64,000 nucleotides of DNA from Exiguobacterium sibiricum 7-3 (GTDB lineage Bacteria > Bacillota > Bacilli > Exiguobacteriales > Exiguobacteriaceae), in assembly GCF_000620865.1 (NCBI RefSeq), contig NZ_KK211190.1, forward strand, positions 2,183,971-2,247,970, in the 5' to 3' direction. Below, piece after piece: positions 1-64,000 of the stretch; position 1 is the stretch's first letter; each line of letters starts with the position of its first letter. The translations under genes were made by a program, and so were the position numbers. Below the pieces are notes generated by a model. It was not told the DNA's origin and ran no database searches. It was given only the letters and a program-made list of their open reading frames with translations.

Positions 1-275
1 CTCGCGATGTCTTTTGCTGCTTTTGCGAGTGGATGCCATTCTTCCGTAACGAGATCAACGGTCCGCTCAAAAGCGGTATTAAACATTTCCGCACTGAGGA
101 CAACACCAATCGTTAAACATAAAATCGCCCGTTCCATCCATGTCAGCGGTAAATATAAGGCAACTGCCAAGACGATGAGTCCAATCGTAAAATGAACTTT
201 CATATGCCGTTCTTCCTTCATCGCCTGACGGATTCCGTTCATTGCATGGGTGAAGGGTAACCACCACGTCTTCAC
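1..275 (-). CDS. dgkA: Undecaprenol/diacylglycerol kinase DgkA, 3' end outside window
   Basis: This gene runs off the left edge, so about 91 residues are visible. It probably starts at the GTG at 275, which overlaps the ybeY stop codon as GTGA and has an AGGA ribosome site six bases upstream. The product should be a small integral membrane kinase that phosphorylates undecaprenol (the Gram-positive role) or diacylglycerol, feeding lipid-carrier recycling. Visible support is a basic N-terminal stretch, hydrophobic helices (IGLIVLAVALYLPLTW, ILCLTIGVVLSAE) and the family signature E-x-x-N-T-A-x-E (EMFNTAFE) that binds ATP/Mg. Overlap with ybeY implies translational coupling at the end of the phoH-pgpH-ybeY-dgkA operon, as in B. 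subtilis. Confidence 0.9.
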   Translation of the reverse strand, partial: MKTWWLPFTHAMNGIRQAMKEERHMKVHFTIGLIVLAVALYLPLTWMERAILCLTIGVVLSAEMFNTAFERTVDLVTEEWHPLAKAAKDIA

Positions 276-748
276 AATTTTCCTCGGTACAGTTCAAAGT
301 GATGTAGGATTTCCTCCTGACGTTTTGTCATGATGTCTTCATCTGTTTTTTCGATATGATCGTATCCGAGCAGATGCAGGAAACCGTGAACAGCCAGGAA
401 ACCAAGCTCACGTTCGAAATGATTGCCGTATTCCGCTGCCTGTTCCCGGCAACGTTCGACCGAAATGATTAAATCACCGAGAACAACCGGTTCGTCTTCG
501 AGTAATTCAAAATCAATTTCATCTTCTCCCAGTTCGTCCATCGCAAAGGAAATGACATCCGTCGCTTGATCTTTCCCACGCCATTCCCGGTTGATTTGCT
601 GGATCTCATCATTCGTTACGAACGTGACAGATAATTCACTGTTCGATTCAATTTTTTCTTCCGTTGCGGTATACACTAAAATCGCTTCGACTAATTTCAG
701 TTGCTCTTCCGTCAACAAGGTTCCTTCATCGGTCATGTAAATATTCAT
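272..748 (-). CDS. ybeY: Endoribonuclease YbeY (rRNA maturation)
   Basis: A 158-residue protein of the UPF0054 family, of normal length. YbeY is a zinc-dependent single-strand endoribonuclease involved in 16S rRNA 3'-end maturation and 70S ribosome quality control. The metal site HGFLHLLGYDH is at residues 121-131, giving the three histidines H-x3-H-x5-H, and the conserved NREWRGKDQATDVISF block is at 53-68. The start ATG overlaps the end of pgpH by four bases (ATGA) and its own stop overlaps the dgkA start, so all three are probably translated from one message. The identification rests on motif and gene order. Confidence 0.96.
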   Translation of the reverse strand: MNIYMTDEGTLLTEEQLKLVEAILVYTATEEKIESNSELSVTFVTNDEIQQINREWRGKDQATDVISFAMDELGEDEIDFELLEDEPVVLGDLIISVERCREQAAEYGNHFERELGFLAVHGFLHLLGYDHIEKTDEDIMTKRQEEILHHFELYRGKL

Positions 749-2802
749 GTAAGCTCCTCTTTCTTTAATTCAGGATATTCAATCCGTTCATGGAATAATC
801 CGGATAACGTATGGCAGGCACTTTCACCGACCCGGTAAATGTCACGTGTCGTCATTTCACATTCTGAGAATTGATCGTCAAGCAGTTTTTCACGAATGAT
901 TTTTTTAACCAGTTCTTGAATTCCAGTTTCCGTCGGGGACTTCATGGACCGAACCGCCGCCTCGATGGAATCGACAATCATGATGACCGCGGCTTCGCGT
1001 GTTTGTGGTTTCGGACCCGAATACCGGAAATCCGCTTCATTGATTTCACCCTGTTCCGTCGCTTTCACGTAAAAATAACGGAGTAACGACGTACCGTGAT
1101 GTTCCCGGCAGATGTCGACGATGACACCCGGCAACTTTGCATCTTCCAACAATTCCACCCCGTCATCCGTATGGGCAAGAATCACTTTGGCGGATTCTTC
1201 TGGTGTCAGACGGTCGTGTGGATTGAGTCCATGTTGATTTTCAATGAAATAGAGCGGACGACGTGTTTTCCCTAAATCATGATAATACGCACCGACACGG
1301 GCGAGCAAACCATCGGCGCCGATTGCTTCACAAGCCGTCTCGGCAAGATTCGCGACCATCATACTATGATGATACGTTCCGGGAGCCTCGACCAATAGTT
1401 TTTTCAACAGTGGATGGGTCGGATTTAATAATTCCAAAAGGCGCGTCGGGGCTAAAATACCGAATGTCATCTCAAGGAACGGTAATAATCCAATCGCCAG
1501 GATGGCACTGAAGACACCGCTGGCAACGGCAAATCCCAGTAAAATCGACATCTCTTTTACTTCCAACTGACCACTGCGCATGAGTACGAAAGCGACGAAA
1601 ACAGCTGCATTCGCTAAAGCAATCGTTAAACTGCTGATAAAAATCCGCCGGCGTGACAAGCTGGAGCGCAGGAAATAGGTCGCAACCAATCCGCCTACCA
1701 ATAAGTAAATCGCAATATTAAAGCTGAAGTTCTGATTCGTGCTGTAGAAAAAAGTACCTGCTAACGCCATGAACAAGGTACTGGATAAAGCAATCCGCTC
1801 ATTCAATAAATTGCGCAAGACTAACGCTGAAAATGCTGTTGGCGTGAGTAAATAAAGGGCTGGATTGATGTCGTCTGCCAAGAAAGCCATCCCGTATGTC
1901 ACGACAAGCTGCAAAATAACAACTAGATACACCAAACTGAACAATTTTACTTTGCCCATCTTTGCATAACGTAAGTTGGACCGACTGATGAATCCGAACA
2001 ACAACAATGTCATCAGCGCACTGACTATCAAGGTGCCGAACAAAGGTTTAAGCGATTGCCGGTCAGAAATCAGACCGACGAGTTGCAGTTGACGGTAGGC
2101 ATCCTGGGAAATGACTTCTCCTCGTTTGACGATGACTTCCCCCTCAGAAATCAAGACCGGTTCCACCTTATCACTGGTCTGCTTACGCAACTGTTCTGTT
2201 TTCTCGGGATCATACACATAGTTCGTCACGATTAATTGATCCGTCAGCGTTTTTCCAACAGCCTTCATCGAAAACGATAAGGCGGATCGTTCAATATCGA
2301 GCCGTGCATTTTCACGCGCTTCCGCCAATTCACCGCCATCAGAGGAAATCCGTTGCCGCATCGCTTCCTCAATGGCCGTAATCACAACATCGCGTGTCGT
2401 CGTCCTCATCGCTGTAGACGATGTGGCAAGAAGCCGTAATTCATCGTCTTGCAGTAAATCTGCGGCTTCCGTTCCCCGAAGCCGCTGTTTGATCCGACCG
2501 ATGTCTTCTGCTTCTTTGATACCCTTAAGACTTGCAAAAAGCTGCTCGACTTTATCGATCTGCTGTGCAGCATATTCCTGCTTAATCGTGTACTGACTAT
2601 CAATCGCAGCTACTGTATTTTCTTTTAGCAATCGGGTTGCTTCCCGATCTTCTATCGTCAATGGCGATCGAATGTCTTCTTCTGCAATCGAAAATGGATC
2701 TGCTGACAAGGCTTCAGGCCGGACGCTGACATACATCATCGTTGAGACAACAACATAAAACGTCAATGTCAGCAGACTGATCCACATACCTACTCTGCGC
2801 AT
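745..2802 (-). CDS. pgpH: 7TM-HD cyclic-di-AMP phosphodiesterase PgpH
   Basis: This 685-residue membrane protein (B. subtilis YqfF family) is expected to hydrolyse the second messenger c-di-AMP to pApA. In order it has an N-terminal membrane segment, a long extracytoplasmic helical domain (about residues 40-260), seven closely spaced hydrophobic segments (about 260-460) and a cytoplasmic HD domain. The HD domain shows HHSMMVANLAE, the catalytic YYHDLGK and a later CREHHGTSLL. The start was set at the ATG at 2802, eight bases after AAAGGAG; a reading frame eight codons longer lacks a usable ribosome site. It follows phoH by about 40 bases. PgpH normally lowers c-di-AMP and so affects potassium and wall homeostasis. 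Confidence 0.93.
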   Translation of the reverse strand: MRRVGMWISLLTLTFYVVVSTMMYVSVRPEALSADPFSIAEEDIRSPLTIEDREATRLLKENTVAAIDSQYTIKQEYAAQQIDKVEQLFASLKGIKEAEDIGRIKQRLRGTEAADLLQDDELRLLATSSTAMRTTTRDVVITAIEEAMRQRISSDGGELAEARENARLDIERSALSFSMKAVGKTLTDQLIVTNYVYDPEKTEQLRKQTSDKVEPVLISEGEVIVKRGEVISQDAYRQLQLVGLISDRQSLKPLFGTLIVSALMTLLLFGFISRSNLRYAKMGKVKLFSLVYLVVILQLVVTYGMAFLADDINPALYLLTPTAFSALVLRNLLNERIALSSTLFMALAGTFFYSTNQNFSFNIAIYLLVGGLVATYFLRSSLSRRRIFISSLTIALANAAVFVAFVLMRSGQLEVKEMSILLGFAVASGVFSAILAIGLLPFLEMTFGILAPTRLLELLNPTHPLLKKLLVEAPGTYHHSMMVANLAETACEAIGADGLLARVGAYYHDLGKTRRPLYFIENQHGLNPHDRLTPEESAKVILAHTDDGVELLEDAKLPGVIVDICREHHGTSLLRYFYVKATEQGEINEADFRYSGPKPQTREAAVIMIVDSIEAAVRSMKSPTETGIQELVKKIIREKLLDDQFSECEMTTRDIYRVGESACHTLSGLFHERIEYPELKKEELT

Positions 2803-2843
2803 CCGTTCGTCTCCTTTCCACTTCAAGACTCACCTGTTGCGCT

Positions 2844-3806
2844 TTAATTGAGTTCTTGACTATAGGCATCAATGATTTTCCGAACAAGTGGATGCCGGAC
2901 GACATCAGCCGAACTAAAGTGTTCGAAATGAATTCCGCGAACATTTCCAAGCAGATTCAAGGCTTCTTGTAGTCCGGACACTTTTCCACGTGGTAAATCG
3001 ACTTGCGTCAAATCACCCGTGACAATCATCTTCGAGTGAAAGCCAAGACGTGTCAAAAACATTTTCATTTGTTCTCTTGTTGTATTTTGAGCTTCATCCA
3101 AAATGACGAAAGCGTGCTCAAGTGTCCGCCCCCGCATATAGGCGAGCGGTGCAATCTCAATGACACCCCGCTCTAATAAACGGGCTGTGTGCTCCACGCC
3201 AAGCACGTCATGTAACGCATCATACAGCGGCCGTAAATACGGATCGACTTTTTCTTTCAAATCGCCGGGTAAGAACCCCAGATTTTCTCCTGCTTCAACC
3301 GCAGGCCGTGTTAATACTAAACGTTTGACGTAACCTTCTTTTAAGGCTCTTGCTGCCATAACGACCGCAAGATACGTTTTCCCGGTCCCGGCCGGTCCGA
3401 TTCCGAACGTCAAATCACACTTTTCGATTCCGCGAACGTAACGTGCTTGTCCGAGCGTTTTTGCCCGGAGCGGTTTCCCCTTATGATTCGTATGAATGAC
3501 CGTATCGTATAATTCAAGTAATTCATCGACCCGGTCTTGTCGTGCCAGTTGAATCGCGCTTGTCGCATCACGTTCCGTCAAGACGGCTCCTCGATCGACC
3601 AGTTGCTTTAAGACACCGACAACCTGTTTTGCTAAAACAACAGATCGTTCTTCCTCCGCTTGTGCCAACAATTCATCACCACGATGCGTGAGTTGGACTT
3701 CAAGCTCCGCTTCCATCGTTTTTAGTACGGCATCGTTCGGTCCTACGAATGCTTGAATCTGTTCTGAATTCGAAAATACGAATGGGATTCTTTCATTGAA
3801 TATCAC
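2844..3806 (-). CDS. phoH: PhoH-family ATPase
   Basis: A 320-residue cytoplasmic P-loop protein of the PhoH (PhoL-like) family. It has an N-terminal KH-like/accessory region (1-110), Walker A GPAGTGKT at residues 137-144 and Walker B ILDEAQN at 235-241. Family members are predicted ATP-driven RNA-associated factors, often next to ybeY, as here; the exact substrate is unknown. The start is GTG, preceded by a strong AGGAGG eleven bases upstream. It heads the phoH-pgpH-ybeY-dgkA unit and is separated from the upstream membrane-protein gene by a terminator, so it needs its own promoter, which could not be identified with certainty. Confidence 0.93.
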   Translation of the reverse strand: MIFNERIPFVFSNSEQIQAFVGPNDAVLKTMEAELEVQLTHRGDELLAQAEEERSVVLAKQVVGVLKQLVDRGAVLTERDATSAIQLARQDRVDELLELYDTVIHTNHKGKPLRAKTLGQARYVRGIEKCDLTFGIGPAGTGKTYLAVVMAARALKEGYVKRLVLTRPAVEAGENLGFLPGDLKEKVDPYLRPLYDALHDVLGVEHTARLLERGVIEIAPLAYMRGRTLEHAFVILDEAQNTTREQMKMFLTRLGFHSKMIVTGDLTQVDLPRGKVSGLQEALNLLGNVRGIHFEHFSSADVVRHPLVRKIIDAYSQELN

Positions 3807-3991
3807 GTTATGATTGGCCTCCTAATGATGGATAACAGTACGTCATCTCTACAAATCTATTCTAGTCCACTTTATCATTTCCGAAGAATAGATGGAAAGA
3901 AAAACCCATCCTCTATGCATGGTTTCCTCATTTTAACTACTTTCATGCGCAGACTTCCCCATCCGCTTGCTTTGCTTTACTTTTTTCCATC

Positions 3992-4032
3992 AAAAAAGGT
4001 TGATTCCCATTTACACGAGAACCAACCTTTTC
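3992..4032 (-). terminator. Rho-independent terminator of the nfeD-floA unit
   Basis: On the minus strand AAAAGGTTGGTT pairs with AATCAACCTTTT across a 14-base loop and is followed by a T run. It begins directly after the stop codon of the 155-residue membrane protein and ends the nfeD-floA transcript before phoH. Confidence 0.8.
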
Positions 4033-4500
4033 TTAACGATGAGGGGACTTTGAAGTACGTTTTGAAACCGGTGGACCGAGGACTTCACTCCAGATCATCG
4101 CCTGGCGAATCTCTTCTTGTGTCGTCCGCATTCCTGTTTTCCGATCACGCCGTTTGCCGATTTCGTCACTGGAAATGCTTCCTGTGATTTTACCGAGGTT
4201 TGACTTCGATTGTTTTTGTGCTTTCACACGTTCCCGTTCATCCAACCGCTGTTGCAACTCGGTCCGTTGGTGCTTAACCGGTTGCGATGGCTTTGGCTGT
4301 TTCCGCTTGATCGGAGGCGGAACATCTCGATCTTCTGGAAGCCGTGTTTCCACTTGATCGACCATTTTCTTGACGTAGTCCCCAAACTCTTTTGAAGGAA
4401 CCCGCGTCGTCGAGCTTGGCTTTTTCTGATCAGCCGCCTTTGAAATAACCGAAATCACACCAAAAGCAATCATCAGTCCGACCCAAATTAAGCTTTCCAT
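4033..4500 (-). CDS. Unknown membrane-anchored basic protein downstream of floA
   Basis: A 155-residue protein I do not recognise. The first 20 residues form one hydrophobic segment (LIWVGLMIAFGVISVI), then come a short linker and a long polar, strongly charged region (about 30-155) rich in Lys, Arg, Pro, Gln and Ser. That region includes coiled-coil-like ERTELQQRLDERERVKAQK text and a proline-rich PPPIKRKQPKPSQP stretch. It looks like a single-pass anchor with a disordered cytoplasmic tail. It lies 13 bases after floA and shares its transcript, in the position of yqfB/yqfC in B. subtilis. Co-transcription suggests a role with the flotillin membrane domains, but that is inference only. Confidence 0.75.
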   Translation of the reverse strand: MESLIWVGLMIAFGVISVISKAADQKKPSSTTRVPSKEFGDYVKKMVDQVETRLPEDRDVPPPIKRKQPKPSQPVKHQRTELQQRLDERERVKAQKQSKSNLGKITGSISSDEIGKRRDRKTGMRTTQEEIRQAMIWSEVLGPPVSKRTSKSPHR

Positions 4501-4513
4501 CTAGATCATCCTT

Positions 4514-5497
4514 TTATTGTGTGTCGTTCGGCGATGATTGACCACCGATGGCTTGACGCATCTTCGTATCAGCCGTCACATTCAAGTAATTTGCGTAATC
4601 CATCACACTGAAATTACCATCACGCAATGCTTCTGCAATCGCAAGTGGGACTTCCGCTTCTGCCGCCACAACTTTGGCACGCATTTCTTCGACACGTGAT
4701 TTCATCTCTTGTTCGCTCGCAATCGCCATCGCCCGACGTTCCTCCGCTTTCGCTTGAGCAATGTTTTTGTCAGCTTCCGCCTGATCCGTTTGAAGAACCG
4801 CACCAATGTTTTTACCGATATCGATGTCGGCAATATCAATCGAAAGGATTTCAAACGCTGTTCCTGAATCCAGACCTTTCGCAAGGACGGTCCGGGAAAT
4901 CATTTCCGGATTTTCAAGAACTTCTTTTTGATCTTGACATGAACCAATCGTCGAGATGACCCCTTCACCAACACGGGCGATAACCGTTTCTTCACCCGCA
5001 CCACCGACGAGGCGGTCGATGTTGGCACGTACCGTAATCCGCGCTTTTGCTTTAACTTCAATCCCGTTCATCGCGACACCGGCAATGAATGGCGTTTCGA
5101 TGACTTTCGGGTTGACGGACATCTGGACGGCTTCAAGCACGTTCCGACCTGCTAAATCAATCGCTGCCGCCCGTTCGAAACTGAGTTCGATGTTCGCACG
5201 GTGCGCCGCAATCAGGGCATTGACGACACGGTCGACATTACCACCAGCAAGGAAGTGACTTTCCAGCTGGTTTGTATTGAGGTTGATTCCCGCTTTGACT
5301 GCCTTAATCAACGGATTAACGATTTTTGACGGTGTAACACGACGGAGTCGCATTCCGACTAATGTAAAGATGGAGACGCGAACTCCGGCGGCAAGCGAGC
5401 TGATCCACAGCGGAATTGGGACAAGTGTAAAGAAAATCGCGAGGAAAATAAGGACTCCTCCTGATATGAGTAGAACGGTCAATAGTTCGGGTGTCAT
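4514..5497 (-). CDS. floA: Flotillin-like protein FloA
   Basis: A 327-residue bacterial flotillin (YqfA family, normal length). It scaffolds membrane microdomains, and in Bacillus it is linked to wall-active antibiotic and SigW stress responses. An N-terminal membrane hairpin ([34 protein letters not shown]) is followed by the SPFH/PHB-like domain ([39 protein letters not shown]-like segments) and a C-terminal Glu/Ala-rich coiled coil ([18 protein letters not shown]). It overlaps the NfeD gene by four bases. NfeD and flotillin pairs are a conserved partnership, and the SigW-type promoter upstream of nfeD should drive both. Confidence 0.95.
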
Positions 5498-6003
5498 GTG
5501 AGTGACTCCTCCTTCGTTTTTTGGACTCGAACGATGACTCGTCCGTGTGTGACTTCTTGCACGACGACTTGTTCACCGGCATTAATAAAATTCCCCTCCG
5601 TGACAGCATCGACTCGATTCCCATCAATCTCGATCGTTCCTGCCGGGCGAAGTTGTGTCAAACTGATCCCGATTTTCCCACGCAGTTGTTCTTTATCTTG
5701 ATGAGAGAGGTATCCTTTTTCCGACGATGTGGAGTCTGTCAAAATCAAACCCCGCCATAATAACGATTGATTCGATTTGATCCGACGATAGGCCCAAAAT
5801 CCGGCAGCAAGTGATAAAAAAACTGCCAATCCTACAGCAAGGCCGACTTGACCGACCGTAGCACCTGCCATAATCAAGCTAGCAAGAACTGCACCGATGC
5901 CAAGTACGCCGAATATACCGAATCCTGTCACGAATATTTCGACCAGCAACATGAGGACACCGATCATGAAGACCGCTAAAATCATCCCTAAACTAAAAGA
6001 CAT
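5494..6003 (-). CDS. NfeD-family membrane protein (short form), partner of FloA
   Basis: A 169-residue protein with an N-terminal hydrophobic block of three to four helices ([42 protein letters not shown]), followed by a soluble C-terminal OB-fold domain (about 105-165; [33 protein letters not shown]-like) typical of NfeD. It lacks the ClpP-like protease domain present in the long form (B. subtilis YqeZ), so it is a short NfeD. The start ATG at 6003 follows AAGGGGTG nine bases upstream; an ATG 42 bases further out has no ribosome site and lies just beyond the SigW promoter. It overlaps floA by four bases. Confidence 0.88.
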
Positions 6004-6087
6004 TACTTCGTTCACCCCTTTTTCATCAGAATCAGACGGCAACATGTTTCATCTTTCTGAACATAGCTCATTGTTACTCTTATTATA

Positions 6088-6114
6088 TACGCTTTCATCT
6101 TAAAAAAGGTTTCA
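6088..6114 (-). promoter_or_regulatory. SigW-type (ECF) promoter for nfeD-floA
   Basis: On the minus strand TGAAAC (6109-6114) is followed after exactly 17 bases by CGTA (6088-6091), in the context TGAAACCTTTTTT...CGTATATAA. This matches the B. subtilis SigW consensus including the T-rich flank of the -35. It lies 85 bases before the nfeD start and just after the yqeY terminator, so it separates the envelope-stress unit from the housekeeping unit. Confidence 0.82.
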
Positions 6115-6152
6115 TAATTTTTACCAAGTTTTGAATTTTCCGATTTTGTCGC

Positions 6153-6185
6153 ACAAAAAAAGATGTCCCGGAGGACACCTTTCAA
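6153..6185 (-). terminator. Terminator of rpsU-yqeY
   Basis: On the minus strand AAAGGTGTCC, a three-base loop and GGGACATCTTT form a GC-rich stem (one G-T pair) that runs into TTTTTTTG, immediately downstream of the yqeY stop. Confidence 0.9.
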
Positions 6186-6191
6186 AACGGG

Positions 6192-6638
6192 TTAATGCAG
6201 TTGTTGTTTAACAAGGCGATTAATTAGAGCACCGTCCGCTTTACCCTTGAGTTGCGGCATGACGACACCCATTACTTTCCCCATATCAGAAGGAGCAGAG
6301 GCACCCGTCTGCGCAATAGCTGCGTTGACGATTTCCTGAACTTCTTCTTCCGAAAGTTGTTTTGGCATATAAGCTTCGAGCACGATTATCTCTGCTTGAA
6401 TCTTCTCGACGAGGTCGTGACGATCAGCGCGTTCGAATTCTCGGAGGGAGTCGTTGCGCTGTTTCATCTCACGTGAGAGTATAGTTAGCTCTTCCTCATC
6501 AGTTAATTCTTGCTTACCGAGTTTAATCGCTTCATTTTGCAGGGACGACTTCACCATCCGAATCGTCGTAAGACGATCTTTCTCACGCGAACGCATGGCT
6601 TCCTTCATATCCACTGTCAAACGCTCTTGAAGACTCAT
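6192..6638 (-). CDS. yqeY: GatB/YqeY domain protein
   Basis: A 148-residue soluble, mostly helical protein of the YqeY family, related to the C-terminal tRNA-binding domain of GatB. It begins [27 protein letters not shown] and ends with the conserved [17 protein letters not shown] block (about residues 118-136), both diagnostic. Family members may act on tRNA or in amidotransferase reactions, but the activity of the free-standing form is not settled. It is co-transcribed with rpsU, 22 bases downstream, the same pair seen in most Bacillota, and is followed by a strong terminator. Confidence 0.93.
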
Positions 6639-6659
6639 GAGGATACACCCTCTCTTACG

Positions 6660-6833
6660 TTAGAACTTCTTACGCTTACGCGCAGCCTCCGATTTAAGCT
6701 TACGTTTTACACTTGGCTTTTCGTAGTGTTTACGTTTACGAACTTCAGCAAGCGTACCATCTTTTGAAACACCACGTTTGAAGCGACGAAGTGCGTCTTC
6801 AAGTGATTCATTTTTACGTACACGAGTTTCCAC
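6660..6833 (-). CDS. rpsU: Small ribosomal subunit protein S21
   Basis: A 57-residue, very basic protein of typical S21 length. It reads [20 protein letters not shown] and continues to an Arg/Lys-rich C-terminus (ARKRKKF). S21 binds the 30S platform near the anti-Shine-Dalgarno helix and assists initiation. The start is GTG with a GGAGGGAGGG ribosome site seven bases upstream. A strong SigA promoter and a short palindrome precede it, and yqeY follows in the same operon. Confidence 0.97.
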
Positions 6834-6870
6834 TAGTTTTCCCTCCCTCCGATATTACCGACTAAAGGAA

Positions 6871-6885
6871 ACGTGTCAGACACGT
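6871..6885. repeat. Palindrome in the rpsU leader
   Basis: ACGTGTCAGACACGT is a perfect inverted repeat (six-base arms, three-base centre) beginning about nine bases after the promoter -10 of rpsU, so it would be at the 5' end of the mRNA. It could be a stabilising 5' hairpin, an operator or a protein-binding site. Confidence 0.6.
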
Positions 6886-6893
6886 CATACAAC

Positions 6894-6922
6894 ATTATAG
6901 TAGGAATATACAAAATGGTCAA
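6894..6922 (-). promoter_or_regulatory. SigA promoter of rpsU-yqeY
   Basis: On the minus strand TTGACC (6917-6922), a 17-base spacer and TATAAT (6894-6899) form a near-consensus housekeeping promoter about 60 bases before the rpsU GTG. Confidence 0.9.
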
Positions 6923-7143
6923 TAGTTGATTAACCGCTTTTGCCTGATTCCTGAGATGTTCCTTTTTGTTCTTTTCTATAGTCTCATGTTGCTCCCGTAT
7001 TTACAACAGATTCATGATTATTCACTAAAAAAATCCGAAATAATTTGTAAGCGTTTTCGTAATATTTATGAAATGTTTTGTCAAAAGGGTGAACAATATG
7101 TCAAAATAGACACAGTTATCTGAAAAAGGAGTTGTTGTCAGTT
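6923..7143. other. Non-coding stretch between rpsU and the symporter gene
   Basis: This AT-rich stretch separates two divergent genes (about 310 bases from the rpsU start to the symporter start). Besides the rpsU promoter it contains the cre-like site and candidate promoter of the symporter. No convincing gene is visible; a 65-codon frame starting at 6926 lacks a ribosome site and family features. It marks the left boundary of the accessory block. Confidence 0.6.
7045..7072 (+). promoter_or_regulatory. Candidate promoter of the symporter gene with overlapping cre-like site
   Basis: TTGTAA (7045-7050), a 16-base spacer and TATGAA (7067-7072) form a plausible SigA promoter. The sequence TGTAAGCGTTTTCG (7046-7059) matches the CcpA cre consensus TGWAANCGNTNWCA at all but the last base and overlaps the -35, which would favour carbon catabolite repression. 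Confidence 0.5.
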
Positions 7144-8397
7144 ATGAAAGAAGCCAAACGGATCATTTGGGGATTGATTCTCGGAATTATCCTCGGAATC
7201 ATTCTCGCCATCTTGCCGGACAAATCAATCTATGAAGGATTGAATAAGTATGCACTCCAACCGATCGGGACGATCTTCCTGAACCTGATCAAGATGCTTG
7301 TCGTACCAATCGTCTTCTTCTCGATTTCCCTTGGTGTCATGGGACTTGGAAATCCAAAAGAACTGGGCCGTGTCGGCGGAAAAGCGATTACGTATTTCAT
7401 GACGACGACCGCTGTCGCCATCGTCATCGCCCTTGGTCTATCGCTGTTGATTAAACCTGGAACATTCGGTAGTTTTGCGACAGACAACTTGAAGTATGAT
7501 CAAGGCAATTTACCGGATACAAGTTTAATTAATACGATCGTCGGAATGTTTCCGACAAATCCGATTGCTTCGATGGCAGAAGGTAATATGCTGCAACTAA
7601 TTGTCTTCAGTGTCTTTATCGGTTTCGGTATTACGTTCCTTGGCAACAAAGCATCGACGTTACGTTCATTCATCGAGCAAGGAAATGATTTGATGACGTA
7701 TTTGATTGGTCTTGTCATGAAGATGGCCCCGCTCGGCGCATTTGCATTGATTGCTTCCGCCGTCGGTGCACAAGGATTTGCTTCGCTCAAAGCCATGTTC
7801 TTTTACATGATGGTCGTGGTGCTTTCTCTAATCATTCATTCGTTGTTGACGTACGGATCAACCGTTTCACTGCTCGGAAAAATGAATCCGTTCTTCTTCT
7901 TTAAAAAGTTTGCTCCGGTCATGCTGTTCGCCTTCTCGACTTCATCGTCGAACGCGACATTACCGGTCGCCATGCAGACAGCGCAGCGTGAACTGAAAGT
8001 CCCGCGCTCGGTATCCAGCTTTGTCCAACCGCTCGGAGCAACGATCAACATGGATGGAACGGCGATCATGCAAGGGGTCGCGACGGTCTTTATCGCTCAG
8101 GTGTATGATATCAACTTGTCACCGGCACAACTGGCAACCGTCGTCCTGACTGCCGTTCTCGCGTCTGTCGGAACAGCCGGCGTACCGGGTGTCGGTCTCG
8201 TCATGCTGACGATGGTTCTCCAGTCCGTCAATCTGCCTGTCGAAGGGATTGCCTTGATCATCGGTGTCGACCGTCTGCTTGATATGATGCGGACAGCCGT
8301 CAATATCACAGGTGACGCCGCTTGTGCCGTTATCGTCGCAAAATCAGAAGAAGGTAACCTGAACGAAGAAGAGGAAGAAGACGAGCGTTACGCTTAA
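7144..8397 (+). CDS. Dicarboxylate/amino acid:cation symporter (DAACS, GltT/GltP-like)
   Basis: A 417-residue integral membrane carrier of the glutamate/aspartate:proton or sodium symporter family, of normal length. The family hallmarks are present: the serine-rich re-entrant loop STSSSNATLPVAM (about residues 264-276), the NMDGTA motif of TM7 (about 303) that binds cation and substrate, and the second re-entrant loop GTAGVPGVG. The likely substrate is glutamate or aspartate, but dicarboxylates cannot be excluded. The start is the ATG at 7144; AAAAAGGAG lies 12 bases upstream, a little far, and a TTG four codons earlier would abut it. It is monocistronic, ends in an acidic tail (NEEEEEDERYA) and is followed by a strong terminator. 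Confidence 0.9.
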   Translation: MKEAKRIIWGLILGIILGIILAILPDKSIYEGLNKYALQPIGTIFLNLIKMLVVPIVFFSISLGVMGLGNPKELGRVGGKAITYFMTTTAVAIVIALGLSLLIKPGTFGSFATDNLKYDQGNLPDTSLINTIVGMFPTNPIASMAEGNMLQLIVFSVFIGFGITFLGNKASTLRSFIEQGNDLMTYLIGLVMKMAPLGAFALIASAVGAQGFASLKAMFFYMMVVVLSLIIHSLLTYGSTVSLLGKMNPFFFFKKFAPVMLFAFSTSSSNATLPVAMQTAQRELKVPRSVSSFVQPLGATINMDGTAIMQGVATVFIAQVYDINLSPAQLATVVLTAVLASVGTAGVPGVGLVMLTMVLQSVNLPVEGIALIIGVDRLLDMMRTAVNITGDAACAVIVAKSEEGNLNEEEEEDERYA

Positions 8398-8410
8398 CTT
8401 TCCTTAGATG

Positions 8411-8457
8411 AAAAACGCGCTCCCCCCGTGAGTCATTCACAGGGGCGGCGCGTTTTT
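8411..8457. terminator. Bidirectional terminator between symporter and pullulanase
   Basis: AAAAACGCGC and GCGCGTTTTT form the outer stem, with further CCCC/GGGG pairing inside. A and T runs on both sides allow it to serve both convergent genes. Confidence 0.92.
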
Positions 8458-8464
8458 GAGTTGA

Positions 8465-11377
8465 TTATTTTTTTAGGACGTACGAGCTGAGCGGATCAAC
8501 CGTCACGTTGCCTGATACTTTCTTCAGTGTTTTCGTTCCGGCGGTTTTACCATCGACGATCACATTCCATGTTCCTTTTGGTAACGTCATCTTGACGGCT
8601 TGACGTTTCGCATTGTGAACGACATAAAGATCTGTTTTTTGCTGAGGCGCATCATCTGATAATTGATACGCTACAACCTGCTCTGGTGACGATGTGAACG
8701 TCAGGTAGCGGCGGATGTCTTTTGCTGTTCCTAAATGAAGAGCAGGATTCGCTTTCCGGACTTGAATCAGACCTTTCATATAGTCGACATCAGTTTGACG
8801 GTCCATTTTACGTTTCCAGTCGAGTTGGTTGACGGAATCAGGTGATTTGTACGAGTTATGGTCGCCACCTTTTGTCCGCATGAAATCTTGACCGGCATGG
8901 ATAAATGTTGTTCCTTGTGACGTCAGCAGAATACTTGACGCCAAACGGTGCATTTTTGTTTTCGTCACATCGGTATCTGTCGGATTCGTTAAGTTCAACT
9001 TGTCCCACAATGTGTGGTTATCGTGAGCTTCGACATACGTGATGGCTTGATTCGGCTCTGCTGCGAATCCAGTGATGTCTTTGCTGTACGCAATCTCACC
9101 GACGATTCCGCGTTTGATGCGTGTTTCAAGACCCGTTTTACCGTTGATGAAACCGGCATCCGTGTCTTCAAAGACACTTCCTTTAAGCGCATCACGCAAG
9201 TTATCGTTGAAATGAGCAATTCCCGGCATCTGTTTTGCATTCGTCTGGTTGGCTTTGTCTGCTTCCGGAAGTGGTGTTCCGAGACTCCAGCCTTCCCCGA
9301 AGACAAGAATTGATGGATCGATTTTAGTTGTCGTTTTTTTGACGGCATTCATCGTCTTGACGTCATGAATCCCCATCAAATCAAAGCGGAAACCGTCCCA
9401 ACGGTATTCTTTTGCCCAGTAGGCGACAGAATCAACAATCAATTTATGCATCATTTTCCGTTCAGAGGCGGTATCGTTTCCGACACCTGTTCCGTTGGCG
9501 AGATCTCCGTCTTCAGTGTAACGGTAGTAGTAACCTGGAACGATTTTATCGAGATTCGATGCTTTGGCGTCAAACATATGATTGTAGACGACATCCATGA
9601 CGGCGCGGAGCCCGTTATCGTGCAAACCTTGAATCATTTGTTTCATTTCTTTAATCCGGACTTTTGGATCGTACGGATTAGTCGCGTAAGAGCCTTCCGG
9701 TGCATTGTAGTTTTTCGGATCATAGCCCCAATTGTATGTTTTTAACGGATTTGTCTCGTCGACAGAAGCCGTATTAAAATCGTAGACCGGAATGAACTGG
9801 ACATGCGTGATGCCAAGTTCTTTCAAATGATCGAGTCCTGTTTTCGTTTTTGTTTTTTTACCGTCTTTCAATAAACGTGTCCCCGGCTCGACAACACCGA
9901 GATACTTCCCTTTTTGCTTGATCCCTGAATCGTATGTGTTTCCTGTGACATCAAACATCGACAAGTCACGGACGTGTGTTTCATAAATGATGGCATCCGT
10001 TGCTTGTTTCAGCGGCATTTTTGTTTTCGTCCAACGTTTTGGGTTCGTCTCCTTTAAATCGACGATGACCCCTTGATCTCCGTTGACGGCTACAGCTGTC
10101 GCATATGGATCAACGGCGCGCGTTGTTTCTTTGGCATGTTTGACTTCATATGTGTATCCTGTTCCGTCAAGGTCGCCTTTAATCGTGACATTAAAGACAC
10201 CACGGTCGCCACGGATCATCTTCACTTCACGGACGATATCCTTTGTTGTGGCTGCTTGTTTTTTCGGCAGTTTATAAAGTTCCAGTTCAACGGCTTGCGC
10301 AGTCGGTGCCCAGACGCGGAACGTCGTTTTCCCTTTTTGATAGGATGTGCCGAGTTTTCCATCGTACGCATATTTTTTGTCAAAGGCATCTGAACGCAAT
10401 ACTTTTCCTGCTTCTAGAACCCCTTCCCCGAACACCGGGTGTGCGACCGTAATGACATCTGCTAAATCAATGTCCGTTGTGACCGTCACTTTTAACGTCT
10501 TCGCATCCACTTGTGTGACAAGCGGATTGACAAGACCTTTGAATGTCAGCGTTTTTAAATCTTCTGCCGTAATTGGCGAGTTCGTTTTCAACGTCATCGT
10601 CTTAAAATCATCTGCTAAGAAACTTGTGAATTTCGGCGTCCGATCAATATCAGGTTGGCTGTAATAAACCGTTTGATCGCCTTCAATCAGCCAAATATCC
10701 TTCGCTCCCGCATAATAGAAACGGTCAGCCCCGTCTTTTTCAGACCATCCTTCGATATGAGGAATGATTCCAACAAGACGTTCCTTCGTCATATTCGTCA
10801 GTGTGACGTTTGCCACAGCGCCAAATGCGTCTTGACCGTCAAATTCAAACCGTTTTCCGTCCTGAGCGTTCGGCCATGCCCACACCCCGTACTTCTCGTA
10901 GTCATTGTCATAACGGTAATAATGAATGTTCGTGTTGACGGACTCGACGTCACTGCCGCCCGTCGGATTAACCGGTGAAACTTCTTTACTGCCCGATTCA
11001 ATCCATACTTCCGCAACGCCGTCTTTGATCATGTCTTTTGTGATAAAGCGGTCGCTTTCCGAACCGGCATCTTTGTTCCAGGAATCATCGCGGACGATAA
11101 AACCGATTTTCTCCGGTTGATCAACCGGAAATTCGTAAGCGGCAATTTTTCCGTAAGCATCTTGTCCGTTAAAGGCATGTGCCTTATTCGGGAAGTAATC
11201 TGGTCCATTTGCCCATAACCAAAGGTTCCATTCTTTTGGTGCTGTTTTATCTTCTTTGTAGTGAATGATGACGAGTGTCGATTTTCCTTTTTCCAGTGCC
11301 AAACCGTTTACCGGAAATAAACTAAAGATCAGTGCAAACGTTAGCACAACTGCACAGACTGATTTCCATCGATTCAT
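8465..11377 (-). CDS. pulA: Secreted type I pullulanase (GH13, two CBM41-like domains)
   Basis: This 970-residue extracellular enzyme cleaves alpha-1,6 branch points of pullulan, glycogen and starch. It has a signal peptide (1-28, cleaved after NGLALE or GLA). Two starch-binding PUD/CBM41-like repeats follow (about 32-128 and 149-240; each has a W-x-W or VWAWPN strand and FNGQDAYG/FDGQDAFG), then an Ig-like linker, a CBM48 domain (about 340-425, FRVWAPTA) and the GH13 barrel. The pullulanase signature YNWGYDP is at 548-554, DVVYNH at 595-600, the nucleophile D666 in GFRFD, acid/base E695 in FGEGW and HDN at 785-787. There is no sortase motif or SLH domain, so it is probably released. AAGGAGG precedes the ATG. 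A SigA promoter and a perfect cre site control it. Confidence 0.95.
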   Translation of the reverse strand: MNRWKSVCAVVLTFALIFSLFPVNGLALEKGKSTLVIIHYKEDKTAPKEWNLWLWANGPDYFPNKAHAFNGQDAYGKIAAYEFPVDQPEKIGFIVRDDSWNKDAGSESDRFITKDMIKDGVAEVWIESGSKEVSPVNPTGGSDVESVNTNIHYYRYDNDYEKYGVWAWPNAQDGKRFEFDGQDAFGAVANVTLTNMTKERLVGIIPHIEGWSEKDGADRFYYAGAKDIWLIEGDQTVYYSQPDIDRTPKFTSFLADDFKTMTLKTNSPITAEDLKTLTFKGLVNPLVTQVDAKTLKVTVTTDIDLADVITVAHPVFGEGVLEAGKVLRSDAFDKKYAYDGKLGTSYQKGKTTFRVWAPTAQAVELELYKLPKKQAATTKDIVREVKMIRGDRGVFNVTIKGDLDGTGYTYEVKHAKETTRAVDPYATAVAVNGDQGVIVDLKETNPKRWTKTKMPLKQATDAIIYETHVRDLSMFDVTGNTYDSGIKQKGKYLGVVEPGTRLLKDGKKTKTKTGLDHLKELGITHVQFIPVYDFNTASVDETNPLKTYNWGYDPKNYNAPEGSYATNPYDPKVRIKEMKQMIQGLHDNGLRAVMDVVYNHMFDAKASNLDKIVPGYYYRYTEDGDLANGTGVGNDTASERKMMHKLIVDSVAYWAKEYRWDGFRFDLMGIHDVKTMNAVKKTTTKIDPSILVFGEGWSLGTPLPEADKANQTNAKQMPGIAHFNDNLRDALKGSVFEDTDAGFINGKTGLETRIKRGIVGEIAYSKDITGFAAEPNQAITYVEAHDNHTLWDKLNLTNPTDTDVTKTKMHRLASSILLTSQGTTFIHAGQDFMRTKGGDHNSYKSPDSVNQLDWKRKMDRQTDVDYMKGLIQVRKANPALHLGTAKDIRRYLTFTSSPEQVVAYQLSDDAPQQKTDLYVVHNAKRQAVKMTLPKGTWNVIVDGKTAGTKTLKKVSGNVTVDPLSSYVLKK

Positions 11378-11398
11378 GTCGTATCCTCCTTGGATTTA

Positions 11399-11412
11399 TG
11401 TAATCGTTTTCA
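11399..11412 (+). promoter_or_regulatory. CcpA cre operator of the pullulanase gene
   Basis: TGTAATCGTTTTCA matches every position of the cre consensus TGWAANCGNTNWCA. It starts six bases downstream of the -10 hexamer, across the expected transcription start, so bound CcpA would block initiation when preferred sugars are present. Confidence 0.85.
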
Positions 11413-11417
11413 TTTCC

Positions 11418-11446
11418 ATTCTCCATTCGTTCGACTTATCTGTCAA
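11418..11446 (-). promoter_or_regulatory. SigA promoter of the pullulanase gene
   Basis: On the minus strand TTGACA (11441-11446), a 17-base spacer and GAGAAT (11418-11423) form the promoter. The -35 is consensus and the -10 matches at four of six positions; it lies about 40 bases before the ATG. Confidence 0.82.
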
Positions 11447-11505
11447 AGCTTATTTTAGTTCGCTAAAGAAAATAAGACTTTTGGACCAACAGGGACGAAT
11501 GACCA

Positions 11506-11541
11506 CTAAAAAAAGAGGATGACTTCTCAGTCATCCTCTTA
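11506..11541 (-). terminator. Terminator at the end of the polysaccharide locus
   Basis: On the minus strand AAGAGGATGAC, a six-base loop and GTCATCCTCTT (perfect 11-base stem) run into TTTTTTT right after the LCP gene. It marks the 3' end of the wecC-to-LCP transcript. Confidence 0.93.
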
Positions 11542-11546
11542 CATAC

Positions 11547-12479
11547 TCATTTTGATTGACGATCCGTCACTTCATTGATTGCCTGCTTCGTGACTTGCAT
11601 CGAGTGATCCGAAGCAAAAAAGTACCAGACACCGTCACTTGCGATATATCCTTCGCCTTCGAGTTTTAACGGTTTTAAACGCTCGAATCCTGTCTGATTT
11701 TCTTGTGCGAGTTGGGATGCTTCGGAAAACGTGATATTTGTACTAAAGTTGTTTTTCAAGACCCGACTGACTTCTTCTAAGTTTGTCAAAATATCGGGTC
11801 CGGCAAGCTTCATACCAACAGCTTCGAGTACCTGCCGTTGACGGATTTGCCGCCCCATGTCGCCAAGCGGATCTTGTTTCCGCATACGTGCATAACCGCT
11901 CGCCTCGAGTCCGGTCAGTTTGATCTTTCCTTCGGCATAGTTTTTTTGTAAACGCCGGTCGTTCCAACTAAAAGCGGACGGATTATCAACGGTCACTCCA
12001 CCAACGGCATCCACCAGCTCAATCAGACCTTCCATATTGATTTTGGCATAATACGGAATCTTGACATCGAATGTCTGTTCGACGGTCTCAATCGTCTCTT
12101 CCACCCCACCATAGGCATAGGTATGATTGATTTTGGTCTTTGCACCATCTGCAAGTGTCACCTGCATATCACGCGGAATTGACAGTGAGGTCGCTTTTTG
12201 TGTTTTCGGGTTAAACGACAATAACATGATGGCATCTGCCCGCCCCGGGTCGTTTTTTCGTTCATCAACACCAATCAATAAGACATTGACCGGTTGCATC
12301 ACTTCAAGCGGGAGCTTTTTTTGCCCTTTTAGCGGAGTAATGAAACCGTCCGCCGTATGCTGTAATTTTAAAAAAGCATACCCGGTCGTAGCGCTGACAA
12401 TCAAGATGCATGCTAATAACAATGCACTGATTACGCGCCACCCGATCCAAGGTCGCCTCTTTCGCAAACGTGATTTCAC
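11547..12479 (-). CDS. LytR-CpsA-Psr (LCP) family glycopolymer-peptidoglycan ligase
   Basis: A 310-residue membrane-anchored protein. A basic N-terminus (KSRLRKRRPW) precedes one membrane helix (about 14-36), then an extracellular LCP domain. Family landmarks are VNVLLIGVDER, GRADAIMLLSFNP, the SIPRDMQV motif (about 98-105), INHTYAYGG, VGGVTVDNP and GYARMRKQDPLGDMGRQIRQRQ. LCP enzymes move lipid-linked wall polymers (teichoic acid, capsule) onto peptidoglycan; the conserved Arg and Asp residues that bind the pyrophosphate lipid are present. Start GTG has AGGAGG just upstream. It is the last gene of the polysaccharide unit, so its probable substrate is the ManNAcA-containing polymer built by the upstream genes. 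Confidence 0.92.
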   Translation of the reverse strand: MKSRLRKRRPWIGWRVISALLLACILIVSATTGYAFLKLQHTADGFITPLKGQKKLPLEVMQPVNVLLIGVDERKNDPGRADAIMLLSFNPKTQKATSLSIPRDMQVTLADGAKTKINHTYAYGGVEETIETVEQTFDVKIPYYAKINMEGLIELVDAVGGVTVDNPSAFSWNDRRLQKNYAEGKIKLTGLEASGYARMRKQDPLGDMGRQIRQRQVLEAVGMKLAGPDILTNLEEVSRVLKNNFSTNITFSEASQLAQENQTGFERLKPLKLEGEGYIASDGVWYFFASDHSMQVTKQAINEVTDRQSK

Positions 12480-12490
12480 AGCGGTACCTC

Positions 12491-13672
12491 CTATAATTTC
12501 TGCTGATACGTCTTCATTAATCCGGCGATATTCGCATTGTGTAAAAAGACGATGGCATCAACGTTTTTTTGCTTCGCAAATTCAGAGGCATCAAAATCTT
12601 TGTTGACATAGCGGATATCGACGACCTCAAGATTGGCACTGTTCGCGAGAAACGGAAGGACGGGATTCGCAAACGAGTCTTTGAGGACAAGCAGCTTTGG
12701 TCCTTTCGTCTTCGATGACATTGATAAAATGCCATGGTTACCACGCATGAACACTTCATAACGATCAGCATAATCCCCCTCTTCTTTAATGAATTGCTCA
12801 TCAATCAGCGGTTGACCACATACGTTGTCGTAACAGACATCAATGCCGTTAAATTGATTGGCATCGTAGTATTCAATCTTGTCTCCTGCACTCGCATACG
12901 CAAGCGTTGTCTTACGGGCGAGTGAACCAAAATACGGATGTTCCGATGACCGTTTTGCCTGAGGATCCATTGCGACTTTTTTTAAGGTCGGCTCTGTTTT
13001 TCCAACCGTGCGAATGATCTCGTCATACGCTTGATAGGCACCATCTATGTTCCAGTGATGGTCTGTCTTAAAGTAATCCGTCAGCTTTAACGTATCAAGG
13101 GGAATCGATGTAATTCCTGCTTTCATAAAGCCGGCTTGCATCGTCTTGTACCGTTGCTCAGCGTTTGAGGCGACATAGTCCGGAATGATTCCATCCCGTT
13201 CCGCAATAACGGTCTTGGATGGTGCAAGTGCGAAGTAGACCGGCCGATCAACATCTTTCGTGAACTGTTGAAAAGCACTCGGAATGACCGGTTGTGCCGC
13301 TTGACTCGGTTCAATCATATAGCCGTTTTTAGCAGTGTAGATCCCATTTCGAAACGGCTGTTGAAAAAGATTTTTCGATAGACGTGCCTGCATTTCAACG
13401 AGAGTACCACGTAACAACAACTGATCCGCAAAATAGCTTTCCATCTTCAGCATATCCTCACCGGAAGCCACTCCTTGCATAGTCGGTTGAACGGATTGTG
13501 CAAGTGTTCGATTTTCAAGTTGGGAACTGACACGGTCGTCGCGAAGAATCGTTCCAATTCCGATCGTCAGCAAAATGACAAAAAAACTGATGATCGTCAG
13601 CCACATCATCTTTTTCTCAAATGTAGTTCCCGGTTGTGGCTGTTTCTGATTCTTTTCAATAGGTTGCGCCAC
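12491..13672 (-). CDS. DHHW-family surface polysaccharide acetylation protein (AlgJ/SGNH-like)
   Basis: A 393-residue protein with one N-terminal membrane segment (about 25-46) and a large extracytoplasmic domain. The name-giving motif appears as TDHHWNIDGAYQAYDEI (about 194), together with GSLARKT and a C-terminal LLVLKDSFANPVLPF block containing the Ser of the SGNH-type fold. Such proteins partner with MBOAT acyltransferases (as AlgJ/AlgX with AlgI), taking the acetyl group across the membrane to a polysaccharide. The gene lies 15 bases after the MBOAT gene and 11 before the LCP gene, which fits O-acetylation of the exported polymer before attachment to the wall. Acetyl as the actual acyl group is inferred. 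Confidence 0.88.
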   Translation of the reverse strand: MAQPIEKNQKQPQPGTTFEKKMMWLTIISFFVILLTIGIGTILRDDRVSSQLENRTLAQSVQPTMQGVASGEDMLKMESYFADQLLLRGTLVEMQARLSKNLFQQPFRNGIYTAKNGYMIEPSQAAQPVIPSAFQQFTKDVDRPVYFALAPSKTVIAERDGIIPDYVASNAEQRYKTMQAGFMKAGITSIPLDTLKLTDYFKTDHHWNIDGAYQAYDEIIRTVGKTEPTLKKVAMDPQAKRSSEHPYFGSLARKTTLAYASAGDKIEYYDANQFNGIDVCYDNVCGQPLIDEQFIKEEGDYADRYEVFMRGNHGILSMSSKTKGPKLLVLKDSFANPVLPFLANSANLEVVDIRYVNKDFDASEFAKQKNVDAIVFLHNANIAGLMKTYQQKL

Positions 13673-13687
13673 TGGTGTTCCTCCTCT

Positions 13688-15076
13688 CTAAAAACGGAAA
13701 TAAATGAAGGGATTGAATGTACTTGCAACCAGCGCAGATGTCGCGAGGAACAACAAAACCATCGCATACCCATATTGCAACGTCTGTCCGATTTTGCCCG
13801 ATGACTGGACAAATCGTTCTCCAATCCATTTTGGAATTGGTGTTGCGGCAAGACATGCAAGTGCTAAGATGACACCGTTTTGGACAAGTTGATAACTCGC
13901 ACGGTCATCCCAAAGTACGTCCGGCATAAACATTGCTTGAATATACGTGATGGCTTCCGGGAACGTTTCCGATCTGAAAAAGACCCAACCGACCAGAACC
14001 AATACGAGTGTCCAGACCGTTGCCAGTACCGGGACTCGCGCCAATAATTTCCCGAGAAATGCTTTTTCAAGCATGATCCAAATCCCGTAATAGACGCCCC
14101 AGGCAACGAACGTCCAGCTCGCTCCATGCCAAAGTCCGGTCAACATCCAGACGATTCCAAGGTTCCGGTATTGTCTCCAGGGTGAAACCCGGTTCCCTCC
14201 AAGCGGAATGTAGACATAATCCCGAAACCATGACCCAAGTGAAATGTGCCAGCGACGCCAAAATTCAGACACTGATTTCGAAATGTACGGATAGTTGAAG
14301 TTTTCAAGAAAATGAAAGCCGAACATTAACGCAAGTCCGATTGCCATGTCACTGTATCCGGAAAAATCAAAATAGATCTGCAGGGCGTAAGCAATGATCC
14401 CAATCCATGCGAGCCCCATTGATAAATCCTTCATGTCAAAAATGGCATCTGCTACTTGACCGCAGCCATTTGCTAAAATCAACTTTTTTGATAATCCGAT
14501 GATGAATCGGCGGACCCCTTTCGAGAAGTCCGACACGGTTTCTTGACGGGATTCAATCTGACTCGCAATCGTGTTGTAGCGGACGATCGGTCCTGCGACC
14601 AGTTGCGGGAAAAAGGCGATATACAATGCTAAATCAAGCGGATTTTTTTGCACGGCTTCCTTTTCCTTGTAAATATCGATGACATAACTCATCGCGTGAA
14701 ATGTATAGAAGGAAATTCCGAGCGGTAAAACGATTTCCGGAACAAAAAAATCGGCATGAAACGTCTTATTGACAGACTGAACAAAAAAACCGCTGTACTT
14801 GAACCAGCCCAGTAATCCTAAATTGACAGCAATCATGCTGAACATGATCCACTTCACACCGATACGGTGACGGTAGACGTCTACGAATAATGCAAAGAAA
14901 TAATTGATGCCGACACTTAACAGCATCAATAATGCAAATCGCGGTTCACCAAACGCATAAAAGAAAAGGCTTGCTACGAGGAGCCAGCCATTTCGAAAGC
15001 TTCTCGGCAAAAGATAATAGACAATCAGTACCGTCGGCAGAAATAAAAATAGAAAAATCGTTGAACTAAATAACAT
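13688..15076 (-). CDS. MBOAT-family O-acyltransferase (AlgI-like)
   Basis: A 462-residue multi-pass membrane protein of the AlgI/DltB branch of MBOAT enzymes. It starts MLFSSTIFLFLFLPTVLIVYYLL, the usual AlgI N-terminus, carries PQLVAGPIVRY (about 170), FWRRWHISLGSWFRDYVYIPLGG (about 270) and the catalytic-histidine motif LTGLWHGASWTF (about 308). AlgI-type proteins pass acetyl groups from a cytoplasmic donor through the membrane to a partner that modifies an extracellular glycan; the DHHW gene next door is that partner. The start ATG at 15076 follows AGGAGG by nine bases, and overlaps the end of the upstream 164-residue gene by 11 bases. Confidence 0.93.
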   Translation of the reverse strand: MLFSSTIFLFLFLPTVLIVYYLLPRSFRNGWLLVASLFFYAFGEPRFALLMLLSVGINYFFALFVDVYRHRIGVKWIMFSMIAVNLGLLGWFKYSGFFVQSVNKTFHADFFVPEIVLPLGISFYTFHAMSYVIDIYKEKEAVQKNPLDLALYIAFFPQLVAGPIVRYNTIASQIESRQETVSDFSKGVRRFIIGLSKKLILANGCGQVADAIFDMKDLSMGLAWIGIIAYALQIYFDFSGYSDMAIGLALMFGFHFLENFNYPYISKSVSEFWRRWHISLGSWFRDYVYIPLGGNRVSPWRQYRNLGIVWMLTGLWHGASWTFVAWGVYYGIWIMLEKAFLGKLLARVPVLATVWTLVLVLVGWVFFRSETFPEAITYIQAMFMPDVLWDDRASYQLVQNGVILALACLAATPIPKWIGERFVQSSGKIGQTLQYGYAMVLLFLATSALVASTFNPFIYFRF

Positions 15077-15560
15077 GATAGGATTCCTCCTGTTTGAGCG
15101 GAACAAGCCGATTGATGTGTAACATCATCAACCGGACCCGCATGTCCCCTTCAAGTAAAAATTTGAATGCGATTTTGAAATAGTCCGCTCCTTTAACTCG
15201 ATTCAGTTGAAAGGCACATGTAGTCGGACCGTCCACCGTCAACCACTCCGTTTCGGAATGCATCCGTTTTTTTTGTCCGTACTGCATCTTAAAGATTTGA
15301 ATATCACACGGTTCGGTTGTTTCTAATTCACAAGTAAGTGTGATTGTCTCCGCTTGTTCAAAGGAAGCGTCTGACCGATACAATTTTGACGGAGGATACT
15401 GAAATCCTTGATCAAACAATTGGATGTACAATTTATCTGTCGGATCAGCTTCTTGAAAATCAAACCAGACCTCTTTTCCATCTTCTTCGAGTAAAATCTT
15501 TTCCCGGTTGCCTTGCGGGAAAAATTGATAACTCGCCAGTTCAAGTGGTCGTGAACTCAT
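15066..15560 (-). CDS. Unknown 164-residue protein of the polysaccharide locus
   Basis: I do not recognise a family. The protein has no signal peptide and no membrane helix. It seems mainly beta-stranded with many aromatic and charged residues (SYQFFPQGNREKILLEEDG, GKEVWFDFQEADPTDKLYIQLF, TITLTCELETTEPCDIQIFKMQYG, ADYFKIAFKFLLEGDMRVRLMML). The alternating strand pattern recalls a jelly-roll or galactose-binding-like sandwich, so glycan binding is conceivable. It overlaps mnaA upstream and the MBOAT gene downstream, i.e. it is tightly embedded between nucleotide-sugar synthesis and O-acylation. The function is unknown; its placement suggests an accessory to polymer modification. Confidence 0.75.
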   Translation of the reverse strand: MSSRPLELASYQFFPQGNREKILLEEDGKEVWFDFQEADPTDKLYIQLFDQGFQYPPSKLYRSDASFEQAETITLTCELETTEPCDIQIFKMQYGQKKRMHSETEWLTVDGPTTCAFQLNRVKGADYFKIAFKFLLEGDMRVRLMMLHINRLVPLKQEESYHVI

Positions 15561-16657
15561 ACCGGTACCTCACTTAAAATGGCATCGACAATCCGCTCGG
15601 CCGCATGCCCGTCTCCATAGGGATTCGCAGCTTGTGCCATCGCTTCGTACGCAATCGGATCTGTCAGCAATTGATGACCGGCTGTATAAATACGTTCTGG
15701 ATCTGTTCCGACGAGCTTCAATGTACCGGCTTCCACACCTTCCGGACGTTCCGTCGTCTCACGTAATACGAGAACCGGAACACCTAACGAAGGGGCTTCT
15801 TCTTGAATGCCACCAGAATCGGTCAAGATCAACGTCGCCCGGGCTGCCAGGTTATGAAAATCGAATACATCGAGTGGCTCAATCAATTGAATGCGCGGAT
15901 GATTCTTCAATTGTTCGGCCGCTTCAAGTACAACCGGATTCGGATGGACCGGATAGATGATTTCGATATCCGGATGACTGTCTGCCAATCGTTCAATCGC
16001 ATCAAAAATCTGTGGTAATTGCAGATGATTTTCCCGGCGGTGAACGGTCAACAGAATCAGCTTACGGCCACTTGCTGCAAGACTTTTCAAAACGGGATGC
16101 GTGTAATCAGCAGAAACCGTTGTTTTTAAAGCGTCGATGACCGTATTTCCTGTCACGATGATCGGACTTTGTTTGTTTTCCAAGCGTAAATTTTCCGCTG
16201 CCTGATCCGTCGGAGCAAAATGGTAATCAGCGAGTACACCTGTCAATTGACGATTCATCTCTTCCGGGAATGGGGCATACTTCTGATACGTCCGTAAACC
16301 GGCTTCGACATGCCCAACCGGAATCTGTTGGTAAAAAGCGGCCAGCGAGGCGGCGAATGTCGTTGTCGTATCCCCATGGACCAACACCAAATCCGGTTGC
16401 TCTTTTTCCAGGACACGGCGCATCGCATTTAAAATTCGTGCTGTCATCTCTTCGAGTGTCTGGCGTGGACGCATCAAATCTAAATCATGATCCGGAACGA
16501 TTTGGAACAGTTCAAGGACTTGATCCAGCATCTCCCGGTGTTGTGCCGTCACGACGACAATCGGTTCGACTCCTTCTCGTTTCTCCAATGCTTTGACGAC
16601 AGGTGCCATCTTGATTGCTTCCGGTCTCGTTCCGAACACTAACATGACTCGTTTCAT
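15557..16657 (-). CDS. mnaA: Non-hydrolysing UDP-GlcNAc 2-epimerase
   Basis: A 366-residue cytoplasmic enzyme that interconverts UDP-GlcNAc and UDP-ManNAc (WecB/MnaA family, usual length). Characteristic stretches are FGTRPEAIKMAPVV near the N-terminus, TAQHREM, VHGDTTTT, HVEAGLRT, VHRRENH and the C-terminal TDSGGIQEEAPSLGVPVL with RETTERPE. The start was set at the ATG at 16657, nine bases after AGGGG; an ATG three codons earlier abuts the ribosome site. Its product feeds the dehydrogenase encoded upstream, giving UDP-ManNAcA. Confidence 0.95.
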   Translation of the reverse strand: MKRVMLVFGTRPEAIKMAPVVKALEKREGVEPIVVVTAQHREMLDQVLELFQIVPDHDLDLMRPRQTLEEMTARILNAMRRVLEKEQPDLVLVHGDTTTTFAASLAAFYQQIPVGHVEAGLRTYQKYAPFPEEMNRQLTGVLADYHFAPTDQAAENLRLENKQSPIIVTGNTVIDALKTTVSADYTHPVLKSLAASGRKLILLTVHRRENHLQLPQIFDAIERLADSHPDIEIIYPVHPNPVVLEAAEQLKNHPRIQLIEPLDVFDFHNLAARATLILTDSGGIQEEAPSLGVPVLVLRETTERPEGVEAGTLKLVGTDPERIYTAGHQLLTDPIAYEAMAQAANPYGDGHAAERIVDAILSEVPV

Positions 16658-16680
16658 TCGTTCCATCCCCTATCCGTTAT

Positions 16681-17511
16681 TCATGACGACAATTCGATCG
16701 TTTCACCGCGTTCGGAACGCTCGATCTCATCACTTCGTCCTGTTCGTTTTTTCGTAACATAATGTGCCGCTTGTTTTTTCGTAAGTTGCTTGTACCAGTA
16801 AAGGTACTTATTATACTCCGCCATCGTTTCCGCTGTCGGTCCAAACATCCGGACTTCTCCATACTCGAGCCAAAGGACTTTCGTACAAAAACTTTTGACT
16901 TGATTTAAGGAATGGCTGACAAAAAAGATTGTTTTTCCTTGGTCACGAAACTCCCGCATCTTATCCAGACATTTTTCCGTAAACGTCTGGTCACCGACTG
17001 ACAAGGCTTCATCGATAATCAAGATGTCCGGATTGATGTTAATCGAGATCGCAAAACCAAGCCGCGCCCGCATACCGCTCGAGTAAGTTTTGACCGCCTG
17101 ATCGATGAAGTCCCCAATATCTGCGAACTCGAGAATTTCCGGTGTGATGGCTTGAATCTGTTTTTTATTCAATCCCATCATCAATCCTTTAAGTTCGATG
17201 TTGTCCCGCCCGGTCAATTGGTTGTTCAGACCACTCGAAATCGCGATCAATGCTGATTTCCCACCAAGTGTCACCCGACCGTATGTCGGCGGCGTGACGT
17301 TCGCAAGCAGGTGAGACAATGTTGATTTACCACTCCCGTTAATTCCGACCACTCCGACAATTTCACCTTGCTTGACGGAAAACGAGACGTTTTTTAAGGC
17401 ATAAAATGGTTTCCCGCTGACTTTACCGAACAACACTTCTTTTAATTTATCGATCGGGCGTGAATATAAGACGTAACGTTTTGAAACATTTTCAAATACG
17501 ACGTGACTCAT
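16681..17511 (-). CDS. Polysaccharide ABC exporter, ATP-binding subunit (TagH/KpsT-like)
   Basis: A 276-residue ATPase with Walker A GINGSGKSTL (about 57-66), the ABC signature YSSGMRARLGFAI (about 144), Walker B ILIIDEALSVGD and the H-loop FVSHSLNQV. The IISSGLNNQLTGRDNIELKG-type segment is typical of O-antigen/teichoic-acid exporters. After the ATPase there is only a short basic/acidic tail, so it lacks the carbohydrate-binding C-terminal domain of Wzt and the long extension of B. subtilis TagH. It pairs with the permease 11 bases upstream to move the finished lipid-linked polymer across the membrane. Confidence 0.92.
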   Translation of the reverse strand: MSHVVFENVSKRYVLYSRPIDKLKEVLFGKVSGKPFYALKNVSFSVKQGEIVGVVGINGSGKSTLSHLLANVTPPTYGRVTLGGKSALIAISSGLNNQLTGRDNIELKGLMMGLNKKQIQAITPEILEFADIGDFIDQAVKTYSSGMRARLGFAISININPDILIIDEALSVGDQTFTEKCLDKMREFRDQGKTIFFVSHSLNQVKSFCTKVLWLEYGEVRMFGPTAETMAEYNKYLYWYKQLTKKQAAHYVTKKRTGRSDEIERSERGETIELSS

Positions 17512-17522
17512 GTTTTCTCCTC

Positions 17523-18323
17523 CTAGACGTAATCAATGAAGTACCGGCGGAATCTCAGATGGACCGTTGCTCCGACTACCAACAGCACAGATGTCACCGT
17601 CCAAAAGTAGAGACCGTACCAGACATGATCGAGTAAATAACCGGTTCCGATCAGTGCCGAGCGGTATCCTTCAATCAAATAGACGAGAGGATTAATCATC
17701 AACAACGTCTTAAACAGACTGTGTTCCGGTGGTATCCACATGATGGGCGTCAAGTACATCAACATCCGGATTGCAGACGTCACCATGTTTTGGACATCGC
17801 GAATCATTGTCGCCAGTGCCGATAACAACAGCGAGACGGCATACAGGAAAATGACACCTGCGGGAACAATATAGAACAATTCAAACGTATGCCAGCCCGG
17901 AAAATAGCCGAATGCCATACCGAGAATAATCGTCAAGGCAATCATGGCAAGATGGCGATAGAACTGCGCCAAGATGACATACGCCGGGATTGTACTAAGC
18001 GGAAAGTGCATCTTCGAGACTAAGGCGACCCGACCGTAAATCGAACGTGAACCACTCGGAATCGTACTACCGATGAAAAACCAGGCAATCAATCCACTGA
18101 CCAACCAAAAGACAAATGGAATTCCGTCAACGGGATGTCCGCCGCGAATCCCGAAACCAAAGACAACCCAGTAAACGCCAATTTGTAGGAGCGGCGTCAT
18201 GATTTCCCAAAACCAACCGAGATATTGCATGCTGTATAGACTTTTTGTCTCATAAAGTGAAAGACGAAAGATCAGATAAAAATGATCTTTCAACTCTTTC
18301 CCGATTGTACTAATCCCGTTCAT
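17523..18323 (-). CDS. Polysaccharide ABC exporter, permease subunit (TagG-like)
   Basis: A 266-residue ABC-2 type membrane protein with six hydrophobic segments. N-terminal features typical of O-antigen/teichoic-acid permeases are LSLYETKSLYSMQYLGWFWEIMTPLLQIGVYWVVFGFGIRGG and the SGLIAWFFIGSTIPSGSRSI loop. The C-terminal half contains YLTPIMWIPPEHS and NPLVYLIEGYR. It overlaps the dehydrogenase gene by four bases and precedes the ATPase gene, forming one transporter. The transported substrate is inferred from the neighbouring enzymes. Confidence 0.92.
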   Translation of the reverse strand: MNGISTIGKELKDHFYLIFRLSLYETKSLYSMQYLGWFWEIMTPLLQIGVYWVVFGFGIRGGHPVDGIPFVFWLVSGLIAWFFIGSTIPSGSRSIYGRVALVSKMHFPLSTIPAYVILAQFYRHLAMIALTIILGMAFGYFPGWHTFELFYIVPAGVIFLYAVSLLLSALATMIRDVQNMVTSAIRMLMYLTPIMWIPPEHSLFKTLLMINPLVYLIEGYRSALIGTGYLLDHVWYGLYFWTVTSVLLVVGATVHLRFRRYFIDYV

Positions 18324-19612
18324 ATTGCTTTTGCGTCCACTTCCGTCGTTTGATGCGTATGCAGGTTACCGAAGTTCAGGACTGTGACATCTTCAAGCGG
18401 CTGGACGATTCCTTTCGTATCAAATAAGAGCGGTGTCCGCATCTGGTTGGCGAGACGGCGTGAGTCAAAACGTTTGAACTCATCATGGTCGACTAAGACA
18501 AGGGCAAGATCCGCTCCTTGAATGGCTTCAATCTCATCGACCAGGTCAAAGCGTGAAGAAATCGAACGTTCGACATGCGGATCGCAAACTGCGACATCCA
18601 GTCCACGGTCAATCAATTGTTCAATCACATCAACAGCTGGGCTCTCCCGCATATCATCAACATTTCCTTTATACGTGACGCCAAAGACAGCAATTTTCGG
18701 CTGAACACGCGAAGAAACAAGGCGCTCTGCCTGCTCTGCGACGAAGTGTGGCATGTTGACATTCGTTTCCCGCGCCGTATGGATGATCCGTGCAAGGGAT
18801 GGGGCTTTGGCGACAATGAAGTAAGGGTCGACTGCCAGGCAGTGTCCCCCGACGCCCGGTCCCGGATGATGCAAGTTGACACGTGGATGCATGTTCGCCA
18901 TCTCAATCACGTCCAGCACATTGATTTCGAGCTTATGGCAGACTTGCGTCAGTTCGTTGGCTAACGCGATGTTGACATCGCGGAACGTATTTTCCATCAG
19001 CTTCGACATTTCTGCCGTCTTTGCATCCGTCTTGACGATTTCACCTTGGACAAACGTCTCGTAGACCGTTGCTCCGGCATCCGCACATGCCGGCGTCAAG
19101 CCGCCGACAATTCGGTTGTTGTGAATGAGTTCATGGAGGATTTGTCCCGGAAGTACACGTTCCGGACAATGAACGACGAAGACGTCTTTCCCGATGACGA
19201 AACCGGCTGCTTCAATCAACGGACGGACATGATCATCCATCGTCCTTGGCGCGATCGTCGATTCAACGATGATGACATTTCCTTTTTGAACGTGCGGCAA
19301 CATGTTCCGAACTGCTGCTATCACGTACTTCAAGTCACACGACTTGTATGTGTCATTTAAATTTGGTGTCGGTACGGCAATCAAAAAGACATCTGCCGGT
19401 TCCGGTGTCAATGTCGCCCGAAATTTTCCGTTTGCGACGACACGTTTGATAACTTCCTCAAGTCCCGGCTCTTCGATGTGAATATCTCCCGCATTCAACA
19501 TCTTGACGATGCGCGGGTCAATATCTACCCCGACGACGTCCGTTCCGTGATCTGCAAACATGGCTGAAGAAGGTAATCCAATATATCCGAGTCCGATTGT
19601 ACAAAGTTTCAT
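18320..19612 (-). CDS. wecC: UDP-N-acetyl-D-mannosamine dehydrogenase (WecC-like)
   Basis: A 430-residue NAD-dependent UDP-sugar dehydrogenase. It has a Rossmann N-terminus (CTIGLGYIGLPSSAMFADHG), VPTPNLND and VESTIAPRTMD motifs, ETFRDVNIALANEL-type central helix text (TFRDVNIALANELTQVC) and the active-site cysteine in GPGVGGHCLAVDPYF (about 256-270). The C-terminal domain carries GVTYKGNVDDMRESPAVDV. The sequence style matches ManNAc rather than glucose dehydrogenases, and mnaA is in the same transcript, so the product is probably UDP-ManNAcA. It is the first gene after a 303-base structured leader and has GGAGGA before the ATG. Confidence 0.93.
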   Translation of the reverse strand: MKLCTIGLGYIGLPSSAMFADHGTDVVGVDIDPRIVKMLNAGDIHIEEPGLEEVIKRVVANGKFRATLTPEPADVFLIAVPTPNLNDTYKSCDLKYVIAAVRNMLPHVQKGNVIIVESTIAPRTMDDHVRPLIEAAGFVIGKDVFVVHCPERVLPGQILHELIHNNRIVGGLTPACADAGATVYETFVQGEIVKTDAKTAEMSKLMENTFRDVNIALANELTQVCHKLEINVLDVIEMANMHPRVNLHHPGPGVGGHCLAVDPYFIVAKAPSLARIIHTARETNVNMPHFVAEQAERLVSSRVQPKIAVFGVTYKGNVDDMRESPAVDVIEQLIDRGLDVAVCDPHVERSISSRFDLVDEIEAIQGADLALVLVDHDEFKRFDSRRLANQMRTPLLFDTKGIVQPLEDVTVLNFGNLHTHQTTEVDAKAI

Positions 19613-19627
19613 TTTGTCATTCCTCCA

Positions 19628-19690
19628 TCTAGGTACGAGTTAGTCCTTCACGTCAGAAAAAAAACTGACTGTGTCGTGGCTGTACCTAGA
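19628..19690 (-). repeat. Long inverted repeat next to the wecC ribosome site
   Basis: TCTAGGTAC at 19628-19636 and its exact complement at 19682-19690 are nine-base arms of one hairpin. Inside, GTCAG (19652-19656) and CTGAC (19665-19669) pair around an eight-base A/T homopolymer (19657-19664). Read as RNA from the minus strand, the homopolymer is U8. Confidence 0.7.
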
Positions 19691-19717
19691 CCATAACGAC
19701 AATTGCTTGTGTTTCCA

Positions 19718-19731
19718 ATGGTTCTAACCAT
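19718..19731. repeat. Palindrome upstream of wecC, possible operator
   Basis: ATGGTTCTAACCAT has two perfect six-base arms around CT. The size and symmetry suit a dimeric regulator; no known consensus was recognised. Confidence 0.5.
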
Positions 19732-19915
19732 CTCTTAAAGCATTCTTCACAGACCTTACATTCCACCCTTTTCCTATGCTTTTTGTAAAGCTTGTAAATA
19801 AACAACGAACTTTTGTTGCATTCGCGAGAGAAACAACACAATCCGGTCCATTCCATTGTTCTTCAGCGTGGAATTACCTGCATCTTTGTTGTTTCCTGCC
19901 TCTGTTCTCGTTCAT

Positions 19916-21154
19916 TCACTTCATTAATTCATGATAGACAGTCAATAATCGGTCTTTTTCTTTATCCCAGTTGTATTTCTGCCGTGCCTGCTTTGTTCGT
20001 TCTTTCATCGCCTGGCGTAACCCGTCCTCCTCGACGATTTGATTGACGGCAGCGGCAATCGCTTGCGGCGATTCAACGTCAACGAGCAGTCCGACGGCCT
20101 CTGCCTCGACGACACGACGGATTTCCGGTAAATCGGCTGCCACGACCGGCACAAGAGCTGACATGTATTCAAATAACTTATTCGAAGATGCCGAATAATG
20201 GTTAAAGCACACGTTTTGTAACACTTGAAACCCGACCGTCGCCGCTGCTGTATAGCTCGGTAACTGATCAAGCGGCACCTTATCAATAAAATAAATACGT
20301 TCTCGTTCTGAGGATTGAGACGCAAGCCGTTGAAGCTCCGACTTGATTTTCCCGTCGCCAATGAACAGCAGTGTGCCGTTTCGAATCAAAGGCATCGCAG
20401 CAATCAACCGCTCGAGCCCCCGTCCTTCCTGAATACCGCCTTGATACAATAAAATCGGTTCTTTTTCTTCAATCCCAAGTTCTTCATGTAGCGGGCGTGC
20501 TTCTGGTACCGTTTCTTGATAGAACGGATAATTGTGCAACACGGCCGGACGCTCTCCATAAAGTGCTTCGTGATAGTCGGCCCGTGTCTCATTTTCAACC
20601 ATCGTCCGATCCACAAATCGTAATAAGTGACGTTCCAATCCGCCTTGTCCTCTTCCATATCCCGTCCGATCCGTCTGGACTTCATGCGAATCGTAGACGA
20701 TTTTCGCACCTTTCGCCGCCAAAATCGCTTGCGGTAATGTATTTAAATCGTTGGCATGCATGATATCGTAGTTTCGCTTACGTGCTGCCCGTGTCATCCG
20801 GACAATGCCGAAGCTGTTATAAAGCGCATAGCGGATAAACCGACTTTTCTGCAACACGTACAGAATCACTACAATCGGAATCAGCCAGGGAATGAACAAG
20901 AACAATCCTGCGCCAGCCAGAAGCGTAACCGGGTTACGCTTCTTCAGACGACGAAGGATTGTTTCAAAAGGAGGTGTCCGTTCAATTCGGATGATTCGAA
21001 AGCCGCCCGGATGATACTCCATTGCTGGTAATGTGCCATCATTGAGGCAATATAAATCGACGTGATTCCCTGCTTCCGCGAGCGCTGTACACTCCCGTAA
21101 AACACGTGCATCATTCGTAAACGTATTCCAAACAAACATCCCGACCCGTCTCAT
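19916..21154 (-). CDS. Family 4-type glycosyltransferase
   Basis: A 412-residue GT-B fold glycosyltransferase. The N-terminal domain begins MRRVGMFVWNTFTNDARVLREC and includes a hydrophobic stretch (LLAGAGLFLFIPWLIPIVVILYV, about 78-100) that probably binds the membrane. The C-terminal nucleotide-sugar domain shows LLYQGGIQEGRGLERLIAAM (about 233-252) and the acceptor E-x7-E-like segment NKLFEYMSALVPVVAADLPEIRRVVEAE (about 325). It probably adds a sugar to the growing lipid-linked chain; sugar specificity cannot be read. It is the last gene of a four-gene unit, overlapping the previous gene by four bases. Confidence 0.88.
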   Translation of the reverse strand: MRRVGMFVWNTFTNDARVLRECTALAEAGNHVDLYCLNDGTLPAMEYHPGGFRIIRIERTPPFETILRRLKKRNPVTLLAGAGLFLFIPWLIPIVVILYVLQKSRFIRYALYNSFGIVRMTRAARKRNYDIMHANDLNTLPQAILAAKGAKIVYDSHEVQTDRTGYGRGQGGLERHLLRFVDRTMVENETRADYHEALYGERPAVLHNYPFYQETVPEARPLHEELGIEEKEPILLYQGGIQEGRGLERLIAAMPLIRNGTLLFIGDGKIKSELQRLASQSSERERIYFIDKVPLDQLPSYTAAATVGFQVLQNVCFNHYSASSNKLFEYMSALVPVVAADLPEIRRVVEAEAVGLLVDVESPQAIAAAVNQIVEEDGLRQAMKERTKQARQKYNWDKEKDRLLTVYHELMK

Positions 21155-22371
21155 TTACTCACCCCTACTACTTGGAAATTGGTTTTTCGAATGGCTTCAA
21201 ACAATCGTTCCTGATTTTGTTCCCAGTCAAAATGGGTCTGGACATACGCTACACCCGATTGACCCATTTCTTCACGCGCTTCCGGATGTTCTGCGAGATA
21301 ACGGATTTGTCCGACGATTGTCTCGCGACAACGCTCCCGTGAGACGAATCCTGCTCCGGCCTCTTCAATCACTTTCGCAGCATGTCCTGAAACGGCTCCG
21401 ACAATCGCACAGCCCATTGCCATATAGTCGATGATTTTTCCTGGCGTCACTGTATCGAATGCTGTACTCTCGACTAATGTCGCAAAGGCGATATCACTTT
21501 TGGCAAGTTGTTTCAGCGCGTCCCATCTCGGCATCGCATTCATGAAATGAATATTCGTCAGTCCGCGTTTTAAGACATGTTCTTCAAATTTTTCTTTATG
21601 ATAGCCGTATCCGACGACATGAAATTCAATTTTTGAATCCTCTTTTAATCGCTCCGCTACATCAAGTAATAAGAATACGTCCTGCGCCAACCCGATATTT
21701 CCGGTATAGACGACGCGGACTTGCTCCGATACTTTCCGCCGTTTAATCAACCATTCGTTTTCTTCGATTGAATTCGGAATGTAATGAATTTTCTCCGGGG
21801 CAATTCCTTTGCTTTCGATATACGAACGAAATCCTTCACTGTTGATGACAATTTGATCGGCTCGATGATACATCCATTTTTCAAGCCAGTAGAGCGGCGC
21901 GAGCAGCAAGCGTGACTTCGTGATTCCGACACCGACCAATGATTCCGGCCACAAATCGCGGACGTCTAACACGAGTGGTGCTTTTTTGATGAACTTGGCA
22001 ACGACTCCAACCAGTCCCATGAAGATGGAAGGCGTCGTCGCATAGATGTAGCTATACTGTTTTTTATCCTGCCGTACTTCCCGGACCGCCAAGACAAACT
22101 GTTCTAAAAACAACCGGAGCCGTCGCCATAAGTTTGTCGTCGCCCGTAGATCCCGTGGTTGAATCCGGGTAATGTTAGCCGCATCCAAACTTGGTTCGTC
22201 CCAAAACATCGCATCCGTATACAATTCCGCCGTCGGGTACAGTGGTTCTGATGTCAGGACATGCACGTCACTGCCTTGTTGTTCCATCCGTTTAAAGATG
22301 TTTTTCATCCGGTTGGCGGCACTGCCGATTTCAGGATAAAAATTCTGACAGATCATCAAGACATTCATCAT
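21151..22371 (-). CDS. Family 4 glycosyltransferase (WbuB/WcaI-like)
   Basis: A 406-residue GT-B enzyme. The N-terminus MMNVLMICQNFYPEIGSAANRMKNI and the TSEPLYPTAELY segment resemble the WbuB/WcaI group, which transfers amino sugars such as FucNAc or fucose. The nucleotide-sugar domain has RVVYTGNIGLAQDVFLLLDVAE and GKIIDYMAMGCAIVGAVSGHAA. The start was placed at 22371, where ATGA overlaps the stop of the methyltransferase gene. A reading frame 34 codons longer exists but its extra part (MEIKIPITGKFKAWKN) lies inside the upstream gene and is not family-like. It probably acts in the same polymer assembly pathway. Confidence 0.88.
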   Translation of the reverse strand: MMNVLMICQNFYPEIGSAANRMKNIFKRMEQQGSDVHVLTSEPLYPTAELYTDAMFWDEPSLDAANITRIQPRDLRATTNLWRRLRLFLEQFVLAVREVRQDKKQYSYIYATTPSIFMGLVGVVAKFIKKAPLVLDVRDLWPESLVGVGITKSRLLLAPLYWLEKWMYHRADQIVINSEGFRSYIESKGIAPEKIHYIPNSIEENEWLIKRRKVSEQVRVVYTGNIGLAQDVFLLLDVAERLKEDSKIEFHVVGYGYHKEKFEEHVLKRGLTNIHFMNAMPRWDALKQLAKSDIAFATLVESTAFDTVTPGKIIDYMAMGCAIVGAVSGHAAKVIEEAGAGFVSRERCRETIVGQIRYLAEHPEAREEMGQSGVAYVQTHFDWEQNQERLFEAIRKTNFQVVGVSK

Positions 22372-23369
22372 CTCCGGGCCCGTCTTTGTTTGAGCTTTCG
22401 TCGGAACTTCCAGTAACGGACGGCGATTTTTCCAAGCTTTGAATTTGCCAGTGATCGGTATTTTAATTTCCATTGTGTATTCGCCTCCAAGACATCCAGA
22501 TTCGACACAAGTGCTCCTTCATACCGTTCGAGGACCAACTGATACTGTTGTGCCAACAGTGCAATCGTTTCTTCTTGTTCGGTCACTTGTTGTAACAGCC
22601 GCTCATGTTCTGATGATAACTCCGCATATTCCTGCTCGTTGACCTGCTGTTTCAACTGTTTCTGCTCCCATTTCTTTTGCTGGTTTTTTAATCGAACGAT
22701 TTCAGTCAAATGCATCCGCTCGATTGCTTCAAAAGCCGTTTCCAACCAGTCTATTTCTTGATTCGTCATACTGCGGACCGGTTGTTTTTCCTCATGAAGC
22801 GTCACAATCACGCCTAACCACTTGTCCATCCGCTCCAATCGATCAATCGTTCCATAGGGTGTCAATTGCTCTAACAAATGACGTAAATAATAAGTCCGCT
22901 TATGGTCGGCATAGTCATTGACACCAAACGGAACCGTTACGACAAGCCGTCCACCCGGTTTCAGGAATGAACATGCTTTTTGGACAAACCGTTCTGGTTC
23001 GCCGATATGCTCGAGAACTTCCGTCATCAAGACCGTGTCAAAACGTTGGCTGGTCGAAAACGTCATCAGGTTTTCTTCTTCAAACTGAATCAATTCTTTG
23101 ACCGAACGTGCTTCTTTCTCCAGTGCATTCCTCGACTCTGTGATGGCTTCCGGTGAGACATCGATTCCCACAACCTGTTTCCCTTCACGACCGAGTAAAA
23201 TCGGGACGAGCCCTCCTGAACAACCGATGTCGAGAATCTGACTGCCCTTTGTCTCGCGAATAATCCAGTGAATCCGTGACCGGACTTTTTTTCCGAACTG
23301 GACTCCGAGTTGATCATAATAAGCAGCACGGATTTCATCTTTTGGTCGCGTCATCTGTTTTGTCGGCAT
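22368..23369 (-). CDS. SAM-dependent methyltransferase with C-terminal coiled coil
   Basis: This 333-residue protein has a class I methyltransferase domain (about 45-190) with motif I ILDIGCSGGLVPILLG, IDVSPEAI, the VLMTEVLEHIGEP motif and PGGRLVVTVPFG. After it come a long Gln/Glu-rich coiled coil (about 215-290, KNQQKKWEQKQLKQQVNEQE through LLQQVTEQEETIALLAQQ) and a very basic tail (KFRRKLKQRRARR). The layout resembles WbdD-type chain terminators, in which a coiled coil sets polymer length, but no kinase domain is present. The start is the ATG at 23369, seven bases after GAGGAGG, overlapping the upstream stop by one base. Substrate unknown; a glycan is likely from context. Confidence 0.87.
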   Translation of the reverse strand: MPTKQMTRPKDEIRAAYYDQLGVQFGKKVRSRIHWIIRETKGSQILDIGCSGGLVPILLGREGKQVVGIDVSPEAITESRNALEKEARSVKELIQFEEENLMTFSTSQRFDTVLMTEVLEHIGEPERFVQKACSFLKPGGRLVVTVPFGVNDYADHKRTYYLRHLLEQLTPYGTIDRLERMDKWLGVIVTLHEEKQPVRSMTNQEIDWLETAFEAIERMHLTEIVRLKNQQKKWEQKQLKQQVNEQEYAELSSEHERLLQQVTEQEETIALLAQQYQLVLERYEGALVSNLDVLEANTQWKLKYRSLANSKLGKIAVRYWKFRRKLKQRRARR

Positions 23370-26011
23370 CACCGTACCTCCTCTAATAACAATGCTTGGA
23401 TTGCATCGGTCTGTTTTTTATCCGCAAGTTCAACGAATCGGCGGATCAACGGATTCGTTAATGTCATCGGTTCATAAAAAGCGATAATCATTCGGAGAAG
23501 CGCGACGCTCGGACCAAAATCTTTATCACTGCAGTAACGAAGTTTTACCAAATACCAATGTTCAAAAAAGTGTTCGAAACGGGTTTCTTTATACGCATCC
23601 AGGACACCATAACGTGCAAACTTCTCAGCCCGGGCCTTTTCCCGGACGACGCTGCGTTCAAAGAAGCGAACTGTCAAGGAGTTGACGGTCGAACCCGCTA
23701 CTGCGGCATAGTAATAATGAATGACTCGGTTGACGAGTAAGACACGGTCCGCATGTAACATCATTTCTTGGAAAAACAATGAGTCTTGTCCGACTGCACC
23801 AACGACTTGTTCCAGCTGGTGTTCCTGCAAAAAGCTCTTCTTAACGACTAACGCCTGAATACTTTGAACGGAAAAACGGTTCTCGAGCAAATATGTTTTG
23901 GGTTGCTCACAGACCTTCCGTCCTTCTTTCCGAACTTTCGGTAAGGCGATGATACTTGTTTTTTCTGCCAACTTTTTCATATGTCCGACTGCAAAATCGA
24001 GTGTCGGGTCATGATCGAGTTCACTCAATAATTCGGCATACCGGTCACTCAACACTTCGTTATCAGGATCCAGGAACGCAATCCGTTCGGCACGTGCCAG
24101 TTCGACGCCCTTATTACGCGGGCGTGACGCACTGCCGCTTCCGCCTGTCGGGAACAGATAGGTTACGACGTTGCCGTGTCGTCGCGCGAGACGATCAATC
24201 GCTTGTAAAGTCATACGGTCTGTTGATCCATCATCCACTAAGATAATTTCCGTCTCGTCAAATCGTTCCATTCGTTTTAAGCTGGCAAAACATTTGTATG
24301 TGAGATGATATCCATTATTAAAAATCGGCACGACGACGGACAAAACCGGTGTTTCAACAGCAGATGACTTCCCTTGCTCGTTCCACTCGAGTGCATCAAG
24401 AAGCAGTGTTTTTCCTGTCATCTTTCCTTCACTGAACTGTTCATAGGAAAAATCAGCACGCCAGATCATACTGCCGACCGGCTGGCCTTGTTCTTCCCGA
24501 ATGACAAACGGTACCTCATCGCGGGCTGTTTTACGGACAATACTTGCATCGCTGTATTTAAATCCGTTCACTAAATCTTCAAGATAGTACTCTCCATATG
24601 ACTCCGCCCCGTCGAGTACTGCCACTAAATCGGTCTGTCCGTATAATTCTTTCGTCAGGTCTTCTTCGCGGTAAATCCAATCCGGTGTTACGGTTTGGTG
24701 TTCGATCATCCGGTTTAGTTCCGGTGTCACGTGGCGTAAGACGACCAGAAGTTTCCGCTGCAACGGTTGGACTGGCAACTTCAGCAAACGTGTCATCTGA
24801 TCAATCCGGTCATACACGGTATGGGACGACATGACGGAACGAATCCCTTCTGCCCGGAGCCGCTTCACGTCATCCTCGGTCGTCCGTTCTAAAATCGCTT
24901 GAGCCTCTTGATGATCATGGACAGTAAACACGTTCGGAAAATCATTATTGACGGCGATGCTGTAATTCGACAAAATCAGATTTCCGAGTGCTTGGGATTC
25001 GTAAATTCGCCGCGCACACATCGTTTTACTATATTTAATGCTGTTTAAATTCAATACCCAGTCATAACACTTACTGACTTGTTGTAATGTCTCATAAGGA
25101 ATTGACGGTGCGACACGCGAGACATAACGTTCCGGAAAGTGATAATCCGGTAAATTCAACTGATAGTTGCGGTCAACGATATCAAGTGTATGGTCGGAAC
25201 GTAAGACACCATCAAATAACATCTCAGTGTCTTTGACACGTTCCGGATACTTTGCCATCCAGCTGCCGGCAAACAAAACGTGTTTTTTTCGACTGCGTGT
25301 CGCGCCAATCGGATTATGGATGATTGGATTCACCCCAAACGTCGTCGCTTCAATCCGGTCATGCCCGCATAACACCTGATATTCCGGAATCATGGCTTCG
25401 TCTGATGTCAAAATATAATCCGCTTCCTTGGCCACACCACTAAAACGTTCAAAATTACTTGGATCCTCTGTCGATTGAAAAACAACGGGTATTTCTTTTG
25501 CCTTCACCTGTCGAATCATTTCCATCAGACGGGCCCGTTTTTTGGAGGTCGGCGTTGCGACACCTTTCCAGTCGTCTCCGTGTAGTCCTTTCCATGAGGA
25601 TACGACCAGGAAAAGGTCAATCGGTTTTTCAAATACCTCTTCAAATGTTGCCGGATTGACATAGTGTAAGTGGAGCGCATCTTGATAATAGGCATACATG
25701 AATTCGGAACAGACGATGGCGACTTCCAGTGGTCGCTGCTCAAAATAACGCGTTCCGCTTTGCAAGGGAATATCTGCATACGCAATCTCCTGTAACAATC
25801 CGCTGTTACTTTGCTCATGATATGCCGTTGTTGTCGAAGGACGTCCGGAAGTGTTTGGTCGGATTCCTGTTTTCATCGTCAATACCGGGAGCTTCTGTAA
25901 ACGTTCAATGGAAGCAACACTTGCCTTTGATTCCGATTGAAGCCGTTGCTTCTCCTCGCGTACCCACTGAAGTTGTTTCATGACTGCTTTTTTAAATTGT
26001 TGTCCACTCAC
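23369..26011 (-). CDS. Two-domain glycosyltransferase (CgeB/YkvP-like plus GT2)
   Basis: An 880-residue cytoplasmic protein. After a helical N-terminus with basic and Glu-rich residues, a GT-B-like domain (about 90-420) resembles the CgeB/YkvP glycosyltransferase group (KHVLFAGSWMAKYPERV, CARRIYESQALGNLILSNY). A second domain (about 565-790) is GT2, with VLSVVVPIFNNGYHLTYKC, the nucleotide-binding VDDGSTD and FLDPDNE in the DXD position. A helical tail follows. Two active domains in one chain suggest a polymerase-like or two-step transferase. The GTG start at 26011 is chosen because GAAGGGTG lies ten bases upstream; the ATG nine codons earlier has the ribosome site directly against it. First gene of its unit. 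Confidence 0.85.
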   Translation of the reverse strand: MSGQQFKKAVMKQLQWVREEKQRLQSESKASVASIERLQKLPVLTMKTGIRPNTSGRPSTTTAYHEQSNSGLLQEIAYADIPLQSGTRYFEQRPLEVAIVCSEFMYAYYQDALHLHYVNPATFEEVFEKPIDLFLVVSSWKGLHGDDWKGVATPTSKKRARLMEMIRQVKAKEIPVVFQSTEDPSNFERFSGVAKEADYILTSDEAMIPEYQVLCGHDRIEATTFGVNPIIHNPIGATRSRKKHVLFAGSWMAKYPERVKDTEMLFDGVLRSDHTLDIVDRNYQLNLPDYHFPERYVSRVAPSIPYETLQQVSKCYDWVLNLNSIKYSKTMCARRIYESQALGNLILSNYSIAVNNDFPNVFTVHDHQEAQAILERTTEDDVKRLRAEGIRSVMSSHTVYDRIDQMTRLLKLPVQPLQRKLLVVLRHVTPELNRMIEHQTVTPDWIYREEDLTKELYGQTDLVAVLDGAESYGEYYLEDLVNGFKYSDASIVRKTARDEVPFVIREEQGQPVGSMIWRADFSYEQFSEGKMTGKTLLLDALEWNEQGKSSAVETPVLSVVVPIFNNGYHLTYKCFASLKRMERFDETEIILVDDGSTDRMTLQAIDRLARRHGNVVTYLFPTGGSGSASRPRNKGVELARAERIAFLDPDNEVLSDRYAELLSELDHDPTLDFAVGHMKKLAEKTSIIALPKVRKEGRKVCEQPKTYLLENRFSVQSIQALVVKKSFLQEHQLEQVVGAVGQDSLFFQEMMLHADRVLLVNRVIHYYYAAVAGSTVNSLTVRFFERSVVREKARAEKFARYGVLDAYKETRFEHFFEHWYLVKLRYCSDKDFGPSVALLRMIIAFYEPMTLTNPLIRRFVELADKKQTDAIQALLLEEVR

Positions 26012-26225
26012 GCGTATACACCCTTCCTTCTCTTTCATCTCCCTATCAGTCTACGAGTCCAGTTCAAAGGAGACTTAAAGGATCTGCAAGGTTTTTGTAA
26101 AGACTTGGTGAAGCCTTTAACGGTTTCCCGGACATTCGTCATGAAATCAGGACGTAAACGTGTGGAGTCGTTTTGGTTCACAACGTGTTTCGCACAAAAC
26201 AATGAACTCAAACCTGTCGCTTTTC

Positions 26226-26250
26226 GTTTTAGAACAATCAATTGGGGTAA
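26226..26250 (+). promoter_or_regulatory. SigB-type promoter of the 53-residue acidic protein gene
   Basis: GTTTTA (26226-26231), 13 bases, then GGGTAA (26245-26250) closely fits the general stress consensus GTTTAA-N12-15-GGGTAT. It lies about 38 bases before the ATG. Confidence 0.72.
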
Positions 26251-26287
26251 ATGTAAAAGTATTGATGATAAGGGAGATGACAGAATC

Positions 26288-26449
26288 ATGACGGATAAAA
26301 AACAAGACTTGCCAAACGAAACAGCAGATGTCGGCTTACACCCGGATCCGGAACCCGCGGAAACATCTGATCCCGGTATCAAACCGGCTGAAACACAGCA
26401 TCCGGATCCCGATCTGGAAGAATTACAAAAAGATCCCGCTGATCAATAA
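26288..26449 (+). CDS. Small acidic proline-rich protein, probable general stress gene
   Basis: A 53-residue protein of no recognised family: MTDKKQDLPNETADVGLHPD, then repeated P-D/E-P units (PDPEPAET, PAETQHPDPDLEEL). It is strongly acidic with no hydrophobic core, no signal peptide and no cysteine, so it is probably disordered in the cytoplasm. AAGGGAG lies 11 bases before the ATG. A longer frame open from 25937 has no ribosome site. The case for a real gene is the SigB-type promoter, the ribosome site and a strong terminator immediately downstream. A role as a hydrophilin-like stress protein is inference. Confidence 0.68.
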   Translation: MTDKKQDLPNETADVGLHPDPEPAETSDPGIKPAETQHPDPDLEELQKDPADQ

Positions 26450-26464
26450 ATAGGATTTTCCATT

Positions 26465-26510
26465 AAAAAAAGGTTTTGCTCTCCCATAAAGGAAAGCAAA
26501 ACCTTTTTTG
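26465..26510. terminator. Bidirectional terminator
   Basis: AAAAAAGGTTTTGCT (26466-26480) pairs with AGCAAAACCTTTTTT (26495-26509), with A and T runs on each side. It serves both the small acidic gene and the convergent oxidoreductase gene. Confidence 0.93.
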
Positions 26511-26518
26511 ACGTCTTC

Positions 26519-27511
26519 TTATAACTTGACCAACAATTTTCCGGTATTCGAACCATCAAACAGTCCAAGAAACGCATCCGGTACTTGATCAAACCCTTCA
26601 AAAATCGTTTCTTCATACTTTAATTCACCGTTACTGACCCATTGTCCTAGTTGCTCCGCCGCCTCTTTAAAACGTTTAGCGTAATCTCCGACCAAAAAGC
26701 CTTGCATCCGTGCGCGTGACATGATCAATTTGGATTGAACACGTGGACCAACATCTGTTTTTTCATTGTATCCGGAAATTGCTCCACAGACTGGAATACG
26801 GGCAAACGGATTTAAACGATTGAGTACTGCATCACCGATTTCCCCGCCGACATTTTCGAAATAGACGTCGATTCCGTCCGGACACGTCCGGTCCAAGGCT
26901 TCTCCGATTTGTTCCGTTTTATAATTGATGACTTCATCAAATCCAAGTTCTTCTTTGAGATACTGAATTTTTTCATCACTTCCCGCAATACCGACGACCC
27001 GTGCACCTTTGATTTTAGCAATTTGTCCGACAATCGAGCCGACTGCTCCGGCTGCTGCCGAGACGACAACCGTTTCACCGGGCTGTGGATTCCCGATATC
27101 CAGTAATCCGAAATAAGCCGTCATGCCGGTCATCCCAAGTACACCAAGTGCCGTTGAGACAGGTGCCAGTGATGCATCAATTTTACGGACTTGTTTGGCA
27201 TCCACGACTAATTTTGTTGCCCAATCGAGCATTCCGACGACGATGTCGCCGACTTCGAGTGTATCCGTTTTTGATTCGATGACACGGGCGACTACGCCTC
27301 CTTGAATCGGTGCATCCAGTTCAAATGGCTGAGAATAAGAACGGGAATCGTTCATTCGTCCCCGCATGTATGGATCAACTGAGATATAAAGCGTCTCTAA
27401 CAAGACTTGATCCGTTTGCAACTCATTCAGTTCAATCTTTTCGTACCGGAACGTCTCCCGTGTCGGACGTCCGTCCGGTCTGTTGGCTAATACGATTTGT
27501 TGTTCTGACAT
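26519..27511 (-). CDS. NADP-dependent zinc-free medium-chain oxidoreductase (CurA/PTGR-like)
   Basis: A 330-residue cytoplasmic reductase of the MDR superfamily. Family features are LYISVDPYMRGRMND near residue 45-60, the LGMTGMTAYFGLLDIGNPQPGETVVVSAAAGAVGSIVGQIAKI block with the Rossmann glycine pattern (about 125-165), GSDEKIQYLKEELGFDEVINYK, and DVYFENVGGEIGDAVL. Zinc ligands are absent, as usual for prostaglandin/alkenal reductases and YncB/CurA. The likely reaction is NADPH-dependent reduction of an alpha,beta-unsaturated carbonyl. It is monocistronic, and the in vivo substrate is unknown. Confidence 0.9.
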   Translation of the reverse strand: MSEQQIVLANRPDGRPTRETFRYEKIELNELQTDQVLLETLYISVDPYMRGRMNDSRSYSQPFELDAPIQGGVVARVIESKTDTLEVGDIVVGMLDWATKLVVDAKQVRKIDASLAPVSTALGVLGMTGMTAYFGLLDIGNPQPGETVVVSAAAGAVGSIVGQIAKIKGARVVGIAGSDEKIQYLKEELGFDEVINYKTEQIGEALDRTCPDGIDVYFENVGGEIGDAVLNRLNPFARIPVCGAISGYNEKTDVGPRVQSKLIMSRARMQGFLVGDYAKRFKEAAEQLGQWVSNGELKYEETIFEGFDQVPDAFLGLFDGSNTGKLLVKL

Positions 27512-27610
27512 AACTGTTCCCTCCCCGATTTTTACTCTTTCACTCTAGCAGTCCTATCGTGTGAGTGCGAATACTTTGCCTTTGTTTTTTCAGAAAATTC
27601 CATTTTTACC

Positions 27611-27639
27611 TTGACGTGCTACAGAGACTTTCGTATGAT
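27611..27639 (+). promoter_or_regulatory. SigA promoter of the EIIC-like gene
   Basis: TTGACG (27611-27616), a 17-base spacer and TATGAT (27634-27639), each one base from consensus, lie about 62 bases before the ATG. Confidence 0.82.
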
Positions 27640-27701
27640 TAAACACAATTCATCGCTTTTATACTGTTATGCACAAAAGTGATACATAAGGAGTGATTTT
27701 T

Positions 27702-28763
27702 ATGAAGACAACTTCGAAACGGTTCGACCGTCAATTCGGAATCCATGTGTTAAACGGTCTTAGTATCGGGATTTTAGTTGCACTTATCCCCGGCGCCTTA
27801 CTTGGCGAACTCGCCAAAGCCTTGCTTCCGTACTTTTCTCCCGCCCAACATATCATCGACTCTACCGCGCTTGCGATGCGTTTGTTACCGATGGTGATTG
27901 GTGTCGCCGTAGCGATGCAGTTTAAGACGTCTCCCATCGAAACTACCTCGATTGGTCTCGCGACTGTCGTTGGATCAGGTGTCGCAAGCCGGACCGATAC
28001 AGCAGGTTACTTATTCGTCGGCACGGGGGATGTCATCAATGCCGGACTAACGGCTGCCATTGCAACAGCTCTCGTACTGTGGATTGGCAATCGGTTTAAA
28101 ACGTATACCGTCCTCGTCATTCCGACCTTAATTATCGTCGGAGCAGGCGGAATCGGTGTCCTGACCTATCCTTATGTCACAAAAATCACTGCCAGTATCG
28201 GTCAGTTGATTACTCATTTTACAGTCCTTCAACCTGTGTTAATGGGCATCACTTTAGCCGTCACCTTCTCTGTCCTGATTGTCTCACCGTTGTCGACTGT
28301 CGGAATCGCAACTGCAATCAGCTTATCCGGTGTTGCCGCCGGTGCTGCCAACTTAGGTGTTTGCGCAGCCGGTTTCGGACTTGCGATTGCCGGTTGGCAA
28401 GCGAATTCACGAGGCACTTCCATTGCTCACTTTTTAGGATCTCCTAAAATCCAAATGGCAAATTTCATCCGAAATCCCATCATGATTCTGCCAGTCATGT
28501 GCAGTGCGGCAGTTCTCGGCGGACTGGCTGGCGTTCTTGGTGTTCAAGGAACACCGTTCAGTGCCGGTTTCGGCATGTCAGGCCTGATTGGTCCGATCAA
28601 TGCGTTACATTTAATGACCGGTGGTTGGACATGGGGCAATATCTCGGTTGTCTTCGGACTCTTCATCATTTTACCGATTCTTCTTTGTCTCTTATTCCAC
28701 CACTTATTCCGTCGTTTCCGTCCATGGACGAATCATGAACAATACCGGCTCGATTTTGATTGA
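27702..28763 (+). CDS. Orphan PTS EIIC-like / PfoR-type membrane protein
   Basis: A 353-residue integral membrane protein with about ten hydrophobic helices. The pattern, including NGLSIGILVALIPGALLGELAKAL, RLLPMVIGVAVAMQFKTSPIETTSIGLATVVGSG, VSPLSTVGIATAISLSGVAAGAANLG, FLGSPKIQMANFIRNP and GPINALHLM, fits the type-2 PTS EIIC/PfoR-like family. No EIIA, EIIB or sugar-enzyme gene is adjacent, so phosphotransfer is unproven; it may be a carrier or sensor. The ATG at 27702 follows AAGGAG by eight bases (a GTG three codons earlier has no room). It has its own promoter and a bidirectional terminator. Confidence 0.75.
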   Translation: MKTTSKRFDRQFGIHVLNGLSIGILVALIPGALLGELAKALLPYFSPAQHIIDSTALAMRLLPMVIGVAVAMQFKTSPIETTSIGLATVVGSGVASRTDTAGYLFVGTGDVINAGLTAAIATALVLWIGNRFKTYTVLVIPTLIIVGAGGIGVLTYPYVTKITASIGQLITHFTVLQPVLMGITLAVTFSVLIVSPLSTVGIATAISLSGVAAGAANLGVCAAGFGLAIAGWQANSRGTSIAHFLGSPKIQMANFIRNPIMILPVMCSAAVLGGLAGVLGVQGTPFSAGFGMSGLIGPINALHLMTGGWTWGNISVVFGLFIILPILLCLLFHHLFRRFRPWTNHEQYRLDFD

Positions 28764-28806
28764 TACAAAAAAGAAGCGACGCTGTCAGCATCGCTTCTTT
28801 TTTGTA
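28764..28806. terminator. Bidirectional terminator
   Basis: TACAAAAAAGAAGCGA (28764-28779) and TCGCTTCTTTTTTGTA (28791-28806) form a perfect 16-base stem with an 11-base loop, between convergent genes. Confidence 0.95.
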
Positions 28807-28812
28807 TCTTTA

Positions 28813-29439
28813 TTATACGTATTTCAATACGTCCATCGGTGTCTCTAACTGATAATCAGCCGAATTCCACTCCTGTTCCGTTCCGAAACCGAACCGGCAA
28901 ATCGCAACCCGCATCTGTTGGATTCGTGCAGCTTCGACGTCCGATGAACGGTCTCCCACCATCAAATATTCGACCGCACCGAATTCGTCTCGATGGGCTG
29001 CTAGAATATCGGCTTTTTGTTTACCCTGAACCGACTCCAGACATTTTGGACTTGTAAAATACGAACGAATGTTTTGACTGTCGAGCACTAGATTCAAATA
29101 GTGAACGCCGCAATTGCTTGCTGTCGAAACGATGTGTCCTTGTTTGGTCAACGTTTCTAACATTTCACGAATCCCGTCAAACAAAACATCCTGTCCCGCC
29201 ATCGTCTGTTCTAGATGATGGTGACGTTTTTTTCGAATCGCACGAATGTCTTCTTCTGAAGCATCCGGAATCGCTTTTCTCCAAAAAGCATTTCCTGCCA
29301 AACCATAGCTGGACTGAACACTCTCTTTTGATGGTTTGACAAGATGCGGCATATCTTCCATCGCCAGATGAATTGCCTCTGTCATTTGATTGGTTGAATC
29401 AATCAATGTTCCATCGATATCAAATAAAATCACTGCCAT
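28813..29439 (-). CDS. HAD-family hydrolase (phosphoglycolate phosphatase-like)
   Basis: A 208-residue cytoplasmic phosphatase of HAD subfamily I. Motif I FDIDGTLIDST is at residues 6-16, with the nucleophile Asp and acid/base Asp. A helical cap (about 18-90) follows, then motif II IVSTASNCG (about 112), a basic residue in FTSPKCLESVQGKQK (about 135-148) for motif III and motif IV MVGDRSSDVEAARIQQM (about 160-175). The substrate cannot be told. The DedA gene lies 12 bases upstream, so they are probably co-transcribed. Confidence 0.88.
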   Translation of the reverse strand: MAVILFDIDGTLIDSTNQMTEAIHLAMEDMPHLVKPSKESVQSSYGLAGNAFWRKAIPDASEEDIRAIRKKRHHHLEQTMAGQDVLFDGIREMLETLTKQGHIVSTASNCGVHYLNLVLDSQNIRSYFTSPKCLESVQGKQKADILAAHRDEFGAVEYLMVGDRSSDVEAARIQQMRVAICRFGFGTEQEWNSADYQLETPMDVLKYV

Positions 29440-29451
29440 GTGAACACTCCT

Positions 29452-30036
29452 CTATTTTTTAAAAGCGTTTTGTTTTTTCATAAGCGTTTTCTTCCGGAAG
29501 TAGATATATCCGGCTCCAAATACGAGTAACCCGATGAGCCAAGGTGTATAGTGATGGAGTTCATGATGCCGCCCCATCATACCATGCCCCAGTTTTTTCC
29601 CGCCCCAAATGAAAAAGGCCGACCAGGCGAAAAAGGAAATTGTCGTGGCAATCGTGAACGTCAACCGTGAAACACCTGTCAATCCGGCCCCGATGGCAAA
29701 TCCCATCCGCCACATCGGTGACAACAACAGGATAAAACGTCCGCGTGTGTCCATTTGACGTTGAAACTGATTCATCTTCGTTTCAGAAATCCGAAACCAT
29801 TTAAATACACGGGCCAGTAAGCGGTCACTTCCGAGCCGACCAATCGTAAAGAAGATGTTTTGACTGATCACAAAACTGAGTACTGAGACAATCAACATGA
29901 TAATGAGATTAAATTGCGTCGTATGTACCAGGTAGCCCGCATAAGCTAAAGGTACTTCACTCGGTAAAAACGGAAACATCAACGTCAACATCATTCCGAA
30001 ATAGCCATACGATTCAATCCACGAATGCCAAGCCAT
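29452..30036 (-). CDS. DedA-family membrane protein
   Basis: A 194-residue integral membrane protein of the DedA/SNARE-associated family. It begins with a re-entrant-type hydrophobic segment (ESYGYFGMMLTLMFPFLPSEVPLAYAGYL) including the conserved FP-x-P/SE residues, and shows the family's central motif F-x-R-x-x-P as RFILLLSPMWRMGFAIGAGLTGVSRLTF, where MW replaces the usual VPG-type residues. The C-terminal helix and basic tail follow. Family members act in lipid-carrier (undecaprenyl phosphate) or phospholipid flipping and membrane homeostasis. The ribosome site is a G-rich GGGGGGG just before the ATG. Confidence 0.87.
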   Translation of the reverse strand: MAWHSWIESYGYFGMMLTLMFPFLPSEVPLAYAGYLVHTTQFNLIIMLIVSVLSFVISQNIFFTIGRLGSDRLLARVFKWFRISETKMNQFQRQMDTRGRFILLLSPMWRMGFAIGAGLTGVSRLTFTIATTISFFAWSAFFIWGGKKLGHGMMGRHHELHHYTPWLIGLLVFGAGYIYFRKKTLMKKQNAFKK

Positions 30037-30050
30037 GATCCCCCCCCTTT

Positions 30051-30077
30051 CACTGGATTTTTCTTCTAACTCCAGTG
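30051..30077 (-). other. Small hairpin in the DedA gene leader
   Basis: CACTGGA (30051-30057) and TCCAGTG (30071-30077) are inverted seven-base arms 14-40 bases before the DedA start codon, partly next to its G-rich ribosome site. Possible translation control; weak evidence. Confidence 0.35.
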
Positions 30078-30125
30078 TAACGAACTTTTGAGGTAGCGTA
30101 CAGAAATCGTGTTCGGCTTCACGAC

Positions 30126-30163
30126 TAAAAACCCTGTCGCTGACTCGATGTCAGTGGCAGGGC
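30126..30163 (-). terminator. Terminator of the DUF1232 gene
   Basis: On the minus strand CCCTGCCACTGAC, a five-base loop and GTCAGCGACAGGG (with G-T pairs) end in TTTTTA, shortly after the stop codon. Confidence 0.85.
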
Positions 30164-30180
30164 AGAATCAATTCATGCAC

Positions 30181-30615
30181 TTAATACGCATCTTCACTTT
30201 GGAGCGGTTGCGTGCTTGCTTTTTGTTGCTCATCTTGCCAGTCACTAAAACGTGTCAATTCTTCAAACACCGTTTTTGTCACGAACAGAACGATGGCGAT
30301 ATCATCCGCAAAACCAAATCCAAGTACAAAATCAGGGACCAGATCAATCGGAGAAACGAGATAAATTAACGCACCGATCACTTTCAAAATCGTCGTCCGG
30401 CGAATATTTCGATATTCACCTGACTGGTAAGAACGAACCATGTCGACAAACAAGCGAACCGGTGAGAAAACAACTGATAAACTTGAATTTTTATTTATTT
30501 TATCAATTGCTCGTTTTAGCATCGAATTGGTTTTTTTAGGTTGATTAATATACGCTTTAGCTTCATCTGCATATTTTTCTTGTTCTGTTTCGAGCTTTTG
30601 ATTTGATAAATCCAT
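30181..30615 (-). CDS. YkvA-type DUF1232 membrane protein
   Basis: A 144-residue protein whose C-terminal half has the DUF1232 core: an amphipathic region then IGALIYLVSPIDLVPDFVLGFGFADDIAIVLFV (about 80-112), with the diagnostic SPIDLVPD. The N-terminal half is polar and basic (QKLETEQEKYADEAKAYINQPKK). The domain's function is not established. The start is the ATG at 30615, seven bases after GGGGG; a longer frame of seven codons has no ribosome site. It is divergent from the SDR gene and has its own terminator. Confidence 0.85.
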   Translation of the reverse strand: MDLSNQKLETEQEKYADEAKAYINQPKKTNSMLKRAIDKINKNSSLSVVFSPVRLFVDMVRSYQSGEYRNIRRTTILKVIGALIYLVSPIDLVPDFVLGFGFADDIAIVLFVTKTVFEELTRFSDWQDEQQKASTQPLQSEDAY

Positions 30616-30708
30616 CAAAAATCCCCCATTCAACATAATAATAGCGTTAGCTATTTTCTATGTTCCCTAATGCCTATCTGGATAATCCTTTCTTCAAAGA
30701 TCCAGTAT

Positions 30709-30734
30709 GTTTTAATCGATTCGTTTTCGGCTAT
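30709..30734 (+). promoter_or_regulatory. Possible SigB-type promoter of the SDR gene
   Basis: GTTTTA (30709-30714), 14 bases and GGCTAT (30729-30734) resemble the SigB consensus with one mismatch in each hexamer. It lies 50 bases before the ATG. No better SigA alternative is obvious. Confidence 0.45.
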
Positions 30735-30783
30735 CTGATTATAGCAGTCTACTCAACTACACACTCCCCAGGAGGAATTTACA

Positions 30784-31533
30784 ATGAATCATATCAATCA
30801 TACTGTCATCATCACAGGTGCTGCTAATGGCATCGGAGCTACACTTGCCAAGAGTTATGCCAAGGAAGGTGCATCGGTCATTTTGGCCGACATTGATCAA
30901 ATGACGGGTGACGACCTTGCATCGGAAATCGAAGCTGACGGCGGAACCGCTTATTTTTATCATCTGGATGTTCAAGATGAACAAGACGTCAACCTATTGA
31001 TTGATAAAGCCATCGAACATACCGGCCGGATTGATATCCTGATTAACAATGCCGGCATCATGGTTCGTAAACCGTTACTTGAATTATCGCTCGATGAATG
31101 GGACCGTGTTCAACACACCAACCTGCGGAGCATCTTTTTAACAACAAAAGCCGCTGCTCCTTACCTGAAGAAAAACCCGGCCGGTGGACGGATTGTCAAT
31201 TTGGCCTCCACCCGTGCCTTTATGTCTGAGCCGGATACGGAATCTTACGCGGCTACTAAAGGCGGGATTGTCGCATTAACGCATGCTTTGGCCGTTTCTT
31301 TAGGACCAGACCGAATTTTAGTCAATGCGATTGCCCCCGGCTGGATTGAAACCGGAAATTATCATGAACTTTCACCAGAAGATCATAGCCAGCATCCGGC
31401 TGGACGAGTCGGAAAACCTGAAGATGTCGCCCGGGCTGCTTTGTTCTTAACGAATCCTGATAACGACTTTTTAACGGGAGAAACATTGGTTCTCGATGGT
31501 GGAATGACTCGGAAAATGATTTACGAAGAGTAA
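30784..31533 (+). CDS. Short-chain dehydrogenase/reductase
   Basis: A 249-residue classical SDR. The cofactor motif TGAANGIG (11-18), the acid after strand 2 (LADIDQ, suggesting NAD preference), DVQDEQDV, NNAG (about 88-91), the catalytic Ser in NLASTRA, the Y-x3-K motif SYAATKGG (Y about 156, K160) and the APGWIETG segment are all visible. It oxidises or reduces an unidentified alcohol or sugar/keto substrate. AGGAGG lies eight bases before the ATG. A SigB-like promoter upstream would make it a general stress gene; no operon partner is adjacent. Confidence 0.92.
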   Translation: MNHINHTVIITGAANGIGATLAKSYAKEGASVILADIDQMTGDDLASEIEADGGTAYFYHLDVQDEQDVNLLIDKAIEHTGRIDILINNAGIMVRKPLLELSLDEWDRVQHTNLRSIFLTTKAAAPYLKKNPAGGRIVNLASTRAFMSEPDTESYAATKGGIVALTHALAVSLGPDRILVNAIAPGWIETGNYHELSPEDHSQHPAGRVGKPEDVARAALFLTNPDNDFLTGETLVLDGGMTRKMIYEE

Positions 31534-31853
31534 GTCAAAACTAATTTATATAACCTTTTTCTCGATGCATCAAACGTTTCATTTTTCAGTTCTTTTTAAT
31601 ATTACAAAAACATATCATCCCTTTTTTAAAAGTGAATCCTTGTATTCACTTTTTTTATTTTTTCTTTTTTCCTGTTTCGCCAACAGTTTTCTCTCTCTTT
31701 TGAGAGAATTCAAAGAATGATTTACAAAAAGGAATGTTACTCCCTGATAATTTCCATATAATATTTTTAATGAAACTGTAACGGAGACTTGACCTATTTC
31801 TTGTTAGAGTAGAACAGGTAACATTTTAAAACATGTATCTGATTTAGGAAGGA
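31534..31853 (+). other. AT-rich non-coding region before the M23 peptidase gene
   Basis: This 320-base stretch contains the SDR terminator, a small TTCTCTC/GAGAGAA inverted repeat at 31689-31708 and a TATAAT at 31757-31762 that may be the -10 of the peptidase promoter (its -35 is poor). The leader to the peptidase ATG would be about 85 bases. No protein-coding potential is seen. Confidence 0.5.
31628..31660 (+). terminator. Terminator of the SDR gene
   Basis: AAAAGTGAAT (31628-31637) and ATTCACTTTT (31644-31653) pair around a six-base loop and are followed by a long T-rich tract. It lies about 95 bases after the stop codon. Confidence 0.85.
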
Positions 31854-33110
31854 ATGATTGATTCAACTATGAAATCATCTTTAAAGCAAACACTCGGTCT
31901 GTCCCTCATGACGATGACATTACTCTTCAGTCCACTTGTCCATCCGGTCGGAGCGGCAAGTTCTTATAAAGAAAAACAACAGCAAAACCATAAGCAGCAG
32001 TCAAAACAAAAACAAGCTCTCTCGAAAACGACAGCTCAATTGTCCAAAGCCCAGCAAAAGGTCTATGCGCTTGATCAACAAATCAATGGATTGACGTTAC
32101 AAGTCGTTGAAAACCAACAAAAAATTGATCGAAACCGTAAGCAGATTAAACGATTGGAACAAAAAATCGATGCCTTGCGCGAAAAGATCAACAAGCAGGA
32201 AAAAATGTTGGGTGATCGGTTAGCAGTCCGCCAGTCGAAAGCAGATGAGGATCCGCTTCTCGAAGCTGTTTTCGGTGCCAAGGATGTCGGAGATATGATC
32301 AGCCGGTTTAATGCTTTTAATACGATTGCTGAAAGCGACGCTTCTTTATTAAAAGATTACGAACAAAATAAACATCAATTGGCACTTGCTCAAAAAGAAT
32401 TGAAGCAAACCCGTGTCGATTTGATCGATGATCGCACTCTTCTAAAACAGAAACAGCGTGAACTAACGGCAGAAAAAATCAAGCGGACAACGTTGCTGAA
32501 GCGCTTGAAGACAGAAAAACGTTCCATCGAAACAAATATCTTGAGCTTAAAAGATGCAGCCGCTCAATTGAAAGCACAGGAAGCTGCTGCCCGTTCAGCT
32601 GCTCGAGCTGCACGACTAGCAGAAAAACAAGCAGCCGCGCAATCGGCGCAACCTGCTTCTGTTACAAAAGCAAGTACAAAAGTCCTGTCAAAAGCAACAG
32701 GAAAGTTCATTAAACCTGCTGCCGGTTCCATTTCACAAGGAATGGGTGCTGCCAGCGGAAGTAACGGATATGCGTACCATAACGGGATTGATTTTGCGGG
32801 TCCACTGAATTCGCCAGTCGTTGCTTCCGCCAGCGGAACTGTCATTCAGGCAAGTTCAGGCGGCCCTTACGGTAATCACGTCTACCTCTCTCACAGCATC
32901 GGCGGAAAAACGTATACGACCGTTTATGCGCACATGAATTCTCTGACCGTCAAACAAGGTCAACAGGTGAAACAGGGACAACAAATCGGTAATCTTGGAA
33001 GTACCGGAAATTCAACCGGTCCCCACCTTCATTTTGAGATTCATGACGGCGGTTATCAATACAATGCCAACGGCCGGACAAACGAACTGAATCCAAGTGA
33101 CTTCTTTTAA
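31854..33110 (+). CDS. Secreted peptidoglycan DD-metallopeptidase (coiled coil plus M23)
   Basis: This 418-residue exported protein has a signal peptide (about 6-35, ending HPVGAAS), a long coiled coil rich in Gln, Lys and Glu (about 40-260), an Ala-rich hinge and a C-terminal M23/LytM domain (about 295-418). Zinc and catalytic residues are visible: HNGIDFA (H-x3-D), VYAHMNSL and HLHFEIHDGG (H-x-H). The layout is EnvC-like or like Gram-positive FtsX-linked hydrolases, so wall cleavage in growth or division is likely. The start is either ATG 31854 (AGGA about four bases upstream) or ATG 31869; both leave the signal peptide intact. A terminator follows. Confidence 0.92.
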   Translation: MIDSTMKSSLKQTLGLSLMTMTLLFSPLVHPVGAASSYKEKQQQNHKQQSKQKQALSKTTAQLSKAQQKVYALDQQINGLTLQVVENQQKIDRNRKQIKRLEQKIDALREKINKQEKMLGDRLAVRQSKADEDPLLEAVFGAKDVGDMISRFNAFNTIAESDASLLKDYEQNKHQLALAQKELKQTRVDLIDDRTLLKQKQRELTAEKIKRTTLLKRLKTEKRSIETNILSLKDAAAQLKAQEAAARSAARAARLAEKQAAAQSAQPASVTKASTKVLSKATGKFIKPAAGSISQGMGAASGSNGYAYHNGIDFAGPLNSPVVASASGTVIQASSGGPYGNHVYLSHSIGGKTYTTVYAHMNSLTVKQGQQVKQGQQIGNLGSTGNSTGPHLHFEIHDGGYQYNANGRTNELNPSDFF

Positions 33111-33122
33111 CTAACTGTTGAT

Positions 33123-33165
33123 GCAAAATCCCTCACCGGAATAACTCCGATGAGGGATTTTTTGA
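33123..33165. terminator. Bidirectional terminator
   Basis: AAAATCCCTCA, CGGA...TCCG and TGAGGGATTTTTT form a long hairpin between the peptidase and the convergent chemoreceptor gene. Confidence 0.92.
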
Positions 33166-33179
33166 TGTTTCTTTTTGAA

Positions 33180-34829
33180 TTACAGTTTGAACTGGCTGGT
33201 TTGTTGATCGAGTGAAGTCGTCGTTTGTTCCAGTTCCAGCATAAGTTGATGAATTTGTTCGAATGATGCTTGCTGATCGCGCATCGACGCCGCCACTTCT
33301 TCATTCCCCGCGGCCAGTTCTTCCATCACGCCACTGACTGAGCTGACCTGATTGACCACTTGATTGGCTTGGTCTTTCGATTGTAGTAACTGTGTCGTCA
33401 TGAACTGGACGGCTTCCGTTACATCCGTCACGTGACCACGGGTTTCTTCGAATGCTGCTGTCACCTCAGCAAAGTTTTGGACCTGATGTGCTTGTTCTTT
33501 TTCAGATTGAAGTAACGCTTCCTGCAAAATTGCTCCGTCTGCCCGAATTGAACGAACGAGTGAGAAGATAGAGCGGGTTGCTTGATGTGTTTCATCCGCT
33601 AGCTTTTTCACTTCACTCGCCACGACAGCAAAACCACGTCCTGCTTCTCCTGCCCGTGCCGCTTCGATCGCAGCATTTAACGATAGCAAATTCGTTTGTG
33701 CCGAGACACTTGAGACGAGTTGCGCCATCTGTTCGATTTGCTGTGTTTGTTGCAAGAATCCAGCCAACTTATGACCAAGCTCCTGATTTTGGAGAGTAGC
33801 CGTCGCCAGTGATTCCGCTTGTTCCTGCATGATGGTGGCACTTTTCCCCATCGTCGTATCCGCGAGTTGTCCTTGACTCAACGCCTGTTGTGCCCGTTGT
33901 TCACTTTGTTCAAACAATGTACTCATATCCGTGATCGTGCTGACTGTCGTTTGTAAGTCATCTGAGACAGTTTGCGTACCACTGGCCATTTCATTGATGG
34001 CATGTGTCATGTTTCCGGATACTTCGACGATATTTGCATTTTCAGCTGTCGCTTGTTCGCTCATCTGATTGATGGTCGACGATGTCTGGCTGATCGTCCC
34101 GATAACACCATGCAATGTCCCTTGCATTTGGGCGATTGCTGATTCGAGACGGCCAATTTCATCCGTCCGTCCTGAAACCTGCAGTTGTTGTGAGACATCC
34201 CCTTGCGAAATCTGTTCCGCCGTTTTAACGACCCGGCTGATTGGACGGGTGATGCTCCGGGCGAAATACCAATTGTAGAGTGCTAATGCAATCAGAAGGA
34301 TGAATGTCGCGATTAAAACTGAACGCGTCAGATTCAACGTTTTATCTTTCGCTTCTTGTTGCAGTACATCGTAAAATTCACCGTTCTTTGTATGTAACGT
34401 GTATAAATCGCTGAGTACCCCTTCCACCTGGGCTGCATGGGAACGGATTGCGATTGGATCGAGCGCATTTAATAATGCCGTCCGTTTCTCCGCTAAGACC
34501 GTATACTTCATTTTGGCACGATTCAAATCGGGTTTAAACCGATCAATCAAATAAGCTTTTTGTAATGAATCGAGAGCTTTTTCATTTTTTTTACTCAAGG
34601 CAAGGACCTGTTCTTTTTGATTTTCTGACGGCTGGCTTGCTAACCTGTTCCAGCCTGCCTGCTCATACAGTAACTTGGTCTCCAATTCTGAAATCTCAAC
34701 CAATTGTTTTCCGTAATCTTCATTGTAAGACTGGATTTGCCGCAGCTCGAATAATGTCCAACCCATCAGGGCGACGACACTGACAATCGTCACAAGTGTC
34801 GAAATTAAAAATCGTTTTCGTAACGTCAT
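33180..34829 (-). CDS. Methyl-accepting chemotaxis protein
   Basis: A 549-residue transmembrane chemoreceptor. TM1 (about 7-26) and TM2 (about 171-190) enclose an extracellular helical 4HB-type sensor of about 145 residues. A HAMP domain (about 190-245, [22 protein letters not shown]) follows, then the cytoplasmic signalling coiled coil. The hairpin tip is conserved ([36 protein letters not shown], given here in two parts of the same helix). Gln/Glu pairs flanking it are the expected methylation sites. Its start overlaps the stop of the BMP lipoprotein gene as ATGA, and a SigD-type promoter precedes the pair, so it probably senses a ligand through that binding protein. Confidence 0.95.
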
Positions 34830-35803
34830 TGGACCTTCACCTTGCCTTCCAGTATTTCTTGTTTCAATTGTTCGAGTCGTTGCAGTTCCTTTGCTGTAAA
34901 GTTGGCATTACGAATCGGTGCTAATTGAATAGCTCCATCTTTGACCCCTAACACGATTTGACCGGATTGAAGACCTGATGCCTTAACGCTGTCGCCAATT
35001 TTCGTAATCGCAAGATCGACCTGTTTCAACATCGACGTCATGACTGCGTCCGGTGCAATTGCCGTTTGATCACTGTCGACACCAATCGCCTTATTTCCTT
35101 TTTCTTCTGCCGCTTCCAGAACACCACTGCCGGTAAGCCCTGCTGCCGCATATAACACATCTGCCTCTTTTTTCATTTGAGCATTTGCCAGTTCCCGTCC
35201 TTTGTCCGGCGCAGCAAAGTCCTCCGCATAATCGACAAGAACACGGATGTCAGGATTAATCGCTGTTGCACCGGCCCGATAGCCTTTTTCAAACTTTTCA
35301 ATGAGCGACGACTTCATGCCGCCGATGAAACCAATCGTTTCACTGTCAGATTGGATTGCTGCCGCTGCCCCCGCCAGATAACTGCCTTCATCCTCTTTAA
35401 ATGTGACGGATAATACATTCGGTAGTTCTGACACGGCATCAATCAATGCAAACTGCTGTTTTGGATACTGTTTAGCAACTTTCTCCAAGTCCGCCTGTCC
35501 CATGAAACCGAGACCGACGACAACGGTCGGCTGTTGTTTCGCTAATGCGGCAAATGCCGCTTCATATGATTTTGTTTCGCTCAATTCTCTATAATCAATG
35601 AACCAGTCTTCTTTTTCACGCAGTAAGGACATGCCGCTCATGGCTGCATCACTGAATGATTGATCCCCTAATCCGACATCGGATAAGACGACTGCCATTT
35701 TTCGACGCTCCTTCACTGCTTGTTGCGGATCATCGATGACACTTCCACAACCCGCCAGACCGATTGTCAATGCTAGTATGGACAAACTGAATCGTTTTGA
35801 CAT
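34826..35803 (-). CDS. BMP/Med-family ligand-binding lipoprotein
   Basis: A 325-residue exported lipoprotein. The signal peptide [19 protein letters not shown] ends in a lipobox LAGC, so the Cys becomes the lipidated N-terminus. The mature domain is a type I periplasmic-binding fold of the BMP family ([102 protein letters not shown]). Related proteins bind nucleosides or autoinducer-like ligands. No permease or ATPase is adjacent. The start ATG at 35803 follows GGAGGG; an earlier ATG 24 codons out is not needed. It is coupled to the downstream chemoreceptor. Confidence 0.88.
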
Positions 35804-35835
35804 ATTTCCACTTCCCTCCACTGTTCTACAATGGA

Positions 35836-35862
35836 TTATCGGAAAGGTTGTCTGACTTCTTA
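35836..35862 (-). promoter_or_regulatory. SigD-type (motility) promoter of the BMP-chemoreceptor pair
   Basis: On the minus strand TAAG (35859-35862), exactly 15 bases and TCCGATAA (35836-35843) match the SigD consensus TAAA-N15-GCCGATAA with one mismatch in each element. It lies 33 bases before the lipoprotein ATG. Confidence 0.75.
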
Positions 35863-35889
35863 ACCTAAAAATCAAATTCAGAATTGTTT

Positions 35890-35942
35890 TAAAACAAAAA
35901 CGTGTCCTTCCCGCAACAACAGTTGCAAAAAGAACACGTCGG
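35890..35942 (-). terminator. Terminator of deoC
   Basis: On the minus strand ACGTGTTCTTTTTGCAAC and GTTGCGGGAAGGACACGT pair (with internal mismatches) and run into TTTTTGTTTT. Confidence 0.75.
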
Positions 35943-35956
35943 TCTATCAGATTAAA

Positions 35957-36622
35957 TTAGTAATCGCTGTCTGAAGAACCACCTGTGACGATGGCGATTC
36001 CGGCAGAAGCACCGATGCGTGTTGCGCCAGCATCGATCATTGCTTTTGCGCCTTCGAAATCACGAACGCCGCCTGAAGCTTTAACACCGATGTCAGGTCC
36101 GACTGTTTCACGCATGAGACGGATATCTTCTACCGTTGCGCCGCCTGTCGAGAAACCAGTTGACGTCTTGACAAAATCTGCACCTGCTTTGACTGATAAC
36201 TCAGCAGCGGTTTTAATTTCTTCTTTTGTTAAGAGACAGTTCTCGAAGATGACTTTGACGAGTGTCCCGTTTGCTGCTTCGACAACCGCACGAATGTCGC
36301 GTTCAACAAGTGAAAGATCGCCGTCTTTCAATGCGCCGATATTTAAGACCATATCGATTTCTGTTGCTCCGTTTTTGATGGCATCTTGTGTTTCAAATGC
36401 TTTTACTTCTGGTGTGTTTGCACCAAGTGGGAAGCCGATGACTGTACAGACTTTAACTGCGTCGTCTGATTTCAAAAGTTCTGCTGCGAGTGCTACGTTT
36501 GTCGGGTTGACACAGACGCTTGCAAATTTGTATTCGAGTGCTTCCTTACAAAGTGTTTCGATTTGAGCACGTGACGTTTCTGCTTTTAAAGCCGTGTGGT
36601 CGATCATTCCTGCTAAATTCAT
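35957..36622 (-). CDS. deoC: Deoxyribose-phosphate aldolase
   Basis: A 221-residue class I aldolase that splits 2-deoxyribose-5-phosphate into glyceraldehyde-3-phosphate and acetaldehyde in deoxynucleoside catabolism. The Schiff-base lysine is K152 in [11 protein letters not shown], with the proton-relay D90 ([10 protein letters not shown]) and K181 ([10 protein letters not shown]); the [13 protein letters not shown] block is at 57-69. Length is normal. It stands alone, without other deo genes nearby. A strong AAGGAGG precedes the ATG. No DeoR-type operator was recognised. The neighbouring BMP-family binding lipoprotein could point to nucleoside use, but they are separated by a terminator. 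Confidence 0.95.
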
Positions 36623-36698
36623 GATTCATTTCCTCCTTAAGGATATCCCTTAGACTCTGTTTCCATTCTATCATGCAAGAGGTCAGACTTCTATCTTT

Positions 36699-37583
36699 TT
36701 ACGCGACTTTTCGTAACTGTTTTTTCCGAATCAATAAACCATTTAAGGTAAAGACAAGGGCAGCCGACCAAATGAATGTAAACGCAATCAAGTGCGTTCT
36801 CGTAAAGGGTTCATCATACAGGAGAACTCCGATCGCAAGCGACAACGTCGGAGCAACGAATTGCAGAAAACCAACGACTGTAAACGGAATCCGTTGCGCT
36901 CCAAATCCGAACAATAACAGTGGAACAGCGGTAATGATACCAGTCAAAAAGAGTCCGATCATCACAAAGGGAGACGACGTAAAAGTCTCTTGCCCACTGA
37001 CACCCATATATCCTAAGAACAGGATGGCAATCGGTAACGGAGCAAGCGTTTCAATCGTCAAGCTGACCGTTGATTCAAGCGGTCGCTGTTTTTTGACGAC
37101 TCCATAAAAACCAAAGCTGAAGGCCAGTGCGAGCGAAATCCAAGGAAACTTTCCATAGCCGATCGTCAGGATCAAGACACCAATCGTCGCAAGTAGAATC
37201 GCGAGCCATTCAATCCGCGACAGTTTCTCCCGGAAAAAGAACACTCCGAAAATGATGCTGACAATCGGATTGATGTAATACCCAAGCGATGCTTCGACGA
37301 TAAAATTATGATTGACCGCCCAGATGTAGATGAACCAGTTCATGCTAATGATCAGTCCGTTCAGGAAAAAAAGACGACGGGTGAACGGGTTTTTCAATGC
37401 CCCCGTAAACTTCGGCAATGCTTTTTGAAGGGATAATAATAACAGTAAGAAAATAAACGACCAGACGATTCGGTGGGCTAATATCTCTTCACTCGAGACG
37501 GTCGCAAGTAATTTCCAGTAGATCGGCAACAAACCCCAAATGATATAGGCGGATAATGTTGCGATGAAACCTGATTTATTCAT
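36699..37583 (-). CDS. RarD-type EamA/DMT-family transporter
   Basis: A 294-residue membrane protein with ten predicted helices in two EamA repeats. The N-terminus MNKSGFIATLSAYIIWGLLPIYWKLL and SLGYYINPIVSIIFGVFFFREKL are the RarD hallmarks. RarD proteins are drug/metabolite exporters of poorly defined substrate. The adjacent upstream gene is a paralogue with the same motif (SLGYYINPLVSVLFGLLFFGERL), 22 bases away, so the two arose by tandem duplication and probably share a transcript; they may function as a pair. Confidence 0.88.
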   Translation of the reverse strand: MNKSGFIATLSAYIIWGLLPIYWKLLATVSSEEILAHRIVWSFIFLLLLLSLQKALPKFTGALKNPFTRRLFFLNGLIISMNWFIYIWAVNHNFIVEASLGYYINPIVSIIFGVFFFREKLSRIEWLAILLATIGVLILTIGYGKFPWISLALAFSFGFYGVVKKQRPLESTVSLTIETLAPLPIAILFLGYMGVSGQETFTSSPFVMIGLFLTGIITAVPLLLFGFGAQRIPFTVVGFLQFVAPTLSLAIGVLLYDEPFTRTHLIAFTFIWSAALVFTLNGLLIRKKQLRKVA

Positions 37584-37605
37584 GAATAATTTCCTCTTTT
37601 CTCAA

Positions 37606-38481
37606 TCACGATACTTTTTTCATTTTCATTCGTCCGCTTGATATCCCACTGATTGTAAAGACAGCGACGGCCAGCCAAATGAACAAGAACGCGATGAAGT
37701 GAATCGGTGTAAAGACGTCATTGAATAAAAAGACTCCGAGAATCAAGGTCAAGGTCGGAGCGATATATTGTAAAATCCCGACATAGACGAACGGGATTTT
37801 CGGCATTCCGTATCCAAACAACATCAATTGAATGGCCGTTGCCACTCCTAACATGACGATCGCGAACAAGGCTTCCGTCGGGAGAGCAATCGGGTTCGCA
37901 CCCGTTAAACCAAGCGTCAATACGGCAAACGGTAGCGTCACGAGTGTTTCAAGAAACAGACCAGATAACGGTTCTGCCGCTGCCTTCTTTTTCAGAACAC
38001 CGTAAAAGGCAAATGAGATGGCGAGTGAAAACGCAATGATCGGAAACTTCCCGTAACCGAACGTTAAAATCAAGACACCCGTGATGGCACTGACGATTGC
38101 GAGCAGTTGGGCCCGATTCAGACGTTCACCGAAAAATAATAAACCGAACAAGACGCTGACCAGTGGGTTAATGTAATAGCCGAGTGACGACTCGACGAGA
38201 TACCCTTCCCCGATCGCATATAAATACAAGGTCCAGTTCCCCCCAAGAACGAGTCCTGCTGCTAGAACGGTATTCCGTTGGCGTTTACTTTGCCAAAGTT
38301 GCTTGACGTGTTTAAATTTTCCTGTCAGTCGCAGTAATAACGTGACAAAGATAAAGGCACTGATGATGCGAATTGATACGACCGTCCACGCCGGTACTTC
38401 ATCCGCGAACAGTTTGTAGATTGGCAACAAGCCACCAATCACATAAGCGACGAACGTCGCACTCATTCCACGTTTATCCAC
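37606..38481 (-). CDS. RarD-type EamA/DMT-family transporter, tandem paralogue
   Basis: A 291-residue, ten-helix membrane protein closely related to the following gene. The family block SLGYYINPLVSVLFGLLFFGERLNRAQLLAI is conserved. The first helix region reads VAYVIGGLLPIYKLFADEVPAW, slightly shorter than in the paralogue (IIWGLLPIYWKLL), i.e. a one- or two-residue difference in the entry motif, hinting at divergent specificity. Start GTG has AAGGGGG six bases upstream. Substrate unknown. Confidence 0.87.
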   Translation of the reverse strand: MDKRGMSATFVAYVIGGLLPIYKLFADEVPAWTVVSIRIISAFIFVTLLLRLTGKFKHVKQLWQSKRQRNTVLAAGLVLGGNWTLYLYAIGEGYLVESSLGYYINPLVSVLFGLLFFGERLNRAQLLAIVSAITGVLILTFGYGKFPIIAFSLAISFAFYGVLKKKAAAEPLSGLFLETLVTLPFAVLTLGLTGANPIALPTEALFAIVMLGVATAIQLMLFGYGMPKIPFVYVGILQYIAPTLTLILGVFLFNDVFTPIHFIAFLFIWLAVAVFTISGISSGRMKMKKVS

Positions 38482-38507
38482 GATGAACCCCCTTCCATGT
38501 ATACAAG

Positions 38508-38537
38508 TAAAGCCGCCATCATCATGGCGACTTTTTC
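38508..38537 (-). terminator. Probable terminator of rluF
   Basis: On the minus strand AAAGTCGCCAT, a short loop and ATGGCGGCTTT form a stable stem directly after the stop; the T run is short, so strength is uncertain. Confidence 0.65.
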
Positions 38538-38540
38538 AGC

Positions 38541-39236
38541 TTATTGTTGATCGAGAATCTCGAACAACGTCTTCATTTCTGACTCCGTCAAATCACGCCA
38601 TTCACCGATTGGTAATTCGCCGAGTTCAACGTTCATGATCCGCACGCGTTGCAGGCGTTTGACACGGTAACCAAACTCTTTACACATCCGGCGAATTTGC
38701 CGGTTCAACCCTTGTGTCAAAACGATTCGGAACGTCCGCGACTCGAGCTGTTCGACGACACATTCTTTCGTCGTCGTTCCGAGAATCTCGACGCCGCCTG
38801 CCATTCCTTCGATGAACGTTTCCGTAATCGGTGCGTCGACCGTCACGATATACTCTTTATCGTGATTGTTTTCTGCCCGTAAAATCCGGTTGACGATATC
38901 TCCGTCGTTCGTCAGTATAATCAATCCGTCCGAGTCTTTGTCGAGTCGTCCGATCGGGAAAATCCGTTTCGGATGATTGACGAAATCGATGATGTTGCCT
39001 TCAATGTCACGTTCCGTCGTACATGTAATGCCGACAGGTTTGTTTAAAATCAAGTACTCGAGTTCTGGTTTTGCTTGAAGCGGCTGTCCGTCAATTTCGA
39101 CGGCGTCCGTTTTTTCGACCTGCGAGCCGAGCTCGGCGACGTTGCCGTTAATGGTCACACGTCCGGCATCGATGAGCTTATCTGCTGCCCGGCGGGAACA
39201 AAATCCTGTTTCGCTGATAAATTTATTGATTCGCAT
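38541..39236 (-). CDS. rluF: 23S rRNA pseudouridine synthase RluF-like
   Basis: A 231-residue RsuA-family enzyme. An S4 domain (MRINKFISETGFCSRRAADKL, 1-60) is followed by the catalytic domain with the Asp in GRLDKDSDGLIILTNDGD. The long collinear similarity to E. coli RluF through VDFVNHPKRIFPIGRLD, EYIVTVDAPIT and RIMNVELGELPIGEWRDLT supports this member over RluB or RsuA, although it lacks RluF's basic tail. The start is the ATG at 39236, ten bases after GAGG, rather than the longer frame. It probably modifies U2604 (E. coli numbering) or a neighbour. Confidence 0.87.
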   Translation of the reverse strand: MRINKFISETGFCSRRAADKLIDAGRVTINGNVAELGSQVEKTDAVEIDGQPLQAKPELEYLILNKPVGITCTTERDIEGNIIDFVNHPKRIFPIGRLDKDSDGLIILTNDGDIVNRILRAENNHDKEYIVTVDAPITETFIEGMAGGVEILGTTTKECVVEQLESRTFRIVLTQGLNRQIRRMCKEFGYRVKRLQRVRIMNVELGELPIGEWRDLTESEMKTLFEILDQQ

Positions 39237-39327
39237 AAGTTGATGTCCTCTTTCTCTTGTATAATCTTTACTCAGTGTAGCGTATCCGTTACCTGAAAAC
39301 AAAATAATTTATCGACAGGAAAACAAA

Positions 39328-39357
39328 ATTCGCCTTCCTGTAACCGGAAGGCGAATT
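39328..39357 (-). terminator. Terminator of the hrcA-to-mtaB operon
   Basis: AATTCGCCTTCC (39328-39339) and GGAAGGCGAATT (39346-39357) form a perfect 12-base stem; on the minus strand it is followed by TTGTTTTCC. It closes the heat-shock operon. Confidence 0.88.
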
Positions 39358-39361
39358 CCTT

Positions 39362-40696
39362 TTAGATGGCTTGCTCTTTTAATGTCTCAAGGACGCGAAC
39401 GAATTGCCCGTCATTCATCGGGTAACCTGCTTTTGTGATCTTGACGCGAACGAGTTGACCAATCAATGATTCGTCCCCTTCAATCGCGACACGTAAGTAA
39501 TTATCAGTATAACCGACCAGACGACCGCCTGCTTCTTCCGAAAATTCTTCGGGAATGATTTCAAGCAGTTCATCTTCGTACTTCGACGCATATTCTTTGG
39601 CCAGCTGATCCGACAAGGCAATCAAGCGAGCGACACGTTGTTCTTTAACGTGCTCATCGACTTGTTCATCCATCATTGCAGCCGGTGTCCCGGTCCGTTT
39701 CGAATACGGGAAGACATGCAGTTCGCTGAACTTATGATCGTTGATGAAGTTAAACGTCTCCATGAACTCTTCTTCCGTCTCGCCTGGGAAACCGACGATG
39801 ACGTCAGACGTAATCGCACAATCCGGCAGAACTTCCTTCAGACGCGTGATCCGTTCACCGAACTCGGCCATCGTATATTTCCGGCGCATCCGGCGCAAGA
39901 CCGTATCCGATCCCGATTGAATCGGAACGTGGAGATGCCGGACGACGATCGGTGAATCTTTCAGGACATCCAGCACTTCATCCGTGATTTGGCTCGCTTC
40001 AATCGACGAAATCCGGAGCCGTTCGAGACCTGTCACGGATTCTAAAGCTTTTAACAACTTCGCCAAGTTATAGTCTTTTAAGTCTTCTCCGTAACCGCCG
40101 GTATGAATACCGGTCAGGACAATCTCTTTGTACCCTGCGTCGACCAACTGTTGTGCCTGCTTCAAGACATCTTTCGGTTGGCGCGAACGCATCAGACCAC
40201 GTGCCCACGGAATGATACAGAACGTGCAGAAGTTGTTGCAGCCTTCTTGAATCTTCAAGGAAGCCCGTGTCCGGTCGGTAAAGGCCGGTACGTCGAGTTC
40301 TTCGTACACTTTTGCTTTCATGATGTTCCCGACGGCGTTGATCGGCATCCGTTCTTCACGGAACTGTTCGATATAACCGATCATCTTATGACGATCCTGG
40401 GTGCCGACGACGACATCGACTCCTGGAATCGCCATGATTTCAGCCGGTGACGTCTGCGCATAACAACCGGTGACACAGATGACGCTGTCCGGATTTTGAC
40501 GAATCGCCCGCCGAATCACTTGTCGGCTCTTTTTATCGCCCGTATTCGTTACTGTACATGTATTGACGACGTAGACGTCGGCATGATCTGCAAAGTCGAC
40601 ACGTCCATATCCCGCATCTTTGAACAGTTGCCAGACGGCTTCTGTCTCGTAATGATTGACTTTACAACCAAGCGTTTGAAAGGCTACCGTTGCCAT
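39362..40696 (-). CDS. mtaB: tRNA t6A37 methylthiotransferase MtaB
   Basis: A 444-residue radical-SAM enzyme that converts t6A37 to ms2t6A37 in tRNAs reading ANN codons (B. subtilis YqeV). N-terminal Cys residues C11, C47 and C78 hold one Fe-S cluster; the radical-SAM cluster ligands are C153, C157 and C160 in CNNFCTFC. The HVPIQSGSDTVLRRMRRKYT block and a C-terminal TRAM domain (about 380-440) follow. The start is the ATG at 40696, nine bases after AAAGG, not the GTG three codons upstream. It is the last gene of the hrcA-grpE-dnaK-dnaJ-prmA-rsmE-mtaB unit. Confidence 0.95.
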   Translation of the reverse strand: MATVAFQTLGCKVNHYETEAVWQLFKDAGYGRVDFADHADVYVVNTCTVTNTGDKKSRQVIRRAIRQNPDSVICVTGCYAQTSPAEIMAIPGVDVVVGTQDRHKMIGYIEQFREERMPINAVGNIMKAKVYEELDVPAFTDRTRASLKIQEGCNNFCTFCIIPWARGLMRSRQPKDVLKQAQQLVDAGYKEIVLTGIHTGGYGEDLKDYNLAKLLKALESVTGLERLRISSIEASQITDEVLDVLKDSPIVVRHLHVPIQSGSDTVLRRMRRKYTMAEFGERITRLKEVLPDCAITSDVIVGFPGETEEEFMETFNFINDHKFSELHVFPYSKRTGTPAAMMDEQVDEHVKEQRVARLIALSDQLAKEYASKYEDELLEIIPEEFSEEAGGRLVGYTDNYLRVAIEGDESLIGQLVRVKITKAGYPMNDGQFVRVLETLKEQAI

Positions 40697-40701
40697 TTCA
40701 C

Positions 40702-41448
40702 TCACCCTTTCAATTCAAAATGATACGATACGGCGGATAGGACGTAGAGTGGTGCCGTTTCCGTCCGCAAAATCCGTCGTCCGAGTGATGCCGGCACGAA
40801 TCCGCCAGCGGTTAACCGCGTTACTTCTGTTTCCGTCAGTCCACCTTCCGGACCAATCACAACCAATAAGGAGTCGCCTGACTGAAGCTGGGACAACGTC
40901 GAAGCAAAGGCTGCCGCCTCCCCTTCTTTCGCCGATTCTTCGTAAGCAATCAGACACGCTGTATAGTCACCTGCACGTTGTAGGACTTCATCATACGTCA
41001 CATACTCAATCGTCGGCAAGTGTGCCCGGTATGATTGTTCCGCTGCTTCTTTGCTGATTTTTTGAAGCCGTTCCAACTTCTTCGGGATTTTTTTTGCATC
41101 CCACTTCGAGACCGAACGGGCCGATTCAAACACAAGCAACCGGCTGACACCAAGTTCTGTCGCTTTTTGTGCAACGAGCTCTACTTTATCCCCTTTTGGT
41201 AAAGCATAAGCAATCGTCACATGAATTGGAAGTTCCGTCTCAATCGGGAGTTCTTCGACAATTTGGGCGACAGCGGATTGTTTATCGAGCTGGTCAAGCC
41301 GGCAACGAAACAGTCCTGTGCCGTCTAACACTAAAATCTCATCTCCGACATCCATCCGCATGACATTTTTCATGTGATGCGCGTCGTCTTTTGACAGTGT
41401 AAAGGTATTTCCCGCACGTGCGGTCTGTTCGACGAAATATCGTTGCAT
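40702..41448 (-). CDS. rsmE: 16S rRNA (U1498-N3) methyltransferase RsmE
   Basis: A 248-residue SPOUT-class methyltransferase, of normal length. The N-terminal PUA-like domain begins MQRYFVEQTARAGNTFTLSKDDAHHMKNVMRM; the trefoil-knot domain contains ALPKGDKVELVAQKATELG, AEQSYRA and VVIGPEGGLTETEV (the SAM-binding knot loop) and ends with LGRRILRTETAPLYVLS. The start ATG at 41448 has GAGG nine bases upstream, five bases after the prmA stop. It sits in the heat-shock operon, as in B. subtilis. Confidence 0.95.
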   Translation of the reverse strand: MQRYFVEQTARAGNTFTLSKDDAHHMKNVMRMDVGDEILVLDGTGLFRCRLDQLDKQSAVAQIVEELPIETELPIHVTIAYALPKGDKVELVAQKATELGVSRLLVFESARSVSKWDAKKIPKKLERLQKISKEAAEQSYRAHLPTIEYVTYDEVLQRAGDYTACLIAYEESAKEGEAAAFASTLSQLQSGDSLLVVIGPEGGLTETEVTRLTAGGFVPASLGRRILRTETAPLYVLSAVSYHFELKG

Positions 41449-41452
41449 CGGC

Positions 41453-42400
41453 TTAAGCCTCGCGTTTCGCGATAATCGCGACCCAATCCTCAAGCTTCGT
41501 CGTCTCGACGATGGTGAATCCGGCGGCTACCATCGCGTCACGCACCATATCTTTTTTCTGACCGATGATTCCGGAAGCGATGAAGTGACCGCCCGGTAAA
41601 GTCAGTTCATAGGCATCGTTGACGAAAAGTAAGATGACTTCGGCTAAAATGTTCGCGACGATCAACTCAACCGGTTCTTTGAGTTCTTTCATTAAATCGC
41701 CTTGACGGACCGTGACTTGCTGGCTGACTTTGTTTAACGCCACATTGTCTGTTGCCGAACGAACCGCGACTTCATCTAAATCAAGCGCAAAGACATCTTT
41801 AGCCCCGAGTTTGGCTGCTGCAATCGCCAGAACACCTGAACCCGTTCCGACATCGACGACACGGTCGTTGTCTTTCAGATAATTTTCAATCGCCTGGATA
41901 CAGAGGACTGTCGTCGGATGCGTTCCTGTTCCAAATGCCATCCCGGGATCGAGTTCGATGATCTTTTCATCCGGTTGCGGTGTGTAGTCTTCCCACATTG
42001 GAACGACCGTCAAATGACGGCTGATTTTAACGGGTTTATAAAACTGTTTCCACGAATGGGCCCAGTCTTCTTCATCGACTTGTGTCAGCGTGACAGTTCC
42101 TGCACCAATCGTCAGACCGAATTTCGTCAGCATCTGAATGTCGCGTTCGATTCCTTTAATCGTATCCGTCAAATCACTGCTTTCCGCAAGATACGCTTTG
42201 ACGAGTACACCGCTGTCCGGGTATTCGTCGCGCTTCTTCTCATCCCAAATCTCACCGAAGTTATCTTCACGATGTGACATCATTTCGAAATCTTCGACGT
42301 CCTCGATGACGACACCGCTTGCTCCTGCTTCATGTAAGATGTTCGAGACTGCTTCGATTGCTTCTTGTGTCGTATGGACACAGACTTCTGACCATTTCAT
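41453..42400 (-). CDS. prmA: Ribosomal protein L11 methyltransferase
   Basis: A 315-residue SAM-dependent enzyme that trimethylates ribosomal protein L11. The N-terminal substrate-recognition domain (about 1-120) is followed by a Rossmann methyltransferase with ELDPGMAFGTGTHPTT (about 157) and VDVGTGSGVLAIAAAKLG (about 187), plus the catalytic NILAEV motif (about 250). The length matches the family. It lies between dnaJ (24 bases upstream) and rsmE, and is probably induced by heat together with the chaperones. Confidence 0.96.
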   Translation of the reverse strand: MKWSEVCVHTTQEAIEAVSNILHEAGASGVVIEDVEDFEMMSHREDNFGEIWDEKKRDEYPDSGVLVKAYLAESSDLTDTIKGIERDIQMLTKFGLTIGAGTVTLTQVDEEDWAHSWKQFYKPVKISRHLTVVPMWEDYTPQPDEKIIELDPGMAFGTGTHPTTVLCIQAIENYLKDNDRVVDVGTGSGVLAIAAAKLGAKDVFALDLDEVAVRSATDNVALNKVSQQVTVRQGDLMKELKEPVELIVANILAEVILLFVNDAYELTLPGGHFIASGIIGQKKDMVRDAMVAAGFTIVETTKLEDWVAIIAKREA

Positions 42401-42423
42401 TTCCTGTCACGCTCCTTTAGTGA

Positions 42424-43536
42424 TCACCCTGTAAAGAATGTTTTGATGCGGCTGAATACGCCTTCGTGTTGTTCTTCGACACCTTTTTCATCACTGATTT
42501 CGTTGAACTCACGAAGCAGTTCTTTTTGACGATCCGTCAGATTTTTTGGTGTGATGATGACGACATTGACATACTGATCCCCGTGATGGCCTGAACGGAC
42601 GTTTGGCATCCCTTTGCCACGCAGACGGAACCGTGAACCGGTTTGTGTACCGGCCGGAATTTTCAAGCTGACTTTCCCGTGAACAGTCGGTACTTCGATT
42701 TCATCTCCAAGCGTCGCTTGTGCGAAAGTGAGCGGCATATCCATGACGATATGGTCATCAACGCGTTCAAATAATTCATGTTCCCGAACACGGACGACGA
42801 CATACAAATCACCGAACGGTCCGCCGTTCACACCGGCTTCCCCTTTACCTGCTAACCGGATTTGTTGACCATTGTCGATCCCGGCTGGAATCTTGACGCG
42901 GACATCTTTATTTTTACGGACACGACCGGCTCCCCGGCATGTTTCACATGGTTCTTTGACGATTTGTCCACGACCGTGGCATGTCGAACACGTCGTTTGA
43001 TTGACGACACGTCCAAACATCGTATTTTGCTCGACGTTGATGTGTCCTGATCCACCACAACGTTTACATGTTTCCGGATGTGTTCCCGGTTTAGCACCTG
43101 AACCGTGACACGTTCCGCAATCTTCTTCGACTGGAATCGTAATGACTTTCTCGACACCAGAGAAAGCTTCCATGAAGTCGATTTCTTCGACATATTGTAA
43201 ATCCTGTCCTTTACGCGGGGCATTCGGATCTTGACGGCGTCCGCCACCGAAGAACATATCAAAGATGTCGCCGAACCCTTCTGCTCCACCAAAGCCACCG
43301 CCTCCTTGCGATGGATCCTGGTGACCAAACTGGTCGTAACGGGCACGTTGATTGTCGTCTGACAAGACTTCATAGGCTTCCGACAACTCTTTGAATTTTT
43401 GATCGGCATCCGCCTCTTTATTGACATCCGGATGATAAGTCCGAGCTAGTTTTCGGTAAGCTCGTTTAATCTCTGCTGCTGAGGCATCGCGCGCGACGCC
43501 TAACACTTCATAATAATCGCGTTTTTCCACGTGCAT
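42424..43536 (-). CDS. dnaJ: Chaperone DnaJ
   Basis: A 370-residue type I J-protein. The J domain holds HPD in [10 protein letters not shown] (about 36-38), and a Gly/Phe-rich linker ([22 protein letters not shown]) follows. Four zinc-finger CxxCxGxG motifs are present ([32 protein letters not shown]), then the C-terminal substrate-binding domains. It delivers clients to DnaK and stimulates its ATPase. The start ATG 43536 has GAGAGGA close by; a GTG two codons later is an alternative. A hairpin lies in the dnaK-dnaJ gap. Confidence 0.97.
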
Positions 43537-43603
43537 TCTTCCTCTCTTTAGGTCCGATTCATTTCATACTGTTTGATTTTACCGAACTTCAGGCGACATG
43601 GAA

Positions 43604-43633
43604 AGAGCCAAAGCGCGGATTACGCTTTGGCTC
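43604..43633 (-). terminator. Hairpin between dnaK and dnaJ (partial terminator or mRNA processing site)
   Basis: AGAGCCAAAGCG (43604-43615) and CGCTTTGGCTCT (43622-43633) make a perfect 12-base stem with a six-base loop. On the minus strand only TTT follows, so read-through into dnaJ is expected. It could lower dnaJ expression relative to dnaK. Confidence 0.65.
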
Positions 43634-43663
43634 TCTCTAGCGCCCGAAAAATCGGTCGGTTAC

Positions 43664-45514
<1,851 letters not shown>

Positions 45515-45550
45515 TTAGTTTAGTAGTGTTAAATCAGATCGTAACGTAGA

Positions 45551-46117
45551 TTATTCTGCGACTTTGACCATACTTGGACGAATGACACGATCGTGTAATT
45601 TGTATCCTTTTTGGAATTCCGCTGTGACGACACCTGATTCGTGTTCTTCACTCGGCTCTTGAACGACTGCCTGATGCAGGTTCGGATCAAAGGCTTCTCC
45701 AACAGCTGGAATCTCAACGACGCCCTCATTTTGGAGTGTTTCCGCCAATTGACGTTTGACCATCTCGACACCCGCTAAAACAGACTTCGTTTCTTCGTTG
45801 TCCGATTCGATTTGAAGCGCACGGTCAAGATTATCGACTAATGGAAGCAATTTCTCGACGATGGTCTGAGAAGAATACTTCGCACGGTTTTCGGCTTCAA
45901 TCCGGTTCCGGCGTTTAAAGTTGTCAAAATCCGCACGAAGGCGTAATTCTGATGCTTTTGCTTCCGCAAGTTGTGCTTCAAAGTCGGGTGCAGCCGGTTC
46001 TTCAACGAGATCCGCCTGGACGACCTCTTCTTCTGTTACTTCAACTGTTTCTGCTTCTGTTTGTTGCTCGGTTGTTTCTTCAGTATTGAGGTTTTGATTC
46101 TGCTTATTTTCTTCCAC
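45551..46117 (-). CDS. grpE: Nucleotide exchange factor GrpE
   Basis: A 188-residue cochaperone that releases ADP from DnaK. It has an acidic, Thr/Glu/Gln-rich disordered N-terminus (about 1-50), a long coiled coil (ELRLRADFDNFKRRNRIEAENRAKYS, about 55-80, continuing), the dimer helices (LLPLVDNLDRAL) and the C-terminal beta domain ending with QKGYKLHDRVIRPSMVKV. Gene order hrcA-grpE-dnaK-dnaJ is the class I heat-shock operon of Bacillota. Confidence 0.97.
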   Translation of the reverse strand: MEENKQNQNLNTEETTEQQTEAETVEVTEEEVVQADLVEEPAAPDFEAQLAEAKASELRLRADFDNFKRRNRIEAENRAKYSSQTIVEKLLPLVDNLDRALQIESDNEETKSVLAGVEMVKRQLAETLQNEGVVEIPAVGEAFDPNLHQAVVQEPSEEHESGVVTAEFQKGYKLHDRVIRPSMVKVAE

Positions 46118-46141
46118 TCTGAATCGAGCCCCTTTCTATAT

Positions 46142-47179
46142 TCAATCCAAGTTGTTTTTACGCAACTCGGTTTGGAATGCTTGTAAAAGATGAATGATCG
46201 AATTGATGCCTCGATTATAATCCATCCGTTTTGGACCAATCAGGGCCAATGTTCCGAGCGAGACGCCGTCAACGGAGTAATGAGCACGAATCACACTGCA
46301 GTCTTTCAGGGCATCGACGTTATTTTCGCTGCCGATTGTAATCAAAATCTGATTATCCAGACTTGGACTCAAGAAATCGAACAATGCTTCCTGTTGCTCG
46401 ATCAACTCGAGGACCGGACGCAGTTTCGCGACATCCTGAAACTCAGGTTGATCAAACATGTTCGCTTTCCCCCCAAGATAAATCAAGGGACGTTCCTCAT
46501 GCTGATCCGTCAAGACGATGTCGAGTGCTTTTGACAGCAGGGTCGTCTGCTCCGAATGTTCGGAACGGAACCGTCTGATTTCTTCGAGCAGACGGAGACG
46601 CAATTGACTGAGCGGCGTTCCGCGTAACGTTTGGTTCAGCCGTTCCATCAGGCGACTTGCCGCCTCACGTGAGAGGGCTTCCGCGAGCTGAAGTGTCTTA
46701 TGTTCGACGTGACCGGTTTCTGTCACGAGAACGATAACGACACGTCCTTCCGCCAAGGGAATCAGTTCTAAATGATGGAGACGTTGTCCTTCTTCTTTTG
46801 GACCTAATACAAGCGTCGTATAATGTGTCAATTCGCTCAACAAGTCCGCTGTATGTCGGATCAACCGATCATTTTCATTCACGGAATGGGCAAATAACGA
46901 TTTTAACGCTTTTGCCTCTTGCGGTGAGATGCTTTCCGGACGAATCAGATGATCGACATAAAATCGATATCCGAGCTCGGATGGAATTCGGCCGGCAGAA
47001 GTATGCGGCTTTTCAATCAATCCCATTTCTTCGAGGTCCGCCATCTCATTTCGAATGGTCGCGGAACTGAACGTCACGTCACTCCGTTTCGAGAGCGTCC
47101 GTGAGCCGACGGGTTGAGCGGTTTTGATATAATCATCGACGATTGCACGTAAAATCAACAATTGGCGATCCGTCAGCAC
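46142..47179 (-). CDS. hrcA: Heat-inducible transcription repressor HrcA
   Basis: A 345-residue winged-helix repressor that binds CIRCE and needs GroE for activity. The DNA-binding N-terminus reads [26 protein letters not shown] and [31 protein letters not shown]; the C-terminal half is the dimerisation/GAF-like part. The start was set at the GTG at 47179, since the result aligns with the usual MLTxRQLLIL beginning and AAGGTGGT lies seven bases upstream; the GTG at 47191 gives four extra residues and no space for the ribosome site. CIRCE lies 22 bases upstream, giving autoregulation of the operon. Confidence 0.96.
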
Positions 47180-47200
47180 CTTCTTCACCACCTTATTTTG

Positions 47201-47227
47201 TTAGCACTCACTTTTGGCGAGTGCTAA
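47201..47227. promoter_or_regulatory. CIRCE operator
   Basis: TTAGCACTC (47201-47209), nine bases and GAGTGCTAA (47219-47227) are the exact CIRCE sequence. It lies directly after the -10 of the hrcA promoter, where HrcA blocks transcription without heat stress. Confidence 0.98.
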
Positions 47228-47237
47228 TTACATCTTT

Positions 47238-47266
47238 ACTATAAGGAATTCTGGAAATGATGTCAA
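47238..47266 (-). promoter_or_regulatory. SigA promoter of the hrcA operon
   Basis: On the minus strand TTGACA (47261-47266), a 17-base spacer and TATAGT (47238-47243) form a near-perfect promoter; CIRCE follows ten bases downstream. Confidence 0.93.
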
Positions 47267-47283
47267 CCAATTTGCTGAACCCT

Positions 47284-47312
47284 TTGAAGACTTTCCCATT
47301 CTGCGATACAGT
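47284..47312 (+). promoter_or_regulatory. Candidate promoter of the 31-residue membrane protein gene
   Basis: TTGAAG (47284-47289), 17 bases and TACAGT (47307-47312) lie 28 bases before the small ATG. It is divergent from the hrcA promoter, with their -35 regions about 18 bases apart. Confidence 0.5.
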
Positions 47313-47339
47313 GAAACAAACAAGAAAAGGATGAGGTAT

Positions 47340-47435
47340 ATGCTCGAACTGTTTTCAATGGCCGGTGTGTTCGTCTGGGTGTTCATCGCGATCATCGGAA
47401 CAACCGCCTACTTTTTACGAAAACCCAAAAAATAA
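47340..47435 (+). CDS. 31-residue single-pass membrane microprotein
   Basis: This short gene encodes MLELFSMAGVFVWVFIAIIG followed by TTAYFLRKPKK: one membrane helix (about 7-26) and a positively charged cytoplasmic end. AAGGA lies eight bases and GAGG three bases before the ATG. A plausible promoter lies 28 bases upstream and a strong terminator begins at the stop codon. I do not recognise a family. It has its own transcription signals, divergent from hrcA, which supports a real gene. Function unknown; a regulator of a membrane protein is one possibility. Confidence 0.6.
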   Translation: MLELFSMAGVFVWVFIAIIGTTAYFLRKPKK

Positions 47436-47473
47436 AACGGCGTCCGCATACTTTTGTATGGACGCCGTTTTCA
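47434..47473. terminator. Bidirectional terminator
   Basis: AAAACGGCGTCCGCATAC pairs with GTATGGACGCCGTTTT around a short loop. It serves the small membrane gene and the convergent hemW. Confidence 0.93.
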
Positions 47474-47485
47474 TTCGTACGGATC

Positions 47486-48646
47486 TTAACTATTCAGTTC
47501 CCCTTCGACTTCCGCTTCTCCGATGAACTCGGCAAATACTTCGTTTGCGAGCGGTACACCGGCATCCGTTAAACGCAGATGAGTCGCCGTCCGCTCAACG
47601 AGTCCGCGCGGCAATAACTTCGCAATCGTCTGCCCGAAGACGTGATCGAGTGAATAGCCGTATTTTTCTTCAAAGTGTCGTTCCGACACTCCTTCTTTCA
47701 TTCGTAACCCGAGAAACATCTCTTCTTCCATCCGTTCAACTTCCGTTAACGGTGTCTCATTGCGGACCGGTAAACCTTCCGCTTTAATGTAGTGTGGAAT
47801 CGGTGCGATGTTTGCCCGGCGTGTCTTGTTAATATAACTGTGCGAGCCGGCACCGAATCCATAATATTCGTCGTTTTCCCAGTAGACCCGGTTATGCCGG
47901 CTTTCCCGACCCGGTAAGGAAAAGTTTGAAATCTCATATTGTTGCAATCCGCCGGCTTCAATCGTTTCAATCATTAAACGGTACATATCCGCTTCTAAAT
48001 CCTGCGTCGGTAACGGCAACTTCCCTTTTCGATCCTGAATCGCAAAAACTGTATGCGGCTCAAGAATCAACGAGTACGACGAGATATGCGTGATCGGCAA
48101 ACGTAATGCCCGTTCGACATCATACCGGACTTGTTCAAGCGTTTGGTTCGGTAAGCCGAACATCAAATCAACCGAGATGTTGTCAAACCGTTTTGCCGCA
48201 TGATCAAGTGTCTCGGCAACTTTCGCTTCCCGGTGCGTCCGGCCGATCCGCTCGAGTAATCCGTCGTCAAAGGACTGAACCCCAAAGCTGACCCGGTTGA
48301 CGCCGCCTGCTTTCATGATGTCGAGTTTTTCTGGTGAGACGCCGTCCGGATTGGATTCGACCGTATATTCGAGTGTTGCGTCCGTCAGCGGCAGGAGATG
48401 CTTCGCGATGATATCCATCAGACGTTGCATCTGGACTTCATTTAAAGCTGTCGGTGTCCCACCACCAATAAAGATCGTTTCGAGCCGATCGGTCGGATAC
48501 TGTTGTAATGTCAGCTCGATTTCCCGTTCTAACGCATCGAGATATTCCGCAACCGGCTGATTTTTTAAAAAGACTTTATTAAAGTCACAGTAATAACAAA
48601 TATGTTCACAAAACGGAATGTGGACATATGCGGCGCGTGGAGTCAT
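47486..48646 (-). CDS. hemW: Radical-SAM heme chaperone HemW
   Basis: A 386-residue radical-SAM protein formerly called oxygen-independent coproporphyrinogen III oxidase (HemN-like). Cluster ligands C13, C17 and C20 lie in CEHICYYC with only that one cluster motif and no fourth Cys of true HemN, so HemW, a heme carrier/insertase, is the better name. IFIGGGTPTAL, GVQSFDD and HNRVYWENDEYYGFGAGSHSY are conserved. AAAGGATGAGG precedes the ATG. It follows lepA, from which it is separated by a terminator and a tandem repeat. Confidence 0.93.
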   Translation of the reverse strand: MTPRAAYVHIPFCEHICYYCDFNKVFLKNQPVAEYLDALEREIELTLQQYPTDRLETIFIGGGTPTALNEVQMQRLMDIIAKHLLPLTDATLEYTVESNPDGVSPEKLDIMKAGGVNRVSFGVQSFDDGLLERIGRTHREAKVAETLDHAAKRFDNISVDLMFGLPNQTLEQVRYDVERALRLPITHISSYSLILEPHTVFAIQDRKGKLPLPTQDLEADMYRLMIETIEAGGLQQYEISNFSLPGRESRHNRVYWENDEYYGFGAGSHSYINKTRRANIAPIPHYIKAEGLPVRNETPLTEVERMEEEMFLGLRMKEGVSERHFEEKYGYSLDHVFGQTIAKLLPRGLVERTATHLRLTDAGVPLANEVFAEFIGEAEVEGELNS

Positions 48647-48657
48647 TTCGCCTCATC

Positions 48658-48695
48658 CTTTCTTCACTTAAACAGACTTTCTTTACTTAAACAGA
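48658..48695. repeat. Perfectly abutting 19-base tandem duplication upstream of hemW
   Basis: The sequences CTTTCTTCACTTAAACAGA (48658-48676) and CTTTCTTTACTTAAACAGA (48677-48695) differ at one base and are directly adjacent. They lie between the lepA terminator and the hemW ribosome site, in the hemW leader on the minus strand. Confidence 0.8.
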
Positions 48696-48723
48696 AAAAG
48701 GGTGCGCCAGAAACGCCCCCTTT
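48695..48723 (-). terminator. Terminator of lepA
   Basis: On the minus strand AAAGGGGGCG, a seven-base loop and CGCACCCTTTTT (one bulge) make a GC-rich stem followed by T residues, right after the lepA stop. Confidence 0.75.
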
Positions 48724-48732
48724 GTGTCTTCT

Positions 48733-50556
48733 TTAATCTTCATCCATCGACAGAACCGACATGAAGGCTTCTTGCGGTACTTCTACCGAGCCTACCATCT
48801 TCATGCGTTTCTTACCTTCTTTTTGCTTCTCGAGCAATTTACGCTTACGCGAGATGTCTCCGCCGTAACACTTGGCGAGAACGTTTTTCCGTAACGCTTT
48901 GATTGTCGAACGGGCAACAATCTTCGTTCCGACGGCCGCTTGAATCGGTACTTCAAACTGCATCCGCGGAATGAGTGCTTTTAATTTATCAACGATGACT
49001 TTCCCACGTTCGTACGCAAAATCACGGTGAACGATGAAGCTCAAGGCATCGACGTTTTCATTATTTAATAAGATATCCATCTTGACGAGACGTGATTGCT
49101 GATAGCCGATTAATTCATAATCCAGTGACGCATAGCCTTTTGTGCTTGATTTTAACTGATCGAAGAAATCATAGACGATTTCCGATAACGGAAGTTCATA
49201 CGTGATTTTAACCCGTGCCGTATCGATGTATTCCATATCGATGAACGTTCCGCGTTTCTTTTGACAAAGCTCCATGATGGCACCGACATAGTCGTTTGGT
49301 GTCATGACGGCTGCTTTAACGTATGGCTCTTCGATGAACTCGACTTTTTGCTGTTCCGGCATCTTCGACGGATTATCGACATGGAGTACTTCTCCGGCCG
49401 TCGTCGTAACATGATAGATAACCGATGGAGCAGTCGTGATCATATCGATGTTGAATTCGCGTTCGATTCGTTCTTGAATGATTTCCATGTGAAGCATACC
49501 AAGGAATCCACAACGGAAACCGAATCCGAGTGCCTGTGATGTTTCCGGCTCGAATTCAAGTGCTGCGTCACTCAATTGAAGACGCTCGAGCGCTTCGCGT
49601 AAATCATTATAGCGTGCAGCGTCAATCGGATACAGACCACAGTACACCATCGGGTTCATCTTCCGGTATCCCGGTAAAGCTTCTGTCGCCGGTTGTTTCG
49701 CCAAGGTAATCGTATCCCCGACGCGGACATCACCGACTGTTTTAATGGAAGCCGATAACGTACCAACGTCTCCGACCGTTAATTCTTTTTGACGGAGTGG
49801 CTTCGGTGTCGAGACAGCGAGTTCCAAGACTTCAAAGTCTTTTCCGGTCGACATCATCCGAATCTTGTCACCGATCTTAACCGTCCCGTTGACGACACGA
49901 ATCGACGCGACGACACCACGATAGGCGTCATAATACGAATCGAAGATCAACGCTTCAAGTGGTGCTTCCGGGTCACCCGTCGGTGCCGGAACTTTCGCAA
50001 CGATTTGTTCGAGGATTTCTTCAATCCCGATACCGGCTTTCGCGGATGTCGGAACAGCTTCAGAAGCATCCAGTCCAATCACGTCTTCAATCTCTTGACG
50101 GACACGTTCGACGTCTGCTGAAGGCAAATCAATCTTATTGATGATCGGCAAGATTTCCAAGTCGTTATCCAGTGCCAAATACACGTTAGCAAGAGTTTGC
50201 GCTTCGATTCCTTGCGCCGCATCGACGACGAGGACCGCTCCTTCACAAGCAGCAAGGGAACGGGAGACTTCGTATGTGAAGTCGACGTGTCCCGGTGTAT
50301 CAATCAGATGGAGGATATATTCCTCACCATCTTTTGCCGTATACTTTAATTGAACGGCATTTAATTTAATGGTAATCCCGCGTTCACGTTCTAAGTCCAT
50401 CGCATCGAGTGTCTGATCTTTCATCTCACGTGATGTCAAAGCACCTGTTTTTTCTAAAATACGGTCTGCAAGTGTCGATTTCCCGTGGTCGATATGGGCG
50501 ATGATAGAGAAATTACGAATACTTTTTTGCCGCTTTAAACGATCTGCATTATTCAT
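48733..50556 (-). CDS. lepA: Elongation factor 4 (LepA)
   Basis: A 607-residue translational GTPase that acts on ribosomes, with a proposed role in back-translocation or initiation/assembly. G1 [10 protein letters not shown]2 [10 protein letters not shown]3 DTPGHVDF and G4 NKIDLPSAD are present, followed by domains II, III and V and the LepA-specific C-terminal domain ([44 protein letters not shown], conserved in parts). The start is the ATG at 50556, nine bases after AAGGTG; a GTG four codons upstream is part of that ribosome site. Confidence 0.97.
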
Positions 50557-50599
50557 GTTTATAGTCACCTTACCTTATAGTCAAACGTACATACGCTTC

Positions 50600-50608
50600 A
50601 TTATACCA
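50600..50608 (-). promoter_or_regulatory. Extended -10 promoter of lepA
   Basis: On the minus strand TGGTATAAT is an extended -10 element; the -35 is poor (GGTGCA). It lies about 44 bases before the lepA ATG. Confidence 0.65.
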
Positions 50609-50682
50609 AAAATCACACGGGGTGCACCATCTCGTTTTGTTTTCCCAAAAAACAAAAATCGAAAGAAACCCTAGAGCTGTTA

Positions 50683-50711
50683 TTGCTTTTAAGAAAAACG
50701 TTTGCTACAAT
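50683..50711 (+). promoter_or_regulatory. SigA promoter of rpsT
   Basis: TTGCTT (50683-50688), a 17-base spacer and TACAAT (50706-50711). The leader to the rpsT ATG is about 70 bases. Confidence 0.82.
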
Positions 50712-50789
50712 TGTGTTTGTTCTGTTGAACGATAAATGCAGATATGCGAATATAAATCTCGAATGAGTTTTCTTGGAGGTGAATCATCC

Positions 50790-51050
50790 ATGGCTAACAT
50801 TAAATCAGCAATCAAGCGTGTTAAAACAGCTGAAAAACGCCGCGTCGCTAACGTACAACGTAAATCGTCTATGCGTTCAGCTATCAAAGCAGTCGAAACT
50901 TTCGCTACTGAAGGCAACAAAGAGCAAGCGCTCGTAGCTTTCAACACAGCATCTAAGAAAATCGACAAAGCTGCTGCTAAAGGTCTTATCCACAGCAACA
51001 AAGCTGGTCGTGACAAATCACGTCTCGCTCGTCTCGTAAACGCACTTTAA
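50790..51050 (+). CDS. rpsT: Small ribosomal subunit protein S20
   Basis: An 86-residue, Lys/Arg/Ala-rich protein of normal length for S20, an early-binding 30S protein. It starts [20 protein letters not shown] and has the [10 protein letters not shown] and [21 protein letters not shown] blocks. GGAGGTG lies eight bases before the ATG at 50790. In B. subtilis gpr and spoIIP lie between rpsT and lepA; here the two genes are directly divergent with nothing between, as expected for a non-sporulating lineage. Confidence 0.98.
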
Positions 51051-51076
51051 TTCTTCTTTGAAGGATACAGTGATCG

Positions 51077-51115
51077 ATCACCGCTCGGAGTCCGCTCCAG
51101 TGGTGATTTTTTTGT
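51077..51115 (+). terminator. Terminator of rpsT
   Basis: ATCACC...GGAG and CTCC..GGTGAT form a stem with one interior gap and end in seven T residues. Confidence 0.88.
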
Positions 51116-51119
51116 GTTT

Positions 51120-51154
51120 AAAAAACCATCCGGCTGTTTGTCGGATGGTTTTTT
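51120..51154. terminator. Terminator of the GNAT gene
   Basis: AAAAAACCATCCG (51120-51132) and CGGATGGTTTTTT (51142-51154), a perfect 13-base stem usable from both sides. Confidence 0.92.
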
Positions 51155-51161
51155 ATTTCCG

Positions 51162-51593
51162 TCAGAAGCAATCCACCATGACATGATGTGGACCGATTCC
51201 TTCGATTTCGAATGACTCGCTCGCAACCGTCAAACCCAATCGTTCATAAAAAGGAACAGCATTGAGTCGAGCGTTACACCACCAACCGTCTGCACCTTTT
51301 GCTTTCAGTCGATTTCGTGCCTCTTCTAACAATGCTTTTCCATATCCTTCTCCACGGACAGCAGGACTCGATGCCATTCCGCGTAATTGATAGGTCAATT
51401 CCGGATACGCCTCATGAGGACGATTGGAGAAAGTACCGATAGCTACAATCCGTCCGTCTTTGACGGCTCCTAAATGAAAAGTGGATTCGAGATCATCGTC
51501 CGGATAGACACACATTTCAATCGGCTGGTTGGGACGTAAAACTTCTTTTCGAAGTGGAATGACCTCTGTTGCTGAAATGATTCGAATCTCCAT
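51162..51593 (-). CDS. GNAT-family N-acetyltransferase
   Basis: A 143-residue protein with a full GNAT fold. The acetyl-CoA loop is in MASSPAVRGEGYGKALLEEA (V-R-G-E-G-Y-G matches the R/Q-x-x-G-x-G/A motif, about residues 83-90), and the C-terminal strands read GWWCNARLNAVPFYERLGL with the typical tyrosine. The acceptor substrate is unknown. It lies 12 bases after holA on the same strand and probably shares its transcript; it interrupts the B. subtilis holA-rpsT neighbourhood. Confidence 0.85.
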   Translation of the reverse strand: MEIRIISATEVIPLRKEVLRPNQPIEMCVYPDDDLESTFHLGAVKDGRIVAIGTFSNRPHEAYPELTYQLRGMASSPAVRGEGYGKALLEEARNRLKAKGADGWWCNARLNAVPFYERLGLTVASESFEIEGIGPHHVMVDCF

Positions 51594-51605
51594 CTGCTCT
51601 GCCTC

Positions 51606-52607
51606 CTATAATGTAGCAAGCCGGACAATCAGGGCGTCAAACAATATCCGCTTGTCCCCTCGGCCCGTCTTCATACCCTCGTCTGTCGTCGTGATTGCGA
51701 TCAATGCCTGTTCGAGCTGCGCGAACGTAAATCGTTTACCAGCCTGTAGGGCGAGTTTGATCGCATATGGATGCGCCCCGACTTTGGACGCGATTTGCCG
51801 TTCCCCGTACCCTTGTTCCGCTAGACGTTTGGACAACAGCATCATCCGGTACTGTCGTGCCATCAGACCAAGTAACGCCAACACTTCCTGTCCCTGCTTT
51901 TCGAGATCGCGAATCAATCGAATCGCCGGTTCAAGTTGTCGTTTCATCAGATAATCCGTCAGTTGGAACACATTATCCTCTAACGTCCGTGGCACCAGTA
52001 AATTAACATCTTCCAGTTCAATCGTCGGATGATCTCCGGCATAGAGCATGAGTTTATCCAGTTCATGTGTCAGCGTCGCCCACATCTCGCCCGTCAGGAA
52101 AATCAATCGTTCGATGGCAGGCCGTTCCATCCGGTACCCTTTGTCATTGACAGCATCCATCACGAAACGAAACAGTTCTTCCGTCGTCGGTTTTTTTGCT
52201 TCGAGTACGACAGCCCGGTCTTTTAACCGTTTGACAATCGTTTTTCGCTCATCCAGTTTTTCCGCCTCGACAATCAAGACGACAACTGCATAATCCGCAG
52301 GTTGGACGATGTATTCAGTCAATCGCTCTACGTTATGTGTTTTCTTGTCTTTTGCACCAGTCAAAAAAGTCGCCGGTTTAGCGATGACGACACGGTAATC
52401 ACTCAAAAAAGGGACCGTTTCCGCTTCATCGAGTACTGCATCGAGTGGTTGATCGTTTAAATCAATCTTCATGTAATCAAAGCGTTCACCATCCGGCAAA
52501 GCGGCTTTGACGATTTCACGTTCCCACTCTTCCAAAAGGTGTCGTTCCGTTCCATATAATAAATAAAGGTTCGCCAGTTTTCCGTTGACAAGCCAAGGTG
52601 TTTTCAT
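51606..52607 (-). CDS. holA: DNA polymerase III subunit delta
   Basis: A 333-residue clamp-loader subunit that opens the beta clamp. It starts with the family's YLLYGTERHLLEEW sequence, has the RVVIAKPATFL and VVLIVEAEKLDERKT strands (no functional Walker A, as expected for delta), the EMWATLTHELDKLMLYAG helix and the C-terminal collar with GLMARQYRMML and LAEQGYGERQIASKVGAHPYAIKLAL. The ATG at 52607 is preferred; a GTG four codons earlier is part of the likely ribosome site GGTGGGG. The divergent gene is yqzM. Confidence 0.94.
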   Translation of the reverse strand: MKTPWLVNGKLANLYLLYGTERHLLEEWEREIVKAALPDGERFDYMKIDLNDQPLDAVLDEAETVPFLSDYRVVIAKPATFLTGAKDKKTHNVERLTEYIVQPADYAVVVLIVEAEKLDERKTIVKRLKDRAVVLEAKKPTTEELFRFVMDAVNDKGYRMERPAIERLIFLTGEMWATLTHELDKLMLYAGDHPTIELEDVNLLVPRTLEDNVFQLTDYLMKRQLEPAIRLIRDLEKQGQEVLALLGLMARQYRMMLLSKRLAEQGYGERQIASKVGAHPYAIKLALQAGKRFTFAQLEQALIAITTTDEGMKTGRGDKRILFDALIVRLATL

Positions 52608-52709
52608 CTTCCCCACCACATTTCACAGTTTGTTCTTAACTTCATCATAGATAATCCTCTTTTATTCCGCTATACTAGAAGCGGAATCTATTTTTAGGGG
52701 GAATGCAGC

Positions 52710-52871
52710 ATGGCACATTCAGTACGTCCACCAAGTGAGAATGCGTTTGAAAACGACATTCAGTCAAAACGTAATGACGCGCTTGACTCAGCGGTCGGTT
52801 TTGGCGCATCGTTCGGTTTTTTCGCAGTCTTGTTCATCATTGGCGTTGTAATTAAATTCTTAAGCCTATAA
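52710..52871 (+). CDS. yqzM: YqzM-family small membrane protein
   Basis: This 53-residue protein has a polar N-terminus containing NAFENDIQSKRNDALDSAVG and one C-terminal membrane helix (about 30-50, FGASFGFFAVLFIIGVVIKF). The SKRNDA-D and G-GFGFFA patterns match the YqzM family, whose function is unknown. AGGGGG lies eight bases before the ATG. Its place between holA and comEC, on the opposite strand, is that of B. subtilis yqzM. A -10-like TATACT at 52669-52674 may drive it; its -35 is weak. A terminator follows. Confidence 0.85.
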   Translation: MAHSVRPPSENAFENDIQSKRNDALDSAVGFGASFGFFAVLFIIGVVIKFLSL

Positions 52872-52876
52872 CCAGT

Positions 52877-52909
52877 AAAACAGCAACCTTGGGGGGTTGC
52901 TGTTTTTTA
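52877..52909. terminator. Bidirectional terminator between yqzM and comEC
   Basis: AAAACAGCAACC (52877-52888) and GGTTGCTGTTTT (52895-52906) form a perfect stem and are followed by T residues; it overlaps the comEC stop region. Confidence 0.92.
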
Positions 52910-55066
52910 TTTTAGCATAGGTTCACAGCCCGTTGCAGAACAAGTTATCATTCCCGATTGATCGGTCCGCATGACAGTCCGGTTCCTCGTTCGCTCCAGT
53001 ACTTCTGCATGAGGATGACCATATCGGTTATTTCGTCCTGCCGATATGATGATCAGGTTCGGATCCGTTTTCTGCAAAAGCTGTTCTCCGGTTGACGTTT
53101 TCGAACCATGGTGTCCCGCTTTTAAAATATCGACTTTTTGGACAGACCATGTCTCCTCTTGATCAATACTCGCATCTCCTGTCAATAAGACGCGCTTCCC
53201 GGCAATGTCGGCAAGTAACACGACCGACCGGTCATTTTCTTCTTCTTCGCTTGCTGCAGGAGCCAACACCTTGAGCCAGGGACGAATCTGCTGTCCTGAA
53301 CGAATGTATTCAATTTTTGTTCCTGTCGCTTCAATCTGTTCAATCAACGCGTGCCGTTTTGGATCTTGATTGTCGAACTTTCCCATGTAAATGGTGTCCA
53401 CTTGAATTTTTCGCAATACCCCCAACAATCCACCGATATGATCATGGTCTGCATGTGTGACCACCAATCCTTCAATGTGCGTTTCTCCCCGTGTGTGCAA
53501 AAACGGAGCTACGATTTGTCCACCCGGATCGAATGGTCGTAAAGGAGGACGGATCGATAAGGAGAATGCCCCTCCGGTATCGATGACAAACGTTTCTCCC
53601 GCTTTTTCGATGATTGTACTGTCGCCCTGTCCGACGTCAAGAAAGGTGATTTGCTCCGGCGTTTGTTGATCCATATAAAGGCTCGCTGCGAGCAGCCCGA
53701 CCAGTGGGACCAGATGCCCGAACCATTTGCGTTCGGCCAACCACCAGCCTGTAAGGACCACTCCTGCCACAATCAGAAACACAGGAAGTGAAAAAAGATG
53801 AACCGCAACGGTCGGGACGGGTAATTTTTCCGCCCAAGCCAATGCTTGATCCAAGAATGAAGTAGCCTGACCATGCAGGCGAACCAGATTATCAGACGAC
53901 GGAATCAGCACAGCTGCACTGACAAGGAAAGACAGCGGTAGAATCACCCACTCAATCCATCCTCCGACAATCAAATTTAACAGCGGTGACCAAAGGGAAA
54001 CCTCCGTCTGTTGAGCTAATTGCAGGACAAGACTTGTCATGATTTGAGCCCAAAGGCTAATCAGCAACCAGTTCCAGGGACGTTTGATCGTTTCCCACAT
54101 CTTGCGGGACAGTAATAAGAATATCGTCAATCCGACGGTCAGTTGAAACCCAACGTCATATAGATAAGTATACGAGACCGCCAATTGAAGCGCTCCAATC
54201 GAACCAACGACCAATAAGGGATCAGGTCGCCGGTTAATCCTGTGACAGAACAACAATACCATGGCGACACACACCGCACGTGTGACTGGAGCACTCCACT
54301 CCGTCAACCATCCATATAACGGCAAGGTCAACAATAGAAATTCAAATCTCCGCTCCCGCGTCAACCGCAGTTTTTTTAAAAGCCATAACATCGTTACAAT
54401 CAAAAACGCAATATGTGAACCGGAGATGACAATCGCATGGAGTAAACCGAACTTTTTGAAACGTTCCATCGTCATCTGATCCATTAAACGATCTTCCCCT
54501 AATACTAAGGCTTCCACATACAGTGCTTGTTTGATGGGAAGTTGTTCGATCCGCGTCATCCACTGCTGACGAATACGCCGTCCATTCGCTTCGAATCCCG
54601 GCGTCTCCGAACACTTCCCCCACCGGACAACCTCATATTTTCCCTGTAATTGTTCAATCTGCATCCAACGGGATTCGTCAAATCCGCCCGAATTCACTCG
54701 AGGCAATACCGTCCGCTCTTCCAGCTCGACTTCACATCGTTGCCCGATCCGCTCATAGTCACGATCCGTTTTTTCATCCAGCGTGGTTGCGACAACGATT
54801 TGCTGATTATGGGCTTCTGCGAGATAACGGATTCTGTCGCCATTCTGCTTGGCATCCAGAATATCGATGACTTTAACCGGTCTGACGACCTGCTCCGTCG
54901 TCATATTCAGTAAAAATACGAAAGTCAGGCCAATGAGTGATAACACAGAATACGTCGACATCGACCAAGATTTCAGTACAAGAATCATTGAACAGACCGC
55001 TACCAGCCAGAGGGATTCTTTTAAGGCGATGAGCCCGATCATAAAAAATAAAGGCAACAGCGGCAT
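52907..55066 (-). CDS. comEC: Competence membrane channel ComEC
   Basis: A 719-residue polytopic membrane protein that forms the channel for single-stranded DNA during transformation. Several N-terminal helices and an extracellular OB-like domain (about 55-160) are followed by the Competence domain (about 190-470; GLLHAIVISGSHIAFLIV) and a C-terminal metallo-beta-lactamase-like domain (about 490-710) with FLDVGQGDSTII, VVTHADHDHIGG (metal-binding, probably nuclease) and LLTGDASID. Start ATG overlaps the comEA stop by one base (TGATG). No comEB gene lies between, unlike in B. subtilis. Confidence 0.95.
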   Translation of the reverse strand: MPLLPLFFMIGLIALKESLWLVAVCSMILVLKSWSMSTYSVLSLIGLTFVFLLNMTTEQVVRPVKVIDILDAKQNGDRIRYLAEAHNQQIVVATTLDEKTDRDYERIGQRCEVELEERTVLPRVNSGGFDESRWMQIEQLQGKYEVVRWGKCSETPGFEANGRRIRQQWMTRIEQLPIKQALYVEALVLGEDRLMDQMTMERFKKFGLLHAIVISGSHIAFLIVTMLWLLKKLRLTRERRFEFLLLTLPLYGWLTEWSAPVTRAVCVAMVLLFCHRINRRPDPLLVVGSIGALQLAVSYTYLYDVGFQLTVGLTIFLLLSRKMWETIKRPWNWLLISLWAQIMTSLVLQLAQQTEVSLWSPLLNLIVGGWIEWVILPLSFLVSAAVLIPSSDNLVRLHGQATSFLDQALAWAEKLPVPTVAVHLFSLPVFLIVAGVVLTGWWLAERKWFGHLVPLVGLLAASLYMDQQTPEQITFLDVGQGDSTIIEKAGETFVIDTGGAFSLSIRPPLRPFDPGGQIVAPFLHTRGETHIEGLVVTHADHDHIGGLLGVLRKIQVDTIYMGKFDNQDPKRHALIEQIEATGTKIEYIRSGQQIRPWLKVLAPAASEEEENDRSVVLLADIAGKRVLLTGDASIDQEETWSVQKVDILKAGHHGSKTSTGEQLLQKTDPNLIIISAGRNNRYGHPHAEVLERTRNRTVMRTDQSGMITCSATGCEPMLK

Positions 55067-55683
55067 CAGTAGACGATGAGATAAGCTTTCAGATTTTCCA
55101 ATGTCTTAGGTCCAAACCCTTTCACATCGCCAAGATTCTCATACGCTGCAAAGCCACCTTTTTCTTCCCGGTATTGTAAAATCGCACTGGCCTTCGCAGG
55201 ACCAATCCCTGGCACTTCCAATAGTTGTTCTTCAGTCGCTGCATTTAAATCAAGTAATCCTTTTGGCACTTCCGCTTGTTCAGACTTTTCCGGTACTACC
55301 TTCTTTGATGCCTTGGTCTTTTTCTTAGTCGGAACAATCACTTCCTGACCATCGATTAAACGTGCTGCCAGATTGAGTTGTTTGATGTCTGCTTCTGCAG
55401 TCACTTCTGCACGTTTAATGGCATCTTGAACGCGATCACCGAGTCGAAAACTGTATGGACCGGGTCGTTTGACCGCCCCTTTGATATCAACCATGATTTT
55501 TTTCTGGACCAGTGTCTGATCCGCCGAATGGTCTTCTGCCCGTGCTTCCTGTTCTCGTTCAACGATTGCTGGTTTTTCAACCAATGCCTCGTTCGAACAT
55601 GAAGGCAGCGGAACAAATAAGACAACGAGCAGTAGGAGAACAACCGCGATCGTTGCTACTTGCTGTAAGCGTGGAATCGTCAT
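55066..55683 (-). CDS. comEA: Competence DNA receptor ComEA
   Basis: A 205-residue membrane-anchored DNA-binding protein. One N-terminal helix (about 8-27) is followed by a charged linker, an SLBB domain (about 63-117; VDIKGAVKRPGPYSFRLGDRVQDAIKRAE) and a C-terminal helix-hairpin-helix domain (about 140-205; GLLDLNAATEEQLLEVPGIGPAKASAILQYRE, FGPKTLENLK) that binds double-stranded DNA. AGGAGGG lies just before the ATG. It is coupled to comEC. No ComK box could be recognised upstream. Confidence 0.96.
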   Translation of the reverse strand: MTIPRLQQVATIAVVLLLLVVLFVPLPSCSNEALVEKPAIVEREQEARAEDHSADQTLVQKKIMVDIKGAVKRPGPYSFRLGDRVQDAIKRAEVTAEADIKQLNLAARLIDGQEVIVPTKKKTKASKKVVPEKSEQAEVPKGLLDLNAATEEQLLEVPGIGPAKASAILQYREEKGGFAAYENLGDVKGFGPKTLENLKAYLIVY

Positions 55684-55830
55684 CCATATCCCTCCTGTCT
55701 CTTCGACTGTATCAATCTTTCCGCCGCTTCTGAACAGGACTAACCTCCATTATCCAATGATGCTCCTCTCCCTACGCTCGTTTTTATTCTCCTTGATCAA
55801 ACCATCTGCCTTTCTAACCCAAAACAACAT

Positions 55831-55865
55831 AAAAAAAACCATCAACAGGATATCCGTTGATGGTT
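55831..55865 (-). terminator. Terminator of the yqeG-to-yqeM operon
   Basis: On the minus strand AACCATCAAC, a nine-base loop and GTTGATGGTT end in eight T residues, directly after the yqeM stop. Confidence 0.93.
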
Positions 55866-55872
55866 CGATAGT

Positions 55873-56601
55873 TTATACTTTTTCAGCAACGAAGAAAATA
55901 CGTTCTGCTGTTTCAGTCGGTGCATCGGATGTGAAATCACCTGTTACGGCACACACACGGAAACCTGCTTCGCGTAACCAGGTAATGTATTGTTCCGGCG
56001 GATACGTCCGTTGATGATGTGTCTCATCGACACGATCGTACCGTCCGTCCTCCCCTTCAATAAAGAAGGTCAATTCATGGACGACCGATAACGGGTCTTC
56101 ACCAGGATCCGCGAACCAGATATACGAACTTTGCTCGGCATGGGTCGCATACGTTTTCCCGTTAAATAACGTCTCCATCTTATAAGGGGAATGAACATCA
56201 AACAACAACTTTCCGCCGTCCGTCAACAGACGTGCTGCACTATCGAATGTCTGTTTGACGTCCGATTCCGTCTGCAAATAATTCAAGGAGTCACATAAAA
56301 TCGTAATCGCATCCACCGAATCCGGCAATTCAAGTTCCCGCATGTCCTGTACCCAAAAATCAACGTGTCGATTTGTCTCCATTGCTTTTTCCTGAGCAAT
56401 TTCAAGCATCTCTTCCGATAAATCGACGCCGGTGACCTCATAATGGTCGGCCAGTAACAAAGTTGCCGTTCCGGTACCGCAACCGATATCCGCGATTCTT
56501 TTACCGGGCTCTACCTGTTCGAGTACCCATGCAACCCATTCAGGATACGGTACGTCTTGCATCAGTTCGTCATAGACATACGCAAACTGTTCGTACGCCA
56601 T
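55873..56601 (-). CDS. yqeM: Class I SAM-dependent methyltransferase YqeM
   Basis: A 242-residue methyltransferase of unknown substrate. N-terminal helices MAYEQFAYVYDELMQDVPYPEW are typical of YqeM. Motif I RIADIGCGTGTATLLLA (about 35-50), VTGVDLSEEMLEIAQEKA and the TILCDSLNYLQTESDV segment follow; the C-terminal half has a beta-stranded lid (RTYPPEQYITWLREAGF). It is the last gene of the yqeG operon and overlaps rsfS by one base (TAATG). The conserved neighbourhood suggests a role near ribosome or tRNA modification. Confidence 0.9.
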   Translation of the reverse strand: MAYEQFAYVYDELMQDVPYPEWVAWVLEQVEPGKRIADIGCGTGTATLLLADHYEVTGVDLSEEMLEIAQEKAMETNRHVDFWVQDMRELELPDSVDAITILCDSLNYLQTESDVKQTFDSAARLLTDGGKLLFDVHSPYKMETLFNGKTYATHAEQSSYIWFADPGEDPLSVVHELTFFIEGEDGRYDRVDETHHQRTYPPEQYITWLREAGFRVCAVTGDFTSDAPTETAERIFFVAEKV

Positions 56602-56948
56602 TAGTCGATCTCGACTTCTACTTTAGGAGCGTCTGCCCATAGTTTCTCAAGGTTGTAATAATCACGGTCGTCACGGTGGAAGACATGTACGACGACGTTC
56701 TCAAGATCCGCGAGGACCCAACGTGCCGCATCCATTCCTTCTAGCCGTTTGATCGGTAATTCGTTTTTGTGTGCCACTTCTTTCACTTCACGTGCGATGG
56801 CTTGAACTTGTTTTTCTGAGTTCCCTTCACAAATCACGAAGTAATCCGCGATCGGTGAAATACTCGACATGTCGAGTACGACGATGTCCTCAGCACGCTT
56901 ATCATCAATTGCATTTACGATTAATTTTAATTCTTGTTCGACTGTCAT
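56601..56948 (-). CDS. rsfS: Ribosomal silencing factor RsfS
   Basis: A 115-residue protein of the Iojap/RsfS family that binds ribosomal protein uL14 and prevents subunit joining under nutrient limitation. The core VVLDMSSISPIADYFVICEGNSEKQVQAIA and the GWVLADLENVVVHVFH-type segment (RWVLADLENVVVHVF) are the family signature, with the DRDYYNLEKLW end. It overlaps yqeK by four bases and yqeM by one, so translation of the row is coupled. Confidence 0.96.
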   Translation of the reverse strand: MTVEQELKLIVNAIDDKRAEDIVVLDMSSISPIADYFVICEGNSEKQVQAIAREVKEVAHKNELPIKRLEGMDAARWVLADLENVVVHVFHRDDRDYYNLEKLWADAPKVEVEID

Positions 56949-57520
56949 AGGACGGTCCCCTTTCGTTTTTCCGGCACGAACGCATTATACGTCTCGATCG
57001 TCAGCGGAAAAATCACTGTTTGTTTTTTGCATAAAAATGAAATCGTCTGGACAAGTGTCGCAATGACGGCTTGCGTCAAATCTTCCTGCGCAATCTGCCG
57101 AAGCTGTTCGACACCCGGATACTGACGATTCGGTTCAATCGCATCTGCGACAAAAATGATTTGATCGAGCAACGGCATATCCGGAGCACCCGTCGTATGA
57201 TTGGCGATCGCTTGATAAATATCAGCGTCCTCAACGCTGAGCTCTCGCTTAACGAGTTCTGCCCCGACTGGTGCATGCAACAATTCTTCATCATAGTTGA
57301 GTAATTCATCCAGTCCAAGTTCTACTGCTACTGTCTGCATCTCGGACACATTCCGATATTTCGCATAATCGTGTAACATGGCTGCTAAAGCAGCTTTTTC
57401 TTCTTGAACCCCATATTGTCGAGCTAGTTGAATTGCCGTCTCGACGACGCCAAGCGTATGGATGTAGCGTTTTTCGGGCAATGTTTCCTTAATGATTCGT
57501 TTCGCTTCTTCAAGTCGCAT
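56945..57520 (-). CDS. yqeK: HD-domain diadenosine tetraphosphatase YqeK
   Basis: A 191-residue HD-superfamily hydrolase that splits Ap4A symmetrically to two ADP. HTLGVVETAIQLARQYG (about 21) and the HD pair MLHDYAKYR (about 49-51) supply metal ligands, with LLHAPVGAELVKREL (about 81) and ANHTTGAPDM (about 107-115) completing the site. It overlaps nadD by 11 bases and rsfS by four. In related genomes nadD and yqeK are always adjacent, sometimes fused. Confidence 0.94.
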   Translation of the reverse strand: MRLEEAKRIIKETLPEKRYIHTLGVVETAIQLARQYGVQEEKAALAAMLHDYAKYRNVSEMQTVAVELGLDELLNYDEELLHAPVGAELVKRELSVEDADIYQAIANHTTGAPDMPLLDQIIFVADAIEPNRQYPGVEQLRQIAQEDLTQAVIATLVQTISFLCKKQTVIFPLTIETYNAFVPEKRKGTVL

Positions 57521-58079
57521 AGAGTTTCCACTCCTCGATTAGTTGTCGGACCGGTTCCGGCACGAGATAACGAATACTGCGCCCTCTCGCTACCCGTTGT
57601 CGGATGTCGGTCGAAGAAACTTCAAGCAATGGCATATCGACTGCCGTGACACGCGCACCTTCCGGAATCAGGTAACGACTGCCTGGACGCGCGACTGCCC
57701 CAAACTCAATTTCCTTGTACAATTCTTCCGACCGGTGCCATGTTCCTAAACTGACTAATGAGTCCGCACCGATCAGAAAAAAGAACGCATGTCCGGGATA
57801 ACGCATCTTCAGTTCACGGATCGTATCAAACGTGTACGATTTCGTTTCCCGTTCAAACTCGATCTCGGAGACTGAGAAATCCTTGTTGTCCCGGACTGCT
57901 TCTCGGACAAGTTGCAACCGTTTCGCCGCACTCGTCACCGTCGATTGTTTATGCGGCGGAAGTTTTGCCGGTAAAAACCAGACCGCATCCAGTTGAAGTT
58001 GCTCTTTCGCTTGTTCGGCAATCAGCAGATGACCGATATGGGGCGGATCGAATGTCCCGCCCATCAAACCGATCTTCAT
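57510..58079 (-). CDS. nadD: Nicotinate-nucleotide adenylyltransferase
   Basis: A 189-residue enzyme that joins nicotinate mononucleotide and ATP to form deamido-NAD. N-terminal GLMGGTFDPPHIGHLLIAEQA carries the GTFDPxHxGH nucleotidyltransferase signature, and LEVSSTDIRQRVARGRSIRYLVPEPV has the C-terminal SSTxIR signature. The usual length is kept. It lies between yhbY (four-base overlap) and yqeK. Confidence 0.97.
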   Translation of the reverse strand: MKIGLMGGTFDPPHIGHLLIAEQAKEQLQLDAVWFLPAKLPPHKQSTVTSAAKRLQLVREAVRDNKDFSVSEIEFERETKSYTFDTIRELKMRYPGHAFFFLIGADSLVSLGTWHRSEELYKEIEFGAVARPGSRYLIPEGARVTAVDMPLLEVSSTDIRQRVARGRSIRYLVPEPVRQLIEEWKLYAT

Positions 58080-58369
58080 CGTGGTAATTGAAGTGTCTTA
58101 TTCTCTTTCGATTCCTTGTAGAGAACGATGACTTTTCCGATGACTTGAACGAGTTCTGCATTCGTTCCGTCAACGAGCTCAACCGCGACATCTTTCGGAG
58201 CGTCAGCACAGTTTTGCAGAACTTGAACTTTCAAGAGTTCACGTTTTTCAAGTGCATCCATCAAATCTGCACACATCGCTTCACCAACACCGTTTTTTCC
58301 GACTTGGAAAATCGGGCTTAAGTCGTGAGCCGTTGCGCGTAAATACCGTTTTTGTTTACCTGTTAACAT
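58076..58369 (-). CDS. yhbY: CRM-domain RNA-binding protein YhbY
   Basis: A 97-residue protein with one CRM/KH-like domain, implicated in 50S assembly. LTGKQKRYLRATAHDLSPIFQVGKNGVGEAM and ALEKRELLKVQVLQNC are family features, with the GxxG loop as GKNG; QVIGKVIVLYKESKENK ends it. It sits between aroE and nadD as in many Bacillota and overlaps nadD by four bases. Confidence 0.95.
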   Translation of the reverse strand: MLTGKQKRYLRATAHDLSPIFQVGKNGVGEAMCADLMDALEKRELLKVQVLQNCADAPKDVAVELVDGTNAELVQVIGKVIVLYKESKENKTLQLPR

Positions 58370-58370
58370 A

Positions 58371-59156
58371 TTATGATTCCTCCAATTGCTTTCTAATCAC
58401 CTGCTCGCCGAGCGCGAGATCAGGCGGATGACCGGTGAAGCGTTCAAACGCTTCAGCCGCTTGTAGTACAAACATCAAAACACCATCTAGTGTATCAAGC
58501 CCGTTTGCGGTCGCTTCCCGCAAAAAACGGGTCGGGGTCGGTCGATAAATAATATCACAAATTAAAGCTCTCGTCGCTGTCAATTCGATTGGCGTCTGAT
58601 CAATTGCGGGAGCCATCCCGACAGAAGTCGTATTGATGATGACATCATACGGCAGCAAATCCAGTGTGTTCGACCAAGGGACAGCAGATTGTCCGAATTC
58701 AGCAGCCACCTGTTCAGCCGTCTGATTCGTCCGGTTCATGACTGTAACATGACCGGGAAGCATCGGAATGATACCACGTGCCGCGCCGCCTGCCCCAATC
58801 ACTAAACTGTTCTTCGCATTCGTTCGCGTCGCAAGGGCGCGGGCAAATCCGGTTCCGTCCGTATTGGTACCGACCAGTTCCTCCCCGTCCCAATAGACAG
58901 TATTGACGGCACCAGCGCGTGCTGCCGCCGGCTCCAGACGATCAAGAAACGGAATGATGGCCGACTTATGGGGAATCGTCACATTGATTCCATCAAACTG
59001 CCGTTTTCTTACCTTCTGAACGAACGCTTCCAGCTCGTTCACTTCGACATCTACCGTGGTATAACAACCGAAAAGCCCAGCCGCCTTCAGCCATGTTTCG
59101 TGCAACATGGGTGAAAGCGAATGGGCAATCGGATGACCGATGACAGCAAATTGCAT
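58371..59156 (-). CDS. aroE: Shikimate dehydrogenase
   Basis: A 261-residue NADPH-dependent enzyme of aromatic amino acid synthesis that reduces 3-dehydroshikimate. The N-terminal substrate domain shows IGHPIAHSLSPMLHE (Ser pair that binds shikimate, about residues 13-16) and NVTIPHKSAI with the catalytic lysine in PHK (about 64). Asp is in NTDGTGFARAL (about 99). The NADP domain has VIGAGGAARGIIPM (about 122). It overlaps yqeH by one base. Position and length are typical. Confidence 0.96.
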   Translation of the reverse strand: MQFAVIGHPIAHSLSPMLHETWLKAAGLFGCYTTVDVEVNELEAFVQKVRKRQFDGINVTIPHKSAIIPFLDRLEPAAARAGAVNTVYWDGEELVGTNTDGTGFARALATRTNAKNSLVIGAGGAARGIIPMLPGHVTVMNRTNQTAEQVAAEFGQSAVPWSNTLDLLPYDVIINTTSVGMAPAIDQTPIELTATRALICDIIYRPTPTRFLREATANGLDTLDGVLMFVLQAAEAFERFTGHPPDLALGEQVIRKQLEES

Positions 59157-60280
59157 CAGACAAGCGCCTCACGTAATGAGACAGCAACACCTTTTGGTGC
59201 GTAGGCAGCAACTCGTCCGCCTTTTCCGTGAACTGCAACCCAACCGAGTCCACTGAAAACGATATCCGTTTTCATGTTATCGCGTAGACTGAACTCGTGT
59301 CGAACGAGCGGCGGAAGCATCTCAAGCGTCTTCTCATTCGGCGGTGATAACAATTCTCCGTTATGATTCGCATACAGATCGTCTGCTTTATCGAGCTTCG
59401 TCCGGTGTACTTTCAAATCATTCGACATATAGATGACGAACGATCGTTTGTTGCCTTCCATGTAGTCAAGACGTGCCAGACCACCGAAGAACAACGTTTG
59501 TTGCGGATGGATTTGGAAAACTTGCGGCTTGATTTCTTTTTTCGGTGTAATCAGCTTCAAATCCCGTGCATCCACGTAGTGTGCCATTTGATGATGATTG
59601 ATGATTCCCGGTGTGTCGTACAGGTTACAGTTGTCGTCAAGCGGGATATCGATCAAATCAAGCGTTGTTCCCGGGAAGTGACTGACTGTGATGACCGCCT
59701 CTTCTTCTTCTCCGAAACGCTTGATGACCTGATTGATCAATGTCGATTTTCCGACATTCGTACAGCCGACGACATACACGTCGCGTCCTTTACGGTAGTA
59801 ATCAATCTTTTCTGCCAGTTCATCCACACCGTGTCCTTTTTTCGCACTGATCAGATGCACATCGACCGGGCGTAACCCCAACTCTTTTGATGTTTGACGC
59901 ATCCAGTTCATCAGACGGTTCGGATTGAGTGATTTCGGTAGCAAGTCGGCTTTATTTCCGACGAGCAAAACATCATTTTTTCCGACAAACCGGTGTAATC
60001 CCGGTAACCAACTTCCATTAAAATCAAAGATATCAACGATTTTAACGACTAATGCATCTTTTTGACCGATTCCATCTAAGATTTTGACAAAATCATCGTC
60101 CGTTAATGCGACGTCTTGAATTTGGTTGTAATGCTTCAGTTTAAAACAACGTTGGCAAATGACCATTTCCCGGTCAAGTGCAGATTTAGGCGCATAACCA
60201 GGTGCTTTTGGATCCTCTGTCTGGATCGCGACACCACAGCCTGCGCAATTGATTTCTTCCATGTGTGTGTTGAGCCGCAT
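59156..60280 (-). CDS. yqeH: Ribosome biogenesis GTPase YqeH
   Basis: A 374-residue circularly permuted GTPase needed for 30S assembly. A treble-clef zinc site (CAGCGVAIQ and CQRCFKLKHY) at the N-terminus is followed by the permuted order G4 VGNKADLLPKS (about 104), G5 ISAKKGHGV, G1 GCTNVGKSTLI (about 165) and G3 DTPGI (about 210), with a C-terminal domain that binds RNA. The start is the ATG at 60280, nine bases after GAAGGG; the longer frame (13 residues more) lacks a ribosome site. Confidence 0.95.
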   Translation of the reverse strand: MRLNTHMEEINCAGCGVAIQTEDPKAPGYAPKSALDREMVICQRCFKLKHYNQIQDVALTDDDFVKILDGIGQKDALVVKIVDIFDFNGSWLPGLHRFVGKNDVLLVGNKADLLPKSLNPNRLMNWMRQTSKELGLRPVDVHLISAKKGHGVDELAEKIDYYRKGRDVYVVGCTNVGKSTLINQVIKRFGEEEEAVITVSHFPGTTLDLIDIPLDDNCNLYDTPGIINHHQMAHYVDARDLKLITPKKEIKPQVFQIHPQQTLFFGGLARLDYMEGNKRSFVIYMSNDLKVHRTKLDKADDLYANHNGELLSPPNEKTLEMLPPLVRHEFSLRDNMKTDIVFSGLGWVAVHGKGGRVAAYAPKGVAVSLREALV

Positions 60281-60402
60281 CGGGACTTTCCCTTCTCTAT
60301 TCAACGTAGCGCCCTGCACGCCACTCCAAGAGCGTAACTTCCGACCTTTCGCCGTACATGTTGCGACTGCTGCCTATCCTTTCATCTACCGGTATGACAG
60401 GG

Positions 60403-60987
60403 TCATTGCTGCTTATCTTGACGGAGTGTTTCAATCGGATGTTTTAACGCTGCCGGATCTTCTTTGACACGTTGCGTCAATTTGTAGATTCCTTTACGTT
60501 TCATCCGACGGAAAATCAATCGTTCCATCAAGCGATTAAATTTTGTGACGACACCGTCTGTCTTGACGACGGGTTGAACGTGGATTACTTCGATACCTAC
60601 TGAATTTGCGCCTAACACATCCGTAAACAGTTGATCTCCAAGGAAAACAACTTCCTTCGCGTGATAACCAAATTCCGTCAACGCGCGTTTGAAACCAATC
60701 GGTAAAGGTTTACGGGCCGGTGCAATATAATGTAAGCCAAGTGGATCCGCAAATTTCTTGACTCGATCGCCGTTGTTATTCGAGACGATGATGACGTCAA
60801 ATCCGTATTGGTTATTCACCATATCGAGCCATGACACCAATTCGTCTGGAGCATCGGCAATATTCCAAGCCACAAGTGTATTATCAAGATCCGTCAAAAT
60901 TGCTTTGACACCGTTTCGTTTTAACATCTCTAAGTCGATATCATAAATCGACGCCACAAAATGTTTTGGATAAAGTCGTTTAAACAA
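60403..60987 (-). CDS. yqeG: YqeG-family HAD-IIIA phosphatase
   Basis: A 194-residue HAD phosphatase. The nucleophile motif is AILTDLDNTLVAWN (about 31-41), followed by VIIVSNNNGDRVKKFA (motif II, about 77-84), the lysine in ARKPLPIGFKRAL (about 110-120) and motif IV FLGDQLFTDVLGAN. Family members are thought to dephosphorylate a lipid such as phosphatidylglycerophosphate or a related phosphate. It is the first gene of the yqeG-yqeH-aroE-yhbY-nadD-yqeK-rsfS-yqeM row, read from the extended -10 promoter upstream. Confidence 0.93.
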   Translation of the reverse strand: MFKRLYPKHFVASIYDIDLEMLKRNGVKAILTDLDNTLVAWNIADAPDELVSWLDMVNNQYGFDVIIVSNNNGDRVKKFADPLGLHYIAPARKPLPIGFKRALTEFGYHAKEVVFLGDQLFTDVLGANSVGIEVIHVQPVVKTDGVVTKFNRLMERLIFRRMKRKGIYKLTQRVKEDPAALKHPIETLRQDKQQ

Positions 60988-61057
60988 GAATAAAACCTCC
61001 AGATAATGGTCTAGCTCTATAGTTAAGTTTAAGAAACAGTTATGTTCTTATCGTTCG

Positions 61058-61066
61058 ATTATAGCA
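61058..61066 (-). promoter_or_regulatory. Extended -10 promoter of the yqeG operon
   Basis: On the minus strand TGCTATAAT gives an extended -10; the -35 (TCGCTC) is weak. It is about 70 bases before the yqeG start. Confidence 0.7.
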
Positions 61067-61088
61067 CAATCCATTTGATAGAGCGACG

Positions 61089-61134
61089 ACCAAAAGAAAA
61101 CGAAAGAGCACAGGTCTCTTCCGTTTCGTAATTT
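61089..61134 (-). terminator. Terminator of the ArsB/NhaD-type gene
   Basis: On the minus strand ACGAAACGGAAGAG and CTCTTTCGTTTTC pair with several G-T pairs around a seven-base loop, followed by TTTTGG. Confidence 0.7.
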
Positions 61135-61138
61135 CTGT

Positions 61139-62488
61139 TCAATAATAGCGGATCCATAAATAAAGTTGCGAAATAATCAGCGTTACGATGGTGATCGGGG
61201 CCCCGTAAAGTAAGAATCGTCCGTATGTGAACTTCTCCCCTTGCCGTGTGGCTAATCCTGCGACAATCACATTGGCTGATGCTCCAATCAATGTTCCATT
61301 CCCTCCAAGACATGCTCCGAGCGACAAGGACCACCATAACACGTCGACTTGTTGACTGTCCGGCGACAAACCAATTCCTGTCGCAACATCGTTGATTAAA
61401 GGAATCATCGTCGCGACGAACGGAATATTATCGATCGTCGCACTGGCAATTCCGGATAACCAAAGAACAGCGGTTGCCGTCGTCTGGATGTCTCCTCCTG
61501 TCAACGTAATCGTTTTTTCTGCCAAGAAGCGGATAACGCCTACTTCCTGAATTCCACCTACCAAAATAAATAATCCGGCGAAGAAAAAGATCGTTGTCCA
61601 TTCCACCCGGGCGAACACTTCTTCCAATTGGTGATTATTCTCAATCGTCAGTAGCATTAAGACGGTCGCTCCAAGGATTGCGATGGCCGGTGCTTCCAAA
61701 TGAAGCCCGATTCGACTCAGTAACGGATGAATGACGAACAACGCAATCGTACTTAACAAGACGATACTGCTGCGCATGACTAATTTGCGGCTGACAATGT
61801 AGCTGTTTTCGTCGATTTCCATTAATTTTTGTTGATTCTCCGGTTCTACGTGTAAGTGTTTACGGAAAATCATATACAAAATACCGATCGTCACGATTGT
61901 AATCAACACAATCACAGGTGCGAGGTTCAGTAAAAAGGCATTGAACGTCAAATGAGGATTAGCTGCTCCAATCATGATGTTCGGAGGGTCGCCAATCAAC
62001 GTGGCCGTTCCACCGATGTTGGCAAACAGGACTTCGGCGAGTAAAAACGGAAACGGCTTGATTTTTAAGACCTTTGTAATCGAAAACGTAATCGGAACAA
62101 TCAACAGGACCGTCGTGACGTTATCTAAAAAGGCAGATCCGAGTGCCGTCAATCCGGACAGTAAAATCAAGATTTTTACCGGATCTCCTTTTGTTTTTTT
62201 AGCCGCCCGAATGGCAATGTATTCAAACAATCCCGATTGATTGGCAATCGTCACTAAAATCATCATTCCGATCAATAAGACGATTGTTCCCCATTCCACA
62301 TATTCGAACAAGGCAGATTCCAACCGGACGATGCCGAATATCACCATTGCCAATGCACCTAACAGCGCTACAATCGCCCGACTGATTTTTTCACTGATGA
62401 TAAAAGCGTACGTCACTAAAAAAATGAATAAGGCCGCGTAAATTTGAAGCGACGAGCTCGACGCTTCCGTAAACATTAAAACCTGCAT
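61139..62488 (-). CDS. ArsB/NhaD-type ion transporter family protein
   Basis: A 449-residue integral membrane protein with about eleven to twelve helices in the ion transporter (IT) superfamily. Diagnostic stretches are VEWGTIVLLIGMMILVTIANQSGLFEYIAI, LGSAFLDNVTTVLLIVPIT, NIGGTATLIGDPPNIMIGAAN (about 155-175) and the C-terminal repeat SGIASATIDNIPFVATMIPL and GACLGGNGTLIGASANVIVAG. The two inverted repeats each hold an N-x-T/D-N type site. Family members are arsenite/antimonite exporters or Na+/H+ antiporters. No ars genes lie nearby, so metal resistance is not supported and the ion is unknown. AGGAGG precedes the ATG. Confidence 0.87.
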   Translation of the reverse strand: MQVLMFTEASSSSLQIYAALFIFLVTYAFIISEKISRAIVALLGALAMVIFGIVRLESALFEYVEWGTIVLLIGMMILVTIANQSGLFEYIAIRAAKKTKGDPVKILILLSGLTALGSAFLDNVTTVLLIVPITFSITKVLKIKPFPFLLAEVLFANIGGTATLIGDPPNIMIGAANPHLTFNAFLLNLAPVIVLITIVTIGILYMIFRKHLHVEPENQQKLMEIDENSYIVSRKLVMRSSIVLLSTIALFVIHPLLSRIGLHLEAPAIAILGATVLMLLTIENNHQLEEVFARVEWTTIFFFAGLFILVGGIQEVGVIRFLAEKTITLTGGDIQTTATAVLWLSGIASATIDNIPFVATMIPLINDVATGIGLSPDSQQVDVLWWSLSLGACLGGNGTLIGASANVIVAGLATRQGEKFTYGRFLLYGAPITIVTLIISQLYLWIRYY

Positions 62489-62514
62489 GACAGCTTCCTC
62501 CTAAGCATGACGAA

Positions 62515-62538
62515 ACGCTCCCTTCGTGACGGGAGCGT
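62515..62538 (-). terminator. Probable terminator of psd
   Basis: ACGCTCCC (62515-62522) and GGGAGCGT (62531-62538) pair around an eight-base loop after the psd stop; the downstream T run on the minus strand (TTTCGT) is short. Confidence 0.65.
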
Positions 62539-62544
62539 CTTCAT

Positions 62545-63324
62545 TCATGAATTCCAATAACCGATGCGTTGCCCCATCAAAACCGGACCTTTGATGTCCA
62601 CTTCTAATGTGATGGCATCTTTCGGGCAAATCAAGACGACCGTTGAACCAAATGAAAAATAACCGAACTCGTCGCCCCGTTTAACTTCTCGATTTTGATT
62701 CGTCTGGACGATTGTATTCACATTCAAGGCACCGACCATGACATGTTCAAGTGCATGTTCACCATGTGTGATACGTGTGACCCGACGATAGTTCCGTGTC
62801 AACGGTCGTTTCCCATAGGAAAGACCCAGATCATTGACCGGTGCCGAATCACGTCCAAGCGTATAACTTGTCCGGATCGTCCCGTCTATCGGTACATGAA
62901 CACGGTGGTAATTTTGCGGACTGAGGTAAAAAATCAATACCCGTCCCCCGATGTAGTGATCGGCGCCATGATGCGAACCGAGCAATTCGGAAACTGAATA
63001 TGTCTGTCCTTTGACAGTAAAACGACTTTCTTCCGTCAAATCCTCGACAACGGATAAGACACCGTCACACGGACTGACGACAGCTTGTTCTGATCCATCA
63101 ATCGGACGAACCGTTTCTTTTAAGTTTCGAACGAACAATTCATGTAACGTCGTATACGATTCAAGTGGCTGACTTGCCTCTTGCATCTGTAAATCATACA
63201 TCTTGACGAACGGTTGGATCAGCGGTCGACTGACCGGACTCATCGCAAAGCGGCGCAGTTGTTTCGCGACGGTCGGATGACCGTTCAGTTCAAACAGTTG
63301 CGTAAAGAACCATTTTTTAATCAT
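62545..63324 (-). CDS. psd: Phosphatidylserine decarboxylase
   Basis: A 259-residue pyruvoyl enzyme that turns phosphatidylserine into phosphatidylethanolamine. Self-cleavage occurs at G226-S227 in SFGSTVVLICPKD, making the C-terminal serine the pyruvoyl group. The D87 of SPCDGVLSVVED and H143 of HRVHVPIDG (NYHRVH, 138-143) complete the catalytic set. The start overlaps the thioredoxin-like gene by eight bases, and AGGTGA lies before it. A pssA gene is not in the window. Confidence 0.95.
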   Translation of the reverse strand: MIKKWFFTQLFELNGHPTVAKQLRRFAMSPVSRPLIQPFVKMYDLQMQEASQPLESYTTLHELFVRNLKETVRPIDGSEQAVVSPCDGVLSVVEDLTEESRFTVKGQTYSVSELLGSHHGADHYIGGRVLIFYLSPQNYHRVHVPIDGTIRTSYTLGRDSAPVNDLGLSYGKRPLTRNYRRVTRITHGEHALEHVMVGALNVNTIVQTNQNREVKRGDEFGYFSFGSTVVLICPKDAITLEVDIKGPVLMGQRIGYWNS

Positions 63325-63808
63325 TTAAATCACCTGACGACTCTTCTTCAGAATTTTTAACGGCTTTACCGGCGAAAAATTCTTTGTAGGCGTCTTCTGT
63401 CTGCTCACCGGATACCCGGCTGACTTCTTTTCCATCTTTGAAGTGAACGACAGTTGGTGTCCCTTCGATCGCAAATGTATCCCAAGCCGACTGTTCGACT
63501 GCCAGATCAATTTGTTCAAATGGAATGTCCTGCTTCTCACCGAGTGGTACTAAATACGGTTTTACTTTTTCACAGTGCACGCATCCCGTCTGATAAAAAT
63601 ACGTATAAAATTCATCACCGGACTTCAGCTTATCAGCCACTTGACTGGCCGTTAAATTGCCGTTTTTCGATGCAGAATCCTCTCGATCCGTAAACAGTAA
63701 CATCGTTGCCCCGATCAAGACGATCAGCGCAATCACACCAGCTGTAATCCAGTTGGCTTTCGACTGCGGTTTTTTTGTTGGTTTTACACGGTTAGATTTC
63801 TTCGACAC
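63317..63808 (-). CDS. Membrane-anchored thioredoxin-like protein
   Basis: A 163-residue protein. A basic N-terminus is followed by one membrane helix (about 20-39) and an extracytoplasmic thioredoxin fold (about 50-150). The redox pair is C76/C79 in GCVHC, and the cis-proline is in GTPTVVHF (about 117). It may be a thiol-disulfide oxidoreductase outside the membrane. GTG start with GGAGGG upstream. It lies between psd and an amidohydrolase gene, with its 5' end 13 bases downstream of that gene. Confidence 0.88.
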   Translation of the reverse strand: MSKKSNRVKPTKKPQSKANWITAGVIALIVLIGATMLLFTDREDSASKNGNLTASQVADKLKSGDEFYTYFYQTGCVHCEKVKPYLVPLGEKQDIPFEQIDLAVEQSAWDTFAIEGTPTVVHFKDGKEVSRVSGEQTEDAYKEFFAGKAVKNSEEESSGDLND

Positions 63809-63820
63809 AATATCCCTCCG

Positions 63821-64000
63821 TCATTTTGGCAACAGCCATTTTTTCTGAATCATTATAGCATGCCCCTCTGCAAGAATCGTATCGATTTGCAAAGCGTCAT
63901 CAATCAGTAACAGATCAGCACGTTCGCCTTGCCGGATGCTTCCTCCGGAAATGCCGTACGCCTCTGCGACGTTTGATGTAACCGTTTGGATGGCGTCCTC
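63821..64000 (-). CDS. Amidohydrolase C-terminus, probable isoaspartyl dipeptidase, 5' part outside window
   Basis: Only the last 59 residues are visible, cut by the right edge. They read EDAIQTVTSNVAEAYGISGG and then SIRQGERADLLLIDD...ILAEGHAMIQKKWLLPK. The SxNVA...G-I-x-x-G-x-R-ADLLLID pattern is the C-terminal beta-sandwich of metal-dependent amidohydrolases; the TSNVAE start and the end resemble isoaspartyl dipeptidase (IadA), which removes isoaspartyl residues from damaged peptides. N-acetylglucosamine-6-phosphate deacetylase is an alternative. The stop codon is a TGA at 63821-63823. Confidence 0.7.
   Translation of the reverse strand, partial: EDAIQTVTSNVAEAYGISGGSIRQGERADLLLIDDALQIDTILAEGHAIMIQKKWLLPK

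Follow-up and report, generated by a model that had tools for sequence, protein, structure and literature searches.

A small acidic protein family of Exiguobacterium with a SigB-type promoter and a strictly spaced two-HPDP core

Introduction

What does a 53-residue, strongly acidic protein do in Exiguobacterium sibiricum 7-3, and is it made as part of the general stress response? The question is raised by a 64,000-nucleotide stretch of the 3.08-Mb genome (G000), hereafter the window. Within it, a short reading frame was originally predicted to have its own general-stress promoter, ribosome-binding site and strong terminator, and to encode an undescribed, disordered, hydrophilin-like stress protein. 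Exiguobacterium species have been reported, in accounts covered here in part, from cold, salty and dry places. For one drought-hardy strain, the passage of PMC8706201 considered here names among LEA-like candidates a single hypothetical protein, in which there is a small LEA_2 region. We have compared the locus across the genus and its sister genus, and ask below what kind of protein it is likely to encode.

Results

The gene, which we call P0001, occupies positions 26288-26449 of the window on the + strand, from an ATG at 26288 to a TAA at 26447-26449. Every element expected around this proline-, aspartate- and glutamate-rich protein could be located. The SigB-type promoter consists of a -35 box, GTTTTA (26226-26231, +), and a -10 box, GGGTAA (26245-26250, +), separated by a 13-nt spacer. 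Between the -10 box and the ATG lie 37 nt, which include the Shine-Dalgarno sequence AAGGGAGATGA (26270-26280, +); its counterpart in orthologues L011-L019 is AAGGAGATGA. After the stop codon, an intrinsic terminator hairpin of 44 nt, possibly bidirectional, spans 26466-26509 (+), with a folding energy of -23.7 kcal/mol (z -5.6, 200 shuffles). A simple terminator scan did not list this hairpin. Folding of 29 orthologues nevertheless gave a strong hairpin after the stop in every one (z -3.2 to -10.6 against 60 shuffles per sequence), so the gene does appear to have a strong terminator of its own. A 170-aa frame opening at a TTG was considered as a longer, upstream start of P0001 and rejected, because 27 of 29 orthologues have no start more than 36 nt further upstream; the long upstream frame is open only in the window (L002) and in L003.

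P0001 is conserved throughout its lineage. A profile search of a class-level sample found a homologue in all 38 genomes of the Exiguobacterium family (E <= 1.7e-20), and a search with the single protein matched 19/19 genomes of its own genus and 19/19 of the sister genus (E <= 3.1e-6). Absence of conservation among relatives had been named as grounds for abandoning the original prediction, an objection that falls because every family genome carries the gene. Among the 360 genomes of the class sample from outside the family, three profile matches (E 0.0045-0.0087; none below 0.0044) are about what chance would give, and we rejected them as distant homologues. In a phylum sample of 398 genomes we found the gene's own genome and one other match (G416, E 1.9e-4); the latter is a shadow frame over a gene recognised by eye as xanthine-dehydrogenase-like, and was also rejected. 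When the genome_contigs collection (84,980 species) was scanned by pattern, 230 stretches came up and 25 were confirmed; all 25 are titled Exiguobacterium, the closest named match being Exiguobacterium sp. RIT594 (96%). Plasmids and phages were searched and gave no match. As far as sequence comparison reaches, then, the family is restricted to Exiguobacterium among the genomes searched. It also seems, as predicted, to be undescribed: P0001 matches no Pfam, NCBIfam or PHROGs family at E up to 1, and goes unmentioned in the passages considered from PMC2615787, PMC8706201, PMC4247613, PMC7448490 and PMC7824861.

The encoded protein has a pI of 4.1 and a net charge of -11, with 17% proline, 28% aspartate plus glutamate, and no F, W, Y, C or R. 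Its 21 distinct orthologues are alike in composition (pI 4.1-4.4, Pro 15-24%, Asp+Glu 24-34%, GRAVY -1.40 to -2.25, FoldIndex -0.35 to -0.69), and none contains Phe, Trp, Tyr or Cys. P0001 is thus very hydrophilic and probably unfolded. Two details of the predicted composition need correction. Hydrophobic residues are few, but not lacking, since six I/L/V are present. Of the repeated PDP/PAET units, the PAET pair exists in E. sibiricum and is lost in the sister genus, unlike a pair of HPDP boxes, which is kept.

These boxes frame a core, residues 16-42 (GLHPDPEPAETSDPGIKPAETQHPDPD; codons 26333-26413, +), that fits the expression G[LV]HPDPxPxxxS[DN]PxxKPAxT[QE]HPDP without an indel in 29/29 orthologues. 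The two HPDP boxes stand 20 residues apart at fixed spacing. Across the 18 sequences of alignment A2, 17 columns are invariant, the His and Asp pairs among them, while the protein ends vary in length and sequence. An AlphaFold2 model built on an 18-sequence alignment has a mean pLDDT of 75.6 and a pTM of 0.26. By segment, mean pLDDT is 88 for residues 21-40, 81 for 41-50 and 68 for 11-20; there is no strand, and only short C-terminal helical turns. The model describes P0001 as an extended peptide, not a domain. A Foldseek fold search with it gave no match, and PDB profile matches to TRAF4 (E 0.52-0.59) were set aside as chance likeness.

GsiB and LEA proteins are thought to protect by bulk composition. 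P0001 shares with them, and with hydrophilins, a hydrophilic disordered composition and a stress-type promoter. It may act in a hydrophilin-like way despite its low glycine content; this is the main rival to the reading we favour. On such an account, P0001 would be induced by SigB and, as a disordered, acidic protein, would shield other proteins or retain water through its composition alone. Hydrophilins are defined, in the text of PMC7448490 considered here, by a hydrophilicity index above 1.0 and a glycine content above 6%. With the Kyte-Doolittle scale serving as the index, -GRAVY is 1.40-2.25 in 21/21 distinct orthologues, and the negative FoldIndex values and absence of aromatics and Cys are of the same kind. 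Glycine is too scarce in all 21, however, at 2.3-5.9% (3.8% in P0001 itself), and P0001 has no Pfam or NCBIfam match, at E up to 1, to the GsiB or LEA domain families. Moreover, composition does not demand 17 invariant positions in a short, indel-free core; such strictness exceeds the needs of a bulk disordered protectant. Residue identity and spacing are strict even between the two genera, where synonymous sites are near saturation, and for this reason we prefer recognition of a partner to bulk protection, which we judge rather unlikely. The original hydrophilin-like label therefore holds for hydrophilicity and for the small, acidic, disordered type, and fails on glycine and on the strict core.

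The setting of the gene differs between the two genera. In the window, P0001 has a divergent glycosyltransferase-type gene (889 aa, 23369-26038) on its left and a convergent reductase gene (26519-27511) on its right; the latter may share the possibly bidirectional terminator. This arrangement recurs in 12 of 13 own-genus loci examined; in E. flavidum (L071) the glycosyltransferase side is kept and a different gene lies downstream. In 15/15 sister-genus loci examined, P0001 sits immediately 3' to a gene for a P-type ATPase (including L074:2247-4910). No neighbour is conserved with P0001 across both genera in the 28 loci compared. Since its own promoter and terminator are retained in both settings, P0001 does not rely on any one neighbour.

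The ATPase neighbour bears on another possible function, in which the HPDP boxes and acidic residues would bind a divalent cation (Ca, Mn or Zn) that is released or taken up during stress. Invariant His and Asp pairs would suit a metal site, and the P-type ATPase genes that P0001 follows in the 15 sister-genus loci form one cluster; the one ATPase scanned is calcium-like, its best fit being to calcium types (TIGR01522, 659 bits against a cut-off of 798). The gene's own genome, however, keeps P0001 with only partial matches to the sister-genus ATPase (21-39% identity, best E 2e-16), and HPDP is not known as a metal site. Metal binding is possible, unsupported beyond this sister-genus neighbour, and in our judgement improbable.

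Is the promoter genuine? In the B. subtilis SigB consensus, as given in the text of PMC7824861 drawn on here, GTTTaa and GGG(A/T)A(A/T) are spaced by 13-15 nt, and the P0001 sequence GTTTTA-N13-GGGTAA agrees with it at 11/12 positions. By itself the bare pattern is not evidence: it occurs twice in the window against 2.8 expected, and 39 times genome-wide against 39 for a reversed control pattern, so that neither scale reveals enrichment above chance. For this reason we took conservation and position as the evidence for a promoter.

We trained a weight matrix on 11 boxes, six of them lying before rsbV and five taken from a pattern search; the P0001 box was left out. On this matrix the P0001 upstream region scores 16.93 and ranks highest of the 56 in the window, ahead of the best of the 55 other upstream regions (13.63), although five of the 11 training boxes derive from the SigB pattern itself. 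Of 4,000 random 100-nt window segments, which may overlap P0001, a fraction of 0.0005 reaches this score. The best-scoring box lies 29-54 nt before the start in 29/29 orthologues scored. All 19 own-genus sequences have GGGTA[AC] or GGGAA[AT] as the -10 element, and there the boxes stay near consensus while adjacent bases vary. Among the 10 sister-genus sequences scored the -10 element is TGGAA[AT] in nine and GGGATA in the other. Not every box is strong. Four own-genus orthologues with GGGTAC score 12.6, under two unrelated window reading frames (13.63 and 12.77), and scores are weaker in the sister genus, where 0.1-1.8% of random segments do as well. The cadA row of the B. subtilis table also has a -10 of TGGAAA, its standing unclear in the part of PMC7824861 considered.

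Could this box nonetheless be a chance match, with P0001 a real gene that is read from another promoter and lies outside the SigB regulon? In favour of such an account, the bare pattern does not outnumber its control, and most sister-genus sequences carry an off-consensus box. Yet the box keeps its place upstream in every orthologue scored, despite changed surrounding bases and differing neighbours, and the sole match of a SigA-type scan in the region falls downstream of P0001. Position and conservation, as read from the aligned loci, raise the P0001 box above chance, and we give a coincidental match little probability. The near-consensus general-stress promoter of the original prediction is thereby sustained, with the qualification that most sister-genus boxes depart from consensus.

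The regulator is present throughout. SigB (TIGR02941, above the curated cut-off) is encoded in 38/38 family genomes, E. sibiricum 7-3 included. The second gene before sigB, which we took as rsbV by position alone, is preceded by a box of the GTTTaa/GGGAA[TA] type in 6/6 sigB regions examined. We examined 29 SigB-pattern sites in the E. sibiricum genome, one of them that of P0001. Among the 28 others, 16 fall inside frames of at least 100 aa and probably arose by chance, which leaves 12 outside such frames. Five of these 12 lie about 40-220 nt upstream of genes for HPF, a catalase, L25/Ctc, a YflT-like and a YtxH-like protein, identified by scanning approximately the first 150 residues of each; the YtxH-like identification is weak, below cut-off. 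In B. subtilis, yvyD/hpf, katE, ctc, yflT and ytxH belong to the published SigB set, as listed in the part of PMC7824861 considered. The two systems are thus alike in encoding SigB with a similar box before its operon, in placing the same box before counterparts of known members and, as far as the consensus given there goes, in the boxes and spacing found at P0001. They differ in that no P0001 homologue was detected outside Exiguobacterium.

Two further boxes were noted in passing. A short-chain dehydrogenase gene at 30784-31533 (+) has the box GTTTTAATCGATTCGTTTTCGGCTAT at 30709-30734, some 50 nt upstream of its ATG. Among the orthologous loci, L062-L067 show a like box and L068-L071 do not; it may be a second SigB-type promoter or a variant of one. 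Elsewhere in the genome (C7:476111), the start of a 105-aa protein (L103) without an NCBIfam or Pfam match is likewise preceded, at 68 nt, by a SigB-type box.

The pattern of substitution bears on whether a protein is made at all. By the Nei-Gojobori method, dN/dS is 0.02-0.19 in 13 of 17 chosen orthologue pairs and undefined in the other four, where synonymous sites are saturated. The proportion of synonymous differences far exceeds that of nonsynonymous ones within the own-genus set (nine sequences; pS 0.69 vs pN 0.17) and within the sister-genus set (eight sequences; 0.61 vs 0.08). Between L002 and L005, changes at codon positions 1, 2 and 3 number 1, 1 and 17. The low dN/dS argues that P0001 is translated. 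By this measure of strong purifying selection it is a real protein-coding gene, constrained in its coding and not as RNA. That the conserved element is instead an RNA (a regulatory RNA or a transcript 3' end) is highly improbable: the brevity of the transcript unit and the strength of its terminator would suit it, but the substitutions fall at third codon positions, dN/dS is far below 1, and Rfam gave only two matches, rejected as far under the gathering score, on the opposite strand and over the terminator.

Discussion

Our comparison suggests that P0001 belongs to a family that is restricted to its lineage and as yet uncharacterised, and that falls within a well-known kind, the SigB-controlled small stress proteins. 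We favour, with moderate confidence, a model in which a SigB-induced disordered protein acts through a fixed two-HPDP binding motif rather than by bulk protection. Under stress, SigB-RNA polymerase would make a short mRNA, and its translation would give a protein that is soluble, strongly acidic and intrinsically unfolded. This protein would act stoichiometrically, presenting its fixed, extended core segment to a specific partner; a small ligand is less likely in this role than another protein of the cell. Solubility would be maintained by the variable charged ends.

Strict conservation of the core could have a cause other than binding, and neither a co-conserved neighbour across the two genera nor a structural match was found that would support a binding role. 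More tentatively still, P0001 may be a genus-restricted SigB effector whose two-handed linear motif, with the HPDP boxes at their fixed 20-residue spacing and probably in an extended, polyproline-type form, binds one specific cellular target and modulates it under stress. In this case, P0001 would be a regulator and not a protectant.

The survey also shows the SigB box of the genus before rsbV in several genomes, and in that of E. sibiricum 7-3 it places the box upstream of ctc, hpf and a catalase gene. P0001 itself offers a clean case for the study of how orphan disordered small proteins act. Present in 38/38 family genomes and near-fixed in its core, it is a direct candidate for a part in the response of Exiguobacterium to cold, salt and drought.
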